NCBI RefSeq assembly: GCF_029582805.1
Contig: NZ_JAKKUT010000002.1
Coordinates: 62,001-126,000 of the forward strand
From: Candidatus Synechococcus calcipolaris G9
GTDB lineage: Bacteria; Cyanobacteriota; Cyanobacteriia; Thermosynechococcales; Thermosynechococcaceae
Length of the DNA: 64,000 nt
Direction: 5' to 3'
Shown piece after piece: positions 1 to 64,000 of the stretch. The position numbers were made by a program, and so were the translations under genes. The notes below the pieces were generated by a model that saw only the letters and a list, made by a program, of their open reading frames with translations, was not told where the DNA came from and made no database searches. Position 1 is the stretch's first letter, and every line of letters starts with the position of its first letter.

Positions 1-38
1 TCACCCCGCCCCTAATCCCCCCATCAAAGTGGCGAGGG

Positions 39-57
39 TTGCAAGTGGGGCTTGCAA
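39..57. repeat. Small inverted repeat upstream of rplI
   Basis: A perfect 7-bp inverted repeat (TTGCAAG / CTTGCAA) with a 5-base loop is followed by GTTTTG. It could end transcription of a gene lying before the window or sit in the rplI promoter region. The T tract is too weak to call it a terminator with confidence. Confidence 0.35.
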
Positions 58-111
58 GTTTTGTACGGTAAGATTGATCTACTGTACATCATTAAATCTA
101 GGAATCAACCC

Positions 112-570
112 ATGGGAAAGCGGGTGCAAGTCGTTTTGAATGAAACGGTGTCAAAATTAGGGCGATCGGGACAGGTGGTTGACGTTGCCCCTGGTTATGC
201 CAGAAATTATCTTTTACCCCGTGGGATGGCAGAACCAGCTACTGCGAGTGCCCTCAAGCGGGTGGAACGCCTGCAAGCCCAGGAAAAGCAACGGTTGGCT
301 GAGTTAAAATCCGTGGCGGAAAAGCAAAAAATTGCCCTGGAAACCATTGGAACCTACTCCATTGCCATGCCCGTTGGTGAAAAAGAGATGCTCTTCGGCA
401 GTGTCACGGCCCAGGATGTGGCCGATGCCATTCAAGCCATCTCCGGACAAACCATAGATCGCCGGGAAATGACCTTACCGGATATTCGTAAATTGGGAAC
501 CTATACTGTCGAGGCCAAACTCCATCCCGATGTCACCGCCACTGTCAAAGTGTTGGTAGTGCCGGAATAG
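112..570 (+). CDS. rplI: 50S ribosomal protein L9
   Basis: This is ribosomal protein L9, a large-subunit protein that binds 23S rRNA through its N-terminal domain. The protein is 152 residues, the usual length. The N-terminal L9 signature ([11 protein letters not shown], then [11 protein letters not shown]) is intact, followed by a long charged helix (about residues 40-75) and the C-terminal globular domain. The reading frame is open upstream to position 52, but the ATG at 112 gives the conserved N-terminus. It lies 46 bp before dnaB on the same strand, an rplI-dnaB arrangement common in bacteria, so the two may be cotranscribed. Confidence 0.97.
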
Positions 571-616
571 TCTGGATGAGCAAATAATCTGGGTAAACCC
601 ATAGTCTGGAAAAATA

Positions 617-3250
617 ATGGTACAGGAACCTAGTTTCCGCCCGGATGTTGCCTCCCTACCCCCCCAGAACCTCGAAGCGGAGGAGTCTATTTTGGGGGGT
701 ATTCTCTTGGATGGGGAGGCGATCGCCCGCGTGGCGGACATTTTGCCGGTGGATGCCTTTTACCTAAGCTCCCATCGGGATATTTATCGGGCAACCTTGG
801 CCCTCCATGGTCGTGGCAGTCCGACGGATATCCTCTGTGTCACCGCTTGGTTGCAGGATCAGGGGCTGTTAGACAAGATTGGTGGACAAAACAAATTGGC
901 TGAACTGGTGGATCGTACCGTCAGTGCCGTCAATATCGATCGCTATGCCCTGCTGATTAAGGATAAATATCTCCGGCGTAAGCTGATTGAGGTGGGGAGC
1001 AATGTGGTGCAGATGGCCTACGATGCCAGTACCAGTTTAGATACGGTTCTGGATCAGGCCGAGCAACAGATTTTTAGCGTCACCCAGGATCGGGTACAGC
1101 AGGGATTAACGGCGACGGAGGAGATTCTTACCCGTGCCTTTACGGAATTAGAGCAACGGGCGATCGGAAATATTCAGCCGGGCCTGTCCTGTAATTTTTA
1201 TGATCTGGATAATTTAACCCAGGGTTTTCAGCGATCGGATCTGATTATCATTGCCGGTCGTCCCTCCATGGGGAAAACCGCCATTTCCCTGCAAATTGCC
1301 CGCCGCATTGCGGAAATTCACCATCTTGGGGTAGCGGTTTTTAGTTTGGAAATGTCCAAGGAGCAACTGGTGCAGCGACTTTTAGCCAGCGAAGCTCGCA
1401 TTGATAGTAATTATCTCCGGGCCGGCCGCATTAATCAGCACCAGTGGGAACCCCTGAGTCGGGCGATCGGTGTCCTCTCCCAGTTACCCATTTATATTGA
1501 CGATACGGCCAATCCCAGCCTAGGGGAAATTCGCTCCAATGCTCGGCGATTACAAGCCGAACATCCCCAGGGGTTAGGGTTGATTTTAATTGATTACTTA
1601 CAGTTAATGGGCAGTGATGATGGTACGGAGGGCCGGGTACAGGAATTGTCCAAAATCACGCGATCGCTGAAGGGATTAGCCCGGGAGTTAAATGTCCCCA
1701 TTGTTGCCCTATCCCAGTTAAGTCGGGGGGTAGAAGCTCGGCAAAATAAACGCCCATTAATGTCAGATCTTCGCGAGTCAGGTTGCTTAACTGGGGATAC
1801 GCTTATTCCCCTAGCTGACAATGGGCAGATTGTCCCCCTGAAGTCCTTAGTGGGGCAATCCGGCTTTAAGGTATGGTCACTGAATCAAACCACTGGAAAG
1901 TTGGTACCAGCTATTGTTAGTCATGCTTTTGCAACTGGTATCAAACCCGTTTGGCAGCTTACAACCCAACTGGGACGGACTATTAAAGCAACGGCAAATC
2001 ATCCATTTTTAACCATTCATGGCTGGCAGCGACTGGATCAACTTAAGGTAGGTACATATATTGCCCTACCCAGGAAAATTTCCATCGGACAAAATACATC
2101 GTTGGAACATACACGGTTAGCTTTATTAGGACATTTGATTGGTGATGGCTGTACCCTACCTCGTCATAGTATTCAGTACACAACTAAGGAATTAGAATTA
2201 GCAGAGGAAGTAGTCCGTTTAGTATCATATAGTTTTAAGCATCAAATTAATCCACGCATTGCTCCTGAAAGAAATTGGTATCAAGTCTATCTCGCAGCAG
2301 ATAAACATTTGACCCATGGACAACGAAATCCAATTGCTGCGTGGTTAGATGAATTAGAGCTTTTTGGTAAACGATCTCACGAAAAATTCATCCCTCGGTC
2401 TGTTTTCAACCAACCCAAAGATTCAATTGCCCTATTTCTCAAACATCTCTGGGCAACGGATGGATGTATTCATCACAAAAGCGATCGCCACCCCCAAATC
2501 TTTTATGCAACCAGTAGTTACCAACTTGCTAGGGATGTTCAATCTTTACTATTGCGGTTTGAAATTAATGCAATTTTACGATCGGTATCCCAAGGCAGTA
2601 AAGGTCGCTGTCAATTTCATGTTTTAATTAGTGGAAAACAGGATTTAGAGCGATTTATTCATGAAATTGGTGCCCTAGGCTCTCGCCGTCAGCAGGCTCT
2701 GCAAAATATTAACCATCAAATAAGCTCTTGTCAAAGCAATACCAATCGAGACATTGTACCTAAAGATGTTTGGCAATTATATGTTAAACCAGCCATGCAA
2801 AAAACTGGAACGACAGAACGGCAATTACAGTCTAGTTTAGGGATCTCCTATTGTGGGACAAGTCTCTATAGAAGCAATCTGAGCCGAGAACGATGCCAGA
2901 AAGTCGCAGATGTATTAAATTCAGAGTCCCTGGCTCAATTAGCAAATAGTGATATTTATTGGGACAAAATTAAAGAAATTGAGTTTATTGGCGAAATAGA
3001 GGTTTATGATTTAACCGTTCCTAAGCATCACAACTTTGTAGCTAACAATATAATTGTACATAATTCCATTGAGCAAGATGCAGACCTAGTGATATTACTC
3101 TATCGGGATGAATACTATAACCCGGACACCCCCGATCGCGGCATTTGTGAATTGATTTTAGCGAAACATCGCAATGGCCCCGTGGGAACGGTCAAACTGT
3201 TATTTGATCCCCAGTACACTCGTTTTGAAAACCTCGCCCAGCAAAATTAA
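617..3250 (+). CDS. dnaB: Replicative DNA helicase DnaB, interrupted by an intein
   Basis: This is the hexameric helicase that unwinds DNA at the replication fork. The precursor is 877 residues, and removing the intein leaves a 450-residue DnaB of normal size. The N-terminal primase-interacting domain covers about residues 15-150. The RecA-type ATPase has Walker A GRPSMGKT at 214-221 and a Walker B region with LILIDYLQL. The C-terminal motor segment is split, with DLRESG before the insert and [15 protein letters not shown] after it. Both exteins are in one frame, so a single precursor is made and must splice. The intein has its own entry. The insertion point is the same conserved DnaB site used by the Synechocystis 6803 intein. 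The start ATG at 617 gives the usual cyanobacterial N-terminus. Confidence 0.97.
1784..3064 (+). other. Full-length DnaB intein with LAGLIDADG endonuclease domain
   Basis: This 427-residue in-frame protein intron occupies DnaB residues 390-816. It starts with the nucleophile Cys in CLTGDTLI. The N-splicing block B is present ([15 protein letters not shown], with the TxxH-type His). It ends VHN followed by Ser+1, giving the penultimate His, terminal Asn and extein nucleophile needed for splicing. Between the splicing halves lie two dodecapeptide motifs, LLGHLIGDG and LKHLWATDG. Each retains the terminal Asp-Gly that supplies the metal-binding Asp of LAGLIDADG endonucleases. Length and N-terminal sequence resemble the Synechocystis DnaB intein (known to be about 429 residues). 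Splicing looks competent, and endonuclease activity is plausible from the retained Asp residues. Base composition inside the insert is visibly more AT-rich than in the exteins, in keeping with a mobile origin. Confidence 0.95.
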
Positions 3251-3288
3251 GATTAAAAATTAATATTACTAACATCATTGGCAAATTC

Positions 3289-3726
3289 ATGGCCCATCGT
3301 AACCCTGCCCCCACCGTTGATATGATCATCGAGCTAAGCGATCGCCCCGGTCAGCCAATTATTTTAATTGAGCGTAAGCATCCCCCCCTGGGTTGGGCCA
3401 TTCCCGGTGGCTTTGTGGACTACGGTGAAACGGTAGAAAATGCTGCACGCCGGGAAGCCAAGGAGGAAATTAGTCTGGATGTCACCCTAAGGGATTTGCT
3501 CTACGTTTACTCCTGTCCCGATCGCGACCCGCGTCAACATACCATTAGCATTGTGTTTATTGGGACTGCTACGGGTACGCCCCAAGCGGCGGATGATGCC
3601 AAACATGTCGGCATTTTTACCCTAGAAAATCTACCAGAAATCCTCTGTTTTGATCATGGCGTTATCCTCCAGGATTACTATCACTATCGCACCAGCGGAA
3701 ATCGACCCAATCCTGCACGTTATTGA
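3289..3726 (+). CDS. NUDIX hydrolase
   Basis: This 145-residue protein is of the ADP-ribose pyrophosphatase-like NUDIX type, enzymes that cleave nucleoside diphosphates linked to another moiety using Mg2+. The Nudix box runs from GGFVDYGE to REAKEEISL (about residues 42-64) and contains the expected Gly, Glu, Arg and paired Glu residues. Substrate cannot be read from sequence; ADP-ribose or NAD-related compounds are typical for this subgroup. It lies 38 bp after dnaB and 6 bp before the acetyltransferase, all on the same strand, so a short operon is likely. Confidence 0.88.
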
Positions 3727-3732
3727 TGTTGA

Positions 3733-4377
3733 ATGATGATGATGAATTCTTACCCTAATCCCGATCAAATTCATCCCTTACCTGAATTTCCCCAGGTTTG
3801 TTTTATTAAAAATGTGATTAAAAATCCCCAGATTATTGTTGGTGATTATACTTACTATGATGATCCATTGGATTCGGTCAACTTTGAGCGAAACGTCCTC
3901 TACCATTATCCCTTTAGTCGCGATCGCCTGATTATTGGCAAGTTCTGTGCGATCGCCCAAGGGGTGACATTTATGATGAATGATGCAAATCATTGTATGG
4001 ATGGTTTTTCCACCTATCCCTTTGAAATTTTTGGCCAAGATTGGCAACGACTTCAGGCACAGCGGCCTGCCCCTAAACACAAAGGCGATACTGTGATTGG
4101 CCATGATGTTTGGCTGGGCTACCAGTCGTTGATTCTGCCAGGGATTCAGATTGGTTCGGGAGCCATTATTGGTGCAAAGGCGGTGGTGAGTCGAGATGTC
4201 CCGGCCTATGCCATTGTGGCGGGTAACCCGGCCCGAGTCGTTCGCTATCGCTTTGGGGCGGAGGTCATTCAGGAACTTTTAGATCTGGCCTGGTGGGATT
4301 GGCCCCGGGAAAAAATTAGCCGCAACCTGGAATTGATTGTTGGTGGGGATATCGATCGCCTCAAAGGCTGCACCTAA
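3733..4377 (+). CDS. CatB/Vat-type hexapeptide-repeat O-acetyltransferase
   Basis: This 214-residue left-handed beta-helix acyltransferase resembles the streptogramin (Vat) and xenobiotic (CatB) acetyltransferases. Visible family features are GKFCAIAQGVTFMMNDANH, where the final His is the catalytic base of the family, and the hexapeptide-repeat coil IGHDVWLGYQSLILPG through GAIIGAKAVVSRDVPAYAIVAGNPARVVRYRF. The active-site loop FSTYPFEIFG is also present. Family members use acetyl-CoA to O-acetylate hydroxyl groups on antibiotics or sugars, but no substrate can be assigned here and cyanobacterial homologues are not proven resistance genes. The start is ambiguous among four consecutive ATG codons (3733-3744). 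Confidence 0.85.
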   Translation: MMMMNSYPNPDQIHPLPEFPQVCFIKNVIKNPQIIVGDYTYYDDPLDSVNFERNVLYHYPFSRDRLIIGKFCAIAQGVTFMMNDANHCMDGFSTYPFEIFGQDWQRLQAQRPAPKHKGDTVIGHDVWLGYQSLILPGIQIGSGAIIGAKAVVSRDVPAYAIVAGNPARVVRYRFGAEVIQELLDLAWWDWPREKISRNLELIVGGDIDRLKGCT

Positions 4378-4428
4378 CCCCCAAGGGATTGATCTTGCCT
4401 TAAACCAGGAAAATTTTGATATTAAAGT

Positions 4429-4542
4429 ATAGCTGTCGCCTGTTTCCTTAGGACATTTCGGATAAGGGGGGTGTGGGGGCGAAGCCCCCAGCCAGGGGTT
4501 CCACCCCTGCACCCCGTCCTAATAATGAGTAACAATAGCTAT
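4429..4542. repeat. MITE-like foldback element
   Basis: This 114-bp noncoding element is bounded by imperfect terminal inverted repeats: ATAGCTGT...TTAGGAC on the left (4429-4454) and its near complement GTCCTAA...AGCTAT on the right (4516-4542). The centre can fold into a three-way junction. An outer stem GGGGTG/CACCCC encloses two GC-rich hairpins, GGGGGC-GAA-GCCCCC and AGGGGT-TCC-ACCCCT. There is no ORF. The architecture is that of a small nonautonomous transposable element or structured intergenic repeat. Similar GGGGGCGAAGCCCCC cassettes are known to recur in many cyanobacterial genomes. No second copy was seen in this window. Confidence 0.6.
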
Positions 4543-4573
4543 TTGACATTTTTGTGGGTATCGGGCATAAAGA

Positions 4574-5149
4574 ATGGCACCGGATAGAATCAGCCAAGAA
4601 AAATCACGACTACGCAAACGGCTGCTCCATCAACGCCAAAGCCTCTCGCCCCAGGACTGGCATCATCACAGCGATCGCCTCTGGGAGCGTCTAACCAGGC
4701 TGCCGGATTTTCAACGGGCAACTACGGTTTTGGCCTATATGAGCCATCGCCGTGAACCGGATCTCGCTGGGTTATTCCAGCACAGTCACAAAATCTGGGG
4801 ACTGCCCCGCTGCCAGGGAGAAAACCTGACTTGGCATCATTACCAACCGGGCATTGATCGGCTCACTCCGGGTCAGTTTGGCATTCTAGAACCCGATTTA
4901 GATTGGCAAGAACTTACCCTAGAGCAGGTGGACTTAGTCTTAGTCCCCTGTGTGGCCGGCGATCGCCAGGGCTATCGATTGGGCTACGGTGGCGGCTACT
5001 ACGATCGCCTGTTTATGGATTCAGCTTGGCGGCGGATTCCCCGCATTGGCCTCCTGTTTCATTTTGCTCTGTTGGAGCGGTTGCCCCACCATGATTGGGA
5101 TATCCCCTTAAATGGCGTTTGCACAGAAGAAGCCACCATTATGATCTAG
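4574..5149 (+). CDS. 5-formyltetrahydrofolate cyclo-ligase
   Basis: This is the ATP-dependent enzyme that converts 5-formyl-THF to 5,10-methenyl-THF in folate one-carbon metabolism, acting in the cytoplasm. It is 191 residues, the normal family length. The N-terminal basic SRLRKRLLHQRQ helix and the C-terminal signature DRQGYRLGYGGGYYDRL (substrate/ATP-binding loop) are both present. The ATG at 4574 follows the foldback repeat by about 30 bp, so that repeat sits in its 5' region. It converges with chlP, with 34 bp between the stop codons. Confidence 0.93.
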   Translation: MAPDRISQEKSRLRKRLLHQRQSLSPQDWHHHSDRLWERLTRLPDFQRATTVLAYMSHRREPDLAGLFQHSHKIWGLPRCQGENLTWHHYQPGIDRLTPGQFGILEPDLDWQELTLEQVDLVLVPCVAGDRQGYRLGYGGGYYDRLFMDSAWRRIPRIGLLFHFALLERLPHHDWDIPLNGVCTEEATIMI

Positions 5150-5183
5150 GGTAGGGCTGGTAAAAATCAACGCAAAAGCAAAC

Positions 5184-6407
5184 CTAGGGAGCTAGGGCAT
5201 TCCCCCGCAGGAGGCTGCCAATGGTTTTAGCGGTAATTTTAAGCTGCACCAAGGGATTGGCCGGCACCACGGTTTTATAGAGATAGCTATCAAACGTGAG
5301 CTTTTGCACATCCATGTCGCTACACATTTCCACAAAGGCCTCACGGGTGGCATCGGTGCGATAGAAGACCCGTTGCAGCCAGTCTAAAACCAAGTAGGTC
5401 ATGCCGTACTTTTGATCCCACCGCTTCAGATACACCTTCAGATCCGCTTCGCTGGGAATCCGTTGGCCACCATTGGAAAATTCGACAATGGCTTCGGCAC
5501 ACATCCGCGCAGATTTAGCGGCAAAGTAAATCCCTTCCCCAGAGGACTTTGTAACCGTTCCGGCCGCATCTCCCACAAGGGCAACCCGACCGACAACCCG
5601 CCGCGGCCGTGGATGCTCGGGAATGGGGTGGGCTTCTACCTTGATGATTTGCCCACCAGCGAGTTTGGCGGCGGCCCGGGCCCGAATTCCCGCCTGCAAT
5701 TCCTTGATCCGGTCTTTATTGACCTTCATTGTGCCCGTACCCACGGCAACGTGATCGTACTTCGGAAAGACCCAGGCGTAAAAATCCGGGGATACATCAT
5801 TGCCTACATACATTTCCGCCAGTTCATCGTAGTAGGCCATCTTGTCCTCAGGTAAGCGGATGCGTTCCTGGAAGGCAATGGCGTAGTTGTAATCCCCGGC
5901 TTTAATTTCCTTGGCAATCCGAGAATTGGCACCATCGGCCCCAATCACCACGTCCACCTCTAGGGTTTTGCTGTTGCCCTCGGGGCCGCCCTCGCTGAGA
6001 TCGGCGTAGTGCAGGGTATAGGGCTTATCGTTTTCCGTGGGTTGCTCTAACTTGAAAACTGTGCCATTGATTAACGTAGCCCCAAAACCAGCGGCGCGAT
6101 CGCGGAGGTAACCATCTAGGACTTCCCGGCGACACATACCAATGTATTCATCATCCTTGAGGGTTTGACCAATATTCACCTCAATATTAGACGGCGAAAT
6201 CATTTTCATCTTCCGCACCCGGCGATCGATGATTTGGGGAGGTAGATCAAACTCACTCACCATGCATAGGGGAATCGCGCCACCACAGGGCTTGGCATTA
6301 TCTAGTTTGCGTTCAAATAAGTAGGTCTCAATACCGGCCTTAGCTAAAATCTCTGCGGCAGAGGAACCAGCCGGGCCCCCTCCGACAACTGCAACCCGAA
6401 GTGACAA
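5184..6407 (-). CDS. chlP: Geranylgeranyl reductase (chlorophyll phytol synthesis)
   Basis: This flavoprotein reduces the geranylgeranyl group (as pyrophosphate or on chlorophyllide) to phytyl using NADPH, for chlorophyll and tocopherol synthesis. The FAD-binding motif GGGPAGSSAAE lies at the N-terminus, followed by AGIETYLFERK, the family signature NAKPCGGAIPLCM, and the second FAD motif VGDAAGTVTKSSGEGI. The frame is open back to an ATG at 6560, but the 51 extra residues do not look like the family. A TTG at 6407 preceded by GGGAGA at proper spacing gives 407 residues, the standard length, beginning MSLRVAVVGGG. The TTG is therefore preferred. It is transcribed away from rsfS, with about 280 bp of shared regulatory space. 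Confidence 0.95.
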   Translation of the reverse strand: MSLRVAVVGGGPAGSSAAEILAKAGIETYLFERKLDNAKPCGGAIPLCMVSEFDLPPQIIDRRVRKMKMISPSNIEVNIGQTLKDDEYIGMCRREVLDGYLRDRAAGFGATLINGTVFKLEQPTENDKPYTLHYADLSEGGPEGNSKTLEVDVVIGADGANSRIAKEIKAGDYNYAIAFQERIRLPEDKMAYYDELAEMYVGNDVSPDFYAWVFPKYDHVAVGTGTMKVNKDRIKELQAGIRARAAAKLAGGQIIKVEAHPIPEHPRPRRVVGRVALVGDAAGTVTKSSGEGIYFAAKSARMCAEAIVEFSNGGQRIPSEADLKVYLKRWDQKYGMTYLVLDWLQRVFYRTDATREAFVEMCSDMDVQKLTFDSYLYKTVVPANPLVQLKITAKTIGSLLRGNALAP

Positions 6408-6684
6408 CGGAGTTCTCCCAATGATTGCGAAACGATCAACAGTTTGGATGGTATCACGGCCATTTTGCTCCTTCAATGGTTTAATAGCATCCGGCAGTAA
6501 ACTGTAACACTCCGTAATTTTCCTGGGGGTATAATCGTACTTTTCGCGTACTTTTGGCATAAATCAGGAGAACTCTTCCCCTAAAAGTAAAAGAAACGGT
6601 ATCCTAGGGTTACAGCGTGGAGAATCAAGACTGGCCTCACCTAACCCAAAAGCCTCAATTGCAGGAATTGATACCAGTTTAAAT

Positions 6685-7038
6685 TTGGCTTGGATAGCTG
6701 CCCAGGCAGCGGACGATCGCAAGGGTGGAGATATTTGCATCCTCAAGGTTACGGCGGTGTCCTACTTAACGGATTATCTGGTGATTATTACTGGCCTATC
6801 CAAAACCCAAGTGCGGGCCATTGCCCAGGGGATTAAGGATGCCACCGCAGACCATTGCCAGCGATCGCCCGTCCATAGTGAGGGGGAAGGGGATGCCTCC
6901 TGGGTATTACTGGACTATGGGGATGTAATGATTCATGTCCAGCTTCCCAAGGAACGGCAGTTTTATAACCTGGAAGCCTTTTGGGGGCACGCGGAACGAA
7001 TTCCCTTTGAGCAGGAATTCTCTCTGCCATCACGGTAA
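6685..7038 (+). CDS. rsfS: Ribosomal silencing factor RsfS (Iojap family)
   Basis: RsfS binds L14 on the 50S subunit and blocks subunit joining during starvation. The core family pattern is clear: AADDRKGGDICILKV, YLTDYLVIITGLSKTQVRAIA, then GDASWVLLDYGDVMIHV and YNLEAFWG. The start is uncertain. In-frame codons continue upstream without an ATG, so a TTG at 6685 is the first standard start and gives 117 residues, slightly short at the N-terminus. An AGGA at about 6663 could serve a rarer upstream start such as ATT 6667. It lies upstream of the large repeat protein at 7192 on the same strand. Confidence 0.88.
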   Translation: MAWIAAQAADDRKGGDICILKVTAVSYLTDYLVIITGLSKTQVRAIAQGIKDATADHCQRSPVHSEGEGDASWVLLDYGDVMIHVQLPKERQFYNLEAFWGHAERIPFEQEFSLPSR

Positions 7039-7191
7039 ATGACTTTGCAAATAACCTGGAAAGGGGATAAATCGCTCAACGGTACGTCATTGCTCACCTG
7101 TCCTGATAAATAGCCTGATCAGATAAATAGTCTGACGAGTAGCCTGCCTTTATGAATAGCTTGGCAGCTTGCCCCTATCATACTCCTTAGG

Positions 7192-9009
7192 ATGCTCTGG
7201 ATCGCTATGGTCAAGGTCGAACAACCGCAATTTCACTCCTATCGGACTCACCTCTCCCAATGGTTAAAGGGAACGCTTGACCCTAACCCAGGGGCCTATC
7301 CCTGGCTACTCCGGTGGCAAGTTTGGGGGCGGCTATCGATTGTGACATCCTTGGGAGTGATTACCCTATCGACCCTCCTGCTCCTGCGGCAGCCCACGAC
7401 TACGGGGAACTGTCAATTTGTGGTCTGGCCCTTTGCCTCCGCTGCCTTTCGCCTCTACTGCGCCCAGGAAGCCGCCGATCGCCAGACCCTAGAGGATTTA
7501 ATTTTAGCCATTAAATTGGTGGATGATTTACCGGCGGATCACCCCCTCGCTCCCGAAATTAATCGTTGGATTGAGGCCTGGTCAGACCAGGTTTTAGAAT
7601 TAGCCAACGCCGCCTTCCATCAAGGTCATTTAGATCGGGCGATCACCTTTGCCCGGCGAATTCCCAATCATGTTTCCGCCTATGCCAAGGTCGAAGAATC
7701 CATTGAACGCTGGCAAACGGTCTGGAAGGAGGGGGAAATCATCTATCGTGAAGCGGAACTTGCCTTAAAAAATCTTCAGTGGCGGGAAGCCTTTCAGATT
7801 TCCCTAGATTTAATGTATGTCAACTGCCGATATTGGTCGCGGGATCAATTTGAAGCCTTGAATCGGCGAATCATCCAAGCCCAAAAGGAAGATCGTGAAC
7901 TGGATCAAGCCCGCGCTTTAATCAGTCAGGGGGGTGCAAAAAACCTGGCAGCGGCCATGAAGCTCGTTCGGGAAATTGATCCGAGTAGCGATGTCTATCC
8001 AGGGGCGGTGCGGCTCTTAAATGAGATTAGCGATCGCCTGTTAGAGGAAGCGAAAGCGGCCCTTGTTGCCCTGGATATCGATACCGCCGAAGTGACCGCC
8101 CAACTGATTCCTCGGGACATGAGGCCTTGGCAAGCGGGCCAAGATATTTTACGGTTAGTGGCCGCGGAACGATTAGCCCGCAGGGGTATGGGCCAAGAGT
8201 TAAGTACGGCGATCGCCCAAACCCGCCGGATTTTGCCTCAACGGCCCATGTATTCCCAAGCCCAGGACTTTATTCGCCGCTGGCAACGAGACACCCAACT
8301 TTTACAAACCTTGGCCCAAGCCCAACAAACCGCCCGTTCGGGAACGGTAGAGAACCTCTGGGCCGCCGTCTATCACCTCCAAACCATTCCCCAGGGGGGG
8401 AGTCCCTATCGCCAAGAGCAGGTACAGCGACAACTTAATCAATGGCAACGCCAGGCCAAAACCCTAGAGGATCAACCCCTCCTGGATCGGGCGGATCAAC
8501 TTGCCAGTCTGGGGGGAGATCAGGCCCTCGAGGAAGCCCGCCAACTCCTCAGGCAGATTCGCTCCGGCCGCCCTCTATACGATGAAGCCCAAGCGCGGCT
8601 AGATCGCCTCGAACCGGTGACATCCACCCTGGTGACAGCGGATCCCAGGGATGACCCCATGTTCCATTTACCCGGGGTCGAAATTGCCGATGGCCCACCC
8701 CAGGATCAGGCCCGTCTATCCCAGGCCTACAGACGAGCACGGGGTGGAACGCCGGAGGCCCTATCCCAGGCTATTCTCATTGCCAATGATGTTCCGATGA
8801 TGTCTCCCCTCCGTTTCCAGGCCAATGAGTTAATAGATCAATGGGGGGAATTAATCCTCACCCAGGCCCGTTTCTATGGAGAGCGGGATAGTTCCCAGGC
8901 GATCGCCACGGCTCAATTAATTCCACCCCACCATAGACTCTACCCAGAGGCTCAGAATTTGATCCAAGGGTGGCAAGCCAGGGAAACCGTTCCTGATTTT
9001 GGTTTCTAA
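7192..9009 (+). CDS. Membrane-anchored helical repeat protein (unknown function)
   Basis: This 605-residue protein is not recognised as an enzyme. A single hydrophobic segment at about residues 46-66 follows a 45-residue cytoplasmic-looking N-terminus. A conserved block comes next (NCQFVVWPF...RLYCAQEAADR), then a long helical region of TPR-like repeats of about 60 residues. The recurring pattern is a DQPLL box, ALEEAR-type helices, LYDEAQ and a closing RLDRL or W motif. It is a paralogue of the 682-residue protein at 42874-44922: both share the NCQ-(x)-RLYCA block just after the membrane segment and the DQPLL repeat. The large soluble part could be extracytoplasmic, but topology was not computed. 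The start could be ATG 7192 or ATG 7207. Confidence 0.8.
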   Translation: MLWIAMVKVEQPQFHSYRTHLSQWLKGTLDPNPGAYPWLLRWQVWGRLSIVTSLGVITLSTLLLLRQPTTTGNCQFVVWPFASAAFRLYCAQEAADRQTLEDLILAIKLVDDLPADHPLAPEINRWIEAWSDQVLELANAAFHQGHLDRAITFARRIPNHVSAYAKVEESIERWQTVWKEGEIIYREAELALKNLQWREAFQISLDLMYVNCRYWSRDQFEALNRRIIQAQKEDRELDQARALISQGGAKNLAAAMKLVREIDPSSDVYPGAVRLLNEISDRLLEEAKAALVALDIDTAEVTAQLIPRDMRPWQAGQDILRLVAAERLARRGMGQELSTAIAQTRRILPQRPMYSQAQDFIRRWQRDTQLLQTLAQAQQTARSGTVENLWAAVYHLQTIPQGGSPYRQEQVQRQLNQWQRQAKTLEDQPLLDRADQLASLGGDQALEEARQLLRQIRSGRPLYDEAQARLDRLEPVTSTLVTADPRDDPMFHLPGVEIADGPPQDQARLSQAYRRARGGTPEALSQAILIANDVPMMSPLRFQANELIDQWGELILTQARFYGERDSSQAIATAQLIPPHHRLYPEAQNLIQGWQARETVPDFGF

Positions 9010-9028
9010 GGGTTATTAATAATGAGTC

Positions 9029-9814
9029 TTAACCAGTAACCTCGCTAATTAGGGCCGGAGTTACGTCAACCGTCTGGTTGAGTACCCTATTGGCTCCTCC
9101 TTGGAACAGGCGATCGCCGTAGGCCGGACTATCCGCTGCTGCTACATGGGGCGGAATCACCCCTAAACCAAACCAGGGGCGATCGCCATCTTGGTTACGG
9201 GCATGGATCACCGTTTGCATATCCGCCACCGTGTCCCCCACATAGATCGTTGGCGAATGACCCATTGGATCCAACCTCTGGGTTGCTTGCAAGACCCCGG
9301 CAGGATCCGGTTTTCCTGGGGCATCTTCCATGGCAATGAGTAGGGGGGATTCTAGGCCAAGACGACCTTCTAAGACATAGCTGGCAGAGGCACGGGTAGC
9401 TCCACTCACAAACCCCCAGGCCATCCCTGCCCGGCTAAACTGCTGAAAATAGTCACTGGAGACAAGGAGAGCTTCATCCTGGATATAGCCATTCCAATTT
9501 GCGCCACGGTATTTACTTTGGAAAAAAGCCACTATATCCTCGTACTCTAGCTGCACCTGGGCGCGATCCTGGCCTTGGGTTTCAAAATAGCGATAAATGA
9601 GTTCCTCGGAGGCGTGCCAGTCATTGTTCCAGGCCCCTTCTGCCTTTAGTCCATCAATGTCCCGTTGGCTGGGGTGATAACCTTGGGTGAAATGGGCAAC
9701 GGTCTCCTGTAAGGCTCGACGGTAGGAACGACTGACATCCCGAACAATGCCATCAATATCAAACAGAACAATTGCTAGGGGTGACACCGATGGGGATTCC
9801 TCAAAATTCCGCAA
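9029..9814 (-). CDS. HAD superfamily hydrolase, subfamily IA (TIGR01548-like)
   Basis: This 261-residue haloacid dehalogenase-fold phosphatase has motif I LFDIDGIVRDVSRSY (nucleophile Asp and general acid Asp two residues later), motif II FVSGAT, motif III with a Lys near GKPDPAG, and motif IV VGDTVADM. The DIDGIxRDVxxSY form matches the cyanobacterial/archaeal TIGR01548 subfamily, whose substrate is not established. It is divergently transcribed from the PSRP-3 gene. The roughly 100-bp intergenic region contains a tandem TTTCGCTATTA repeat and an AGACTT/AAGTCT inverted repeat. Confidence 0.85.
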   Translation of the reverse strand: MRNFEESPSVSPLAIVLFDIDGIVRDVSRSYRRALQETVAHFTQGYHPSQRDIDGLKAEGAWNNDWHASEELIYRYFETQGQDRAQVQLEYEDIVAFFQSKYRGANWNGYIQDEALLVSSDYFQQFSRAGMAWGFVSGATRASASYVLEGRLGLESPLLIAMEDAPGKPDPAGVLQATQRLDPMGHSPTIYVGDTVADMQTVIHARNQDGDRPWFGLGVIPPHVAAADSPAYGDRLFQGGANRVLNQTVDVTPALISEVTG

Positions 9815-9912
9815 ACTTATCGCAGACTTATCGAAGTCTAGATGTATTTCGCTATTATTTCGCTATTATATAGGTTGGTCTTTAGATTATTTGCTCGCAG
9901 GAGGGCTTTCAC

Positions 9913-10212
9913 TTGTCACGGTTCATGCTCAGAATTCTTTGGTTAGAAAAAGATGTTGCGATCGCCGTTGATCAGGTGGTAGGCAAAGGAACTAGCCCCC
10001 TCACCCCGTACTTTTTTTGGCCCCGATCTGATGCATGGGAGCTTCTCAAAACTGAACTAGAGGGCAAATCCTGGATTACGGAAGCCGAACGGATTGAACT
10101 TCTAAACCGCGCTACAGAAATTATTAACTACTGGCAGGAAGAAGGCAAAAATCGCCCCGTCACCGAAGCCCAGAAGCGATTTGCCGATATGAGTTTTGTG
10201 GGTACGGCCTAG
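9913..10212 (+). CDS. Ribosomal protein PSRP-3 / Ycf65
   Basis: This 99-residue protein is of the PSRP-3/Ycf65 family, a 30S-associated ribosomal protein shared by cyanobacteria and plastids. The diagnostic sequence is nearly invariant: [19 protein letters not shown], then [18 protein letters not shown] and the [14 protein letters not shown] region. A GGAGGG ribosome-binding site ends 7 bases before a TTG at 9913, which decides the start over the in-frame ATG at 9925. The C-terminal tail [10 protein letters not shown] is also typical. Confidence 0.93.
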
Positions 10213-10267
10213 AGGTACAGGTCAGCAACAGCTAGAAAGCTTGAACTCCTACCCCTACCAATCACTT

Positions 10268-10513
10268 TTATTCCGTCCGCTGCATCGTAGTGTTAGGCTG
10301 CTGGGGCTGGGCAACCTGAATCAACAGCCGCAATGCTTCATTCACTGCTGCATCATTGGGGAAAGCTTGGGCAACATCGGGATCTAGAAGCACTAAGTTT
10401 GTCCCTGCAGAATACCGCTCAACATACTTACCCCTAACACCTCCCTGCATCTGAGAAAAATCATACTCAGAGTGTAATTCATCTCCCATTTCGTTCTCAG
10501 CGTCCTTCTTCAT
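10268..10513 (-). CDS. Orphan BrnA-like antitoxin (copy 1)
   Basis: This 81-residue protein has the cyanobacterial BrnA-like antitoxin pattern EYDFSQMQGGVRGKYVERY, AGTNLVLLDPDVAQAFP, AVNEALRLLI. BrnA proteins bind DNA and neutralise the BrnT ribonuclease toxin encoded immediately upstream. Here only the 3' end of brnT remains (10497-10604) and overlaps this gene by 17 bp, so the antitoxin is an orphan. The ATG at 10513 has GGGAGG upstream, which favours it over an earlier start at 10549 that would lie within the brnT remnant. The last residues (about PNTTMQRTE) read through a GCCTAACA...half-attC-like sequence, so the C-terminus may be altered. It is a paralogue of 31320-31565. Confidence 0.75.
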   Translation of the reverse strand: MKKDAENEMGDELHSEYDFSQMQGGVRGKYVERYSAGTNLVLLDPDVAQAFPNDAAVNEALRLLIQVAQPQQPNTTMQRTE

Positions 10514-10604
10514 AGAACCTCCCTTCCTGCCGAGTTGCTTTTTGGGCACTTATGATTCGTACTTTTTCTCCTCGGTCGGTATGGGCGACAACTAATGTCC
10601 TAGC
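10497..10604 (-). pseudogene. Truncated BrnT toxin, 3' remnant (copy 1)
   Basis: Immediately after the msrB stop codon the minus strand reads, without its own start, about 35 codons: ARTLVVAHTDRGEKVRI, then ISAQKATRQEGRFYEEG and a stop. This matches the C-terminal strand-helix of BrnT toxins (LVVxHTxRGxxxRIISAxxATxxE). The whole N-terminal part of the toxin is missing. The remnant overlaps the BrnA start by 17 bp, as in intact brnTA operons. It is too short to be a toxin. Confidence 0.62.
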
Positions 10605-10605
10605 C

Positions 10606-11004
10606 CTAATCTGCGGGTTGAAAGTCTAGGGACGCGGAATTCATGCAGTAGCGCAGTCCCGTCGGTGGTGGGCCATCTTCAAAGACATGGCCGAGGTGGG
10701 CATCACAGACGGAGCAAACCACTTCCGTGCGTACCATGCCATGGGAGCGATCGCTAATGGTGTGAATGTTATTTGGATCAATGGGTTGCCAAAAACTGGG
10801 CCAACCGGTTCCAGAGTCGTACTTGGTTTCGGAACGAAAGAGGGGAGTACCGCAACAGACACAGCTATAGGTACCCGCTTGCTTATTATTCCAGTAGCAG
10901 CCAGTGAAGGCCCGTTCAGTCCCCTTTTGGCGAGTGACCTGAAATTGCTCGGGTGTTAGCTCACTACGCCATTCCGAATCGGGTTTAACAACTTTTTTGA
11001 CCAT
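10606..11004 (-). CDS. msrB: Peptide-methionine (R)-S-oxide reductase MsrB
   Basis: MsrB reduces the R epimer of methionine sulfoxide in proteins, part of oxidative damage repair. It is 132 residues. The zinc-binding CxxC pairs are present (CVCCGTPL and [10 protein letters not shown]), as are the substrate motif SGTGWPSFW and the catalytic Cys in RYCMNSASL. The ATG at 11004 with AGGGA seven bases upstream is preferred over a TTG one codon earlier. Its stop codon abuts a brnT remnant, and the cyanobacteriochrome gene upstream on the same strand ends 20 bp away, so the two may be cotranscribed. Confidence 0.95.
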
Positions 11005-11024
11005 CAAATTCCCTATGCATACCC

Positions 11025-13409
11025 CTAGTTTAACGAAGAATCGCTCAGGTGTTGGTGGATGAAACGATCCATCTCATGGGCCGTGAGCGGGGGCGAGAGA
11101 AAGTATCCTTGACCAAAGGGACAGCGCAGCGATCGCAGTTGTTTGAGTTGGGCTAGATTTTCAATGCCCTCGGCGATGGTGTCTAGCTTCAAGTTTTCCG
11201 CGAGAGCCAAAATGGTATGCACCACCTCTAGGTCTTCGCGGCTACTATCCATCTGGGTAATAAAGGAGCGGTCGATTTTAATGCAATCTAGGGGCAAACT
11301 CCGTAGATAACTCAGGGATGAGTAGCCAGTGCCAAAGTCATCAATGGCAATTTTGACTCCCATGGCCTTTAATTGCAGCAAAATGGATTGGCCCATTTCC
11401 AGGTTTTCCATGAGGGCACTTTCGGTGATTTCAATTTTTAGGGATTCCCCTGGGAGTTTATTGACGGTTAGGATCGTTTGAATTTGCTCGACAATATCAA
11501 CCTGGGAAAAATGCCGCCCAGACAGATTCACGTTCATGGTGACACCAGCATCGGCTAAGGCTGGATAGGCCTGGAGCCATTCCTGAAGTTGTTCACAGGC
11601 CGATTGCAACACCCAATGGGAAATTCCTAAAATGAGGCCCGTTTCTTCGGCAATGGGAATAAAATCCTGGGGAGAAATGTTAGGTTTACCGTCACGGGGC
11701 CAACGAATCAGGGCTTCAAACCCTTGCAATTTTTGACTCCGCAGACTGACAATGGGCTGATAAGCCAATTCAAACTCGGCCCGCTCTAGGGCTTGCCACA
11801 GTTCCAGTTCCATTTGCAGGCGATCGCGCACCTGGGCATACATGGCACTATCAAACACTTCACAGCGATTTTTACCCTTGGTCTTGGCCCGATACATGGC
11901 GGTGTCTGCATCTCGCAGCAGATCTGCGGCATCGCTATAGCTGGCATTGCCCATCACCAAGCCAATGCTGGCGGTACTGTGGAGGGCATACTGATTCACT
12001 TCAAAGGGCCGGGCCAAACGTTTCCGTAAATGCTCGGCAATGGTTTTGGCCTGATCAAAATCGGCAATATCATCCAGTAAAACCACAAACTCATCCCCCC
12101 CCAAGCGGGCAACCAGATCCTGGGGACTCAGGGCCCGTTGCAGCCGTTCGGCAATTTCCTGGAGAAACAGATCCCCAATGGCGTGGCCCAAGCTATCATT
12201 TAAGTTTTTGAAGCGATCTAAATCTAGGCAGAGAACCGCATAGCAGTAGTCCGGCTTATTAGCTCCCAAGCGAATCGCATCATTCACCCGTTCTTCAAAA
12301 AGCCAACGGTTGGGTAAATGGGTCAGGGGATCATGACGGGCTTGGTAGAGGAGTTCCGCTTCCGCCGCTTTGCGATCGTGGAGTTCCTTTCGAGCTTTTT
12401 CGTAGAGTTCCGCCTGCTGAATAGCGATCGCCACTTGGGTTGAAAGCTGGCGCATTAAATCCACTTCCCACTCTTGCCATTCCCGGGGCTGATCACACTG
12501 ATGGGCCAGGAGTAACCCCCACAACTTTCCTTCAGGAACAATGGGCACGACCAGATTGGCCCGTACTTGGTAGTGGGCTAGTAAATCCCGATGGCAGGGA
12601 TGCATCGCCTGGGCATGGATATCCGTAATTGTCTGTATCCGCCCTTGGCGATACTTTTCCACAAAGCTTTCAATAAAACAACTATCCCCCACCACATCCC
12701 CTAGGGCCGAGGGCCAGGGATCAAGAACTGACTCGACTTCCATCACGCCCCGCCAGTCGGGCAAGAAGCGATAGACTAAGACCCGATCCGCCCTAAGGAG
12801 TTGGCGAACTTCATCCACGGTGGTTTGCAAAATGGTGGGCAGATCTAGAGACTCGTGGATATGCTCCATAATTTGGATGACGAGGCGCTCCCCCTCCGCC
12901 CTTTGGAGAAGGGTCTGATCAATGTGATGCCGCTCAATGGCATAGCGAAAGGCACGGGCCAAGAGATGACTGGTGACATCGGGCCAGGGGAGATAATCCT
13001 GACTGCCTTCCCGGACAACTTGGACAGCGGTATTGGGATGATCGCAATGGCCAATGACCACTAGGGGCAAATCACCATAGGTTTTTTGGAGGGCAACCAC
13101 TTGGGCTAAACCGTCTTTTTTGGGCCAGGTTAAGACCAGTAGCTGGGGATTAAATTCCCGTAAGAATTGATGATTAAGCTGGGAAACGGAAATGCGCTCA
13201 ACTAAAAATGTCTCAACTGGGATCTCGCGAATGAGACGTTCAAGGCGTTCCCCATCCTCTGAATCGTTTTCAATAATGGCAATTTTAGTCACAGAAACTA
13301 TTCTAGCTTCTGACAAACGCAGGGATGGGACTGGGCGATGCCGCCGCCCTTTGATTTTGATCGGGGTCAGGGAGGAGACATCTTGGGAAGAGAGGGAACC
13401 CATCGTCAT
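11025..13409 (-). CDS. DXCF cyanobacteriochrome GAF protein with GGDEF and EAL domains
   Basis: This 794-residue photosensory c-di-GMP enzyme has four regions. Residues about 40-160 form a receiver-like domain whose phospho-acceptor position appears to be Thr ([11 protein letters not shown]), so it is probably not phosphorylated. Residues about 175-335 are a GAF domain carrying the phycobilin-attachment Cys-His (PCHRDLL, C272) and the DXCF motif DSCF (C244). The 28-residue spacing is the one known from TePixJ-type dual-Cys cyanobacteriochromes. A GGDEF domain (GGDEF at 437-441) lacks the RxxD inhibitory site. A C-terminal EAL domain (EAL at 565-567) retains [20 protein letters not shown] and AEGIE. 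The architecture resembles SesB of Thermosynechococcus, known to act as a light-regulated phosphodiesterase. The promoter is probably in the A-rich 265-bp gap upstream (13410-13674). Confidence 0.93.
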
Positions 13410-13674
13410 TCGTAAACCTTCTTGTCAAAAGATAAATTAACAAAAATAAACTAAAAAAAGTTTCAAGAATCAGAAAACACAACACAAATTAAAAAACAAA
13501 CAACAAAATAAACAAATGTAGTCTATATAACTATCTATCATCTCTTAAAACGGGGATCATTGCACCCGTAGACTTACGGAAATGTGATCAAAGTTCAAAG
13601 TTCGTCAAAAAGGTGCGGATTTCCATTTCTTTTAAGCGTTAATTTAGGCTTCTTTTTGTTAACTATTATTAAGT

Positions 13675-16600
13675 TTATTGGGGTGTCAGATCTGGGGCAA
13701 TTTCACCGGCTTGGATGGGTTCAGCGATCGCCGGTGCGACGAATAGTTCATCTAGGGCCGCCTCCAGGGTTTCTGCCATGGCAATGCGTTGGTTATCCAT
13801 GACAACGACCCGGGCCAAAATCGGCAGGCTATTGTATTGGGCTTCCAGGTAGATGGGTTCAACGTAAAGTAGGGACTGTTCAACGGGAATAATTAGGAGG
13901 TTGCCCTGGAGAGATCGCGACCCTTGGCGATTCCAGAGGGAAATTTGTTGGGAGATGACCGGATCCTGGTTAATGCGGGCCTCCATCTGTTCCGGGCCAA
14001 AGACCAGTTCCTGCTTGGGAAATTGATAGAGGAGGAGTTTGCCGTAGTTTTCGCCATCGGAGCGGGCAGCCAACCAGGCAATCAGATTGGGGCGGTTAAT
14101 GGGGGTGAAGGGCAGCAGTAAAATAAACTCTTCCTGGGGTGCTGTCGGTAGTTTAGTGATTAGGTAATAGGGAGCAACGGTTTGGGGATCATTCCCATAG
14201 ATTTCCTGGGGAATTTGCCACTGATCCTCTTGGCTGTAGAACACCACCGGATCCGTCATGTGGTATTTGCGTAATTGTTGGGATTGCACCCGCATCATGT
14301 CTACGGGGTAGCGAATATGTTCATAGAGCCGCTGGGGCATAGCCCCAATGGGTTCAAATAGATCGGGAAAGACCCGCTGCCAGGTTTGAATCAGGGGGTC
14401 TGTGGGTTCCACAACGTAAAATTTGACCGAACCATCATAGGCATCGACAATAACCTTGACGGAGTTACGGATGTAGTTAAAGGGCTGATCCCCTGGATCC
14501 GAGTAGGGATAATGGCGGCTAATGGTATAGGCATCAATGATCCAGTAGAGATAATTCGGCTCCGCTTCCTGGGCATCTTTGGCGGTAGTCGTTTCCGGCG
14601 ATCGCGGATCGGCAATAACGAGGTAGGGTTCGCTATCAAACCTTAAAAAGGGGGCGATCGCCTGCACCCGCTGCTGAATATTGCGGCGAAATAGGACGCG
14701 GGACTCCGGCTTAATATTTGGGGTGAGGAGGAGTTGCCAATCCTGGAAATAGGCCCCAAAAACCAGTCTGCCCCACCAGGAATTGAGGGGAACGCCGCCG
14801 CTGCCATCGTAGTGGTTATAGACATTGTCATTGCCGCTGGGGTAGTCCAATTCCTGTACTTGGGAGGGGGCCAGGACATAGCTACTGGTAATTTGGCCGT
14901 AGTAAATGCGGGGATGACCCACGGGGATACTATCGCGAATTTGCGGGTTGGATGTGAGTAGATCCCCACCGCGATCGCCTTCGCTAATATCTTTGACAAA
15001 ATACTCAGGTAGCCCGCTCTCGGCGGCCGTATTCACCGGACTCATGGTAAAGCCATAGCCATGGGTATAGACGAGGTGTTCGTTGACCCAACTGCGGGCA
15101 ATGGGCTTGACTGCGCCGTAGTCCAACTCCCGGGCCGCAACTAAGACCTGGCGAGATTCGGCGGTGGGATTGCCTGGCTCGGTTTTCAGGTTGTAGCGAT
15201 CGATAAAGGCCTTGGGAAAACTGTAATAGGAGCGCAGTTGTTGGAGTTGGCGATTGGTTTCTAGGAGGGGCCGAGTATCCCAGAGGCGGATATTGCGAGT
15301 GGTGGCTTCATTCTCCTGGAGAATGGCGGGGGTGAGATTATTTTGGGGTTGAAAGGGTTGAGCATTGATTTTCTCAAGGTCAAAGCCTTCGCGGGTATGG
15401 TCAATGGTGCGGCGGATATAGGCAAATTCCCGCTGGAGTTCATTGGGCTGAACAATGGCATTTTGAATCAAGGCCGGTAAGGTGGGGGCCCCAACAATCG
15501 CTACCGCCACATAGCCCAAGGTGAACCAGAGTACCCAGGGGGAGACGGGCCCCAAGCGTTGACGCTGCTGACCCCCTTTCCGCAGAGCTGCCCAAAGAAG
15601 CAAAACGGCCACGGCGATCGCCAGGAAACTAAAGAGATTATCGAGGGGTAGGCGCACCGTTATATCCGTATAACTTGCGCCAAAGGTCACCCCCTGGGGT
15701 GAATAGACTAATTTATATCGCTCCAGCCAAAAACTTAAGCCAGTGGCGGCAAAAACCACTGCTCCTAAGGCCTGTAAATGTCGCCGTTGGGGACGGTTAA
15801 ACCCCGGTGATCGGCCCTGACTGAGGCTATCGGCCCCGAGTAAATAAATTAAGGCCACCCCGGCGATCGCCCCCAGACCCAAGGCTACGATCCAAAAGCG
15901 ATATAGCTCCCACAGGGGTAGGGAAAATAAATAAAAGCCTATATCTTGGCCAAACAATGGATCCGAGCGGTTGACATTGACTCCGGCCAACCCCTTCAAC
16001 ACCGTTGTCCAGTTATTGCGGCCCAACCAGGCCAAGCTCAAACTTAAGGCCATGGACATGATGCCATAGCTGGCCCCGGGCCAAACCAACAGAAGTATGA
16101 TCATCCCTGCACTCAAAACCAGGCTGAGGGGATGGGTCAGCCAATCACGGCTAATGGTCAAAATGGTGGCCAGGTCTAACTGCTCTAGGAAGGGATTATT
16201 AATGAGGCTAATGGGCTGGGTCTTGCGTAATTCCAGGGCGATCGCGCCGCTGTGGAAACAGACAATACACAAAAGCCACCCTAGGGCCACCGTGATCAGG
16301 AGCAACCAGGGTAGGGTAATCCCCCAGGGGCGATCCTCTTTGCCTCCCTTAGACCCTTTATCTCTTCCTTGGTTCATCCACCAGGGTAATGGCGCGGGTG
16401 GTAATGGGGTAGGAGCATCCGCCAATGGCTTTGGAATTCCCTTAATGTCTGGGGCATCCCCTAGGCGTAATTGCAGGGCTAGGGCCCCATTGAGCCATAA
16501 AAATCCCCAGGAAACGAAAAAGGTCACCATGACCAAGAGAAATTGGGCCTGCCACCGTTGCCAGAGGACGGATAGAAATCCCAGGTTGTGAAACCACAGA

Positions 16601-16731
16601 CTTTCGGCCACTAATCGGCAAATGGCCATGGCCGCGATCGTCCCCAGCAGGCCAAAGAACAAGCCGAGGATCAGCACCAGTAGAAGTCGCCGCCTAGGAG
16701 AAAAAGAGAAAAATTGTTTGACCAGACCCAT
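13675..16731 (-). CDS. UPF0182 family membrane protein
   Basis: This 1018-residue protein is of the UPF0182 family (function unknown, widespread in cyanobacteria and actinobacteria). The first ~330 residues contain about seven hydrophobic segments. The long C-terminal part carries conserved blocks such as GASYTDITVRLPLDN, YTHGYGFTMSPVN, DYPSGNDNVYNHYDG and VKVIVDAYDGSVKFYV. Length and domain order are normal for the family. The ATG at 16731 lies directly before the hydrophobic run RRRLLLVLILGLFFGLLG. The gene is transcribed divergently from the AEC transporter across an AT-rich 172-bp gap. Confidence 0.93.
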   Translation of the reverse strand: MGLVKQFFSFSPRRRLLLVLILGLFFGLLGTIAAMAICRLVAESLWFHNLGFLSVLWQRWQAQFLLVMVTFFVSWGFLWLNGALALQLRLGDAPDIKGIPKPLADAPTPLPPAPLPWWMNQGRDKGSKGGKEDRPWGITLPWLLLITVALGWLLCIVCFHSGAIALELRKTQPISLINNPFLEQLDLATILTISRDWLTHPLSLVLSAGMIILLLVWPGASYGIMSMALSLSLAWLGRNNWTTVLKGLAGVNVNRSDPLFGQDIGFYLFSLPLWELYRFWIVALGLGAIAGVALIYLLGADSLSQGRSPGFNRPQRRHLQALGAVVFAATGLSFWLERYKLVYSPQGVTFGASYTDITVRLPLDNLFSFLAIAVAVLLLWAALRKGGQQRQRLGPVSPWVLWFTLGYVAVAIVGAPTLPALIQNAIVQPNELQREFAYIRRTIDHTREGFDLEKINAQPFQPQNNLTPAILQENEATTRNIRLWDTRPLLETNRQLQQLRSYYSFPKAFIDRYNLKTEPGNPTAESRQVLVAARELDYGAVKPIARSWVNEHLVYTHGYGFTMSPVNTAAESGLPEYFVKDISEGDRGGDLLTSNPQIRDSIPVGHPRIYYGQITSSYVLAPSQVQELDYPSGNDNVYNHYDGSGGVPLNSWWGRLVFGAYFQDWQLLLTPNIKPESRVLFRRNIQQRVQAIAPFLRFDSEPYLVIADPRSPETTTAKDAQEAEPNYLYWIIDAYTISRHYPYSDPGDQPFNYIRNSVKVIVDAYDGSVKFYVVEPTDPLIQTWQRVFPDLFEPIGAMPQRLYEHIRYPVDMMRVQSQQLRKYHMTDPVVFYSQEDQWQIPQEIYGNDPQTVAPYYLITKLPTAPQEEFILLLPFTPINRPNLIAWLAARSDGENYGKLLLYQFPKQELVFGPEQMEARINQDPVISQQISLWNRQGSRSLQGNLLIIPVEQSLLYVEPIYLEAQYNSLPILARVVVMDNQRIAMAETLEAALDELFVAPAIAEPIQAGEIAPDLTPQ

Positions 16732-16903
16732 GGCGATCGCCCTCAGGGGTCAGAGCAGGTGAAGGTTTAACGGATTCATAGATTGATTCATACTACTGAC
16801 TTGATAGCTTGTATCGTGTGATTTGTATCTTGATTTATTTTTGATATTATCTATATTTTGATATATATTCTGGCAGATTGATACCTGGGAGAGTTCGGGG
16901 GCA

Positions 16904-17833
16904 ATGGATACGACGGCGATCGCCAGTACTCTCCTTCGGCTCTACGCCCTGATCGGCCTGAGTACCTGCTCCGGCATGATCATTGTCAAACGTTTACCAC
17001 CCCCCATGACTGGCTGGGTTGCTCAATTTCTCTTTTGGGTGGGGGCCCCCCTCAGCGTTATTGCCTTTGTGACGACGGCGGATCTGACGGGTAATATTAG
17101 CCTGGCTCCCTTGGTCGCTTGGTTGGGAATGGGTCTAGGGGTAGGTCTAGCCTATCTTTGGCTCTGGTACGCGCCGGCCAAAAGTCGCGGCACTGCGGGC
17201 AGCTTTATCCTAGCCACCATGGTTGGAAATACCGGCTTCATGGGCTATCCCATTGCCTTTAGTTTGGTGGGAGCCGAACATTTTAGCTGGGCCCTCTTCT
17301 ACGACCTACTCGGTTCCCTATTCATTTCCTTTATTGCCGGTATTGCCCTCGCGGCAAGTTTTAGCGAGAAGGTCTATTCCCATAAGCAACGGCTGTGGCA
17401 CATTCTCCGCAATCCGACGCTGTGGTGTCTGGGTCTAGGTTTGGTTCTGCGTCAATTCTCCTTACCCCAATGGTTCCTCCAGGGCCTCGTCACCCTGGCC
17501 TGGGGATTATTGATCCTTGGCCTCGTCTACATTGGTATGTGTTTGGGGCGATCGCGCCAGTCCCGCCAATGGCCGCAAATTCTCCCCTGCTTGACGATTA
17601 AAATGATCCTCGTTCCCCTGATCATCGGCATGGGCTTAACCCTCCTAGGGGTTGATCCAGAGCCTCGTCTGGGCATCGTCCTCCAATCGGGAATGCCCCC
17701 GGCCTTTATGACCTTGGTATTGTCCGAAGTCTACGACCTCGATCGCCCCTTTATTGCCAGTGTCATTCTCGTCAGCTTTGGTTTCCTGGTGGTACTGTTG
17801 CCGGTGTGGGTGTTCCTCTTTCCCCTCACCTAG
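16904..17833 (+). CDS. AEC family transporter (auxin efflux carrier-like permease)
   Basis: This 309-residue integral membrane protein has about ten hydrophobic segments arranged as two halves around a central charged loop (SEKVYSHKQRLWHILRNP), typical of the AEC/BART secondary transporters. Family markers are VGNTGFMGYPIA in the first half and LQSGMPPAFMTLVLSEVYDLD in the second. Family members export organic anions such as malate or, in plants, auxin. The substrate here is unknown. The start ATG has GGGAGAG upstream. Confidence 0.87.
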   Translation: MDTTAIASTLLRLYALIGLSTCSGMIIVKRLPPPMTGWVAQFLFWVGAPLSVIAFVTTADLTGNISLAPLVAWLGMGLGVGLAYLWLWYAPAKSRGTAGSFILATMVGNTGFMGYPIAFSLVGAEHFSWALFYDLLGSLFISFIAGIALAASFSEKVYSHKQRLWHILRNPTLWCLGLGLVLRQFSLPQWFLQGLVTLAWGLLILGLVYIGMCLGRSRQSRQWPQILPCLTIKMILVPLIIGMGLTLLGVDPEPRLGIVLQSGMPPAFMTLVLSEVYDLDRPFIASVILVSFGFLVVLLPVWVFLFPLT

Positions 17834-17921
17834 AGCATAAAATTTTCCCCAATGCAGGATGCTAATCTCCTATCCCAATCTGCTATGATAGAAGACCGCG
17901 CCAATATAGTGGAGTCTGCCT

Positions 17922-18137
17922 GTGACTAAAAGCACCGAAGGAGAAAAACCCAGTGGCGGCTTCAAACCGACTCTCTTTATTCGGGAAACCCAGGAAGAAT
18001 TGAGTAAGGTGGTCTGGCCCGATCGCCAGCGTTTAATTGGTGAATCGGCGGCGGTGATTTTAATTGTCTCCCTCTCAGCTGCACTGATCTATCTAGTGGA
18101 TCAACTCTTTCAATGGATTGCCCAAAGTATTTTTTAG
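17922..18137 (+). CDS. secE: Preprotein translocase subunit SecE
   Basis: SecE is the small essential SecYEG subunit in the plasma and/or thylakoid membrane. It is 71 residues with the conserved amphipathic helix FIRETQEELSKVVWPDRQ followed by one membrane span. It starts with GTG (VTKSTEGEK) preceded by TGGAG. A TATGAT hexamer at 17884-17889 is a plausible -10 element for the operon. nusG begins 5 bp after the stop, giving the standard secE-nusG-rplKAJL order. Confidence 0.95.
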   Translation: MTKSTEGEKPSGGFKPTLFIRETQEELSKVVWPDRQRLIGESAAVILIVSLSAALIYLVDQLFQWIAQSIF

Positions 18138-18142
18138 GTTCT

Positions 18143-18802
18143 ATGGTTAGCGAATTTACCGATCAAATCAATCCCATTGAAGAAGCCAACGAGAATGATG
18201 CGACAGCCTCAGTTAAGAGCTTCTGGTATGCGGTGCAAGTTGCATCCGGCTGCGAAAAAAAGGTCAAGAGCACGATTGAACAGCGGCTCTATACCCTGGA
18301 TGTAGCCGATCGCATTTTTCAAGTGGAGATTCCCCAAACCCCCATTATCAGAATTAAAAAAGATGGATCTCGCCAAACCGTAGAAGAAAAAGTCTTTCCG
18401 GGCTATGTTCTCATCCGCGTCCGTGCCCAGCAATCCCCAGAAAAGTCTGAATGGGAAATTGACGACGAAGCCTGGCAGGTGATTAAAAACACCCCCAACG
18501 TGATTAACTTTGTTGGCGCAGAGCAACGGCGGGCCTCTGGTCGGGGTCGGGGCCATGTCAAGCCGCTGCCCCTGAGTCCTTCAGAGGTGAATCGCATCTT
18601 CCGCAAAGTTCAGGAACAAGAACCGATCCATAAAATTGATCTCGTCAGTGGTGATAAGATTAAGGTTTTGAGCGGCCCCTTCAAGGACTTTGAAGGTGAA
18701 GTCATTGAGGTGAGTGCGGAGCGAAATAAACTCAAGGCACTTCTCTCGATTTTTGGGCGTGATACCCCAGTGGAACTAGAAGTTAATCAAGTCGAAAAAT
18801 AA
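18143..18802 (+). CDS. nusG: Transcription elongation/termination factor NusG
   Basis: NusG binds RNA polymerase and links transcription to Rho and the ribosome. It is 219 residues, with the NGN domain (FWYAVQVASGCEKKVKSTIE to the VFPGYVLI strand and NTPNVINFVG) and the C-terminal KOW domain (SGDKIKVLSGPFKDFEGEVIEV). A frame extension back to 18113 would overlap secE by 25 bp. The ATG at 18143 gives the normal cyanobacterial acidic N-terminus and is preferred. It is followed 21 bp later by rplK. Confidence 0.96.
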   Translation: MVSEFTDQINPIEEANENDATASVKSFWYAVQVASGCEKKVKSTIEQRLYTLDVADRIFQVEIPQTPIIRIKKDGSRQTVEEKVFPGYVLIRVRAQQSPEKSEWEIDDEAWQVIKNTPNVINFVGAEQRRASGRGRGHVKPLPLSPSEVNRIFRKVQEQEPIHKIDLVSGDKIKVLSGPFKDFEGEVIEVSAERNKLKALLSIFGRDTPVELEVNQVEK

Positions 18803-18823
18803 GGTTAGGACTCTCGATCAACT

Positions 18824-19249
18824 ATGGCTAAAAAAGTCGTGGCAATTATTAAGCTGGCCATTCAGGCTGGTAAGGCAAACCCTGCTCCCCCCATCGGCCC
18901 TGCCCTAGGTCAGCATGGGGTGAATATTATGATGTTCTGCAAGGAATACAATGCCCGTACGGCGGAGCAAGTCGGTACGGTGGTTCCCGTAGAAATTTCG
19001 GTGTTTGAAGATCGTAGTTTCACGTTTATCCTAAAAACGCCCCCTGCCTCAGTGCTGATTCAAAAAGCAGCGGGCATTGAAAGGGGTTCCGGTGAACCCA
19101 ATAAGAAAAAAGTCGGCAGTATTACCCAGGGGCAACTCCGGGAAATTGCCGAGAAAAAAATGCCCGACTTGAACGCCAACGATGTGGAAGCAGCAATGCG
19201 GATCATCGAAGGGACGGCTCGGAATATGGGTGTTACGGTTACGGATTAG
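18824..19249 (+). CDS. rplK: 50S ribosomal protein L11
   Basis: L11 is part of the GTPase-associated centre of the 50S subunit. It is 141 residues, the standard length. The N-terminal domain includes the methylation-site region [20 protein letters not shown] and [19 protein letters not shown]. The C-terminal rRNA-binding domain contains the SVLIQKAAG and [14 protein letters not shown] blocks. It lies in the nusG-rplK-rplA operon. A 100-bp leader with an AACGTTAGAACGTT direct repeat separates it from rplA. Confidence 0.98.
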
Positions 19250-19349
19250 CATCTTTGAGTGTTAAATAGTTAAACGTTAGAACGTTAAACAATTGTTGTG
19301 ATTCAGGGGGAGAGACCTTGGTTTCGTTTGCACCCCAGGAGAAAAAACC

Positions 19350-20063
19350 ATGGCTAAGCAATCCCGTCGTCTGCGGGACTTATACAAAAAAGTTGAGGAT
19401 CGCCCCTATGCCCCCCTTGAGGCATTGGCCCTACTGAAGGAAACCGCCACGGCCAAGTTTCCTGAATCGGCGGAGGTGCATATTCGCCTAGGGATTGATC
19501 CAAAGTATACGGATCAACAACTGCGTACCACCGTGGCCCTACCTAAGGGAACGGGGCAAACCGTCCGCATTGCGGTGATTGCCCGGGGTGAGAAAGTCAC
19601 GGAGGCACTCAATGCTGGGGCAGATATTGCTGGTTCAGAAGAGTTGATCGAGAGCATTCAAAAGGGGGAGATGGATTTTGATCTCCTAATTGCCACCCCC
19701 GATGTTATGCCCCAGGTGGCCAAGGTGGGTCGCATTCTCGGCCCCCGTGGTTTAATGCCCTCCCCGAAGGCGGGTACAGTCACCACTGACTTACCCCAGG
19801 CGATCTCCGAGTTCAAAGCTGGTAAACTGGAATTCCGTGCCGATCGCACCGGCATTGTCCATGTACTCTTTGGCAAAGCTGACTTTTCAGCGGAAGATTT
19901 ACTGGTGAATCTGAAAGCCTTGCAAGAGGTCATTGATCGGAATCGACCCTCTGGGGCCAAGGGCCGGTATTGGCGGAGTATGTATGTCTCGGCCACGATG
20001 GGGCCATCGATTCAGGTGGATATCAATGGCCTGCGGGATATGAAGTTAGCGGAGGCGGCTTAG
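19350..20063 (+). CDS. rplA: 50S ribosomal protein L1
   Basis: L1 forms the L1 stalk that helps release deacylated tRNA and is known in other bacteria to repress its own operon. It is 237 residues with the family signature running from [19 protein letters not shown] through [13 protein letters not shown]. The AGGAG ribosome-binding site is well placed before the ATG at 19350. Confidence 0.98.
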
Positions 20064-20106
20064 GGAGGATGACCATTAGTTAGTTAAATCATGACCCAAA
20101 ACTAAA

Positions 20107-20265
20107 GAGTGAACCGTAGACCGCAGGGGTCGAGACTGGTTATCCAGTTAGACGTAATTCCTGCCGAGGTTTCAAGACGGATTCCCAGAACTGATCTCCA
20201 CCAGCGATCGGTTTATCAGGATTACGCTGAAGCCCCGGCCCTACGGTTGGGGTTTTTATATTGTC
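20107..20265 (+). ncRNA. Ribosomal L10 leader RNA
   Basis: The mRNA leader between rplA and rplJ carries the conserved L10-leader elements CCGTAGACCGCAGG...and, about 45 bases on, CCTGCCGAGGT, which base-pair to build the L10(L12)4-binding kink-turn structure. It is followed by a strong hairpin with a U tract (own entry) directly before the rplJ ribosome-binding site. This is the known autoregulatory element by which excess L10-L12 lowers rplJL expression. The sequence match is by eye. Confidence 0.85.
20231..20259 (+). terminator. Attenuator hairpin in the L10 leader
   Basis: A 10-bp stem (AGCCCCGGCC / GGTTGGGGTT, with several G-U pairs) has a CTAC loop and is followed by TTTAT. It lies 12 bases before the rplJ AAGGAG site. 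This is a plausible intrinsic terminator that would be the off state of L10 autoregulation. Confidence 0.75.
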
Positions 20266-20285
20266 AACCCAAGGAGATGATACGT

Positions 20286-20813
20286 GTGGGACGCACCCTA
20301 GAAAATAAAAAAGAGATTGTGGCGGATCTCAAGCATCTGTTGAGTGAGTCACAAATGACCCTTGTCATTGACTATCAAGGGTTAACGGATAGTGAACTGA
20401 AGGACTTGCGGCAGCGGTTACGCAATTGCAATACCCTCTGCAAAGTAACCAAGAACACGCTGATGAATTTGGCGGTGGACGGGGATGATTCCTGGCAGTC
20501 CATGGTGGAGTTTTTGCAGGGGCCCTCAGCCTTTCTATTGGTCAAAGATGATCTGGGCGGGGCTATTAAGGCCTACCAAGATTTTCAAAAAGCCACTAAA
20601 AAAACTGCCCTGCGGGGAGGTGTGCTTGAAGGGCGTGCCCTCAGTGAGGATCAGGTCAAGGCCATTGGTGATTTGCCCTCGAAGGAGCAACTCATGGCCC
20701 AAGTGGCCGGGGCTCTCAATGCTCTGACGACCAAAATTGCCTTTGGGATCAAAGAAGTTCCCGGTTCCCTGGCCCGGGCCACCCAAGCGATCGCCGACAA
20801 AGAGGCTGCCTAG
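20286..20813 (+). CDS. rplJ: 50S ribosomal protein L10
   Basis: L10 anchors L7/L12 dimers to the ribosome. It is 175 residues and begins MGRTLENKKEIVADLKHLL, with the conserved region LVIDYQGLTDSELKDLRQRLR. The frame is open upstream to 20109, but that stretch is the L10 leader RNA. GTG at 20286 lies 9 bases after AAGGAG and gives the family N-terminus. An ATG at 20277 is immediately adjacent to the Shine-Dalgarno and is less likely. rplL follows after 74 bp. Confidence 0.95.
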   Translation: MGRTLENKKEIVADLKHLLSESQMTLVIDYQGLTDSELKDLRQRLRNCNTLCKVTKNTLMNLAVDGDDSWQSMVEFLQGPSAFLLVKDDLGGAIKAYQDFQKATKKTALRGGVLEGRALSEDQVKAIGDLPSKEQLMAQVAGALNALTTKIAFGIKEVPGSLARATQAIADKEAA

Positions 20814-20887
20814 CCCCTGTTTGATCACCCCTAGTTGGGTCAATTGTTTTTATTTTTTTACGTTTTTTACCCTAAGGAGTTAAATCC

Positions 20888-21280
20888 ATGTCTGTTGCAA
20901 CCGATGAAATTCTGGAAAAATTGAAAACCCTCTCTCTGTTAGAAGCGGCGGAACTCGTCAAGCAAATTGAAGAAGCCTTTGGCGTGAGTGCAGCGGCCCC
21001 TGTGGGTGGCATGGTGATGGCGGCCCCCGTGGCTGGCGCAGCCCCCGCCGAGGAAGTGGAGGAACAAACCGCCTTTGACATTATGCTGGAGGAGGTTCCT
21101 GCTGATAAGAAGATTGCCATTCTGAAAGTGGTGCGCTCCCTCACGGGTCTGGGTCTGAAGGAAGCCAAGGAAGTGGTGGAATCTGCCCCCAAAGCCATTA
21201 AGGAAGGGGTGACGAAGGAAGATGCAGAAACCGCCAAGAAAGAACTGGAAGAAGCGGGTGCGAAGGTGACGATTAAATAG
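20888..21280 (+). CDS. rplL: 50S ribosomal protein L7/L12
   Basis: L7/L12 is the flexible stalk protein that recruits translation factors. It is 130 residues, with an N-terminal dimerisation helix ([22 protein letters not shown]), an Ala/Pro-rich hinge (about residues 38-60) and the C-terminal domain [20 protein letters not shown]. The AAGGAG site lies 10 bases before the ATG. It is the last gene of the cluster, followed by a terminator at 21370. Confidence 0.98.
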
Positions 21281-21369
21281 TCTAAGTCTAAATAGTCGCC
21301 TGAAAATATAGTCATCTGCCCTATGCCCAGTTGCAGTCTAGTTCAGATGGCTAGGCTACATTGCAAAGG

Positions 21370-21412
21370 ATCCCTCTCCCACAGCCTATTTGAGCTAGGA
21401 GGGGGATTTTTT
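21370..21412. terminator. Intrinsic terminator after rplL
   Basis: A 10-bp stem (ATCCCTCTCC / GGAGGGGGAT with one wobble) is followed by T5 (21408-21412). It lies between the convergent rplL and ribD genes, ending right at the ribD stop. It works best in the plus direction because the T tract follows the plus-strand stem. Confidence 0.8.
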
Positions 21413-22603
21413 CTAGGCAAAATGCAGTGTGCCCAGGGGATCCGTCGGTTGATTGTTCCTGAGGTTGGATGCCGGGGTATCACTGAGGATGGTTTCCATG
21501 GGTAAGTAACCCTGCATTAAAATATCATCCCCCACCTGTTGCCATTGAACCCGTTCTAGGGCCAGAGCATCGGTCATTTTAGTGAGGCCCATATCGGCGA
21601 CGGGGGAGGGGGCTTCTTGGCCACCAATCAATTTTGGGGCAATGAAGGCCCAGATTTTTTGAACCATTCCCTCGGCGATCGCAGCGGCCCCTAGGGTTCC
21701 ACCACATTCCCATAGCACGGTCATCATTCCCCGCTGGTAGAGGTGTTCCATCACTGTTGTGGGCGTGAGGGGAGCTAGGCGTACCACGTCTACCCCTTGA
21801 TTCTGAAGGAAGGGGACGAGGGGATGCTCCAAACTACTGGAGGTAACTACCAGGGTTGGGGCCGGGGAGCTTGTCCATAGGTGGCTGTGGCGAGGCAGAT
21901 CTAAACTGCGACTCATCACCACCCGCAAAGGATTAGGGCCCTGGCTGCGATGGCTGGTCAAATGGGGATTATCCCGCCGTACCGTATTTCCCCCCACAAT
22001 CACCGCATCGGATTCTGCCCGGAGTTGATGCACCATGGCTCGAGCGGGTGTGCCACTGATCCAGGTACTATGGCCTTGACTAGAGGCAATTTTGCCATCT
22101 AGGGTCATGGCATACTTGAAAATACCAAAGGGCCGCTGATAACGCACCCGATGGATAAAGGCTTCATTGAGAACCTGGCAGGCGACTTCCTCAATACCCA
22201 CAATCACCTGAATACCTGCGGTCTCTAGGCGTTGGATGCCCTGACCAGAGACCCGTGGATCCGGATCAATCATACCCACGACAACTTTTTTAATGCCCGA
22301 TTTGAGAATCGCTTCGGTGCAGGGTGGGGTGCGGCCGTAGTGATTACAGGGTTCCAAATTGACGTAGAGCGTGGACTGATTCAGCAGGGAACGGTGGTCG
22401 TCCTTGATACTTTTTAGGGCAAACACTTCCGCGTGGGGTTCACCGGCCTTGGGATGAAAACCTTCGCCAATAACTTGGTCTTGGTAGACAATCACGCAAC
22501 CCACTAGGGGATTAGGAGCCGTATATCCCCGTCCTTGGTTGGCCAAAGCCAGACAGCGTTGCATATAGAATGGGTGGTGACGGCCCGCCGTTGGATCAGT
22601 CAA
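21413..22603 (-). CDS. ribD: Bifunctional riboflavin biosynthesis protein RibD
   Basis: RibD carries out the deaminase and NADPH-dependent reductase steps of riboflavin synthesis. Residues about 13-150 are the zinc deaminase, with HAE at 58-60 and PC...GRTPPC at 85-95 supplying the zinc ligands and catalytic Glu. Residues about 160-385 are the reductase domain (RPFGIFKYAMTLDGKIAS, ISG, and the WECGGTLGAAAI segment). The first possible start is TTG 22603, which keeps the HHPFYMQRCLALA helix. ATG 22564 would cut into that helix. It is transcribed towards rplL, with a shared terminator zone. Confidence 0.92.
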   Translation of the reverse strand: MTDPTAGRHHPFYMQRCLALANQGRGYTAPNPLVGCVIVYQDQVIGEGFHPKAGEPHAEVFALKSIKDDHRSLLNQSTLYVNLEPCNHYGRTPPCTEAILKSGIKKVVVGMIDPDPRVSGQGIQRLETAGIQVIVGIEEVACQVLNEAFIHRVRYQRPFGIFKYAMTLDGKIASSQGHSTWISGTPARAMVHQLRAESDAVIVGGNTVRRDNPHLTSHRSQGPNPLRVVMSRSLDLPRHSHLWTSSPAPTLVVTSSSLEHPLVPFLQNQGVDVVRLAPLTPTTVMEHLYQRGMMTVLWECGGTLGAAAIAEGMVQKIWAFIAPKLIGGQEAPSPVADMGLTKMTDALALERVQWQQVGDDILMQGYLPMETILSDTPASNLRNNQPTDPLGTLHFA

Positions 22604-22679
22604 GGGGATTGATCTCTAAATGGTGTCATGAATTTATCTGGTTTATCTATTGTACTGTAGCGGTTAAAGGGAGTTTCCC

Positions 22680-23147
22680 GTGGAAGGGCGATCGCCCCAG
22701 AATCCGAAAAACTCGATTAACGTCGGTAAGTTTCCCTTCATTCCCTTGGGGCTAGTTGGCTTGGGCTACGTTTTAGTGGGTTGGCGTTTATCCGCCTATA
22801 ACCCCGTGTGGGGCATTATTTCAGCAGGGTTTGCGGGTATTATCACCGTTCTACTCATTTGGGGCACGGGCAGTATTTTACGGGTGATGCGCCTGGGGCC
22901 CCGCAGTATTTTGACAATGCTATTTTTAAGTTCCGCCGTGACGATGGTGGTGATTGCCTCTACCATTTTTGCCTTGATTGCTATCCTCCTGGCAACGGAA
23001 ACCTTGGTGCGTCTGGAAATGCAGGCGGCGGGCTACCGGGGAAGCCAAATCCTCGCCGTGATTATGCAGGTGGCACTCTTGGGCATTTTAGTGGGTTGGG
23101 CCATTGGTAACTATTTAGTGCCTGGACAACCTTTCTTAGGATTATGA
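22680..23147 (+). CDS. Small cyanobacterial membrane protein (unknown)
   Basis: This 155-residue protein is not recognised. After a 20-residue hydrophilic start it has four hydrophobic stretches (about residues 20-40, 44-65, 75-105 and 125-148), separated by a short basic loop (RVMRLGPRS) and a charged segment (RLEMQAAGYRGSQ). GTG 22680 has GGGAG six bases upstream. It is transcribed divergently from ribD and upstream of rpmF. It looks like a polytopic membrane protein. No catalytic motif is visible. Confidence 0.7.
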   Translation: MEGRSPQNPKNSINVGKFPFIPLGLVGLGYVLVGWRLSAYNPVWGIISAGFAGIITVLLIWGTGSILRVMRLGPRSILTMLFLSSAVTMVVIASTIFALIAILLATETLVRLEMQAAGYRGSQILAVIMQVALLGILVGWAIGNYLVPGQPFLGL

Positions 23148-23248
23148 GTTTTGGCAAGGGGCATAATCTGTACTAGAACTGTACTATAATGATTATTTGC
23201 TTAAATGCTGAATCATTATTTTTAACTAGTCACCCGCGAGTAAGAACC

Positions 23249-23425
23249 ATGGCTTGCCCCAAAAAGAAAACCTCAAAATCAAAACGGAGTATGCGCCGGG
23301 CCGAATGGAAACGCCAGGCATCCTTCCAGGCCAAAAAGGCCCTGTCCATTGGTAAATCAATTCTGACGGAGCGGGCCCAGGGCTTCTACTTCCCAGAGGC
23401 AGATACGGAAGAGGAAGAAGAGTAG
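23249..23425 (+). CDS. rpmF: 50S ribosomal protein L32
   Basis: L32 of the cyanobacterial type is 58 residues, with the conserved MACPKKKTSKSKRSMRRA N-terminus, the KKALSIGKSIL segment and an acidic poly-Glu tail. The zinc-binding cysteines of some L32 proteins are absent, as usual in cyanobacteria. An upstream in-frame extension exists but the ATG at 23249 gives the family N-terminus. Confidence 0.93.
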   Translation: MACPKKKTSKSKRSMRRAEWKRQASFQAKKALSIGKSILTERAQGFYFPEADTEEEEE

Positions 23426-23529
23426 GATCTTGCCCACCCCCAGGGAAATAGGAATAAAAGTGTTGGCTTTGTTAGAGCATCGCGGTAAGCTTCAAGAAGA
23501 CAGGCTTCTGGGGGCGATCGCCTAAAATT

Positions 23530-24408
23530 ATGTTTAAGCACTTACTTATTCCTACGGATTTGACCGATGGTTTACCCCGCCTAACTGGCTACCTTGATGC
23601 CATTGCTGCCACCGGCATTACCAAGGTCATTTTTCTGCATTGTTGCATCATAGTTGATGACGGCGATAAGCCCCGGATCAGGGAAGACAAACTTAGTCGG
23701 GCCCGGAAAATCCTGAAGCTAGAGGAAACGGATATTCCCCAAGGAATGACGGCTGAGGTGATTTTAGATAATCGCCGCCCCGCCGATGCCATTTTAGATA
23801 CCATTGATAAACATCAAATTGACTTGGTTTTGGTTAGCCGTCCGATTCGCAGCTTCCTGGATGAAAAACTCTTTGGCAGTACCACCATTGCAGTTATGCA
23901 ACGAATTAACGTTCCGGTGATGGTTATGCGTCCCCAGGTTCTGTGGGTGATGACTCGGGATGAATTGTGCCTACGCCTCCAAAATTTCTTTAGTCATCTT
24001 TTGATTCCCTACGATCACGGTAGTTCTGCCCAGCATGTGATTGAAGTGATTAAAAAGAATGTCGTTAGCCAACCCAAGGGTCTAGAATCCTGTACCCTTT
24101 GCTGGGTGGTCAGTGATGCGGGACAGCAGGAATTAGCAGCAACTCAGCAGTTTAATGAAGCGGAGCGGGTTTTAGTTAGCGTCAAGGACGATCTTCAGAA
24201 ATTAGGGTTAGTGGTTGAGACGGTTATTGTCTCTGGAACACCCGTGGTAGAGGCGCAAAAAGCGGCCCACGATCGCGATATCCATGCAGTGGTAGTTTCT
24301 TCAGGGTCTGTGGGTAAAATTTGGGAGCTTTCCATTCCTAGTTTTGCCGGTGAAATCCTGCGCCGTAGTGTCTATCCGGTGATTTATTTCCCGCCTGCGG
24401 GCAGATAG
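23530..24408 (+). CDS. Tandem universal stress protein (UspA family)
   Basis: This 292-residue cytoplasmic protein is made of two Usp domains. Domain 1 (residues 1-135) starts FKHLLIPTDLTD and ends with the GSTTIAVMQRINVPVMVMRP strand-helix. Domain 2 begins FSHLLIPYDHGSS and ends FAGEILRRSVYPVIYFP. The ATP-binding GxxG(S/T) loop is only partly conserved in domain 1 (FGSTT) and unclear in domain 2 (SSGSVGK). Usp proteins respond to stress by nucleotide binding. The exact role here is unknown. Confidence 0.85.
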   Translation: MFKHLLIPTDLTDGLPRLTGYLDAIAATGITKVIFLHCCIIVDDGDKPRIREDKLSRARKILKLEETDIPQGMTAEVILDNRRPADAILDTIDKHQIDLVLVSRPIRSFLDEKLFGSTTIAVMQRINVPVMVMRPQVLWVMTRDELCLRLQNFFSHLLIPYDHGSSAQHVIEVIKKNVVSQPKGLESCTLCWVVSDAGQQELAATQQFNEAERVLVSVKDDLQKLGLVVETVIVSGTPVVEAQKAAHDRDIHAVVVSSGSVGKIWELSIPSFAGEILRRSVYPVIYFPPAGR

Positions 24409-24447
24409 CACTTTTGGGGATTTTCATTTTCCGTTATTCATACCACC

Positions 24448-27400
24448 ATGACACTGGCTGCTCTTGCCCGTAGCTGGGCGAAACTTCCCCTCACCTCTGA
24501 ACTCCAGCAAAAGCTAAGGGAGCAGCGATCGCTCTATTTGAGTGGCATACCTCGCCTAGTGAAGGGCCTGGTGAGTACAACCCTAGCCCAGGTTCAGGAT
24601 GCTCCCCTACTGGTGATCACACCCACCCTAGAGGATGCGGGGCGTTGGGCGGCCCAATTAGAAGCCATTGGCTGGCCCGTGGTGCAGTTTTATCCCACCT
24701 CGGAGGCCTCTCCCTACGATCCCTTTGATTTAGAGGCGGAATTTGTTTGGGGGCAGTTGCAGGTTTTAGCCGATGTGAAGGCCGCCGCCGTTCCCCTGGC
24801 CATTGTCACCACGGAGCGATCGCTCCAGCCCCATTTGCCCCCGCCAGAGGAGTTTTATGCCCAGTGCCTCACCCTTAAGCCAGGCCAAGAAATTAGCCTA
24901 AAAGCCTTGGGCGATCGCCTGGCCCAGATGGGCTACGAACGAGTGTCCCTAGTGGAAACCGAAGGCCAGTGGAGTCGGCGGGGCGATATTGTCGATATTT
25001 TTCCCGTCTCGGCCGAGTTACCCGTGCGTTTGGAATGGTTTGGGGATCAACTGGAGAAACTGCGGGAATTTGACCCCGTCAGCCAGCGATCTCACAGTGA
25101 AGCCGGGCCCCTAGATAGCCTGAACCAACTGGTACTAACCCCCACGAATTTTAATGGCTTTATTGAGGCGGGGTTAGGAGAGCAACAACGACAGCGCATT
25201 CAAGAATTTCTCGCCGCCCAAGGGCAGCAGCAATGGCAACAGGGGCAACCTCTGGAGGGACTACGGCGGTTCCTCGGCTTGGCTATGCCCCAACCGGCCT
25301 CCTTACTGGATTATCTGCCTGGGGACACCTTGATTGCGGTGGATGAACCGGATCTGTGTCAGGCCCATTGCGATCGCTGGTGGCAAAACACCCAGGACTA
25401 TTGGCAAGACCTGAATGCCGGGGAACTGATGCCCTGTCTCCACCATTCTTGGGGCGATCGCCAAACCCACCTAGGGGCCTTTTGCCAAATTCATTTAAGT
25501 GAACTGGCCGAGGAAAAACGGGGCTTAAATCTATCGAGCCGTCCCGTGCCGGCCATTCCCCATCAATTTGGCCGCCTTGGGGAAACGATTCGCCAGGAGC
25601 GGGATAAGGGATACACCATTTGGCTCGTTTCTGCCCAGCCCAGTCGTTCCGTGGCTCTTCTCCAAGAGCATGACTGCCCGGCCCAGTTTGTCCCCAACCC
25701 CAAGGACTATCCGGCAATTGATAAGTTACAAAGTCAGCGAACCCCCATTGCCCTGAAATATTCGGGTTTGGCGGAGTTGGAGGGATTTATTTTACCCACC
25801 TTTCGCTGTGTCCTGGTGAGCGATCGCGAGTTTTTTGGTCAGCATAGTCTAGCTAATTTGGGCTATGTGCGGAAGCGACGGCGGGCCGCCTCAAAACAGG
25901 TAGATGCCAACAAACTTCAGCCAGGGGATTACATTGTCCATCGGGATCATGGCATTGGCAAATTTCTGAAGCTGGAGAGCCTGACGATTAATCAGGAAAC
26001 CCGGGAATACCTGGCCCTCCAGTATGCCGATGGGGTGCTGCGGGTGGCCGCCGATCAACTCAATACCCTTTCCCGTTTCCGCACAAGCAGGGATAAACCG
26101 CCCCAACTCAATAAACTCACGGGCAAAACCTGGGAACGCACCAAGGAGCGAGTGCGGAAAGCCATCAAAAAAGTGGCGGTGGATCTGCTGCAACTCTATG
26201 CCCAACGGGCCCAACAAAGGGGGTTTCAATTTGCCGCCGATGGCCCCTGGCAAGAGGAGATGGAGGATTCCTTTCCCTATCAGCCGACGCCGGATCAACT
26301 CAAGGCAACCCAGGATGTGAAACAGGACATGGAGAGCGATCGCCCCATGGATCGCCTGGTATGTGGGGATGTGGGCTTTGGTAAAACAGAAGTAGGGATT
26401 CGGGCCATTTTTAAGGCGGTGGTGAGTGGTAAACAGGTAGCCATTTTAGCTCCAACAACGATTTTGACCCAGCAGCATTACCATACCCTGAAGGAACGAT
26501 TTGCCCCCTATCCAATACAGGTGGGACTCCTGAACCGCTTTCGCACCAGTGAGGAACGGAAACAGATTTTAGAGAAATTAAAAATTGGTGAACTAGACGT
26601 GGTGGTGGGAACCCATCAACTCTTAGGTAAAACCATTCAGTTTCGAGATCTGGGCCTGTTGGTTGTGGATGAGGAGCAGCGATTTGGTGTGAACCAAAAG
26701 GAGAAAATCAAAGCTCTGAAAACCCAGGTAGATGTATTAACCCTAAGTGCCACCCCCATTCCCCGCACCCTTTATATGGCCCTGTCTGGGGTACGGGAAA
26801 TGAGCCTAATTACAACTCCTCCCCCCTCCCGGCGACCGATTCAGACCCATTTAGCTCCCTACGATCCAGAAACCATTCGCAGTGCCCTCCGCCAAGAGCT
26901 AGATCGGGGCGGTCAGATATTTTATGTGGTACCCCGGGTTGAAGGCATTGAAGAGGTGGCGGCCAAGCTGACAGAGATGGTGCCCACCGCCCGCATACTC
27001 ATTGCCCATGGTCAAATGCCCGAGGGGGAACTGGAATCGACGATGCTGGGGTTTAGTAATGGCGAAGCGGATATTCTCGTTTGCACCACAATTATTGAAT
27101 CCGGTTTAGATATTCCCCGTGTTAATACGATTTTGGTGGAAGATTCCCAACGCTTTGGTTTGGCCCAACTCTATCAATTGCGGGGGCGGGTCGGGCGGGC
27201 GGGAATTCAGGCCCATGCTTGGCTGTTCTATCCTAAGCAAAACCTGTTGACGGATACAGCCCGGCAGCGTTTGCGGGCGATTCAGGAATTTACCCAGTTA
27301 GGCTCGGGCTACCAGTTAGCGATGCGGGATATGGAAATTCGCGGGGTTGGCAATCTTTTGGGGGCCGAGCAACACGGTCAGATGGACACCATTGGCTTTG

Positions 27401-27921
27401 ATCTCTATGTGGAAATGCTAGAGGAGGCGATCGCCGAGATCCGTGGACAAGATATTCCCCAGGTGGACGATACCCAGGTGGATTTGAATATTACCGCCTT
27501 TATTCCCGCCGACTATATGCCGGATTTAGAGCAAAAAATGGCCGCCTATCGGGGAGTTTCGGCGGCGACCACAAAGCAGGACTTAATGCAATTGGCCGCT
27601 GACTGGAGCGATCGCTACGGCCCCATTCCCAGCCCCGTGTCTCAACTATTACGGGTGGTTGAACTCAAGCAAATTGCCAAAAAACTGGGCTTTTCTAAGA
27701 TTAAACCCGACGGCAAACAACATATTACCCTAGAAACCCCCATGGCCGAACCCGCCTGGAATTTATTAAAGGGCAATCTCCCCAGTCATCTGCAAACTCG
27801 CTTTGTCTATAGCCCAGGGAAAGTGACGGTGCGGGGCCTAGGGCTACAAACAGCAGATAAGCAACTAGAACAACTCATTGATTGGTTAGCCAAAATGGAG
27901 GGAGCAGTTCCGGTTTGTTAA
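24448..27921 (+). CDS. mfd: Transcription-repair coupling factor Mfd
   Basis: Mfd removes RNA polymerase stalled at DNA lesions and recruits UvrA. It is 1157 residues, the usual length. The N-terminal UvrB-like region includes [13 protein letters not shown]. The RNA-polymerase-interacting domain has [17 protein letters not shown]. The RecG-like translocase has Walker [11 protein letters not shown] (about residue 640), the DEEQ box, [15 protein letters not shown] and [10 protein letters not shown]. The C-terminal TRCF domain is present. All motor motifs are intact. It is the last core gene before the accessory island at 27.9 kb. Confidence 0.97.
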
Positions 27922-28017
27922 GGTTGTCAACACTAAGCGGATTGCTAGGTATTGCAAGTTAATTCTAGGGAACTAAACAATAACTTCAAAGTACTGCCAT
28001 CACCCAGAAACCCTGCG

Positions 28018-28104
28018 ACCTAACGACCAAGCTCACCGGACGCAAGTAACCTTTGCAACTTAGCCAACCACATCGTGGCGTTCCGGTGCAGCGACTTGTT
28101 AGGA
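28018..28104 (-). repeat. attC-like integron recombination site
   Basis: This 87-bp imperfect palindrome, read on the minus strand, starts CCTAACAAGTCGCTGCACCGGA and ends TCCGGTGAGC...GTCGTTAGGT. The outer ends (CCTAAC / GTTAGG) and the inner CACCGGA / TCCGGTG pair, with a mismatched block between them. This is the R-L-L-R layout of attC sites, and the 3' end GTTAGGT fits the GTTRRRY core. It lies 31 bp after the stop of the minus-strand gene at 28135, the position expected for the site of a gene cassette. No integrase gene is in the window. It could alternatively be a dispersed repeat of related shape. Confidence 0.45.
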
Positions 28105-28134
28105 TGCGTGCTACTTGCGAATAGAAATTAAGGT

Positions 28135-29295
28135 TCAAAGCAAATCTTCCTCAAGTTGAATGTCCCGCAGAGAATATTTCTTATCCACGGGTCTATCAGA
28201 GCGTTCTAAGACTTCCACAACAACTCGACGATCCACCATAGGTCCAATTACATCATCAATCTCTTTAGCCTCATAAATCGTCTCGGTTTTGCCATTGATA
28301 TTCAATTCAATCCAGTCCTTATCCAATTGCAAGCCACGAAGTGTTCCTCTTAATTGCCTAATTTTATGTTCAGGGACTTCCTGAAAAATCATCTCTGGTT
28401 TCTTCAAAACGTTTTTGATCGCTTCGCGAGTATCGGGACGGAGAACAACAGGTTGGGAATCAATATCACTAGCCGACTTGATCTCCATCTGATCAAAAGA
28501 TTTACCTGAAGCTGGAGGCGCAAGCTCACGAGTTAATTTCAAAAATGTTTCTCTATAGTCTTCCTGAGGAACAACTTCGATTAACTCTCCTTCAGGATCT
28601 TGCGTAGTTGCTCTGACAATCTCAAGAAACTTTTTAGTGATTTGTTCAACACGCAACTCAGGATCTACTATGCCATCTAAAATTAATTGCTCAAAGTTTC
28701 GCGGTCTACGAACTCGAACTTCAAATTGATAGCTTCCAGCAGGAGCTTGGAATAACCAAGGATCACACTGATCTTTTACATCTTGACTTGGTAATCCGCG
28801 AGTTCGATGAGGTTTTTCTAGAAGAAACTCTGTTGTTCGATAGAAGATGCTTCTAATTCGTTCAACTTTATGCAATATAAGTTCCAGTGGAGCTGCACCA
28901 TATAAAATTTCTCCTCCGCTCACTGAAACCAAAACTTCGCCTTCTATAAATTGAATCCCTGATTTGGCACGAGATTCTTCATAACGAATAACTTGTAAAA
29001 GATCTTCCAAGTCGTCGATTGCAAAAGATGGCAGAAATTCAGTAGCCAGCCATTTATGAGCAATACGTTTTGCTAGTGCAAATTCCTTGGCTCTATAATA
29101 AAGAGATACTGCACTAACGGCTGTTATGCCAATAGTTCGTGCTTTGCTTACATCAAGATTATCTAGAGCACGGGTTTCTGCTTCCGCAGCCAAACGATAC
29201 AATTCGACAGCGCGATTAATTTCTCGCTGCCTGGAAAATTGCTCTGCTTGGCTCACATACTCTTCACTACGAGTATGGTGCAGTAACCAACTCAT
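28135..29295 (-). CDS. Unknown accessory protein, second gene of a two-gene operon
   Basis: This 386-residue protein is not recognised. The first ~115 residues look helical and TPR-like (EINRAVELYRLAAEAETRA..., YYRAKEFALAKRIAHKWL). A beta-rich central region follows (EGEVLVSVSGGEILYGAAP, CDPWLFQAPAGSYQFEVRVRRP). The C-terminal ~90 residues carry charged strand-turn patterns (GLQLDKDWIELNINGKTETIY, VDRRVVVEVLERSD). It overlaps the upstream gene by 4 bp (ATGA), so the two are translationally coupled. Codon usage is more AT-rich than in mfd or egtB. Flanked by an attC-like site and an IS element, it was probably acquired. A defence or stress function is only a guess from context. Confidence 0.75.
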   Translation of the reverse strand: MSWLLHHTRSEEYVSQAEQFSRQREINRAVELYRLAAEAETRALDNLDVSKARTIGITAVSAVSLYYRAKEFALAKRIAHKWLATEFLPSFAIDDLEDLLQVIRYEESRAKSGIQFIEGEVLVSVSGGEILYGAAPLELILHKVERIRSIFYRTTEFLLEKPHRTRGLPSQDVKDQCDPWLFQAPAGSYQFEVRVRRPRNFEQLILDGIVDPELRVEQITKKFLEIVRATTQDPEGELIEVVPQEDYRETFLKLTRELAPPASGKSFDQMEIKSASDIDSQPVVLRPDTREAIKNVLKKPEMIFQEVPEHKIRQLRGTLRGLQLDKDWIELNINGKTETIYEAKEIDDVIGPMVDRRVVVEVLERSDRPVDKKYSLRDIQLEEDLL

Positions 29296-29840
29296 GATGA
29301 TTCATCAACCGTATGAAGTAAAACTAACTGTACCTTAAAACCGACTATGGCTGCTAGAGCCGGTAGGTTGCTATTTCCCCTCCGTGTTTGCTCAATCTTT
29401 ATACGAAGTCGCTTGGTAACTTCTGGTTTATCAGAGTGTGTTCCTGAAACCTCCAATCGAAAACAATTCTCCAAATCCTCTAGATCTTGACTTCTTAGGG
29501 CAAGATAGTAATCCGCGCCCATTCCTTTTGGCATACGTCGGATAGCAAACAAGCTTCTTGTGAGTTCTATGGCTGCAATTGCAACTGCGCAAGCTCCAGC
29601 CTCCGTAGCATCGTCCTTATCCCACGCTCCCTTGGCTCTATCATCTGTTGTTTCCCATTCTACCCTTGCCATAGACTCGACTCTATCATCTTCCAAGATA
29701 AATTCCTTGGGTGATGTATGATGCCGATCAAAGCAGACTCTTGCAGCTTGAAGTAAATACTCGGCAACTGGAGGAGGAAGAGCGTGATGTCGTTCGGCTA
29801 GACTTTGTAGAGGTAACAGAGGTGGAATGCTGTCAGTCAA
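29292..29840 (-). CDS. Unknown accessory protein, first gene of a two-gene operon
   Basis: This 182-residue protein is not recognised. The N-terminal part is helical (EYLLQAARVCFDRHH). The middle has WETTDDRAKGAWDKDDATEAG followed by an Ala-rich helix, and the second half reads GADYYLALRSQ, CFRLEVSGTH, RLRIKIEQTRRGNSNLPA, FKVQLVLLH. The spacing of an Asp (GADYY) and an ExSG strand recalls PD-(D/E)XK-like folds, but this is weak. It overlaps the next gene by 4 bp. The start at 29840 (ATGACTGACAGC on the minus strand) is the only good one seen. Confidence 0.72.
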   Translation of the reverse strand: MTDSIPPLLPLQSLAERHHALPPPVAEYLLQAARVCFDRHHTSPKEFILEDDRVESMARVEWETTDDRAKGAWDKDDATEAGACAVAIAAIELTRSLFAIRRMPKGMGADYYLALRSQDLEDLENCFRLEVSGTHSDKPEVTKRLRIKIEQTRRGNSNLPALAAIVGFKVQLVLLHTVDESS

Positions 29841-30018
29841 GATTGACCTCTCAAGTAAAAACAGATTTCTTTCCTCTCACCAATCTAACGGGGTGATGTG
29901 GTGAATGTCCAAGATCAAATACGCGATATGAAATTCTAGGACTTTATAGGCGAGCCTGTGACCCTGACTGAAAAAAGTGGACAAACTCCAAGAGTTGCCA
30001 ATGAAGGAGAATGTCCAA

Positions 30019-30327
30019 ATGAGCCAAAAACCAAGACGAACATTTACTGCCGAACAAAAAGCTCAAGCTGTGGCAATTGTGCAACAGTCAGGCAAGCCGA
30101 TCAGCCAAGTGGCCCAGGAAATGGGATTGACAGAAAGTGCCCTACGCCAATGGGTCAAACAAGCAACCATTGACCAGGGTGGTGGCAAGCAAGGAGCATT
30201 GACCACGCAGGAACGGGCGGAACTGACGGCATTACGCAAAGACTTGAAGCGGGTCGAGATGGAGCGTGATTTCCTAAAAAAAGCCGCAGCCTTCTTTGCA
30301 CGGGAAAGTTCAGACCCTATGAGCTAA
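30019..30327 (+). CDS. IS3-family transposase OrfA
   Basis: OrfA is a 102-residue DNA-binding protein. A helix-turn-helix (PRRTFTAEQKAQAVAIVQQS, then ISQVAQEMGLTESALRQWVK) is followed by a leucine-zipper-like helix (LTALRKDLKRVEMERDFLKKAA). An upstream in-frame ATG at 30001 is possible, but GAAGGAG in front of it and spacing to ATG 30019 leave this open. An A7 tract at 30276-30282 near the 3' end is the likely -1 frameshift site that fuses OrfA to OrfB. Confidence 0.93.
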   Translation: MSQKPRRTFTAEQKAQAVAIVQQSGKPISQVAQEMGLTESALRQWVKQATIDQGGGKQGALTTQERAELTALRKDLKRVEMERDFLKKAAAFFARESSDPMS

Positions 30328-30362
30328 TCGATGCCCAGAAGGCACATTTTCCCATCAGCCTG

Positions 30363-31199
30363 ATGTGCCAGGTCTTAAAGCAATCGAGAAGTGGCTATTA
30401 TGCCTGGTGCAACCGACCATTATCGCCCCGAGGTAAGGAGAATGAGACATTGAGCCAAATGATTCAACAGATTCACCAAGAGAGCCGTCAAACCTATGGC
30501 TCACCGAGGATACAAGCAGCCTTAGCTGCTCAAGGCTTCCCCATCAGCCGTCAACGGGTGATCCGATTAATGGCAAACTTGGGAATTAATGCCCATCTGC
30601 GACGGAAATTCAAGGTGACAACAGATTCAAATCATCGGTTACCCATTGCTGAGAATACGTTAGACCGTTGCTTTAAGACCGATGCCCCAGACCAAGCCTG
30701 GGTGGCGGATATTACTTATGTCTGGACGAGTGAAGGGTGGCTCTATCTGGCGGTCATTCTCGACCTATTCTCTCGCAGGGTGGTGGGATGGTCTATTGCC
30801 GAGCATCTACGCACCGAACTAGTTTTAACCGCGTTGTCTGCCGCCTTGGGACACCGAAAACCGTCAAGCGCTGGTTTATTATTTCACTCAGACCGGGGGT
30901 CACAATATGCTAGCAACGACTATCAACAGGCACTAAGGCAAGCTAATATAGCCTGTAGTATGAGCCGTCGGGGCAACTGCTGGGATAATGCGGTCGCTGA
31001 ACGCTTTTTTGGCACGATAAAAACCGAGCTGATTCACCTTACGGTGTTTCCATCCCGGGCGATTGCCAGGACTGCCATTGTTGAATGGATTGAGGTCTTC
31101 TACAACCGTAAACGCCTTCATTCCACCCTTGATTTTCTATCCCCTGCTCAATTTGAGGATCAGTATTACCGCTCCCTAAATCCACCCATTTCCGCTTAA
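30363..31199 (+). CDS. IS3-family transposase OrfB (DDE integrase domain)
   Basis: OrfB has the HTH_21 region (QTYGSPRIQAALAAQGFPIS) and an rve catalytic core. The DDE residues are visible in VADITYV, HSDRGSQY and DNAVAERFFGTIK. The annotated ATG at 30363 gives 278 residues. The functional form is probably the OrfAB fusion made by -1 slippage at the A_AAA_AAA site (30276-30282), since the OrfB frame is open back through that tract. The reading frame is intact. Confidence 0.93.
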   Translation: MCQVLKQSRSGYYAWCNRPLSPRGKENETLSQMIQQIHQESRQTYGSPRIQAALAAQGFPISRQRVIRLMANLGINAHLRRKFKVTTDSNHRLPIAENTLDRCFKTDAPDQAWVADITYVWTSEGWLYLAVILDLFSRRVVGWSIAEHLRTELVLTALSAALGHRKPSSAGLLFHSDRGSQYASNDYQQALRQANIACSMSRRGNCWDNAVAERFFGTIKTELIHLTVFPSRAIARTAIVEWIEVFYNRKRLHSTLDFLSPAQFEDQYYRSLNPPISA

Positions 31200-31319
31200 T
31201 TTCACTGTCCACTTTTTCGAGACAAGGTCACTGAAATACCCTAACAAAACCCTCATTTCAAACTGCCGCCCTACTGGTAACTCTGAGGCGGCTTGACCTT
31301 GGGTCTAAAAAACAGCCTT

Positions 31320-31565
31320 TCAACACTGTCTCCTCCAAGAACTTAAGCAGCCCAACTCCTGATTATCCAGCATTACTCTAATCAAGAATCTTAGGGCCTC
31401 ATTAACCGCATCGGCATTTGGCAATATTTCTGCGACATCAGGTTCTAACCGTACTGTTGCTCCACCAAAGCTTTTCCTTCCAGAACCTAACCTTCTGACT
31501 CGGAGGCTTTTCAAGTCATACTCTGTCCCTAAATCATCTTCCATTTCTGACTTATCCCTCTTCAT
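31320..31565 (-). CDS. Orphan BrnA-like antitoxin (copy 2)
   Basis: This 81-residue paralogue of the protein at 10268-10513 shares the layout EYDLKSLRVRRLGSG, FGGATVRLEPDVAEILP, AVNEALRFLI. It is a BrnA-like DNA-binding antitoxin. Its partner toxin is reduced to an 18-codon stub overlapping its start by 14 bp. The last ~15 residues (NQELGCLSSWRRQC) do not resemble copy 1. The gene is located between the IS element and egtB on the minus strand. An AAGGAG site precedes the ATG at 31565. Confidence 0.72.
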   Translation of the reverse strand: MKRDKSEMEDDLGTEYDLKSLRVRRLGSGRKSFGGATVRLEPDVAEILPNADAVNEALRFLIRVMLDNQELGCLSSWRRQC

Positions 31566-31608
31566 AAGATTCTCCTTCGGATCGCGTCACTTCTCTTGCA
31601 CTACTCAT
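31552..31608 (-). pseudogene. BrnT toxin 3' stub (copy 2)
   Basis: An ATG that overlaps the egtB stop codon (ATGA) opens an 18-codon frame reading SSAREVTRSEGESYEEG. This matches the last helix of BrnT toxins (ISAREVTRSE...YEE). Everything upstream of it is egtB. The stub overlaps the brnA start by 14 bp. It could be translated as a tiny coupled peptide but lacks the toxin fold. Confidence 0.5.
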
Positions 31609-32768
31609 GAGTGGCACAGGCGCAATCCAGCAAAAACTTCCCGGGTCTCTGGGGGATACCAATTCCGAAAGGAGGGTCGCTTCACTAGGTTGCGGCTGGC
31701 CCAACTGCCCCCCCTAAGGACGCGGTGTTGCTGATCAAAGTAGGTCTCAGAGTAGCCAGGGTAGGGAAAACTCTGAAAACCCGGATAGGGGGCAAACCAA
31801 GTGGCTGTCCATTCCCATACCTGACCCGTGCCTTGGAGTTGTCCCGATTGGGCTGCAATTTCCCATTCCGTTTCCGTGGGTAGTCGTTGTCCGCGAAAAC
31901 AGGCATAGGCTTCGGCTTCATACCCACTTAAGCCACAGACGGGGAACTCTGGATGAGCAGAAAGTTGATAACAGGGTTGGGTCACTCCGGCTGCTTGGAG
32001 CCATTGCCAACCTTGGGTAGACCACCAGTGGGCCGTTTCATAGCCTCCAGCGTCAATAAAGGCTTGGTAGTCCCCCTGACTCACGGGATGTTGATCAATG
32101 GAAAAATCCGACAGGGGAACGAGGTGGCGGGGCTGTTCATTGTCTAGGGCGAAGGGATCATGACTGCCTTGTTCATAGTTTCCCTGGGGAATATGAATGG
32201 AATTCCCTTGGCAGCTATGGGTTCGGGGGATGTATTCAAGGGGGGGGAGGGCCTGTTGCAGGGCTAAGACCATTTGTATAGTTTCAGCGTGCTGGGCTTC
32301 ATGGTGAAGAATCCACCACCAAAGACGGGCTTGTTGGCTGAGGGCCATGGGGTCAAGCTGCTCAAGAGCTTCTAAAACCTGCTGGCGAATGGTATCGACA
32401 TAGAGGCGAATATCCGGGGCAGGGGGTAATGCACGACGACGATGTTTGGGGAGTCCATCGGCGGCAAAAAGGCTCCGGTAGTGGGGAAAAAGGGGCGGTT
32501 GACCTAACATTTTCTCTAGGAGCCACAGTCCTTCGGTGAAGCCAATATGGCCCCAATGCCATCCCACGGGGCTAAAGTTTGGATGGGCCTGATGGCAGAG
32601 AATGGTTTCGCTGAGGGGGGCAACAAGGTCGAGGGTTGCTGCGCGACTCTCCTCTAGGGCAGTTTTGAGATCAATCCGTAGGCGATCGCCATGAGTCGCA
32701 TTTAGATGATCTGAAGTCTTATGAATATTAAAACTTGTGGCTCTAGAGGTTGTAGAGTTGTGGTTCAC
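31605..32768 (-). CDS. egtB: EgtB-like non-haem iron sulfoxide synthase
   Basis: EgtB joins cysteine or gamma-glutamylcysteine to hercynine (trimethyl-histidine) with O2 in ergothioneine synthesis. It is 387 residues. The N-terminal DinB-like domain carries the iron-binding HxxxHxE (HHEAQHAE, His156/His160/Glu162) and an additional His in GWHWGHIG. The C-terminal formylglycine-generating-enzyme-like domain has HIPQGNYEQGS, QHPVSQGDYQAF, GQRLPTETEWEIAA and LRGGSWASR. Its start overlaps the end of egtC by 26 bp, indicating translational coupling. The gene for the hercynine-forming EgtD is not in this window. Confidence 0.88.
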   Translation of the reverse strand: MNHNSTTSRATSFNIHKTSDHLNATHGDRLRIDLKTALEESRAATLDLVAPLSETILCHQAHPNFSPVGWHWGHIGFTEGLWLLEKMLGQPPLFPHYRSLFAADGLPKHRRRALPPAPDIRLYVDTIRQQVLEALEQLDPMALSQQARLWWWILHHEAQHAETIQMVLALQQALPPLEYIPRTHSCQGNSIHIPQGNYEQGSHDPFALDNEQPRHLVPLSDFSIDQHPVSQGDYQAFIDAGGYETAHWWSTQGWQWLQAAGVTQPCYQLSAHPEFPVCGLSGYEAEAYACFRGQRLPTETEWEIAAQSGQLQGTGQVWEWTATWFAPYPGFQSFPYPGYSETYFDQQHRVLRGGSWASRNLVKRPSFRNWYPPETREVFAGLRLCHS

Positions 32769-33525
32769 TATTGGCCCCCATCAGCAGCAGTGTATTTTCC
32801 ATTAATGGCTGCCATTGATCGGAGTTGTCAAGGGGTTCAGAGGCAATTTGGCATTTTTGGGCATCCTGCCACCAGTACAAACTAGGTATCGGATGGGGAC
32901 GGGCACAGCGGGCGGCAAGTAAATAGGTGCCATCGGTAAAAACCAAATTCAAGGCCACCCGTACCCGCCAAGCCTGGGCCAAGGTCAACACGGTTTGCAA
33001 GGTCTGTCGGAGAACTAATACAGGGGACAGTTGGGGATTGGCCAACATTTCATTACAAAACAGGGCAAAGATATGTTCGGAATCGGTGTTGCCTTCCACC
33101 ATGGTGTAGCATACATCCCCTAGTCGATCGCGCAGAGGACGATAGAGGGTCTCCCGAAAATTTTCAATGAAGCCATTGTGAACTCCTAACCACCGTCCCC
33201 AGCGAAAGGGCTGACAATTGCTCAGTTGAATGGCTTGCCCAGGGGTAGCACTGCGAATATTGGCCAACATACAGGTAGATTCAATGTAACGCCCTAGATG
33301 CTCGGTAAAGTTGACATCATTCCACATCGGTAAGATCTGCCGATAGATAAAGGGTTCCACATCTTGGCGGGGATGATACCACCCCACCCCAAAACCATCG
33401 GCATTGAGCAGGCCACTGGTCATCTCTTGGGGTTGATAGCTTTGAACCAGGAGGGAATGGCGGGGTTCTAGCATCACTGGCGCAAGGGTTGTTTTTTTGC
33501 CCAAGTACGCAAATAATCGACACAT
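32743..33525 (-). CDS. egtC: EgtC-like class II glutamine amidotransferase
   Basis: In the ergothioneine pathway EgtC removes the gamma-glutamyl group from the EgtB product. It is 260 residues and begins MCRLFAYLGKK, with the N-terminal nucleophile Cys2 expected of Ntn hydrolases. Further motifs are LLNADGFGVGWY, LANIRSATPGQ, QPFRWGRWLGVHNGFIENF and VEGNTDSEHIFALF. It is the first gene of the egtC-egtB pair, with a 26-bp overlap. It is divergent from ycf36. Confidence 0.9.
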   Translation of the reverse strand: MCRLFAYLGKKTTLAPVMLEPRHSLLVQSYQPQEMTSGLLNADGFGVGWYHPRQDVEPFIYRQILPMWNDVNFTEHLGRYIESTCMLANIRSATPGQAIQLSNCQPFRWGRWLGVHNGFIENFRETLYRPLRDRLGDVCYTMVEGNTDSEHIFALFCNEMLANPQLSPVLVLRQTLQTVLTLAQAWRVRVALNLVFTDGTYLLAARCARPHPIPSLYWWQDAQKCQIASEPLDNSDQWQPLMENTLLLMGANSEPQLYNL

Positions 33526-33650
33526 ATTAGTTTCTCAATGGCTTAGTTTCGCAGTGGCAATATCTGATCGTTTTTTGACAAGCTATCTTTTCATACAGGA
33601 TAAGGCTGGCCTGGTATGCTGGAAAGAGTTTAACCTGCGTATCATTAATT

Positions 33651-34142
33651 GTGTCCCAAATGCTTTGCCCGGTTCCGGCGGAACAGCGGCCCCTTAATGA
33701 ATATCGAGTTCTTAAGGACTCCTGGTTTTTTGGCTGGTCTACTGGATCTGCCAAGGTTTATACCAGGCGATTGATCCTGCTTTGGAGTTTAGCTTGGTTG
33801 GTGTCGGGGCCGGTAGCAGCAGGCAGTTTTGATCCCCAAGAATATCCCATGAATTTTGCCCTTGGTGGGATTCTAGGGAGTAATCTGGCGGTGGGTTTAG
33901 TCCTGTTGCGGCTGGTGCTGGGCTGGGGCTATGTGGGCGATCGCCTGCAACGACCCACAGTGATCTATGAAGAAACTGGCTGGTACGATGGTCAGGAATG
34001 GATCAAGCCTGCGGCGGAACTCGACCAGGATCGCTTGATTGTCCAGTATGAACTGCGGCCCATTTTGTACCGTTTGCGTCTCACCCTGGGGGGAGTGATC
34101 GCTAGCTCTATGCTGATCATTGCTCTATGGCTGGCACAGTAA
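33651..34142 (+). CDS. ycf36: CGLD27/Ycf36 family protein (DUF1230)
   Basis: This 163-residue membrane protein is of the family conserved in cyanobacteria and chloroplasts (CGLD27/Ycf36). Conserved pieces are CPVPAEQRPLNEYRVLKDSWFF, YPMNFALGGILGSNLAVGLVLLRL, VIYEETGWYDGQEWIKP and the final hydrophobic helix. CGLD27-type proteins have been linked to chloroplast iron handling, but the bacterial function is unknown. The start is GTG 33651 or ATG 33660. Confidence 0.87.
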   Translation: MSQMLCPVPAEQRPLNEYRVLKDSWFFGWSTGSAKVYTRRLILLWSLAWLVSGPVAAGSFDPQEYPMNFALGGILGSNLAVGLVLLRLVLGWGYVGDRLQRPTVIYEETGWYDGQEWIKPAAELDQDRLIVQYELRPILYRLRLTLGGVIASSMLIIALWLAQ

Positions 34143-34261
34143 CCAAAAACTTACCAAACAAGTTCAGGTCAACTTACCTATCATATCTATCCAATGAACC
34201 CATCACCCATATCTATTGAACTCAAGATCGTTACCCCTAGGGGCTAAATTAAACACCTGCT

Positions 34262-35209
34262 ATGTCAAAACGTACCCAAGCTGCTGATTTAGAAGTTCGT
34301 CTCCTGCGGGAGGGGATCATTGAATCAATTCACCATGTCCATGCGGTTGTCTGTGATGATCGGGGCCGCATCCTCTCCTTGGCGGGTAATGCGGAAACCG
34401 CTGCCTTTATTCGCTCGTCTCTCAAGCCCTTCCAGGCCCTAGCGGTCACCTCATCGGGAACCCTAGAACGATTTAATCTCAACGATCGCGATCTAGCGGT
34501 GATCTGTAGTTCCCATCGTGGGGCCATTGATCAGGTGCGCCAGGTGTTTAATATTCTTTGGCACGCTGACGTTGATCCCACCGCCTTGCAATGTCCCATT
34601 CCTAAGGGGGGACAGGGGCCCCTAGAGCATAATTGCTCGGGGAAACACGCTGGAATGTTAGCGGTCTGCCAACAGCGTAATTGGCCCCTAGGAACCTATC
34701 TCCAGCGAAATCACCCCGTCCAAGCCCTCATTTTAGGGAAAGTGGCTGAACTCCTGCGTATGCCTGCGGCTGAGTTTATCTATGCCCACGATGACTGTGG
34801 CGCGCCCACCTACTTTATGCAATTGGTGCAGATGGCGACCCTTTACGGACAGCTAGCCTCCGGGAATGATTGGGCTATGGAGCGGGTGGTACGGGCCATG
34901 ACCCACCATCCTCTTTTAGTGTCTGGGGAAGGGGAGTTTGATACGGAGGTGATGCGGTTGACGGAGGGAGAAATTATTAGCAAGACTGGGGCGGAAGGGG
35001 TGCAATGTATTGGCCGGGTGGGGGAAGGTCTGGGCCTGGCGATCAAGGTTAGTGATGGGTCGAAACGGGCAAAGTATGCGGTCGGTATTCATTTACTGAA
35101 GCAATTGGGCTGGATTACGCCGGCGATCGCCGAAGCCTTGGACGAAACATTTTTCAACCCGAATCGTTTTACCCGCTTAGATGTGATTGGTGAATTGGCT
35201 TTTTCTTGA
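34262..35209 (+). CDS. L-asparaginase II family protein
   Basis: This 315-residue protein is of the PF06089 asparaginase family (Rhizobium etli type, unrelated to the E. coli enzymes). It hydrolyses asparagine to aspartate and ammonia. Conserved segments include VRLLREGIIESIHHV, SSLKPFQALAV, ICSSHRGAIDQV, HNCSGKHAGMLA, HDDCGAPTYFM and SGEGEFDTEVM. The Cys/Lys in SGKHAG and CGAP are typical of the family. It lies 19 bp before the glycosyltransferase gene. Confidence 0.88.
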   Translation: MSKRTQAADLEVRLLREGIIESIHHVHAVVCDDRGRILSLAGNAETAAFIRSSLKPFQALAVTSSGTLERFNLNDRDLAVICSSHRGAIDQVRQVFNILWHADVDPTALQCPIPKGGQGPLEHNCSGKHAGMLAVCQQRNWPLGTYLQRNHPVQALILGKVAELLRMPAAEFIYAHDDCGAPTYFMQLVQMATLYGQLASGNDWAMERVVRAMTHHPLLVSGEGEFDTEVMRLTEGEIISKTGAEGVQCIGRVGEGLGLAIKVSDGSKRAKYAVGIHLLKQLGWITPAIAEALDETFFNPNRFTRLDVIGELAFS

Positions 35210-35228
35210 ATAGGAATCGTTCTGTTCT

Positions 35229-37448
35229 ATGAATATTCAGCGATGGGTGAATCGGGGCGATCGCCAACTTCTATTCTTAGGAGTTCTGGCATTCATCATT
35301 GCGTTGTTAGCCCAAGTGGATTGGCGCAATACTCTACCCAATTTGCTGGGTTTCTGGCACAGTGGTCAGGCGATGTTTCGGCCCCAAGGCAACACCCTAG
35401 AAGTTCTCCTATTACCTGCCTTTATTTGGGTTGCCGTTACCTTTTTTCTAAAAGAAATTTCCCCGCGCCCGACCTTTTGGACCCGGATCATTGTCAGTAT
35501 GGGGATTGCCCTATTGGGAATTCGCTACGAACTGTGGCGTTTTTTTGGCAGCCTCAATTTAGATGATCCCCTCAATGGCACGTTGTCGGTCATTTTATTT
35601 TTGGCGGAACTTCTCACCGTCGTGAATACGGTCACGTTTTTTGTTCACACGATTTTTTCCATTGACCGTAGCCCCGAAGCCGATCGCCTCAGCCAGGATG
35701 TGATCAGTGGAACCTACCAACCGACGGTGGATGTGGTCATTCCCACCTATAACGAAGGGGTGGATATTTTGCGACGGTCGGTGATTGGTTGCCAGGCGAT
35801 GGAGTACGCTAATAAAACCATTTACCTATTGGATGATACTCGGCGGCCGGCGGTGCGGGCCCTAGCGGCGGAATTGGGCTGTGAATACCGCGATCGCCCG
35901 GATAACCGTCATGCCAAGGCGGGAAATATTAACCATGCCCTTCCCTCCATGAACGGGGAAATTATGGTTGTCTTTGATGCGGATTTTGTACCCAGTCGCC
36001 ACTTTTTAACCCGAACTGTGGGCTTTTTCCAGGATGAAAATACGGCCCTCCTGCAAACCCCCCAACACTTTTTTAATGAAGACCCCATTGCCGTCAATCT
36101 CGGTCTAGAAGGGATTCTCAATAACGAGCAAACCCTCTTTTTCCGCTACATTCAACCGAGTCGGGACTTTTTTAACTCCGTCGTTTGTTGTGGAACCTGC
36201 TTCCTGATCCGGCGATCGGCCCTAGATGAAATTGGCGGGATTCCCACGGAAAGTATCACCGAAGATTATTTCACCTCGATCCAAATGCAATCTAGGGGCT
36301 ATCGAGTCAAATATTTGAATGAAGCCCTAGCGGCGGGGATGTCACCGGAAACCATTAGTGCCTATATTAATCAACGACTGCGTTGGGGCCAGGGAACCCT
36401 GCAATCCCTGTTCTCTAAGGCAAATTTTCTTACGGTTCCCAATCTCCATTGGTGGGAGCGGGCATCCCATTGCCTGAGTATTGTCTATTGGTTTTTAGCC
36501 CTACCTCGGGTCATTTTTTTAGTGATGCCCTTGGCCTTTCTCCTGTTTGGGTTGGCTCCCCTACGGGCGACGATTAACGAAATTCTCTATTTTTATTTGC
36601 CCTACTATCTGGCGAATATTATGGCCTTCTCCTGGTTAACGGAGGGGCGGCGATCGGCCTTTTGGTCCGATGTATATGAAACGATTTTATGTGTACCCAT
36701 GGCCATGACGATTTTTGTCACCCTGGTCAGTCCAGGGGCCAAGCCCTTCAAAGTTACCCCTAAGGGGGATATTGACTCTAGCAACATTACGATTAACTGG
36801 CCCCTGATTCGCCCCTTAATGGTGGTGATGGTCTTATCCATTGTCGGAATTATCTACCGCACGGTGAGTATTCAAACAACCATTGTTAATCCAGATAGTT
36901 TGGCGGTGAACTTGGTGTGGTCAGTTTACAATCTATCTCTGCTTTTAATTTGTATGCTAGTAGCGATCGATGTCCCCCAGCGGCGACATACTCGGTTTTT
37001 ACGGCGGGAAGCCTGTGAATTGCAAATTGGTCAGGGACGATTTCGGGGCTATACCGTGGATATGTCGGAAGAGGGGGCGCGGATTCTCTTGGATCGCTAT
37101 GATGGCGAAGATTCCACCGAGGCGATCGCCCCAGGGGATGTCAATGCCACCTTCCAGGGGAAATTTCGCCTCCTCCCCCCCAGTTCCCTGACCAACTTAC
37201 CCCTAAAAGCCGAACTGCGCTGGCACGCCCGCCAAAAATTAGAGTCCCTCAAAGAAGATGAGTCCACCCAAACCGCCGAAGTTCGGGTGAGCTTCCCCCA
37301 GTTATCCTTGGCAGAGCAGCGGCGTTTAATTCCCTATCTCTACTGTGAGCCAGGCCAATGGGACGACATGAAAGTGCCGGAACTTAAAACCGCCTGGGCC
37401 ATGTTCCAATCAGTGCTACGGCTCCATCCCCTAGCGGAAAGTCGCTAA
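35229..37448 (+). CDS. Cellulose-synthase-like GT2 glycosyltransferase with PilZ domain
   Basis: This 739-residue inner-membrane processive GT2 enzyme resembles BcsA and Thermosynechococcus XcsA. Membrane helices precede and follow the catalytic domain. The GT-A catalytic residues are present: DD at 202-203 (YLLDDTRRP), DAD at 250-252, TED at 344-346 and QRLRW at 382-386. A C-terminal PilZ domain carries RRHTR (585-589) and DMSEEG (611-616), the RxxxR and (D/N)xSxxG c-di-GMP motifs, so activation by c-di-GMP is expected. Known products for this family are cellulose or another beta-glucan. Chain chemistry is not provable from sequence. It follows the asparaginase gene by 19 bp. Confidence 0.9.
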   Translation: MNIQRWVNRGDRQLLFLGVLAFIIALLAQVDWRNTLPNLLGFWHSGQAMFRPQGNTLEVLLLPAFIWVAVTFFLKEISPRPTFWTRIIVSMGIALLGIRYELWRFFGSLNLDDPLNGTLSVILFLAELLTVVNTVTFFVHTIFSIDRSPEADRLSQDVISGTYQPTVDVVIPTYNEGVDILRRSVIGCQAMEYANKTIYLLDDTRRPAVRALAAELGCEYRDRPDNRHAKAGNINHALPSMNGEIMVVFDADFVPSRHFLTRTVGFFQDENTALLQTPQHFFNEDPIAVNLGLEGILNNEQTLFFRYIQPSRDFFNSVVCCGTCFLIRRSALDEIGGIPTESITEDYFTSIQMQSRGYRVKYLNEALAAGMSPETISAYINQRLRWGQGTLQSLFSKANFLTVPNLHWWERASHCLSIVYWFLALPRVIFLVMPLAFLLFGLAPLRATINEILYFYLPYYLANIMAFSWLTEGRRSAFWSDVYETILCVPMAMTIFVTLVSPGAKPFKVTPKGDIDSSNITINWPLIRPLMVVMVLSIVGIIYRTVSIQTTIVNPDSLAVNLVWSVYNLSLLLICMLVAIDVPQRRHTRFLRREACELQIGQGRFRGYTVDMSEEGARILLDRYDGEDSTEAIAPGDVNATFQGKFRLLPPSSLTNLPLKAELRWHARQKLESLKEDESTQTAEVRVSFPQLSLAEQRRLIPYLYCEPGQWDDMKVPELKTAWAMFQSVLRLHPLAESR

Positions 37449-37501
37449 GGATTTGGGAGTTGCCCTTGGCATCGCCTGTGTCCCCATATCTTCTGCGCCT
37501 G

Positions 37502-38170
37502 TCACGGCATAATGTTTGACACCACGGGGGCGGGACTGTCTGGGTCTAGGGTTTGGCCCAATTTGGCAGCGATCGCCGCGACCCAGCGTTCATCTTGACG
37601 AGTATAGCTACGGGGTGCATTGGCTCCTAAAATGAGGACTCCTTCCCGGCCAATGGGCTGGCAGATTACCCCTTGGGTATTTTCCGGTAAATAATCAAAT
37701 TCAACGCGTCCAGGATAAAGGTCGAGCTTGACTAAATAAACGGGTTTCTGGGTTGATAGCACCCGTTCAAGAATGGGCCCCACTTTCGTTAGGGTTTTGG
37801 GGGACAAAATACCTCGCCGTAAAAGGACTTGGCCTTGGTACCATACCACCAGCGATCGGGTGGCAGTATTTGTTAATAGAGTATGGGAAGCCCAAGCCAA
37901 CTCGATTTTGACCGACTCCCTTAAATCTGGCCCAAACTCAAACCCTTCAGAACCGATCAGTTGCACCACTTCCGGCGATCGCGGTTGAACCTGCTGCCAA
38001 ATCAGTCCTGTCAATACTAAAAAAGCGGCTAGAATAACCCCTACCACATCTCCCCTCGCCTGGGATTCGGTTAAGTTGGCTGTTCCCAAGCGGTTGACCA
38101 AAAGTAAGATGCCCCCCAGCCCTCCTGTAACTAAAGGGAGCAGGCGCAAAAAACGATTTGGATCATTCAT
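37502..38170 (-). CDS. Cofactor assembly of complex C protein (CCB2/CCB4 family)
   Basis: This 222-residue protein is of the family required to attach haem c(i) to cytochrome b6. Two N-terminal hydrophobic segments are followed by the conserved soluble domain (SEGFEFGPDLRESVKIELAWAS, RSLVVWYQGQVLLRRGIL, VYLVKLDLYPGRVEFDYLP, GREGVLILGANAPRSYT, DERWVAAIAAKLGQTL). The ATG at 38170 is preferred over a TTG six codons earlier. It is convergent with the glycosyltransferase gene. Confidence 0.87.
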   Translation of the reverse strand: MNDPNRFLRLLPLVTGGLGGILLLVNRLGTANLTESQARGDVVGVILAAFLVLTGLIWQQVQPRSPEVVQLIGSEGFEFGPDLRESVKIELAWASHTLLTNTATRSLVVWYQGQVLLRRGILSPKTLTKVGPILERVLSTQKPVYLVKLDLYPGRVEFDYLPENTQGVICQPIGREGVLILGANAPRSYTRQDERWVAAIAAKLGQTLDPDSPAPVVSNIMP

Positions 38171-38224
38171 CGGTAATAGACCATACACAACACCTAACTA
38201 TTGGGCAATTCGTAGAAATGGTAG

Positions 38225-38290
38225 AAAATCCTCTTGACATACTCCACCGCCCTAAAGGGTGAGGATTCTAAATCTCACGACTTAGACTTT
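38225..38290 (-). mobile_element. Remnant of an IS200/IS605-type right end
   Basis: Read on the minus strand the sequence is AGAATCCTCACCCTTTAGGG, then CGGTGGAGTATGTCAAGAGG. It contains an imperfect hairpin (38243-38265) with a TTTA loop, followed by TATGTCAAGAG. This form is typical of the right end of cyanobacterial IS200/IS605 elements, where the 3' part of the TnpB guide (omega) RNA is encoded. No tnpA or tnpB gene is nearby, so it looks like a solo end. The identification rests on memory of the motif. Confidence 0.5.
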
Positions 38291-38593
38291 CTGTTTCTTT
38301 CTATTGCTTACACACAATTCAACGAATCTACGAGTTTTCTGCGGCAACCGCTCAACAATTTTTCTACCTAAAAGCCGACACAGTTCAGTGTTTGCCGCAA
38401 AAGCTATTTTTGCTCAGACTTTGGGTAAATTCGGTAACTAAACAGGGTAAACGCATCAAATTTGTATCAGTTGTACTTGACAATAGGTCAGATGTTTTAT
38501 TTTTGCCAAAAACTAAGCAGAGCATCGGTGACCAGTTAAAGTCATCGTCTTATCTATTAGGAGAATGGCATCAACCTCTCCCCCCTTAACCTC
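38291..38593. other. Noncoding or decayed stretch between IS remnants
   Basis: About 300 bp with no convincing gene. A minus-strand frame open from 38413 to 38282 encodes about 43 residues ending RKKQKV, not recognised. The base composition is AT-rich, unlike the neighbouring core genes. Taken with its neighbours this is probably insertion-sequence debris. Confidence 0.4.
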
Positions 38594-38836
38594 ATGTCTG
38601 ATTCTGCATGGCTTTCCTCATCCATTCATCAACATTTTGGCAACATTGATGATCCTAGAGTAGAAGGGCGCTGTGCTCATCAACTTGATCCGAGCCAACT
38701 AGAGGCTCCTATGACCGAGGGCATCGTCTCAAGCCGCTCGATAGTGAGTGCTTGGTCTACAGAGCACCGACTTGTTTTAGGGCAAACCCCTGTGGATGCT
38801 GAGTCGAACGAGATAACAGCCATTCCGTCTCCTTGA
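38594..38836 (+). pseudogene. ISAs1-family transposase remnant
   Basis: This 80-codon frame joins two separated parts of an ISAs1-type transposase. The N-terminal HQHFGNIDDPRVEGR...HQL resembles the DDE_Tnp_1-associated domain (HF..L.DPRVE). The section IVSAWSTEHRLVLGQ, VDAESNEITAIP is the conserved central block. The ~80 residues normally between them and the whole C-terminal catalytic part are missing. It is an internally deleted, nonfunctional remnant. Confidence 0.7.
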
Positions 38837-39177
38837 GAAAATTCATACCCATCAACGGATTTAATCATTCATCACAGTATAAAAAGGCTCAAAAATAGTT
38901 GTGCTAGAACACCCTCTTGCCTGTAATACTGAAAACCCTATTCAGCAAAGCTTACACTGCGATCGTTCATATTTACATATTAAATGTTTATCTATTCTTG
39001 ACATTGCGATTGTTGTAGTATTATCATGGTTACATCCATATTTTACAGTAAGTTTAATAGTGTGTATGTCTAAGTAGATTGGAATGCAAACTGTCGTCTA
39101 AATCAATGGTTAAAATCTAGCAGAATAGATCAAGCATGACGCATCGCAATGAATTTCTACTATTCCACACATAAACT
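38837..39177. other. AT-rich intergenic region upstream of the 281-residue gene
   Basis: 341 bp without an evident gene. The only clear signal is a promoter-like pair at 38998-39027, listed separately. No repeat or RNA structure was recognised. Confidence 0.5.
38998..39027 (+). promoter_or_regulatory. Sigma-70-like promoter candidate
   Basis: TTGACA (38998-39003) and TATCAT (39022-39027) are separated by 18 bp. This is the best consensus-like promoter seen near the accessory genes at 39178-40147, about 150 bp upstream of the first start codon. Confidence 0.45.
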
Positions 39178-40023
39178 ATGTTTGATTATCTGAAGAGTGG
39201 CATCTCATGGTTTTTCAAACAGCACGATTTACAAAGTATTTCGTCCTTGGCTGGGATTATCGTAAGCGTAATTGTAGTTATTCAAACATTTGGTCAAATT
39301 TTTGGATGGCTATGGCGTGTACAGCAATTTACAACATCAGGGAGTAATTTTACTATATCCCCCAGCCCTTCATCTTCCGATGGTTGGAAATCGTGTGATT
39401 CTAAGGGGCAAAACACTCTGTGTATTCCAGGAAACTATTATCCAAGATATTTGCATCCCCCTTCACTTGGTCAAAAATTCAGTAAATGGTTTTTTAGAGT
39501 CAAAGCTTGGTTTTATAAGCTAGCGTCTCGATCTACCCCTTTTATTCAGAGACCTAAGTATTACTTTTCAAATTATAATTCTGCTGGTTTAGATCCAGTT
39601 TTTGATATCTTATTTCAAAATAAGACCGGGACAGATATAATCATCACAGGTCTTGGCATCGAGATATGTAGTGTTGCTCATGTAATGCAGGCTATGGGTA
39701 GCCCACCGGCACGTAAAATTGAATTTTTAGAAAAATATATATTGCAGATACCAGACATTAATCAGGAGATGCGTGACAGAGGTCTTTGGAATGATCCTCG
39801 AGTTCTTGAAACACAGAGTGTAAATCGGAAAATTTCAGTAGAGAAATTTCAAGATATGGTTTCTATCGAGCGTGATGGGACTTTTCGATATGAGCTTTGG
39901 CTGAATGGCTACGTCAAAAACATTCCGACAGAATCAATAATTCGTCTATGGCTTCAAAGCAATGAAAGCTCAGTATTTTGGTCCCCGTATATAAGGCTAA
40001 CACACATTAGCTATGAAAACTGA
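39178..40023 (+). CDS. Unknown membrane-anchored protein
   Basis: This 281-residue protein is not recognised. One hydrophobic segment (about residues 21-45, LAGIIVSVIVVIQTFGQIFGW) follows a short N-terminus. The rest is soluble and has a beta-rich character (DPVFDILFQNKTGTDIIITGLGIEI, RDGTFRYELWLNGYVKNIP, IIRLWLQSNES). Low GC content sets it apart from the core genes and suggests transfer. A consensus-like promoter lies 150 bp upstream. A 44-codon gene overlaps its 3' end by 11 bp. Confidence 0.7.
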   Translation: MFDYLKSGISWFFKQHDLQSISSLAGIIVSVIVVIQTFGQIFGWLWRVQQFTTSGSNFTISPSPSSSDGWKSCDSKGQNTLCIPGNYYPRYLHPPSLGQKFSKWFFRVKAWFYKLASRSTPFIQRPKYYFSNYNSAGLDPVFDILFQNKTGTDIIITGLGIEICSVAHVMQAMGSPPARKIEFLEKYILQIPDINQEMRDRGLWNDPRVLETQSVNRKISVEKFQDMVSIERDGTFRYELWLNGYVKNIPTESIIRLWLQSNESSVFWSPYIRLTHISYEN

Positions 40024-40147
40024 TTTTGTCATTCCAACCCAGTTCCTATTTATCTCTACTGTCGTCTTTTCTTTTGGTTTCTTTCGCTACAGTGACAAAG
40101 CTGTTCATACCAAGTGTGCCCTAACTATTCTTTGGATAAGAAATTAG
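40013..40147 (+). CDS. Possible small membrane protein overlapping the previous gene
   Basis: A 44-residue frame starts at an ATG 11 bp before the end of the 281-residue gene. It reads MKTDFVIPTQFLFISTV, then VFSFGFFRYSDKAV and a basic C-terminus (ILWIRN). One hydrophobic segment spans about residues 10-24. The overlap suggests translational coupling. It ends 9 bp before the kinase gene. It is too short for statistical support, and no homologue was recognised. Confidence 0.4.
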   Translation: MKTDFVIPTQFLFISTVVFSFGFFRYSDKAVHTKCALTILWIRN

Positions 40148-40156
40148 CCCTGTAAC

Positions 40157-40804
40157 ATGATTGAAATTAATGATGCGGTTGAAATGCTTATCGCTAAGCG
40201 TGCATTAATGCCAGATCAGCAGGCTATGCTAGTGGCAATTTCAGGAATTGATGGTTCTGGAAAGGGCTACATTTCAGGAAAAATTGCAGCGATGCTTTTG
40301 CAACAACATCTACGGATAGCCAATATCAATATTGATGGATGGCTGAACCTACCTAAAAAGCGTTTTAGTCAGACTAACCCAGCCGAGCATTTTTATCGTC
40401 ATGCCCTTCGCTTTGATGAGTTATTTGCCCAACTAGTCTTTCCATTACGCGATCGCCGATCAATTTGTATTGAAGCAAATTATGCGGAGGAAACTGCCAC
40501 GGAGTATCGAAAGCACATCTATAATTTTGAGGAAATAGATGTCATTTTGCTGGAAGGCATCTATCTGTTGAAACAGGAATTTCATTCATACTATGACCTT
40601 TCACTTTGGGTTGAGTGTAGTTTTGAAACGGCATTAGAGCGGGCAATTGCACGCTCACAAGAAAGTTTGCCGCCAGATGAGACTATCAATGCCTATCAGA
40701 CCATCTATTTTCCAGCCCAAGACATTCACTTCGACCGCGACCAGCCTAAGGCAGCGGCGATAGCCATGATTAATAACGATCCGAGGCTAGGATGTGCAAC
40801 TTGA
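40157..40804 (+). CDS. Uridine kinase-like P-loop protein
   Basis: This 215-residue P-loop kinase of the uridine kinase/phosphoribulokinase group has Walker A ISGIDGSGKGY (about residues 29-39), NINIDGWLNLP for the substrate/Mg region, VILLEGIYLLK (Walker B-like) and a lid-region RAIARSQE. These proteins phosphorylate nucleosides or related small molecules. The substrate is not known. Its N-terminus (MIEINDAVEMLI) is typical of bacterial uridine-kinase-like proteins. It is on the plus strand just after the small overlapping ORF. Confidence 0.8.
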   Translation: MIEINDAVEMLIAKRALMPDQQAMLVAISGIDGSGKGYISGKIAAMLLQQHLRIANINIDGWLNLPKKRFSQTNPAEHFYRHALRFDELFAQLVFPLRDRRSICIEANYAEETATEYRKHIYNFEEIDVILLEGIYLLKQEFHSYYDLSLWVECSFETALERAIARSQESLPPDETINAYQTIYFPAQDIHFDRDQPKAAAIAMINNDPRLGCAT

Positions 40805-40907
40805 GCTTGGGTATCACCCTTCGCCTGGAAGTGAAAACGCTACACCCAATTTGATAGAGTTGACCACAATGGGGGATGATAGAGGCTGTTGGCTAGGAAA
40901 CTTAATC

Positions 40908-41642
40908 ATGGCCCCACGACTGTTTAGACGAATACTGGTTGGCATTGTGCTGGCGATCGCCAGTGTGACATTGATTGCCTGTAACCCGTTGGATTCTATC
41001 GCAGATGATTCTGTAGCTGACACCAGTTCTGTACCGGGAGCACAAAGCCCAACCCCTATGGCTAATTTACCGCGCCTCAATGGAGAGGCTACTGTTGTTT
41101 TAACTGTCAATGATCGTCCAATTACCATCCAAGTGAATGGTAACGCTGCCCCTGTCACTGCCGGAAATTTTGTGGATTTAGTCGAGCGCGGCGTATATGA
41201 CGGCACCGTTTTTCACCGCGTTGTTAAAAGCCCGTCTCCCTTTGTGGTGCAAGGGGGAGACCCCCAAGGTAAAGACCCTTCTTTCCCCGTTGCTCGCCTA
41301 GGAACCGGATCATTTGTCAATCCAGAAACCGGTAGCCCCCGTTACATTCCCCTCGAAATTTTACCCAAGGGGGGAAGTGAACCCGTCTATAGTCAAGCGG
41401 GAAAGGTTAAATCCCCGGAACTCACCCATCAGCGGGGTGCCGTTGCCATGGCGCGATCGCAGATGCCCGATTCAGCATCAGCGCAGTTTTATATTGCCCT
41501 AAGTCAACTGGATTTTCTAGATGGTGACTATGCTGTATTTGGCGTTGTCTCCGAGGGGATGGACGTAGTGGACGATATTCAACAGGGCGATCGCATCCAA
41601 TCGGCGGAAGTGACTGCTGGCCTGGAAAACTTACAAAAGTAG
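40908..41642 (+). CDS. Lipoprotein peptidyl-prolyl cis-trans isomerase (cyclophilin)
   Basis: This is a periplasmic or thylakoid-lumen cyclophilin that catalyses proline isomerisation. It is 244 residues. A signal sequence (RRILVGIVLAIASVTLIAC) ends in a lipobox LIAC, so the mature protein is probably a lipoprotein. The cyclophilin domain has VTAGNFVDLVERGVYDGTVFHRVV, FVVQGGDPQG, GAVAMARSQMPDSASAQFYI and LDGDYAVFGVVSEGMDVV. ATG 40908 with AGGAA eight bases upstream gives the clean signal peptide. Earlier in-frame starts add only hydrophilic residues. Confidence 0.88.
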   Translation: MAPRLFRRILVGIVLAIASVTLIACNPLDSIADDSVADTSSVPGAQSPTPMANLPRLNGEATVVLTVNDRPITIQVNGNAAPVTAGNFVDLVERGVYDGTVFHRVVKSPSPFVVQGGDPQGKDPSFPVARLGTGSFVNPETGSPRYIPLEILPKGGSEPVYSQAGKVKSPELTHQRGAVAMARSQMPDSASAQFYIALSQLDFLDGDYAVFGVVSEGMDVVDDIQQGDRIQSAEVTAGLENLQK

Positions 41643-41699
41643 CCCCTTATTTCCCTTCTTTAAGGTTTTCTGCTCCCTAACAAGCTAAAAGAAATTGCC

Positions 41700-42839
41700 A
41701 TGAGTCCTTTGGATGTGGTGATTACTGGCCTGGGTCTTTCGACGGCCCTAGGCTGGGATGCCGTTACAAGCTGGTCAGCCTACCATAGCGGTGAATGTGG
41801 TCTCAGGTTCCAGCAACCCTTTCCGGAATTACCCGCCCAACTCCTCGGCCGCCTGAATCAACGCCTGAGTTTAGGGGAATTACTCCAAGTTCTCGTCCTG
41901 GAAAGTTTAAGGGATGGAAATTTGAGTCCCGGTTTAGAGAATACGGGAGTGGTTGTGGGTTCAAGTCGCAGCCATCAATGCCAATGGGAGGCCTGGTTAC
42001 GGGAAGCGTTGAACGGGCCTCAAACCAGCGATCTATCGGACTGGTTAAATTACTTACCCGGAACGGTGTCCAGGGACGTGGCCTGTTTCGCTCAGAGTTG
42101 CGGCCCGGTTCTAAATCCAACGGCAGCCTGTGCAACGGGTCTGTGGGCGATCGCCTTGGGCTGTTTATTACTGGAATCGGGCCAGTGTGAACGGGTCATT
42201 GCTGGGGCTGTGGAAAAACCGATTACGCCCCTCACCTTAGCGGGTTTTGCGCGGATGGGAGTTCCAGCGCAAACGCGGGTAGCTCCCTTTGATCGTCAAC
42301 GTCAGGGATTGGGCTTGGCGGAGGGTGGGGCCCTACTGATCCTAGAATCAAGGGAAATGGCAGAAAAACGGGGAGCAAAAATCTATGGCCGGGTTTTAGG
42401 GGTGGGTTTAAGTGCCGATGCTGACCAATTAGCTGCTCCTAGCTCCAACCAAGGGGGGGCGATCGCCGCGGTTCAAAAAAGTTTAGCCCAAGCAGGACTA
42501 CAGCCCCACCAGATCAGTTATATCCATGCCCACGGCACCGGTACAATCCTAAACGATCGAAGTGAAGCGGCCTGGATTCAGCACCTATTCGGAAATGGTA
42601 TCCCCGTTACCAGCCATAAGGGGGCGATCGGTCATACTCTGGGAGCGTCCGGGGCAATTAGCGCAGCATTTTCATGCCTCTCCCTGCGGGATCAGATTAT
42701 CCCCCCCTGTGTTGGCTGCCACGACCCTGAGTTTGACATAGACATTGTTCTTACACCCCGATCTACCAACGTTGAAACTATTCTTTGCTGTAGCTATGGC
42801 TTTGGTGGCCAAAATGCTGCTGTTATCTTCTCTCAATAA
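41700..42839 (+). CDS. Beta-ketoacyl-ACP synthase (FabF-like)
   Basis: This 379-residue thiolase-fold condensing enzyme has the catalytic triad Cys144 (TAACATG), His278 (HAHGTGT) and His312 (GHTLGASG), with Lys307 also in place. It extends acyl chains on ACP by decarboxylative condensation with malonyl-ACP. It is about 30 residues shorter than typical FabF and is probably the second, accessory KAS found in many cyanobacteria rather than the main FabF. Its 3' end is convergent with the large repeat protein gene. Confidence 0.85.
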   Translation: MSPLDVVITGLGLSTALGWDAVTSWSAYHSGECGLRFQQPFPELPAQLLGRLNQRLSLGELLQVLVLESLRDGNLSPGLENTGVVVGSSRSHQCQWEAWLREALNGPQTSDLSDWLNYLPGTVSRDVACFAQSCGPVLNPTAACATGLWAIALGCLLLESGQCERVIAGAVEKPITPLTLAGFARMGVPAQTRVAPFDRQRQGLGLAEGGALLILESREMAEKRGAKIYGRVLGVGLSADADQLAAPSSNQGGAIAAVQKSLAQAGLQPHQISYIHAHGTGTILNDRSEAAWIQHLFGNGIPVTSHKGAIGHTLGASGAISAAFSCLSLRDQIIPPCVGCHDPEFDIDIVLTPRSTNVETILCCSYGFGGQNAAVIFSQ

Positions 42840-42873
42840 ATATCTCAAAGTACCAAAATCAAACAGCAAACTT

Positions 42874-44922
42874 TTATGGCTCAGAAGGGGAAACCTCTAC
42901 TGGTGGTGCAGCGGGTGGAGGTTCAACGGGGGCCCGGGGGGGTTCAGGGGGCGGTGGGGGGGCAACCTCTACTGGGGGTGGAGGCGGTGGAGCTTCTGCC
43001 TCCGGAGATGGCGGTGCCTCTGGAGATGGCGGGGTTGTTGGCTGGGGAGAGGGGGGCGGCGAATCTACCGGGGAGGGACTAGGGGAAGGCGATTCGGCCC
43101 TAGGGGAACGGGTGGGTTGGGGAGATTCTTGCCTCGGTTCAGGACTGGAAACCGCTTCTGGCGTTGGGGTGGAGGCTGGGGCTTGGGTTGTCGCTGGTCG
43201 ATCCCACCAGGAAGGACTGGAGGGTTGATTTTGCCGCCGTTCCCGCGCTAGGGCCGCATTGCGCTGGTTTGTCCATTGGCGAATCTGGCGACGGGCCTCA
43301 GTATAGAGAGAGCGATCACGACCAATTTGTTCGGCGGTTTCAATGGCATCATTGTATTTACCAGACTCCGCTAGGGCAATGGCTTGATCCAGAATGGGCT
43401 GATCCGTCACCTTTTCCCATTCCTGCTGCCAGGTTTTAATTCGAGCTTGGGCCAGGGGATAAAGGGCCGTATCCGTACTGAGGTATTGGGCAACCTGGAT
43501 CGCCTCCTCATATTTAGCCTCCTCTGCCAGGGCGATCGCCGCATTCAGTAAGGGTTGATCCTGAAGGGTGGCCACCTGCCGATTCCATTGGGCCACAAGG
43601 GCTTGGGCCTCAGGGCGATAGGCTCGACCGAGGGGAACCAAGGATGCTTGATCAATGGCAATCTGATACCCCAGTAATTGTTGGCTACCGACAAACCATT
43701 GAGCTAATTCAATCTGGGCTAGATTTTTAGCTTCTTCTTGCCATTGTTTCCTGTTTTCTTGGGCGAGGGTATAGAGAATGTGTTCGGGAGGAATTTGCTC
43801 AACCCGACCAATGGCATTCCAGTAGGCCAGTAAGGTTCCTTGGGTTGCCAATCCCTGGGCTTTACCCATGACAAAAAGAAAATCCTGCTGGCGATCGTCG
43901 GTCACACCTGGGGCAATTTTCTCAATCAGGGCTAGGGCCCCGTTAATGTCCCCCGCTGCGTACCGCTCCTCAGCAAAAATGAAGACCTCTGGAATCCAGG
44001 ATTGAGCCTCTGCCTGGGCTTTTTCGTAAAGAAATGAGTTTTCGGGAATAGCCAGGGCGATCATCACCGCTTCTGCCATTTGATCAGCGGTTAACCATGA
44101 GGCTAAATCCCGAGCTTGGGCAAGCTGCACCCAGGCATCCTGCTCCTTACTAATTTGGGTCATTAATTTTTGGGATTCCGCCTTCCAGTAGTCACTCCCC
44201 AATTGAGCCATTAAACGCGCCTGGAGAAGGGCTGTTCCCCAGTCTTGGTACCGCAGGGCCTCCTGTGCTGCCTGGATCAGGGAATTTCCTTCATCAGTTG
44301 TCCAAGTGGTAAGCAATACTTGGGCTTGTTCGTAGGCCTGGGTGGAGGCAGGGATTTTTTTCAAGAGTTCTCCGGCCCGATCCGGGTTCCCCTGCTCCAT
44401 TTGTTGGCGCGCAATCACCATAATCGCTAAAGACCATTCTTCGGCGCGGCGATGGGCTTGGAGATAGAGGGGGTGATCCTCAGGCCATTGGCTGACAATT
44501 TCTAGGGCATTGGCGAGGGAAGCAATATTTCCCTTCCGGGCAGCCATATCCGCACAGTAGAGGCGATCGCTGTCGGAGGCAATAAAGGACGAAAGATTTT
44601 GGCAGTTGGGGGCCGGGGGAAGCAACAGCATCCAAAAGGTGGCCCCAACAGCGGTTGTCCCAGAGATCAGCAAGGGAATCAGCCAAGGCCAACCATGGTA
44701 GCTATAGACTTTTTGAGCAAATTTCTGAGTAAAACTTTGCCACGCCTGCTGCCAAATCTTATTAGGCGAATTAGGAGAAGGGTCGGAGGGCGGGGAAGAC
44801 TCTTGCTCGTCTAAAATTTGCACCTGGGAACCACCACCCTGCTCACTCTCGGCAATGGGCGGAGGCACAGGCCTTTCCTTGGAACGCCAGAACCACCCTA
44901 TAAGGGATTTATTGGCTTTCAT
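42874..44922 (-). CDS. Membrane-anchored helical repeat protein with Pro-rich tail (unknown)
   Basis: This 682-residue paralogue of the protein at 7192-9009 has a Pro/Ser-rich cytoplasmic-looking N-terminus, one hydrophobic segment at about residues 80-102, and then the shared NCQ...SDRLYCADMAAR block. A long helical region follows with repeats whose units read DQPLLNAAIALAEEAKYEEA, LYPLAQARIKTW, then DQPILDQAIALAESGKYNDA, LYTEARRQIRQW. The last ~95 residues are mostly Pro, Ser, Glu and Ala. It lacks a recognised enzyme motif. It is downstream of comEC by 105 bp on the same strand. Confidence 0.8.
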   Translation of the reverse strand: MKANKSLIGWFWRSKERPVPPPIAESEQGGGSQVQILDEQESSPPSDPSPNSPNKIWQQAWQSFTQKFAQKVYSYHGWPWLIPLLISGTTAVGATFWMLLLPPAPNCQNLSSFIASDSDRLYCADMAARKGNIASLANALEIVSQWPEDHPLYLQAHRRAEEWSLAIMVIARQQMEQGNPDRAGELLKKIPASTQAYEQAQVLLTTWTTDEGNSLIQAAQEALRYQDWGTALLQARLMAQLGSDYWKAESQKLMTQISKEQDAWVQLAQARDLASWLTADQMAEAVMIALAIPENSFLYEKAQAEAQSWIPEVFIFAEERYAAGDINGALALIEKIAPGVTDDRQQDFLFVMGKAQGLATQGTLLAYWNAIGRVEQIPPEHILYTLAQENRKQWQEEAKNLAQIELAQWFVGSQQLLGYQIAIDQASLVPLGRAYRPEAQALVAQWNRQVATLQDQPLLNAAIALAEEAKYEEAIQVAQYLSTDTALYPLAQARIKTWQQEWEKVTDQPILDQAIALAESGKYNDAIETAEQIGRDRSLYTEARRQIRQWTNQRNAALARERRQNQPSSPSWWDRPATTQAPASTPTPEAVSSPEPRQESPQPTRSPRAESPSPSPSPVDSPPPSPQPTTPPSPEAPPSPEAEAPPPPPPVEVAPPPPPEPPRAPVEPPPAAPPVEVSPSEP

Positions 44923-45027
44923 TACTGAGCTTGTCTCCTCGTACCAAAACCCTAAGGGGTTCCTTGGATTAGGGCTTGGGGTATTCTACTCCAAGTATTA
45001 GTATAAGTCTAAAGACCTGTGGCGCAT

Positions 45028-47334
45028 TCAGAAACCTCCCTCTGATCCAGTTTCTTGATTGCCCACTATTTGTCCTTCGGGAGTCCAGCGAATAGCTCCA
45101 TCCCGGCCAGTCCAGTAGATGGGAATATTTTTTTCCTGGAGATCATCCACTGTAGTTTGATCCAAACTTTGGCTACTTAAAATGAGGGCGCGGGGTTGAA
45201 TCAAATCCACCAGCTTGGGATCAAAGGTTTGTCCCCACCACCAAAGCACATCCGGGTTCGGCAAACGGGCCGATTCTAGCCAGGTGGCCTGACCTAGGGA
45301 ACGGGGTGGCTCCGTCACCAAAAGCCACTTTTTATCACGGATATTGAATTGAATCACCGCTGGATCCGCCCGCAGCAGTTTCATTTCCACATCCCCAAGG
45401 CGTAGTTCTTGATCTAGGCGAAGGGGGTTTGCTTCTATCTGGAGATCCGCGAGCATATCTCGGTACTCGTCATCACTGTTGGCGGCAGGAACATCCGTAT
45501 AGCGGCGAATGGGAGTGGTTTTGTGGAGTTCGGCCCAGCCCCCTTGACTGCGACTGCGGCGATCGCTGGCAATGGCCCAATCAATACTATTAATGCCCTG
45601 GAGGGCCAAAAAGGAGCCAACGGATTGACCGGCACTGGTGCGATCGCCACTATTGATGATAACGGTTCCTTCCGGCTGCTGGATCACCATAATCGGGACA
45701 CGATGATTATCCAAGATCGTGACGCGAAACGTTGTCGTTTGCAAAATCAAAAAGGGAACCAACACGGCACCAATACCCACCCCCATGGCAACCAACCAGC
45801 GGCGTTTCCACCAGGGATGGAGCCAAACCAGTAAAATCAAGCCATAGAGAAAAAATACCTGAGTCCAGCCCAAGGCCCCAAAGGCAATGACGGCCCCCGG
45901 TAAACGGCCAAAGAACTCGGCCATCCAGAGCAAAATCAAGGTTGGGTAATACAAGAGCCAGGCAATCCCGGAGCCAAGAACCGGCCAAATAACCGCTCCT
46001 AGGGCACTGATAAAACCGCCCATGGTGATGACGGAAAGAATAAAGGTAGTGCTGACATTGGCGATAATGCCGTAAACCGGAAAAATACCAAAAATCGCCA
46101 AGGACAGGGGAAAAAGCCAAATTGTTGCTGCCAGGGGAATGGCTATCAGGTTTGCCACCACCGCCGGTAAAAAATCAAATCGTTTGGCAATGGGATTGGC
46201 ACTAATAATGAGACCCGCCGTGGCCAAAAAACTTAACTGAAAACCCAGATCCTCAATCCACAGGGGATTGACAATTAACATCCCCACGGCGATCGCCAGA
46301 AGTAGGGGCAAGGCTTTGAGTTTATCACTGCCCCCTGAAAGAGCCAATAGTCCGGCAATCCCCATCAACACCGCCCGAATTGCTGAAGGGGCAAAACCAC
46401 TCAAACAGGCAAATAAAATTAAACAGCCACCTCCCAACGCAAGCCGCCAGCGTTCCTTCAGGGGCCGGGCTAAAAACATCACCACCCCCAAAATCACAGA
46501 GGTATGGAAGCCTGATGCCGCAATGGCATGGGAGAGACCCACCCGGCGAAAGGCATCCCGAATATCAAAGGGAATGGCTACGGCCCGCCCCCCTAAGACC
46601 ATGGCACTCACTACGGGGCCGGCCGTTTCCCCTAACCCATCCACTTGCGCCTGATAGATGCGTTGCCGCAGGGCCCACAGCCCCCAGGGGGAACCCTCAT
46701 CTAAAATCCGCACTTGCCGGCCCGCCAACCCGGCAAAGACCCCTTCCCGTTGCAGATAGCGTTGAAAATTAAAGGCACGATAAAAAGCCGTGCCGCCGCC
46801 CCTAGGTTGATAGAGAAAACCACTCATGGCAATACGCTGACTGGGGTGAAGACTGGCCCCTTCTTCCGCGGGAACGGTAATGTAGAGTTGTCCCGTCGCC
46901 CGTCCCGATAGGGCCCCAGGTGCCCCATCCTCCGTTAATTGCTCATAGCGATCCACGGACATAAAAAAGCGCAACCGCCCCGCCCGATTGGGTAGGGGAA
47001 AGGTTTCAATTTTGCCTTCCACTTGGACGGTGGGCACGGCATCGAGGGCCTCTAGGCGAGTCACTACCCGACTAATATCTGTTGCACTGGGTTGGGGTGT
47101 GCGTAGCCATAGGTAGCCCATAGCCAATAGAGCAACTGCTGTGGCAATTAACCAGGTTTGGGGGGGTGGCAGCCGTTGCCAAAATTTGGGAAATCCCCAC
47201 CGCTGCCAACGCAGTAGAGCAAGCATCAGTCCCAAAAAGATCACCGCGACTCCGACCCCAGCCATGGGAGCCACCAGTAAGCCAATGATGAACGCTAAAC
47301 CGTAGAGAATTAAGTCAATGGTAAAGACAAACAT
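45028..47334 (-). CDS. comEC: ComEC/Rec2 family DNA internalisation protein
   Basis: This 768-residue protein forms the inner-membrane channel for DNA uptake in natural transformation. Two N-terminal hydrophobic helices precede a DUF4131/OB-like region (VQVEGKIETFPLPNRAGRL, MSGFLYQP). The competence domain follows with the family motif VGLSHAIAASGFHTSVILG and CLSGFAPSAIRAVLMG. The C-terminal part resembles the beta-lactamase-like region (VTILDNHRVPIMVIQQPEG), but the zinc motif HxHxDH is not seen (SIDWAIASDRRSRSQGGW), so a nuclease role there is doubtful. It could still function as the channel. Confidence 0.88.
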   Translation of the reverse strand: MFVFTIDLILYGLAFIIGLLVAPMAGVGVAVIFLGLMLALLRWQRWGFPKFWQRLPPPQTWLIATAVALLAMGYLWLRTPQPSATDISRVVTRLEALDAVPTVQVEGKIETFPLPNRAGRLRFFMSVDRYEQLTEDGAPGALSGRATGQLYITVPAEEGASLHPSQRIAMSGFLYQPRGGGTAFYRAFNFQRYLQREGVFAGLAGRQVRILDEGSPWGLWALRQRIYQAQVDGLGETAGPVVSAMVLGGRAVAIPFDIRDAFRRVGLSHAIAASGFHTSVILGVVMFLARPLKERWRLALGGGCLILFACLSGFAPSAIRAVLMGIAGLLALSGGSDKLKALPLLLAIAVGMLIVNPLWIEDLGFQLSFLATAGLIISANPIAKRFDFLPAVVANLIAIPLAATIWLFPLSLAIFGIFPVYGIIANVSTTFILSVITMGGFISALGAVIWPVLGSGIAWLLYYPTLILLWMAEFFGRLPGAVIAFGALGWTQVFFLYGLILLVWLHPWWKRRWLVAMGVGIGAVLVPFLILQTTTFRVTILDNHRVPIMVIQQPEGTVIINSGDRTSAGQSVGSFLALQGINSIDWAIASDRRSRSQGGWAELHKTTPIRRYTDVPAANSDDEYRDMLADLQIEANPLRLDQELRLGDVEMKLLRADPAVIQFNIRDKKWLLVTEPPRSLGQATWLESARLPNPDVLWWWGQTFDPKLVDLIQPRALILSSQSLDQTTVDDLQEKNIPIYWTGRDGAIRWTPEGQIVGNQETGSEGGF

Positions 47335-47583
47335 TGGTTAGGCTTAACGGTCCGTTTGACCGCCCTCGTCCAGAAAATATGTAATGCTCTCTATAACGAA
47401 CTAAGCCCAGGCTATGGCAGCCGAGCATAGAGGTTATTTGCCCTGTATTCAACCACAGAATGGCGGAATATCTGGGTTAGCTAGATTACATTGAGTTGTC
47501 TTTGTCTAATGGATGTTGCCTAACCCTTGGATGGGGAATACCGTACTCCTTAGGGCTGGGGGAATAAGCAATTCCTGGGCTGT

Positions 47584-48873
47584 CTAGATAACGGTGCCAT
47601 CGGGAATAAGGGCATTTTTGAGGACAACGACAATACCACTACGAATATAGAAACCCTGCTCTTCCCGGTTGGATTCTTCCACCCGATCCTTATTGATGAT
47701 TTTCACATCTCGACCAATGCAGGCATTTTTATCGACGATCGCCCGGCGAATAATGCTATTGGAGCCAATGCCAATGGGAATTTTCTTCTCGTCTGCCATC
47801 ACGGCCCGTTCCGAGAGGGGTTGATAAAAGTCCGATCCCATCAAAAGGGAATGATCAATCACACAGCCCGATTCCACCCGCGATCGCACCCCAAGAACGG
47901 AATGATGAATTTGACATTCTTTTAAGATACAGCCTTCACTGACAATCGACTCAGTAATATTGCAGGAGAGGAGCTTGGTAGGGGGCAAATAGCGGGGACG
48001 GGTGTAGATGGGAGCCTCTTCATCGTAAAAACTAAAGGGAGGCAGGGGCTGCTGGGTCAAGGCTAAATTGGCATCATAGAAGGAACCAATGGTACCAATA
48101 TCTTCCCAATAGCTATTAAACACATAGGTTTGCACATGGTGGGTACGGGCCGCCGCTGGAATGATTTCCTTGCCAAAGTCCGTGGCTTCATCCATCTGCT
48201 GGAGTAAATCAATCAAAACTTGGCGATTAAAGACATAGATGCCCATGGAGGCGGTATAGGGCTTGCGGTGGGCTTCTTCTGCCGATAGACCAAACCGAGT
48301 CGTATCCACCTGCATGGCTTTCAGGGCATCCCCCTGGGGTTTTTCTTGGAAATCAATTACTTTGCCTGAATCGTCAATTTTAATCAGGCCAAACCCCGTT
48401 GCTGACTGCTCATCCACCGGAATCACCGAAAGGGTAATATCGGCGTTGGTATCACGGTGTCGTTGGACAAAAAGGCGATAATCCATGCGGTAGAGGTGAT
48501 CCCCCGATAGGATCACAAACTGTTCCACGTCCCAATCGGAGAGCATCCAGAGGTATTGACGCACCGCATCAGCCGTTCCTTGGAACCAATTGGGATTTTC
48601 CGGGGTTTGTTGGGCCGCCAAAACTTCGACAAAACCGCCGGTCAAACCCGAAAAAGCGTAGGTGCGGGCAATGTGGCGGTTGAGGGATGCGGAATTGAAC
48701 TGGGTCAAAACATAAATATTCGTCAACTCGGAGTTGATGCAGTTACTCACAGGGATATCAATCAGCCGATATTTACCAGCCAGGGGTACAGCGGGCTTCG
48801 CCCGGCGTTTGGTCAAGGGATATAGTCGCGTTCCCGCTCCGCCACCCAAAATAATAGCCAGGACTTTCTTCAT
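47584..48873 (-). CDS. glgC: Glucose-1-phosphate adenylyltransferase (ADP-glucose pyrophosphorylase)
   Basis: This enzyme makes ADP-glucose for glycogen synthesis, the committed step, and is allosterically controlled by 3-phosphoglycerate and phosphate in cyanobacteria. It is 429 residues. Conserved features are [23 protein letters not shown], the catalytic [13 protein letters not shown] for the glucose-phosphate site, the C-terminal left-handed beta-helix and the terminal [21 protein letters not shown] 48873 with GGAGG close upstream is preferred. The frame is open further but not conserved. Confidence 0.97.
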
Positions 48874-49279
48874 CAAGGCCTCCATGCAAACTGCCACTTC
48901 ACCCAGTTTAAGCTGACCTTGGCCCTTCACCACTGTTATGGCCCTATCACTGCTGAAATTTATTTTTGACTTGGCTAATCTAACCTCGGCACAGCTAGGG
49001 ATTGCCAAACGTTCCCCTGGGCGGTTAAGGTATCATTAAGATAAGGAGCTTAAATTCCGAATTCTTTTCTTCACTGGCGATCATCAACTTTCACTGTAAT
49101 AATTTTTCGTCTCAATTTCGTATCAATTTTCTGAACATCTTGCCGTCCCTAAGCTTAATTAGGCTCTGAATTAGGCTTGGGCCTCTATCCGTTCCGTTTA
49201 GTCCGAATTATTCCTTGTCCGCTTTCGCCGCTTTTGTCCCTGTCGGGGGATTGTGCATTATTGGGAGTTGTTATCGATC

Positions 49280-50281
49280 ATGGCTACTTTAGGACATTTT
49301 GCCTACGAGGCCCTATCCAAATATTTACGGAAAATTAGTAAGTATGAGCCGGGGGTGATCCGCGATCGCGATCCGGAAGCCATTCATCAAATGCGCGTGG
49401 GTCTACGGCGATTACGGACAGCCCTAGAAGTGTTTGCGCCGGCCTTGACTCTACCCAAAGGCGTAACCCCAAAACGGGTGCGGGATGTGGCCGGTTGTCT
49501 GAGTCCCGTGCGTGATTTAGATGTGATGACAGCGGAATTAAAGGATCACTATTACCCCCACCTGCCCAAGGCCGAGCAACAACAACTTGCAAAGTTAATC
49601 AAAAAACTGGATAAGCAACGGGAAGAACATCTGCACAAGTCCCTGCAACTGCTCCGGGGCGATCGCTACCGCAAACTACAACAGGGATTACAGGAGTGGT
49701 TAGCCCAACCCCTATATCAACCCTTGGCCACCATGCCCGTAGCGGCGATCGCCCCCGATTTATTGTTACCCCTCATTGGTCAACTACTGCTTCACTCGGG
49801 TTGGCAGGTGGAAGTTGCCTGGCAGGGAGAAGACTACATTTTGCCAGAGAAGAAGAACATTTCCCCCTTACTCAACCATTGTGGTGATCTCCTCCACGAA
49901 CTCCGCAAACAAATTAAGCGCGTGCGTTACCAGATGGAATTGTTTACCCCTCTGTATAGCCCTAATTATGCTGAACAGGTGACAGAGTTTTCCCAACTCC
50001 AGGATCTCTTGGGTAATCTCCATGATGGGGTGGTTCTCAATACGTTTTTTATGAAGCAATTGGGTCTAAATCTGACTAAGGCTTCACCGGTTCTAGCCCA
50101 GTTAATTGAACAGCAGCAAACCCAACAGTGGCAGGATTGGCGAGGGGTGCAGGCAGACTATTTGCATCCGAGTCGTCGCCACCAACTCCGGCAATTATTC
50201 CTACAGGATCCCGAACAAATCGTAGTGTCTACCAATGGCCACGCTACCCTAGAGCCAACCCCGCAGCCAATAAACCCCTAG
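49280..50281 (+). CDS. CHAD domain protein
   Basis: This 333-residue all-helical protein has the conserved His-containing CHAD core, with EAIHQMRVGLRRLRTALEVF and LSPVRDLDVMTAEL near the N-terminus and HELRKQIKRVRYQMELF, LQDLLGNLHDGVVLNTF in the second half. CHAD domains are known to bind polyphosphate and are often near polyphosphate genes; none is visible here. ATG 49280 is chosen. GGGAG lies 12 bases upstream. Its 3' end overlaps the convergent YdcF gene by 33 bp. Confidence 0.88.
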   Translation: MATLGHFAYEALSKYLRKISKYEPGVIRDRDPEAIHQMRVGLRRLRTALEVFAPALTLPKGVTPKRVRDVAGCLSPVRDLDVMTAELKDHYYPHLPKAEQQQLAKLIKKLDKQREEHLHKSLQLLRGDRYRKLQQGLQEWLAQPLYQPLATMPVAAIAPDLLLPLIGQLLLHSGWQVEVAWQGEDYILPEKKNISPLLNHCGDLLHELRKQIKRVRYQMELFTPLYSPNYAEQVTEFSQLQDLLGNLHDGVVLNTFFMKQLGLNLTKASPVLAQLIEQQQTQQWQDWRGVQADYLHPSRRHQLRQLFLQDPEQIVVSTNGHATLEPTPQPINP

Positions 50282-51031
50282 ACCCATATATTCCCGTAGG
50301 GCCAATGTGGTCAGGGACAGGGATTGGCTACTTGGCAGCAGGTCAAGCAAAATAGTCTCCAGACGCTGGGGATAGTCCGCAAAGGTGATATGAAAATCCG
50401 TAGGAGCAGGAATAACCTTGATGCCTTGGTGACGGAAAATAGCCAGGGCGCGGGGCATATGCAGGGCAGAGGTGACGAGCAATACTGGCTCAGAAATATG
50501 CTTGCCCCCAATGAGTTGTGCCACATTGATGGCATTTTCATGGGTATTGAGGGAATCTGGCTCCTGGAGAATTGCTGCCGCCGGAACCCCCATTTCCCTA
50601 GCAATTTCGGCCATGTCCGCGGCCTCCGATTGACCACCCCCTAGCCAAGAAATCCGCCCACCACTCACAATTAAATAGGGTGCATAGCCCCGCTTATAGA
50701 GCCATGAACCATAGAGGATGCGATCGCCCCCTTCGCCAACTTCAATCCAGGGTCGAGGAGGGTGAGGGGGTTTAGTGCCACCCCCTAGGACAATAATGGC
50801 TCCAGCCCTGGGAAGACGGGGTTCCTGAGCATATTGGAACTCTAGGGAACTCACCAACATTGTCGCCACCCATTGATTACTACTGAACAGTAGAATTGTT
50901 AAACCGAGGGCAAGACATATCCTCGCCCCCCTTGGGTGTTTCCAGAAGCCGTAGAGGGCAAGGAAAAGGAGCAGGCAGGTTAGGCCTAGGGGTAAAACAA
51001 GATTCGGCAGGAGTTTAGAGAGCAGGAGCAT
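50249..51031 (-). CDS. YdcF family membrane protein (DUF218)
   Basis: This 260-residue protein has two N-terminal hydrophobic segments and a DUF218 domain: AGAIIVLGGGTKP, GDRILYGSWLYKRGYAPYLIVSGG, SEAADMAEIAREMGVP, LNTHENAINV and VLLVTSALHMPRALAIF. DUF218 proteins such as SanA and ElyC act in cell-envelope/peptidoglycan control. The specific role is unknown. It overlaps the CHAD gene by 33 bp at the 3' end. Confidence 0.87.
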   Translation of the reverse strand: MLLLSKLLPNLVLPLGLTCLLLFLALYGFWKHPRGARICLALGLTILLFSSNQWVATMLVSSLEFQYAQEPRLPRAGAIIVLGGGTKPPHPPRPWIEVGEGGDRILYGSWLYKRGYAPYLIVSGGRISWLGGGQSEAADMAEIAREMGVPAAAILQEPDSLNTHENAINVAQLIGGKHISEPVLLVTSALHMPRALAIFRHQGIKVIPAPTDFHITFADYPQRLETILLDLLPSSQSLSLTTLALREYMGLGVYWLRGWL

Positions 51032-51276
51032 TTAATGGATTCCAGAGTTACCATAGAATTTTTTGGAGGATTTCCATCGTCAAAATCATAAATTTGCCAT
51101 AAATTTGTATGAAAAGGTGAACAAAAAACGATTCTGTTTGTATGCTGTATCAGTACGGGGTAAATATCCTTCCCAATGGCACTAATTTTTCATTGAAACA
51201 TTAGACGATCCCAATCCGTCGAACTTTTTATAAAAGACAAACCGCCGTGGTTCCTCCCCATGCACATAAGGTTGAT

Positions 51277-51666
51277 ATGGGCCTCAGCTATCCTTGTCCC
51301 TGCCGTCGTCAAGGAGAATTAATGCCGATCGCCCTGACTGAGGCCTTTGGCTGTAAGCGGTGTCAACAAATTTTTGTCCTGCGCCCGGATGGCCATTCCA
51401 TTGAGCAGTTAGCTGCCACCTATCCCTACAAGCGATCGTGGTATTGGACAGGGTTACAGTGGAATGTATTGCAGCGGGGATTTTCGGAAACCCATTGGCA
51501 TTGGGCCATTGCCCTGAGCTTTTTCCTGCTGATCCCAATTTTCCTCTGGCTTCCCCTATTATTACAAATTGCCCTCAAACCCCAAGGATTACTATGGATT
51601 GTTGCGTCGGTATTATTGACCTTGGCCCCTGCATTTTTAATCTGGCTTTCCCTGTCGCGGCGGTAA
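51277..51666 (+). CDS. Zinc-ribbon-like membrane protein (unknown)
   Basis: This 129-residue protein has an N-terminal Cys cluster (CPCRRQGEL... and GCKRCQQIFVL) that could bind a metal, then a short soluble linker and two hydrophobic segments (AIALSFFLLIPIFLWLPLLL and GLLWIVASVLLTLAPAFLIW). It is cyanobacterial in style, with no assigned function. AAGG precedes ATG 51277. An upstream GTG at 51247 is possible. It lies 12 bp before the ProA-like gene, suggesting cotranscription. Confidence 0.68.
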   Translation: MGLSYPCPCRRQGELMPIALTEAFGCKRCQQIFVLRPDGHSIEQLAATYPYKRSWYWTGLQWNVLQRGFSETHWHWAIALSFFLLIPIFLWLPLLLQIALKPQGLLWIVASVLLTLAPAFLIWLSLSRR

Positions 51667-51678
51667 TAAAGGACTCCC

Positions 51679-52890
51679 ATGGATAATTTGTCCCCTGCGG
51701 ATAAAGGTCATGAAATTCTTCACCAAGCCCGCCTAGCCAGTGAACAGTTAGCCCTGGCTACCTATGCCCAACGCCAATCCGCTCTTCGCCATCTCATTCA
51801 AGGATTAAAACAGGCGCAGACTGAAATTCTCGAGGAAAATACCCTGGATTTGGAAACCAGTCGAGACTTGGCAGTATCTGCGGTGCTACTGAGTTGGTTA
51901 CGTTTGACCAATGAGCGATTTCAAGAAGCGGTACAGTGGCTAGAACGGGTTTTAGCGTTGGCGGATCCCCTGACATCGACGGGTATGGCCAGTGGAACCC
52001 ATTACACCTATGCCTTGCCCGTGGGAGTTGTGGCCTTTTTCTATGAGGGATTGCCCACCCTGGCCCTATTAGCCGCCGCCCTGTGTTTGAAAACGGGAAA
52101 TGCTCTGATCATTCGCGGTGGCCATGAAACAACCCATTCGGGGCGGGCGATCGCCACGGTATTGGTAGAAGCGCTGCAAATGGCCCAGTTGCCCCTAGCG
52201 ACAATTCAGGTATTGTCACCAGATGTCACCAATGGGGACACAATTGGGATCAGGGGTGGGGTGGATTTGGTGATTCCCTACGGGCGATCGCGGTTTATGC
52301 AACAGGTTCTTGAGGATACGAAGGCACCCGCCATCCCTGGAAGCATTGGCAACTGCTATCTCTTTTGGGATAGTTCCAGTTCACCGGAGCAGGTACAGGG
52401 GATGATTTTAGCAAGTGCCAAGGGCTGTCCTGATCGGGTGGTGGCCATTGAAAAGGTCTTAATTCCAGCGGAGACCAATCACTCCCAAGTGGCCCGACTG
52501 ATCAATCTCTTAATTCAGGATAAGTATAGTGTCCGTGGCGATGATATGCTCTGTGAAGAATTTTCAGAACTCCGCCCGGCCCAAGAAACAGATTGGCACA
52601 CTTCGCTTATGGGCAATGTGGTTGCCTTTCGCCATTCCCAAAGCCTGACGGCGGCGATCGCTTGGATTAATCAACACAATAGCGGCCCAGCCAGTGTCAT
52701 TGTCACCAATAGTTATGACCAAAGCCGTCAATTTTGCCAGCAGGTACAAACCCCCCAGGTTTTTGTCAATCGCCCACCCCAATTTTCTCGGCACAACACC
52801 TTGGCCCTGGGGCTATCCAGCCAGCGGGGAATGTATGGGGGCTTGATTGATATCAGCAAACTTTTACGCTATAAATCTATTTATCTTTAA
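51679..52890 (+). CDS. ProA-like glutamate-5-semialdehyde dehydrogenase paralogue lacking the usual Cys
   Basis: This 403-residue aldehyde-dehydrogenase-fold protein is of the ProA (gamma-glutamyl phosphate reductase) family. ProA hallmarks include LPVGVVAFFYEGLPTLALLAA, CLKTGNALIIRGGHET and SIGNCYLFWD. The region that in ProA carries the catalytic Cys (QYPAACNAIETLLV-type) reads SAKGCPDRVVAIEKVLI, where Val replaces that Cys. A different Cys lies about five residues earlier. It is therefore probably a divergent, possibly noncatalytic paralogue. Many cyanobacteria have two ProA-like genes. It may not make proline. Confidence 0.82.
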   Translation: MDNLSPADKGHEILHQARLASEQLALATYAQRQSALRHLIQGLKQAQTEILEENTLDLETSRDLAVSAVLLSWLRLTNERFQEAVQWLERVLALADPLTSTGMASGTHYTYALPVGVVAFFYEGLPTLALLAAALCLKTGNALIIRGGHETTHSGRAIATVLVEALQMAQLPLATIQVLSPDVTNGDTIGIRGGVDLVIPYGRSRFMQQVLEDTKAPAIPGSIGNCYLFWDSSSSPEQVQGMILASAKGCPDRVVAIEKVLIPAETNHSQVARLINLLIQDKYSVRGDDMLCEEFSELRPAQETDWHTSLMGNVVAFRHSQSLTAAIAWINQHNSGPASVIVTNSYDQSRQFCQQVQTPQVFVNRPPQFSRHNTLALGLSSQRGMYGGLIDISKLLRYKSIYL

Positions 52891-53017
52891 ACACAGTTAA
52901 AACCGCTATCCCAAGCCAAGAATAGGACATGGGTTTATACCATAGAGTATATGGAGTTGATCTGCATGGGGTGTATGGGGTTTATAGGAAAAATAGAGTT
53001 GTGCGAGGAGTAGAGTC

Positions 53018-53545
53018 GTGAAGGGACTAAGCTACAGAACAATCCTGATCCTGGGTCTAGTCGTCGGCAGCGGATTGGCCCTAGGGGGTATTCAACCGGC
53101 TGTGGTAGCCTCACCCATGCCAAACCAGGCCTTAGTGAATGATCCGGCGGTAGCCCCTCTGCGCCTAGAACTTAGCCTATCGCGGAAACAAGTAACTCTT
53201 TTCCAAGGAACACGGCCCATTAAAACCTATCCGGTGGCCGTGGGGCGGCCCGGCTGGGAAACACCAACGGGGGTTTTTCAAGTCCAGTCGATGATTGAGG
53301 ATCCCGCGTGGAAGAATCCCTTTAATGGTTCTGTGATTGCGGGGGGCCATGCCCGAAACCCCTTGGGTCGTCGTTGGATTGGCTTTTGGAGTGATGGCAA
53401 AAACTGGATTGGTTTCCACGGCACACCCAATCCTGAATCCGTGGGCCATGCTGTTTCCCATGGTTGTGTGCGGATGCACAATCGCGATATTGAAGATTTG
53501 TTTGCAAGGATTACGATGGGAACGCCGGTGATTGTGGTGCGCTAA
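53018..53545 (+). CDS. L,D-transpeptidase (YkuD domain)
   Basis: This 175-residue exported enzyme cross-links peptidoglycan or attaches proteins to it. A signal-type hydrophobic stretch at residues 8-25 ([17 protein letters not shown]) is followed by the YkuD fold [34 protein letters not shown] and the active site SHGCVRM with Cys150, preceded by a conserved HG (residue 134). It starts with GTG 53018 after GGAG. The 3' end overlaps the convergent maf gene by 35 bp. Confidence 0.9.
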
Positions 53546-54143
53546 GTCTTAGTCCTTCCGGGCCCAGTTCGTAGCCCAACTCCCCCAGAAGTCGTCGCAG
53601 CAGGGGTAAGCTCAAGCCAATGACGTTACTGGGAGTACCGACAATTTTCTCAACGAATAACCCCCCTTGGCCATCCAGGGCAAAGCAACCGGCACAGTTC
53701 AGGGGTTCGCCGCTGGCCACATAGTCCTTAATTTGGCGATCGCTCAGCCAGGCAAAGGTGACATCGGTTTCCTCAACGTCTACTAGGGTGAGATTTTGCC
53801 GGGTATCCATCAGGGCATGGCCCGTCAGAAGTTGCCCCGTTTCACCACGCATCTGTTGCCAACGGGAGATCGCCTGGGCTGGACTTTCAGGCTTTCCGTA
53901 GATCTGTCCCTTCAAGACCAAAATAGAATCACAACCTAAGACTAGGGCATCCCCGGAGTATTGACTGGCAACGATTTCCGCCTTACAGCGGGCTAAAATT
54001 CGTACCATTTCCGCTGGGGTCGCCGCCTGAACCACCGATTCATCAAAATGACTGGGACAGATCTGCGGCTGAAGACCAACTTGTTCCAATAGTTGCCGGC
54101 GGGCCGGAGAAGCAGAGGCAAGGATAAACGGTAGCATCGGCAA
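53511..54143 (-). CDS. maf: Maf nucleotide pyrophosphatase
   Basis: Maf proteins hydrolyse dTTP, UTP or modified nucleotides to their monophosphates and affect septum formation. It is 210 residues. N-terminal [18 protein letters not shown], the catalytic [10 protein letters not shown] (Asp), [10 protein letters not shown] and a C-terminal [10 protein letters not shown] are all present. Clade assignment (YhdE or YceF) was not attempted. It is convergent with the L,D-transpeptidase gene with a 35-bp overlap. Confidence 0.92.
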
Positions 54144-54732
54144 TAACTAAAAACGAAACATCCCCACCCTAGCGGATCTAGGCATCCCAACTCTCCCCAT
54201 CGGGAAAGGAATTGTCACAGTCCAATTACTGATTAATTGAGCTATATTTAGGGAAATATTTAGGCTCATATATCTCATATATATAGATTATCAAACGTGA
54301 AGAATGGGCAGAATTAATCTGCATCAGCCCTACCTAAAAATCCGTGAATTAATCGGTTATTTCTTGGGAAAAACAACCCGCATCGAATATTTTTTGAGAA
54401 AATGATCTGTATTTCAGGTGATCTAAATCACTTAAACAGTCAGGAAATTGTAGAGAAACTCAAGAATTGATTATTTTTACTTATTGTTTACGAAGTCTTC
54501 ACAATTCCCTGAATCATTAATCGGCCAAGGATTTGCCAGAATTAGAGTTTTTTTATATTTTCAGAATGTTTATTATGAACAATAATTCCACCGATGCCCA
54601 AGCCCTAGGGTTCGTGATACGTTAAAGCAGTTCAACTTGTTGAGAGCAAACACGGTACTACTACGGCTTAAGTTCAATTTTGCTGAAGTACCGATGCTTA
54701 CCCCACTTGGATGACCTTTTTGACGGACGACT
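54144..54732 (+). promoter_or_regulatory. Long AT-rich leader/promoter region of rlpA
   Basis: 589 bp without a convincing gene between the divergent maf and rlpA. The left part is AT-rich with ATATATCTCATATATATAG. A GTGA-N6-TCAC palindrome is listed separately. The right part holds a predicted stem CGGTACT...AGTACCG (54652-54694) about 40-80 bases upstream of the rlpA start. A regulatory leader RNA is possible, but no known riboswitch consensus was recognised. Confidence 0.45.
54418..54431. promoter_or_regulatory. CRP-type binding site candidate
   Basis: A GTGA-TCTAAA-TCAC palindrome matches the core of the cAMP-receptor-protein operator (TGTGA-N6-TCACA, used by cyanobacterial SYCRP1), though the outer T and A are missing. 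It lies 302 bp upstream of rlpA. Whether it is used is unknown. Confidence 0.35.
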
Positions 54733-55695
54733 ATGAAGAAACATTTGTACATTGGACTAGCCACAACAGCGTTAACGGTGTTTGGACTCCTCTCCTCTAG
54801 TCAAGCCAATGAAGAACTGCGTTCCCGCTCATCTCAATTGGTTGATGGCTCAGACAATCAAAGCCAACTCACAACAGCTAGTAAAGTTGGTGAACGGCAA
54901 ACTCCGGTAACATCATCTCCTTCCCGGGCGATCGCCAAAATTCACAACCATGATTTATCCGGTCGGGATGCCGCTACGGTTTATCTGCGGGGAATTCCTG
55001 TCTTGACCTTTGTGGGCAACCTCACCACCACAACCAATTCGGTCAAAGTCGCCAATCTCACTGGTGTAACTCAGCAATCCACCACATCCAACCTATCCGA
55101 GACAGCCCAACAAGCTACGACCTTGGCGGCTCGTCTGAACCAGCTTCACCAAAAGGGCTTTGATGCCAATCTCATCCAGGTACGTTGGCAGCCGGAAGAA
55201 AAAGCCTATCTCATCTATGCCGATAAGGAGCATCTGCTCACCCTTGGGGATCACACGATTTTGCCCCAGGCCAATCAAGATAGCCAGGAAAATGCCCTGC
55301 GGATTACCAATCTGATTCGGCGACAGTTGGGGAATGCCCCTGCCTTGACTGCCGTTACCGGTGCGGAAAATAACACCACCACGGTGGCGGTGGGGCCGAT
55401 TCGGATGCAGATGACGGGGGTTGCCTCCTGGTATGGCCCTGGCTTCCATGGGAATCGCACCGCCAATGGTGAGCGATTTGACCAGTACGCCATGACCGCT
55501 GCCCACCGAACCTTGCCCTTTGGAACCAGGGTGCGGGTCACTAACCTCAGTAATGGGCGATCTGTGGTGGTACGAATTAACGATCGCGGCCCCTTTAGTC
55601 CCGGACGCTCCCTTGATTTATCCAAGGGAGCCGCCTCTGCCATTGGCATGATTGGTGCCGGTGTGGGTACAGTGCGAATGGATATTCTTGAGTAA
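54733..55695 (+). CDS. rlpA: RlpA-like septal lytic transglycosylase
   Basis: This 320-residue exported protein begins with a signal peptide ([20 protein letters not shown], cleavage near SSSQA). A ~200-residue low-complexity/alpha-beta region precedes the C-terminal double-psi beta-barrel: [57 protein letters not shown]. RlpA proteins cleave denuded peptidoglycan or organise the septum. The E, H and D residues at these motifs support activity. It has an unusually long leader (see the preceding entry). Confidence 0.9.
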
Positions 55696-55745
55696 TTTGA
55701 ATCTAGATTGATGTCTAGGAAAAATCTAACTATAAATCGGGGGGT

Positions 55746-56381
55746 GTGATGACATCTCCCTTTTTTTCGGAGTCGGATATTTCCCTACCCACCTCGTCCC
55801 TACCAATATTTCCCTTACCGGTGTTGGTTGTCGCCAGTCACAATACAGGTAAGTTAGGAGAGTTTCAAACCTACTTGCAGCCCTTGGCCACCGAGGTTTT
55901 GGCGATGCCCCAGGACTTAGACATTCCTGAAACCGAATCTACGTTTCTGGGGAATGCAGCCCTTAAGGCGAAAACGGTGGCTCTAGCCACCCAACAGTGG
56001 GCGATCGCCGATGATTCCGGTTTAGAAGTCAGGGCATTGGCCGGGGCACCGGGTCTCTATTCAGCCCGTTATGGTTCAACAGATCAAGAACGAATTGAGC
56101 GACTACTGCGAGAATTGGCTGGCCAGGGCGATCGCTCAGCAAGGTTTGTTTGTGTTTTAGCCTTGGCAAATCCGGCGGGGGAGATCGTGGCCCACTGTGA
56201 AGGGGAGTGCCTGGGCGAAATTTTAGAGGCACCACGGGGAACGGCCGGCTTTGGCTACGATCCAATTTTCTTTGTGCCGAGTATGGGCCTCAGTTTTGCT
56301 GAAATGGAGCCAGAGATGAAGCAGCAGGTCAGCCACCGGGGTCAGGCCCTCCAGCATTTTTTAGCTCAGATGAATCCCTAG
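55746..56381 (+). CDS. rdgB: Non-canonical purine NTP pyrophosphatase (RdgB/HAM1)
   Basis: This enzyme hydrolyses ITP, dITP and XTP to keep deaminated purines out of DNA. Motifs: VVASHNTGKLGEF, ESTFLGNAALKAKTVA, ADDSGLEVRALAGAPGLYSARYG, GFGYDPIFFVP, MKQQVSHRGQAL. About 25 N-terminal residues are extra (starting from GTG 55746 or ATG 55749); a later start at the conserved block is also possible. It follows rlpA by 50 bp on the same strand. Confidence 0.93.
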   Translation: MMTSPFFSESDISLPTSSLPIFPLPVLVVASHNTGKLGEFQTYLQPLATEVLAMPQDLDIPETESTFLGNAALKAKTVALATQQWAIADDSGLEVRALAGAPGLYSARYGSTDQERIERLLRELAGQGDRSARFVCVLALANPAGEIVAHCEGECLGEILEAPRGTAGFGYDPIFFVPSMGLSFAEMEPEMKQQVSHRGQALQHFLAQMNP

Positions 56382-56514
56382 TTAGGCTTCTTAGCTCTTG
56401 GTTAGGGCAGTTCTTCAAAGCTTCTGACTCGTAGTATTTAGCGTGAAGAGCAACAGGCTAAAATAGAGTAGCCTTGCCGCGAGCAGTCGCATGGCAAGAG
56501 TATATTTAGATACC

Positions 56515-56754
56515 TGACCCTGACTGAAAAAAGTGGACAAACTCCAAGAGTCGCCAATGAAGGAGAATGTCCAAATGAGTCAAAAACCAAGACGAACATT
56601 TACTGCCGAACAAAAAGCTCAAGCTGTGGCAATTGTGAAACAGTCAGGCAAGCCGATCAGCCAAGTGGCCCAGGAAATGGGTTTGACAGAAAGTGCCCTA
56701 CGCCAATGGGTCAAACAAGCAACCATTGACCAGGGTGGTGGCAACCAAGGAGCA
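56515..56754 (+). mobile_element. Truncated IS3-family left end (240 bp)
   Basis: This segment repeats the first 240 bp of the intact IS3-family element at 29959-30198 without indels and with five substitutions. It begins with the same TGACCCTGACTGAAAAAAGT end and covers the promoter and the helix-turn-helix part of orfA. Homology stops at AAGGAGCA, after which the sequence is unrelated. The resulting 5' orfA runs on into the downstream DNA and is not a functional gene. Confidence 0.92.
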
Positions 56755-57068
56755 CAAAACTCATTCATCGTCGGTGTCAATTGCTTAAACCCAGCGTGCC
56801 CAGATGGGATGGGAAAGTCTGCCCAGCCTAAAGCATCTTTAGCTTGCTTGAGTCAGTATTCAACTCAAGCCCTAAAGCCGTAGTGGTTGCCAATCTCTTG
56901 AAGTTTGACCCTTGGAGCCGCGATATCGCGGTGCCCTTGAGGCACTCCATATATTTCATGCCTCGAACTGCTCCAGGTGGACGCTATAGCGTGTACCGTC
57001 TTTGAACAATATTGCGTACAGTGGAGGTATGGCAATCAATCCTTAGAATTGATCCACGAGGCCCGACG
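56755..57068 (+). other. Hairpin-rich stretch, possible IS605/TnpB guide-RNA remnant
   Basis: 314 bp without a gene. It contains four strong hairpins in a row: CTTTAG...CTTGAGT / ACTCAAG...CTAAAG (56837-56877), CCGCGATATCGCGG (56918-56931), GTGCC-CTTGA-GGCAC (56931-56945) and ACGCTATAGCGT (56981-56992, with flanking GGT/ACC). The first resembles the 3' segment of a TnpB gene overlapping its guide RNA in cyanobacterial IS200/IS605 elements, and a frame ending QALKP stops right behind that hairpin. This is based on shape, not a database match. Confidence 0.35.
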
Positions 57069-57671
57069 ATGGAAAAACTCGCACCTGCTCACTATCCCAT
57101 TCAAGACCTAATTCAAAGACGCTGGAGTCCGCTAGCCTTTAGAGATCGCCCAATCCCCATGACTGATTTAGCGCGACTGTTGGAAGCCGCCCGCTGGTCT
57201 CCCTCATCCTATAATGAACAACCCTGGGTCTTTTTGGTAGCAGAAAAATATATCAATCCAACGGGATTTAATAAGTTGCTAAGTTGTTTGGTAGAAGCGA
57301 ATCAGGTTTGGGCCGCCCGTGCCCCCGTTTTGATGATCGGTCTAGCAAAAAATCATTTTGCCCACAACAATACCGTAAACCGCCATGCCTTCTATGACTT
57401 GGGCGCGGCAGTGGCCTATTTAACCCTGCAAGCCATGGATTTAGGGATTTACGTTCATCAAATGGCTGGCTTTGATCCCGTAAAAACCCGTGAGGTTGCC
57501 CAAGTTCCCAGTAGCCATGAACCGGTTGTGGCGATCGCCCTAGGATATTACGGTGAGTTATCCAGCTTACCCCCCAACTACCAAGAGCGAGAACGTGGCC
57601 CCCGAAATCGCAACCCCCTCAAAGACATTGCCTTTAGGGATACCTGGGGCGATTCCTTTCCCCTGCCCTAG
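57069..57671 (+). CDS. Nitroreductase family protein
   Basis: This 200-residue FMN-dependent NAD(P)H oxidoreductase belongs to the nitroreductase superfamily. Conserved motifs: RRWSPLAFRDRPIP (FMN phosphate), AARWSPSSYNEQPWVFLVA, FYDLGAAVAYLTLQAMDLGIYVHQMAGFD and VAIALGYYG. The substrate is not predictable. ATG 57069 is chosen; an in-frame upstream start at 57012 lies within the hairpin-rich region. It follows the IS fragment. Confidence 0.88.
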   Translation: MEKLAPAHYPIQDLIQRRWSPLAFRDRPIPMTDLARLLEAARWSPSSYNEQPWVFLVAEKYINPTGFNKLLSCLVEANQVWAARAPVLMIGLAKNHFAHNNTVNRHAFYDLGAAVAYLTLQAMDLGIYVHQMAGFDPVKTREVAQVPSSHEPVVAIALGYYGELSSLPPNYQERERGPRNRNPLKDIAFRDTWGDSFPLP

Positions 57672-57758
57672 AACCCAATCATCGACGCTAAATCAATTAA
57701 AAGCAACACATTCATCAATTCATCAATACTTAATTCATTAACACTTAGGAGGTCAACC

Positions 57759-58496
57759 ATGCCCCAAACCCTACCCACAACTCACCTGTATCCTGCCCAG
57801 GATCGTGGTCAAGAACAACGGGATTGGCTGAACAGCTATCATACGTTTTCCTTTGGTCGTTTTTATGATCCCCAGCGCATGGGATTTGGCAGCCTACGGG
57901 TGATTAACCATGATTTTGTTGCTCCTAAGGGCGGGTTTCCCACCCACAGCCACCAGGATATGGAAATTCTCACCTATGTCCTGCGGGGCCAATTGGAGCA
58001 CCGCGATAGTTTGGGGAATGGGGCGGTGATTCAACCAGGGGAAGTGCAAATTATGAGTGCGGGTACTGGCATTACCCACAGCGAATTTAATCCCTCGGCC
58101 ACGGAACCGGTGGAACTCCTGCAAATTTGGGTTCTACCTGAGCGAGATCGCCTCAGCCCCCGCTACGATCAACAACCCGTGATGGTACGCCATCAACCCA
58201 ATCAGTGGCATTTAATTGCGGCACCGGAGGGAGACAATGGGGCGGTGATTGTGTATCAAAAAATCCGAGTCTTGGCAACAATTTTGACGGCGGGACGTTC
58301 CTTAGACTACACCCTAGGGGCCAGCCATCGGGCCTGGTTACAAATTGCCCAGGGAACCGTAGAGATGAATGGTCAAGTCCTCCATCAGGGGGATGGGTTA
58401 GCCATCTATGGACCGGGGGATTTAACCTTGACGAATCCCAGTTCTGATCAAGACGCAGAGGTTTTACTTTTTGATCAGTTTGACTCGGCGAGCTAG
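57759..58496 (+). CDS. Pirin family protein (YhaK/YhhW type)
   Basis: This 245-residue bicupin of the pirin family includes the characteristic SYHTFSFGRFYDPQRMGFGSL, GGFPTHSHQDMEILTYVLRG, LEHRDSLGN and QIMSAGTGITHSEFN, whose His and Glu residues bind a metal. Pirins of this type often show quercetin 2,3-dioxygenase activity in vitro, but the biological role is uncertain. An AGGAGG site sits 8 bases before the ATG at 57759. Confidence 0.9.
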   Translation: MPQTLPTTHLYPAQDRGQEQRDWLNSYHTFSFGRFYDPQRMGFGSLRVINHDFVAPKGGFPTHSHQDMEILTYVLRGQLEHRDSLGNGAVIQPGEVQIMSAGTGITHSEFNPSATEPVELLQIWVLPERDRLSPRYDQQPVMVRHQPNQWHLIAAPEGDNGAVIVYQKIRVLATILTAGRSLDYTLGASHRAWLQIAQGTVEMNGQVLHQGDGLAIYGPGDLTLTNPSSDQDAEVLLFDQFDSAS

Positions 58497-58552
58497 GTAC
58501 TCGGCGAAAAGGTAACTTGGATATATTGAAGACCCAAAGTTAGGCTACCCCG

Positions 58553-59257
58553 ATGGCGATCGCCCCTGCCTCTGTTATTCATTACCCCAGCCGAGATGGC
58601 AAGCCCGTGGCGGAAACCTACGATCATCTCTATGCCCTGCTCACCACCCTAGAGGCTCTAAAGCAGTACCTCCAACATGAACGGGGAACCGTCCTCGCCA
58701 ATCAGTTTCTCTACTATGCCCAGGGCTATCCTCGTTTACGGGTGGCTCCAGATGTGATGGTTATTTTTGGCGTTGAGCCGGGGGGGCGGGATAATTACAA
58801 AGTGTGGGAAGAAGGGCATGTTCCCCAGGTTATTTTTGAATTTACCTCCCCTAGTACCCGCAATGAAGACACCGGCTTTAAGTACCAACTCTATGAACAA
58901 TTGGGGGTTCAGGAATACTGGCTCTTTGATCCCAAAGCTGAATGGCTCACGGAACAACTGCAAGGGTATCACCTCATCCATGATCTCTATCGCCCCGTTG
59001 AACCCCAGGCCGAATCCGGTCGGTTCTATAGCCCAAGACTCAAGCTCTTCCTCAGGGCTGAGGGGAAACTCCTGGGATTTTATAACAGTGTTACTGGCGA
59101 AAAGCTTTTAACCCCTGGGGAATTAGCGACGGAACTGGATGCCGAAGTGACGCGGCGTTTAGAAGCAGAGGCACGGGCAGAGGAATTGGCACGCCTGCTC
59201 AAACGCTATCAGGAAAAATTTGGAGACCTACCGGAGAATGGCCATGCTAACGGATGA
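58553..59257 (+). CDS. Uma2 family protein (DUF820, PD-(D/E)XK fold)
   Basis: This 234-residue protein is of the large cyanobacterial Uma2/DUF820 family, predicted restriction-endonuclease-fold nucleases that occur in many copies per genome. The core reads RVAPDVMVIFGV, VIFEFTSPSTRNED, YEQLGVQEYWLFDP and a C-terminal coiled stretch (ATELDAEVTRRLEAEARAEELARLLKRY). The Asp and Glu of the fold are present (DVMV; FEF), with Ser following where a Lys is often found. Its 3' end overlaps cobO by 14 bp. Confidence 0.88.
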   Translation: MAIAPASVIHYPSRDGKPVAETYDHLYALLTTLEALKQYLQHERGTVLANQFLYYAQGYPRLRVAPDVMVIFGVEPGGRDNYKVWEEGHVPQVIFEFTSPSTRNEDTGFKYQLYEQLGVQEYWLFDPKAEWLTEQLQGYHLIHDLYRPVEPQAESGRFYSPRLKLFLRAEGKLLGFYNSVTGEKLLTPGELATELDAEVTRRLEAEARAEELARLLKRYQEKFGDLPENGHANG

Positions 59258-59846
59258 ACAACATCGTCAAAAAATGCAGCAGCGCAAGCAGGTTCAAACC
59301 CAACGGTTAGCGGAGCGCACCCTGGAAAAAGGTCTCGTCATTGTGCATATGGGAAATGGCAAGGGCAAAACCACGGCGGCCCTGGGTATGGTGCTGCGGT
59401 CCTTGGGTCATGGCTATCGGGTTGCCATTATTCAGTTTATTAAGGGAGCCTGGGAACCTGCGGAGAAAGCGGCCTTGAGTCATTGGCCCGATCAACTGGT
59501 GTTCCATGCCATGGGGGAAGGCTTTACCTGGGAAACCCAAGACCGGCAGCGGGATATTGCAAATGCTGAGGCTGCTTGGGAACGGGCCCTCGACTATCTT
59601 TCCCAGCCGGACTATCGCTTAATCCTCCTGGATGAAGTGAATGTTGCCCTGAAGTTGGCCTATCTCTCCCCGGAAAAGGTTTTAGCTGGACTCAGGACAA
59701 AGCCGGAACAGACCCACGTTATTTTGACGGGCCGGGGAGCACCACCGGAATTAGTTGACGCGGCTGATCTGGTGACGGAAATGACCCTGATCAAACATCC
59801 CTTTCGGGAACAGGGCGTTAAGGCCCAGGCAGGGATTGAATTTTAG
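59244..59846 (+). CDS. cobO: Cob(I)yrinic acid a,c-diamide adenosyltransferase (CobO/BtuR)
   Basis: This enzyme transfers adenosine from ATP to the cobalt of corrinoids in B12 synthesis. It is 200 residues. The P-loop GNGKGKT is at 37-43; further motifs are GLVIVHMGNGKGKTTAALG, VAIIQFIKGAW, ILLDEVNVALKL and LTGRGAPPELVDAADLVTEM. GGAG eight bases upstream supports ATG 59244. The upstream Uma2 gene overlaps by 14 bp. Confidence 0.93.
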   Translation: MLTDEQHRQKMQQRKQVQTQRLAERTLEKGLVIVHMGNGKGKTTAALGMVLRSLGHGYRVAIIQFIKGAWEPAEKAALSHWPDQLVFHAMGEGFTWETQDRQRDIANAEAAWERALDYLSQPDYRLILLDEVNVALKLAYLSPEKVLAGLRTKPEQTHVILTGRGAPPELVDAADLVTEMTLIKHPFREQGVKAQAGIEF

Positions 59847-59865
59847 TTTTGGTTGCTGGGGAGGT

Positions 59866-60516
59866 TCACGGAATATCAACAAAACCAGATAGACCCAGAA
59901 GAATTAATACACAGGCCGCAGAAAATTCAAGTTTATTCCCAACCATGGCTGGGCTGTAACTCATCAGTTGGCGGCCAAACCAAAAGCCACCGCCAATAAA
60001 AAGCAGACTGGATAAAAAACTAAAAATGGTTGCACCTAAAATATTTAAGCCTGCTAAACTCGCAGCAACACCAGTGCCCACATTGGTGAGGGTCAACGCA
60101 AGGCCAAGGGCGATCGCCTCTGGGATGGTGAGCGGATTCAACCCCTTGGCGGGAAGGGTGGCCTCATCACCCGTTTGCCCATGTTGATTATGCTGAGTAT
60201 TCTGTTGGCATAAACTAAACAATCCGGTCGTTCCCAGATAGATCAAAAGACCATTCCCTAGGTGATGGGCTAGGGTAAGGGGTAAGACCTGACTGACAAC
60301 GCCGCCCAAGTGCATTGATAGGTAGGTGCTGATGCCTGAGAGCAGGGCGATCGCCAAATTTGCCGAAAAACGAATGGTGAGTTGGCGAACCCCATAAGCA
60401 ATTCCAAGGGTTAAATTATCTAGATTGGTTGCCATGGCAAACAGACTACAGGAGATCACCAGTTCCATTACCATGATGGGATCGCGGATCACGGCCCCCA
60501 GTCCATCTATAGTCAT
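59866..60516 (-). CDS. YtaF/MntP-like membrane protein (DUF204)
   Basis: This 216-residue protein has about six hydrophobic segments and two inverted DUF204 repeats (ATNLDNLTLGIAYGVR; EAIALGLALTLTNVGTGVAASLAG). The NLDN and TNVGTG sites match the acidic/polar motifs of the YtaF/MntP family. MntP exports Mn2+ in some bacteria, while YtaF-type members have no firmly known substrate. It lies 22 bp from mrp on the same strand. Confidence 0.8.
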   Translation of the reverse strand: MTIDGLGAVIRDPIMVMELVISCSLFAMATNLDNLTLGIAYGVRQLTIRFSANLAIALLSGISTYLSMHLGGVVSQVLPLTLAHHLGNGLLIYLGTTGLFSLCQQNTQHNQHGQTGDEATLPAKGLNPLTIPEAIALGLALTLTNVGTGVAASLAGLNILGATIFSFLSSLLFIGGGFWFGRQLMSYSPAMVGNKLEFSAACVLILLGLSGFVDIP

Positions 60517-60538
60517 TCCCCAGTTGTCCTTGGGCGTT

Positions 60539-61615
60539 CTAGGCCGGAGTCAGGGCTGCCACGGAAACACGCGCTGCCACCTGTTGGGCGATCGCCCGTA
60601 GTGCTTTAGCGGAGGCAGAGTCAGGATAGTTCAAGAGAATGGGTAAACCGGAATCTCCCCCCTCGCGCACGGCCGGTTCTAAGGGAACTGACCCCAAGAG
60701 GGGAACCCCCAGTTCTTCAGCGAGGGATTCACCGCCGCCAGAGCCGAAAATATCGTAGCGGCGATCAGGTAAATCGGGGGGAATAAAGTAGCTCATGTTC
60801 TCAACCAGGCCGAGAACGGACACCCCTAGCTGCTGAAACATTCTCAGGCCCCGCCGCGCATCTAAGAGGGATACGGATTGGGGGGTGGTGACAATGACCA
60901 CACCCGCCATGGGCACAGCTTGGGCAAGGGTGAGTTGGGCATCGCCCGTTCCGGGGGGAAGATCCACGATCAGATAGTCTAGGTTGCCCCAATCGGTTTG
61001 GTAGAGAAATTGGCGAATAATACCATTCAACATTGGCCCCCGCCAAATCACCGGCTGATCTCGATCAATTAAAAAGCCCATGGAAACCATTTTGATGCCG
61101 TGGTTTTCCGCTGGCTCTAGAATATCGCCCCCGGCTTCTTTGCGGACTTCGACGATCGCCCCCTCCAGACCCAGCATCGTCGGCACATTGGGGCCATAAA
61201 TATCGGCATCGATCATGCCCACGGCTGCCCCCGCTTCCGCTAGGGCCACGGCAATATTGACCGCCACCGTACTTTTGCCCACGCCCCCTTTCCCACTGGA
61301 AACGGCAATAATATTTTTGACACCTTTTAGGTCGGTGCGATCGGGGACGCTTTTTTGCTGGGGTGTTTCGGCGGTGACATCCACGGAAATATGATTTACG
61401 CCGGGGAGGGTCTGGATTGCTTTTTTACAGTCTTCAACAATAAATTCCCGCAGGGGGCAGGCAGGGGTGGTGAGAACAAGGGTAAAGCTCACGTTCCCAT
61501 CGGCGATCGCCACATTGCGGATCATATTGAGTTCGACGAGGGAGCGGCGCAGTTCCGGATCCTCCACCGGCCGCAAAACCTTTAGAACAGATTCAATACT
61601 TAAAACCTCTGCCAT
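60539..61615 (-). CDS. mrp: Mrp/NBP35 family iron-sulfur carrier ATPase
   Basis: This is a P-loop ATPase thought to hold and deliver Fe-S clusters. It is 358 residues: an N-terminal DUF59/MIP18 domain (VLKVLRPVEDPELRRSLVELNM, with Cys in TTPACPLREF) and the ATPase with SSGKGGVGKSTVAVN (Walker A), DADIYGPNVPTMLG, VDLPPGTGDAQLT and ENMSYF. The C-terminal CxxC that holds the cluster in ApbC is replaced here (IPPDLPDRRYDIFGSGGG), as in other cyanobacterial/chloroplast Mrp proteins. It is cotranscribed with the YtaF-like gene. Confidence 0.92.
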   Translation of the reverse strand: MAEVLSIESVLKVLRPVEDPELRRSLVELNMIRNVAIADGNVSFTLVLTTPACPLREFIVEDCKKAIQTLPGVNHISVDVTAETPQQKSVPDRTDLKGVKNIIAVSSGKGGVGKSTVAVNIAVALAEAGAAVGMIDADIYGPNVPTMLGLEGAIVEVRKEAGGDILEPAENHGIKMVSMGFLIDRDQPVIWRGPMLNGIIRQFLYQTDWGNLDYLIVDLPPGTGDAQLTLAQAVPMAGVVIVTTPQSVSLLDARRGLRMFQQLGVSVLGLVENMSYFIPPDLPDRRYDIFGSGGGESLAEELGVPLLGSVPLEPAVREGGDSGLPILLNYPDSASAKALRAIAQQVAARVSVAALTPA

Positions 61616-61650
61616 AGATTCCCCTTACGTCACCTTGGCGATCGTACCAT

Positions 61651-62463
61651 TTAGCAGAAAACGCGGTGCTGTAGGCAGGGCATTTGTTGGCGAACTTGCT
61701 CTAAACGAGTGGGTTCAATGGCGGCAACGGCCACACCAGGGCGATCTCCGGCATCGGCCAGAATTGTCCCCCAGGGATCCACAATCAGGGCATGGCCATG
61801 GGTTTGCCGCCGGGCATAATGTTCTCCCGTTTGGGCTGGGGCCAAAACATAGCAGGTATTCTCGATCGCCCGAGCCTGTAATAACACCTGCCAATGATCC
61901 TTACCCGTGAAGGCGGTGAAGGCGGCGGGTACAAATAGTACCATTGCTCCGGCCTGGGCTAACCCCCGGTAGAGTTCAGGGAAGCGGACATCGTAACAAA
62001 CGGAAAGGCCAATCCCGCCGAAGTCCTTAGATAGATAGACCTCAGGGAGTTGGTTGCCCGCAAGAACCGTACCTGATTCGTGGTAGATATTGCCGTCGGG
62101 TAAGTCTACGTCAAATAGATGTACCTTTTGGTAGCGGGCTAGATCTTCACCATTGGGGCCCACCAGCAGAGCCGTATTATAGACCTTATTGTCGGTGGCA
62201 GGAACCGGATAGCCGCCTCCCAATAGGGTGATTTGAAACCGCTGGGCCATGCGATGGAGAAATTTCTCACTTTTCTCGGCGATCGCCGCCGCCTGAGCCA
62301 CCTTTACGCCATCATCCCCTAAAAATGGAAAATTTTCCGGCAGGCCAACTAACTCAGCCCCTCGCTGGACCGCTAGTTCAATAAACTCTTCTGCCTGGGC
62401 CAGATTTTGATCAACATCCGGCAAACTGGTCATCTGAATAACAGCAGCAAGGTAGGGCTTCAT
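61651..62463 (-). CDS. Carbon-nitrogen hydrolase (Nit1/Nit2-like)
   Basis: This 270-residue nitrilase-superfamily amidase has the Glu-Lys-Cys triad at E43 (LPEN), K113 (YQKVHLFDVD) and C156 (SVCYDVRFPELYR). It is closest in form to Nit1/Nit2 deaminated-glutathione amidase. That function is the most likely but not certain. It is minus strand, upstream of mrp, with 35 bp between them. Confidence 0.88.
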   Translation of the reverse strand: MKPYLAAVIQMTSLPDVDQNLAQAEEFIELAVQRGAELVGLPENFPFLGDDGVKVAQAAAIAEKSEKFLHRMAQRFQITLLGGGYPVPATDNKVYNTALLVGPNGEDLARYQKVHLFDVDLPDGNIYHESGTVLAGNQLPEVYLSKDFGGIGLSVCYDVRFPELYRGLAQAGAMVLFVPAAFTAFTGKDHWQVLLQARAIENTCYVLAPAQTGEHYARRQTHGHALIVDPWGTILADAGDRPGVAVAAIEPTRLEQVRQQMPCLQHRVFC

Positions 62464-62560
62464 TGGAACGTGAATAATAGTAGCCCTTTATTTTAGTACG
62501 GTTGAATGCAAGCCATCAATACAGATCACCATTGATCCAATCGTGGGATGGGTTGATTTT

Positions 62561-62791
62561 TTACAAACTTGAGGGGCGATTATTTAGATTCTCCATCTGC
62601 CGGCGGAGAATAGGATTGCGGTGGCTGGGCAGTTCATTCTCACGAACCTGCCGGAAGGCTAAAAAGGCGACGGTTAATAAGCTAAGATTAATCATCAGGA
62701 CAATCAATAGCTTGCCTGTACCACAAACGGGCTGACCTTTGGGCAAAATCTGCCTAGGACGGACAAAGGATTTAATTATTTGACTGTCCAT
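62561..62791 (-). CDS. Small single-span membrane protein (unknown)
   Basis: A 76-residue protein begins MDSQIIKSFVRPRQILPKGQ, contains one hydrophobic segment (LLIVLMINLSLLTVAFLAF, about residues 30-48) and ends in a hydrophilic tail. AAGGAG lies eight bases upstream of ATG 62791, which is why this start is chosen over a longer frame opening at 62956. A TTTAGG-type repeat block lies just upstream (62848-62912). Function unknown. Confidence 0.6.
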   Translation of the reverse strand: MDSQIIKSFVRPRQILPKGQPVCGTGKLLIVLMINLSLLTVAFLAFRQVRENELPSHRNPILRRQMENLNNRPSSL

Positions 62792-62847
62792 GGAACAACT
62801 CCTTATATAATGAATAATTATTAATATAGTCATGGCCGCTTTTAGGC

Positions 62848-62912
62848 TAAAAACGTAACGTTTAGGCCTAAGGTTGCTTTTTCGGTTTAGGGTTACTTTT
62901 AGGTTTAGAGTT
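62848..62912. repeat. Degenerate TTTAGG repeat block
   Basis: Four degenerate copies of TTTAGG(N)TTA-like sequence occur between 62848 and 62912, for example TTTTAGGC, GTTTAGGCC, GTTTAGGG and TTTTAGGT. The block is directly upstream of the small minus-strand gene. It may be regulatory or simply low-complexity sequence. Confidence 0.3.
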
Positions 62913-63039
62913 AAAAGTCTCATCCTATTCCTTATTGGCCGCAGTCTATCATTCACACCTAGGAACCCTAGAGTTCCTAAATATTTCTTAACTCAAATGT
63001 CAACAAACCTTGATTTACAGTTCGCCAATTCTTAACTCT

Positions 63040-64000
63040 GTGGAGAGGGATGTTTGTCTGCCCGCGGAATGGTATCCCCACCGCGCCTGTTGGTTAGCCT
63101 TTCCCAGTCACGAAGAACTATGGGGGGTAAGTTTAGGTGAGGCCCAGCGGGAGTTTATTGATCTGTGCCGGGCGATCGCCGATGTGGATCCCCAGACGGG
63201 CCATTGTCGGGGTGAGCAGTTAAAAATCTTAGTCCTAGATAATCAGGGTAAGTCCCGGGCCTCTCAGGCTTTGGCAGGCCTCAATGCCGAATTTTACATC
63301 TGTTCTTTTGGCGATATTTGGCTGCGGGATACGGCTCCCCTCATGGTCTTCAATCACCAGGGAGATCGGGAAACCCGCTGGTTTCAGTTCAATGGCTGGG
63401 GGGGAAAGTATTCGCTGCCTGGGGATGGGGATCTGGCGCAGCGGGTGACAAACATTCTGGGCTGGCCAGGGAAACAACTGACCCTTGTCTTAGAAGGCGG
63501 TGCGATCGAAGGGGATGGCCAGGGGACGTGCCTAACGACAGAGCAATGTTTACTCAATCCCAATCGCAACCCCCACCTGAGTCGTGGCGAGATTGAAGCA
63601 GAACTGAAAAACGGCTTGGGATTTAAGAAAATTCTTTGGCTTGAATCCGGCCTCCTCAATGATCACACCGATGGCCATATTGACACCCTGGTGCGCTTTG
63701 TCGGGCCAGGGAAGGTCGTCTGTATGGCCGCCCAAACCGAAGCAGACCCCAATGCCGCCGTTCTGAAACACATTTACCAAACCCTAAAAAACCTAAGGGA
63801 TGCCCAGGGGCGATCGCTGGAGGTGGTTCAAATTCCCTCACCAGGCTTAGTCTGTGATGCCCAGGGAAACATTTTGCCCGCCAGCTACGTGAACTTTTAT
63901 ATTGGCAATACCACCGTCGTAGTTCCCACCTATGGCAGCGACTTTGATCAGCCGGCCGTTGCGGCGATCGCCCAGTTATTCCCCCAGCGACGTACCCTGG
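63040..64000 (+). CDS. Agmatine deiminase family protein (partial, runs off the window)
   Basis: This peptidylarginine-deiminase/agmatine-deiminase-type protein is truncated by the window end after 320 codons. Seen residues: LPAEWYPHRACWLAFPSHEE, DIWLRDTAPLMVFN, WGGKYSLPGD, LEGGAIEGDG, LNDHTDGHIDTLVRFV and ILPASYVNFYIGN, all typical of the family. The C-terminal Cys lies beyond the edge. It converts agmatine to N-carbamoylputrescine for polyamine synthesis. The start is GTG 63040, as ATG choices nearby are out of frame. No strong ribosome-binding site is visible. Confidence 0.88.
   Translation, partial: MERDVCLPAEWYPHRACWLAFPSHEELWGVSLGEAQREFIDLCRAIADVDPQTGHCRGEQLKILVLDNQGKSRASQALAGLNAEFYICSFGDIWLRDTAPLMVFNHQGDRETRWFQFNGWGGKYSLPGDGDLAQRVTNILGWPGKQLTLVLEGGAIEGDGQGTCLTTEQCLLNPNRNPHLSRGEIEAELKNGLGFKKILWLESGLLNDHTDGHIDTLVRFVGPGKVVCMAAQTEADPNAAVLKHIYQTLKNLRDAQGRSLEVVQIPSPGLVCDAQGNILPASYVNFYIGNTTVVVPTYGSDFDQPAVAAIAQLFPQRRTL

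Follow-up and report, generated by a model that had tools for sequence, protein, structure and literature searches.

A SesB-type gene with receiver-like, cyanobacteriochrome GAF, GGDEF and EAL domains in Candidatus Synechococcus calcipolaris G9

The cyanobacteriochrome Tlr1999 (SesB) has a photocycle between forms absorbing at about 420 nm (blue) and about 500 nm (teal). In Thermosynechococcus vulcanus, SesB is a phosphodiesterase whose activity is raised by teal light and by GTP, and which represses aggregation (PMC5871770). The studied SesB has no cyclase activity and is alone in having a GGDEF domain without the required residues, and Thermosynechococcus SesC has an inhibitory site (I-site) (PMC5871770). 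We describe here a gene of the same type from another genus of the family. The find is well supported but ordinary, a counterpart of the already studied SesB and no new kind of system.

Domain organisation and relationship to SesB

The window (the whole stretch of DNA analysed, 64,000 nucleotides of contig NZ_JAKKUT010000002.1) carries the gene on its reverse strand, followed closely by msrB. The features of the locus are as follows.

11025..13409, (-) strand: SesB-type gene, a full-length, uninterrupted ORF of 794 aa with an ATG start, encoding receiver-like, DXCF cyanobacteriochrome GAF, GGDEF and EAL domains (ORF, Pfam, full-length orthologues in Thermosynechococcus and in genome G016, GAF tree)
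12936..13286, (-) strand: receiver-like (REC) domain, aa 42-158, without the phospho-Asp (T94), Thr/Ser (G120) and Lys (P141) of receivers (alignment, AlphaFold, Foldseek, weak sequence matches to receivers)
12420..12845, (-) strand: predicted bilin-binding GAF domain, aa 189-330 (Pfam GAF, E 3.8e-27; PDB cyanobacteriochrome matches; tree)
12741..12743, (-) strand: M223, beta2 colour-tuning position, Phe in trapped-twist types and Val in TePixJ (alignment; spacing from PMC5240096)
12675..12686, (-) strand: DXCF motif D242-S243-C244-F245 with the second Cys (aligned to TePixJ DPCF; D, C and F invariant in the clade)
12591..12596, (-) strand: C272-H273, predicted canonical bilin-binding Cys and its neighbour, which is Tyr in Thermosynechococcus SesB (alignment)
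12570..12572, (-) strand: Y280, helix-4 colour-tuning position, Leu in TePixJ (alignment; spacing from PMC5240096)
11865..12341, (-) strand: GGDEF domain, aa 357-515, catalytic residues intact, no RxxD I-site (Pfam, E 1.9e-47; alignment)
12087..12101, (-) strand: GGDEF active-site motif, aa 437-441, GSDEF in BP-1 SesB (alignment)
11088..11801, (-) strand: EAL phosphodiesterase domain, aa 537-774, catalytic residues intact (Pfam, E 1.9e-70; alignment)
10606..11007, (-) strand: msrB (peptide-methionine R-sulfoxide reductase, SelR domain), 17 nt downstream of the SesB-type gene (ORF, domain search, neighbourhood comparison)

A Response_reg match at aa 45-144 fell below the Pfam threshold (E 0.15). 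NCBIfam equivalog names (Tlr1612, DibA and others) were rejected for the 794-aa protein, as their scores were far below the cutoffs and their coverage was mostly of GGDEF-EAL.

Homologues were sought in 29 genomes of the same family. One outstanding match per genome was found in all 11 members of genus g11, with one more in G016. Genus g11 is taken to be Thermosynechococcus, since contigs named as such return identical best matches. The order of REC-like, GAF, GGDEF and EAL domains is co-linear over the full length of the protein with SesB of ten Thermosynechococcus genomes, at 54-60% identity (blastp), and with the G016 copy at 57%; the range leaves out the eleventh genus g11 genome (G027), where the gene is split over contigs. 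On a tree of 85 GAF rows, the query, Thermosynechococcus SesB and the G016 copy formed one clade of 13 rows with an SH-aLRT of 99, and the SesA, SesC and PixJ GAFs of these genomes fell into clades of their own. An earlier, sequence-only reading had called the protein similar to SesB, of a dual-Cys DXCF type coupled to a c-di-GMP phosphodiesterase. Co-linearity and the tree sharpen this likeness: judged by its sequence, the protein is an orthologue of SesB (Tlr1999), beyond mere similarity.

The identity of the comparison gene was followed through published primers. Four have been described for knockout of sesB in T. vulcanus (PMC9090330); tvsesB-2R matches within the BP-1 comparison gene (L012/L125, genome G028) and tvsesB-4R about 2.3 kb downstream of it. 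Two published sesA primers match in the sesA region.

No shared genes were found beside sesB in L125, L126, L128, L133 or L134, and in L127 the sole genes shared with the query neighbourhood are some 50 kb distant within the window. Gene neighbourhood is thus not conserved with Thermosynechococcus and was dropped as evidence, so that orthology rests on sequence and tree. The SesB-type gene and msrB are probably co-transcribed. In the other genomes compared, msrB was not found beside sesB, and a functional link to msrB was rejected as a mechanism because the adjacency was seen only here among them. Promoter and terminator scans gave signals no better than those in shuffled sequence.

Several other features of the window were recorded. 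Downstream of msrB by 56 nt is a 93-aa ORF (10268-10549, (-) strand) with no Pfam match, which by eye resembles a small antitoxin-like protein. A DnaB replicative helicase with an intein (617-3250, (+) strand) has its splicing domain at aa 397-816 and a LAGLIDADG endonuclease domain. A ribosomal protein L10 leader (Rfam RF00557) lies at 20096-20267, (+) strand, and a protein with DinB_2 and FGE-sulfatase domains at 31605-32768, (-) strand, resembles EgtB-type sulfoxide synthases in its architecture.

Receiver-like domain and photosensor

The receiver-like domain is less conserved, at 23-40% identity to the query across the clade, compared with 57-68% for the GAF and catalytic domains. The phospho-Asp and the Lys are absent from the entire SesB clade; the Thr/Ser slot holds Gly, Asp or Asn, with Ser only in G016. 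An AlphaFold model of aa 38-350, built from 37 sequences, had a mean pLDDT of 90, and the best PDB matches found with Foldseek were the receiver-GAF chains 6oap, 6oaq and 6ob8, which aligned end to end with TM-scores of 0.82-0.89. Retention of the receiver fold is therefore confirmed at the level of the predicted structure. The domain would be non-phosphorylated, with a structural role. It had previously been described as a decayed receiver without its Asp, fused in front of the photosensor. The missing Asp and the decay stand, with the fold kept in the model; the idea that the fusion is peculiar to this gene was rejected, as it is the standard architecture of the whole SesB clade. In genome G008, a receiver-GAF protein (L129:5097-7556) has canonical receiver residues and is 46% identical to the query across the receiver and GAF domains; it reads DSFF where the query has its DXCF motif, and its C-terminus is kinase-like. 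It may show what the ancestor of the receiver-GAF module of SesB looked like.

The GAF domain carries two cysteines 28 residues apart. The query segment GDSCF...PCHRDLL aligns without gaps with EDPCF...ECHLNQL of TePixJ (3vv4), at a phmmer E of 2.5e-38, and this indicates homology of the whole domain to TePixJ and no chance motif. C244, in the D-X-C-F motif, falls on TePixJ C494, and C272 falls on the canonical C522. The earlier assignment of a TePixJ-type DSCF and Cys-His pair is thus borne out by alignment with both TePixJ and SesB. All 12 full-length sequences of the SesB type keep D242, C244, F245 and C272 unchanged. The query shares His at position 273 with G016; Thermosynechococcus has Tyr there.

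Colour-tuning positions were placed by our own mapping of published spacing, in which the beta1 notch is 12 residues from the beta2 position and the motif Asp 38-39 residues from the helix-4 position (PMC5240096). By this mapping they are M223 and Y280. Of 181 GAFs, none had the Met/Tyr pair except those of the SesB clade and a single Nodosilinea GAF; Val/Leu is the pair in TePixJ, BP-1 SesA and BP-1 SesC. As the pair is that of SesB and unlike that of blue/green TePixJ, and the studied SesB is teal-regulated (PMC5871770), our best guess, made by analogy, is that a blue/teal photocycle is the likeliest for the 794-aa protein.

Catalytic sites

All EAL residues examined were present (E565, R569, N628, E660, E663, D690, D691, K711, E747 and Q767), and the active-site motifs are intact, as had been noted from the letters. 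The GGDEF domain keeps its metal-binding and nucleotide-binding residues; every cyclase residue checked was found (D396, K401, N404, D405, GGDEF at 437-441, K509 and R515), a point not raised in the earlier reading. Its I-site reads SPQD, which upholds the earlier observation that RxxD is missing, and the I-site Arg is replaced by Ser in every member of the clade.

The query does not have the GGDEF lesion of the studied SesB. GSDEF occurs only in BP-1 (L012, G028), G016 has AGDEF (L021), and in G023 (L013) the equivalent of Arg515 is Cys. The motif is intact in the query and in most Thermosynechococcus orthologues, so a GGDEF lesion does not define the SesB clade. The independent lesions in L012 (GSDEF) and L013 (loss of Arg) suggest recurrent decay of cyclase function. 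Because the GGDEF domain is intact, cyclase activity is possible, and a phosphodiesterase-only enzyme is likely rather than established.

A bifunctional enzyme like SesC, whose GGDEF domain would make c-di-GMP in one photostate and whose EAL domain would degrade it in the other, is the alternative that bears on this domain. It gains from the complete set of cyclase residues without RxxD product inhibition, and from the fact that the residues reported missing from the studied SesB (PMC5871770) match the GSDEF of L012, a lesion that the query is without. However, the GGDEF domain has been altered in three different ways (in L012, L013 and L021), as if the clade needs no cyclase, and GTP activates the SesB phosphodiesterase (PMC5871770), so that the GTP site may be retained intact for the sake of regulation. 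We hold bifunctionality to be a rather unlikely alternative. More speculative again is the proposal that, beyond BP-1 and its close relatives, SesB works as a light-switched bifunctional cyclase/phosphodiesterase without product inhibition; cyclase loss in the studied SesB would then be recent and local, and the dead receiver would have become fixed as a regulatory or dimerisation module of the photosensor.

The second alternative keeps the same enzyme and gives it the blue/green photocycle of TePixJ or SesC. The query has Cys-His, as do TePixJ and BP-1 SesC, and not the Cys-Tyr of Thermosynechococcus SesB, so that its colour may differ somewhat. Yet M223 and Y280, at the trapped-twist tuning positions, are those of SesB and not the Val/Leu of TePixJ and BP-1 SesC, and the residue after the canonical Cys was rejected as a simple marker of colour because Tyr is also carried by BP-1 SesA and by the PixJ GAFs of this genome. 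A blue/green cycle is accordingly possible but doubtful. That the GAF is a remnant without bilin, attached to a constitutive phosphodiesterase, is very improbable, as both Cys and the Asp and Phe of DXCF are conserved, the GAF matches SesB as closely (60-66% identity) as the catalytic domains do, and the genome encodes PcyA.

Proposed role and comparison with known systems

The reading that we prefer, at a probability of about 85%, is that the gene is the sesB (tlr1999) orthologue and encodes a blue/teal-switched c-di-GMP phosphodiesterase. The GAF domain would bind phycocyanobilin at C272, probably with conversion to phycoviolobilin, and C244 would add reversibly to bilin C10. As a result of this reversible bond, the 15Z dark state is proposed to absorb at about 420 nm (blue) and the 15E photoproduct, in which the C244 bond is missing, at about 500 nm (teal). 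The photostate could be relayed along the long helix between the GAF domain and GGDEF-EAL, and teal/green light would raise the phosphodiesterase activity of EAL. The GGDEF domain would serve chiefly as a regulator that binds GTP, and the receiver-like domain as a non-phosphorylated structural or dimerisation module. The resulting drop in cellular c-di-GMP would tip the balance from aggregation towards motility and counteract SesA, the blue-light cyclase. What is said of the chromophore, the colours, how activity is regulated by light and the role in the cell is carried over from the studied orthologue, and it is by this analogy that we infer the chromophore, colour and enzymatic activity of the 794-aa protein.

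The same genome encodes homologues of SesA (L131, CBS-PAS-GAF-GGDEF), SesC (L130, PAS domains with GAF, GGDEF and EAL) and PixJ (L132, two GAFs), together with PcyA, for phycocyanobilin synthesis, and a Tlr1612 equivalog (1691.6 bits against an NCBI cutoff of 1600). From these homologues, the Thermosynechococcus aggregation/phototaxis circuit looks conserved. PilZ-bearing cellulose-synthase-like proteins are also encoded; taken with the circuit homologues and PcyA, they make it plausible that the 794-aa protein acts as published for SesB, bringing c-di-GMP down under teal-green light and opposing aggregation.

One such protein lies in the window (35229-37448, (+) strand). Of the glycosyltransferase-2/cellulose-synthase-like type, it ends in a PilZ (c-di-GMP-binding) domain and shares 73% identity with a protein of BP-1; a second copy elsewhere in the genome is 75% identical. 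It is possibly an effector of the same c-di-GMP pool.

With this gene, the SesA/B/C light-colour c-di-GMP circuit reaches past Thermosynechococcus into another genus of the family, one whose genome is larger. As a naturally occurring SesB that combines Cys-His with an intact GGDEF domain, the protein is useful for testing the importance of the cyclase-dead state and of Cys-Tyr in the studied SesB.

Compared with known systems, the protein is closest to SesB, with which it shares the domain order including the dead receiver, the DXCF and canonical cysteines 28 residues apart, the tree clade, the Met/Tyr tuning pair, the absence of RxxD and the intact EAL domain. It differs in having Cys-His where SesB has Cys-Tyr and GGDEF where BP-1 has GSDEF; identity to BP-1 SesB is about 56%, and the gene neighbourhood is different. 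The bifunctional SesC (Tlr0911, PAS-GAF-GGDEF-EAL) likewise has a DXCF GAF followed by GGDEF-EAL, but it has PAS domains and no receiver, belongs to a separate clade, and is represented in the window genome by its own gene. The TePixJ GAF (PDB 4fof, 4glq, 3vv4) shares the DXCF and canonical Cys architecture, the spacing and the GAF fold, whereas its cycle is blue/green, its tuning positions are Val/Leu and its output is of the chemotaxis type. The dual sensor histidine kinase PPHK (6oap, 6oaq, 6ob8) has a receiver immediately ahead of a cyanobacteriochrome GAF and matches the fold of the whole module; in contrast, its receiver is seemingly phosphorylatable (a BeF3-bound structure exists), its DQYF in place of DXCF leaves it without the second Cys, and its output is a histidine kinase.
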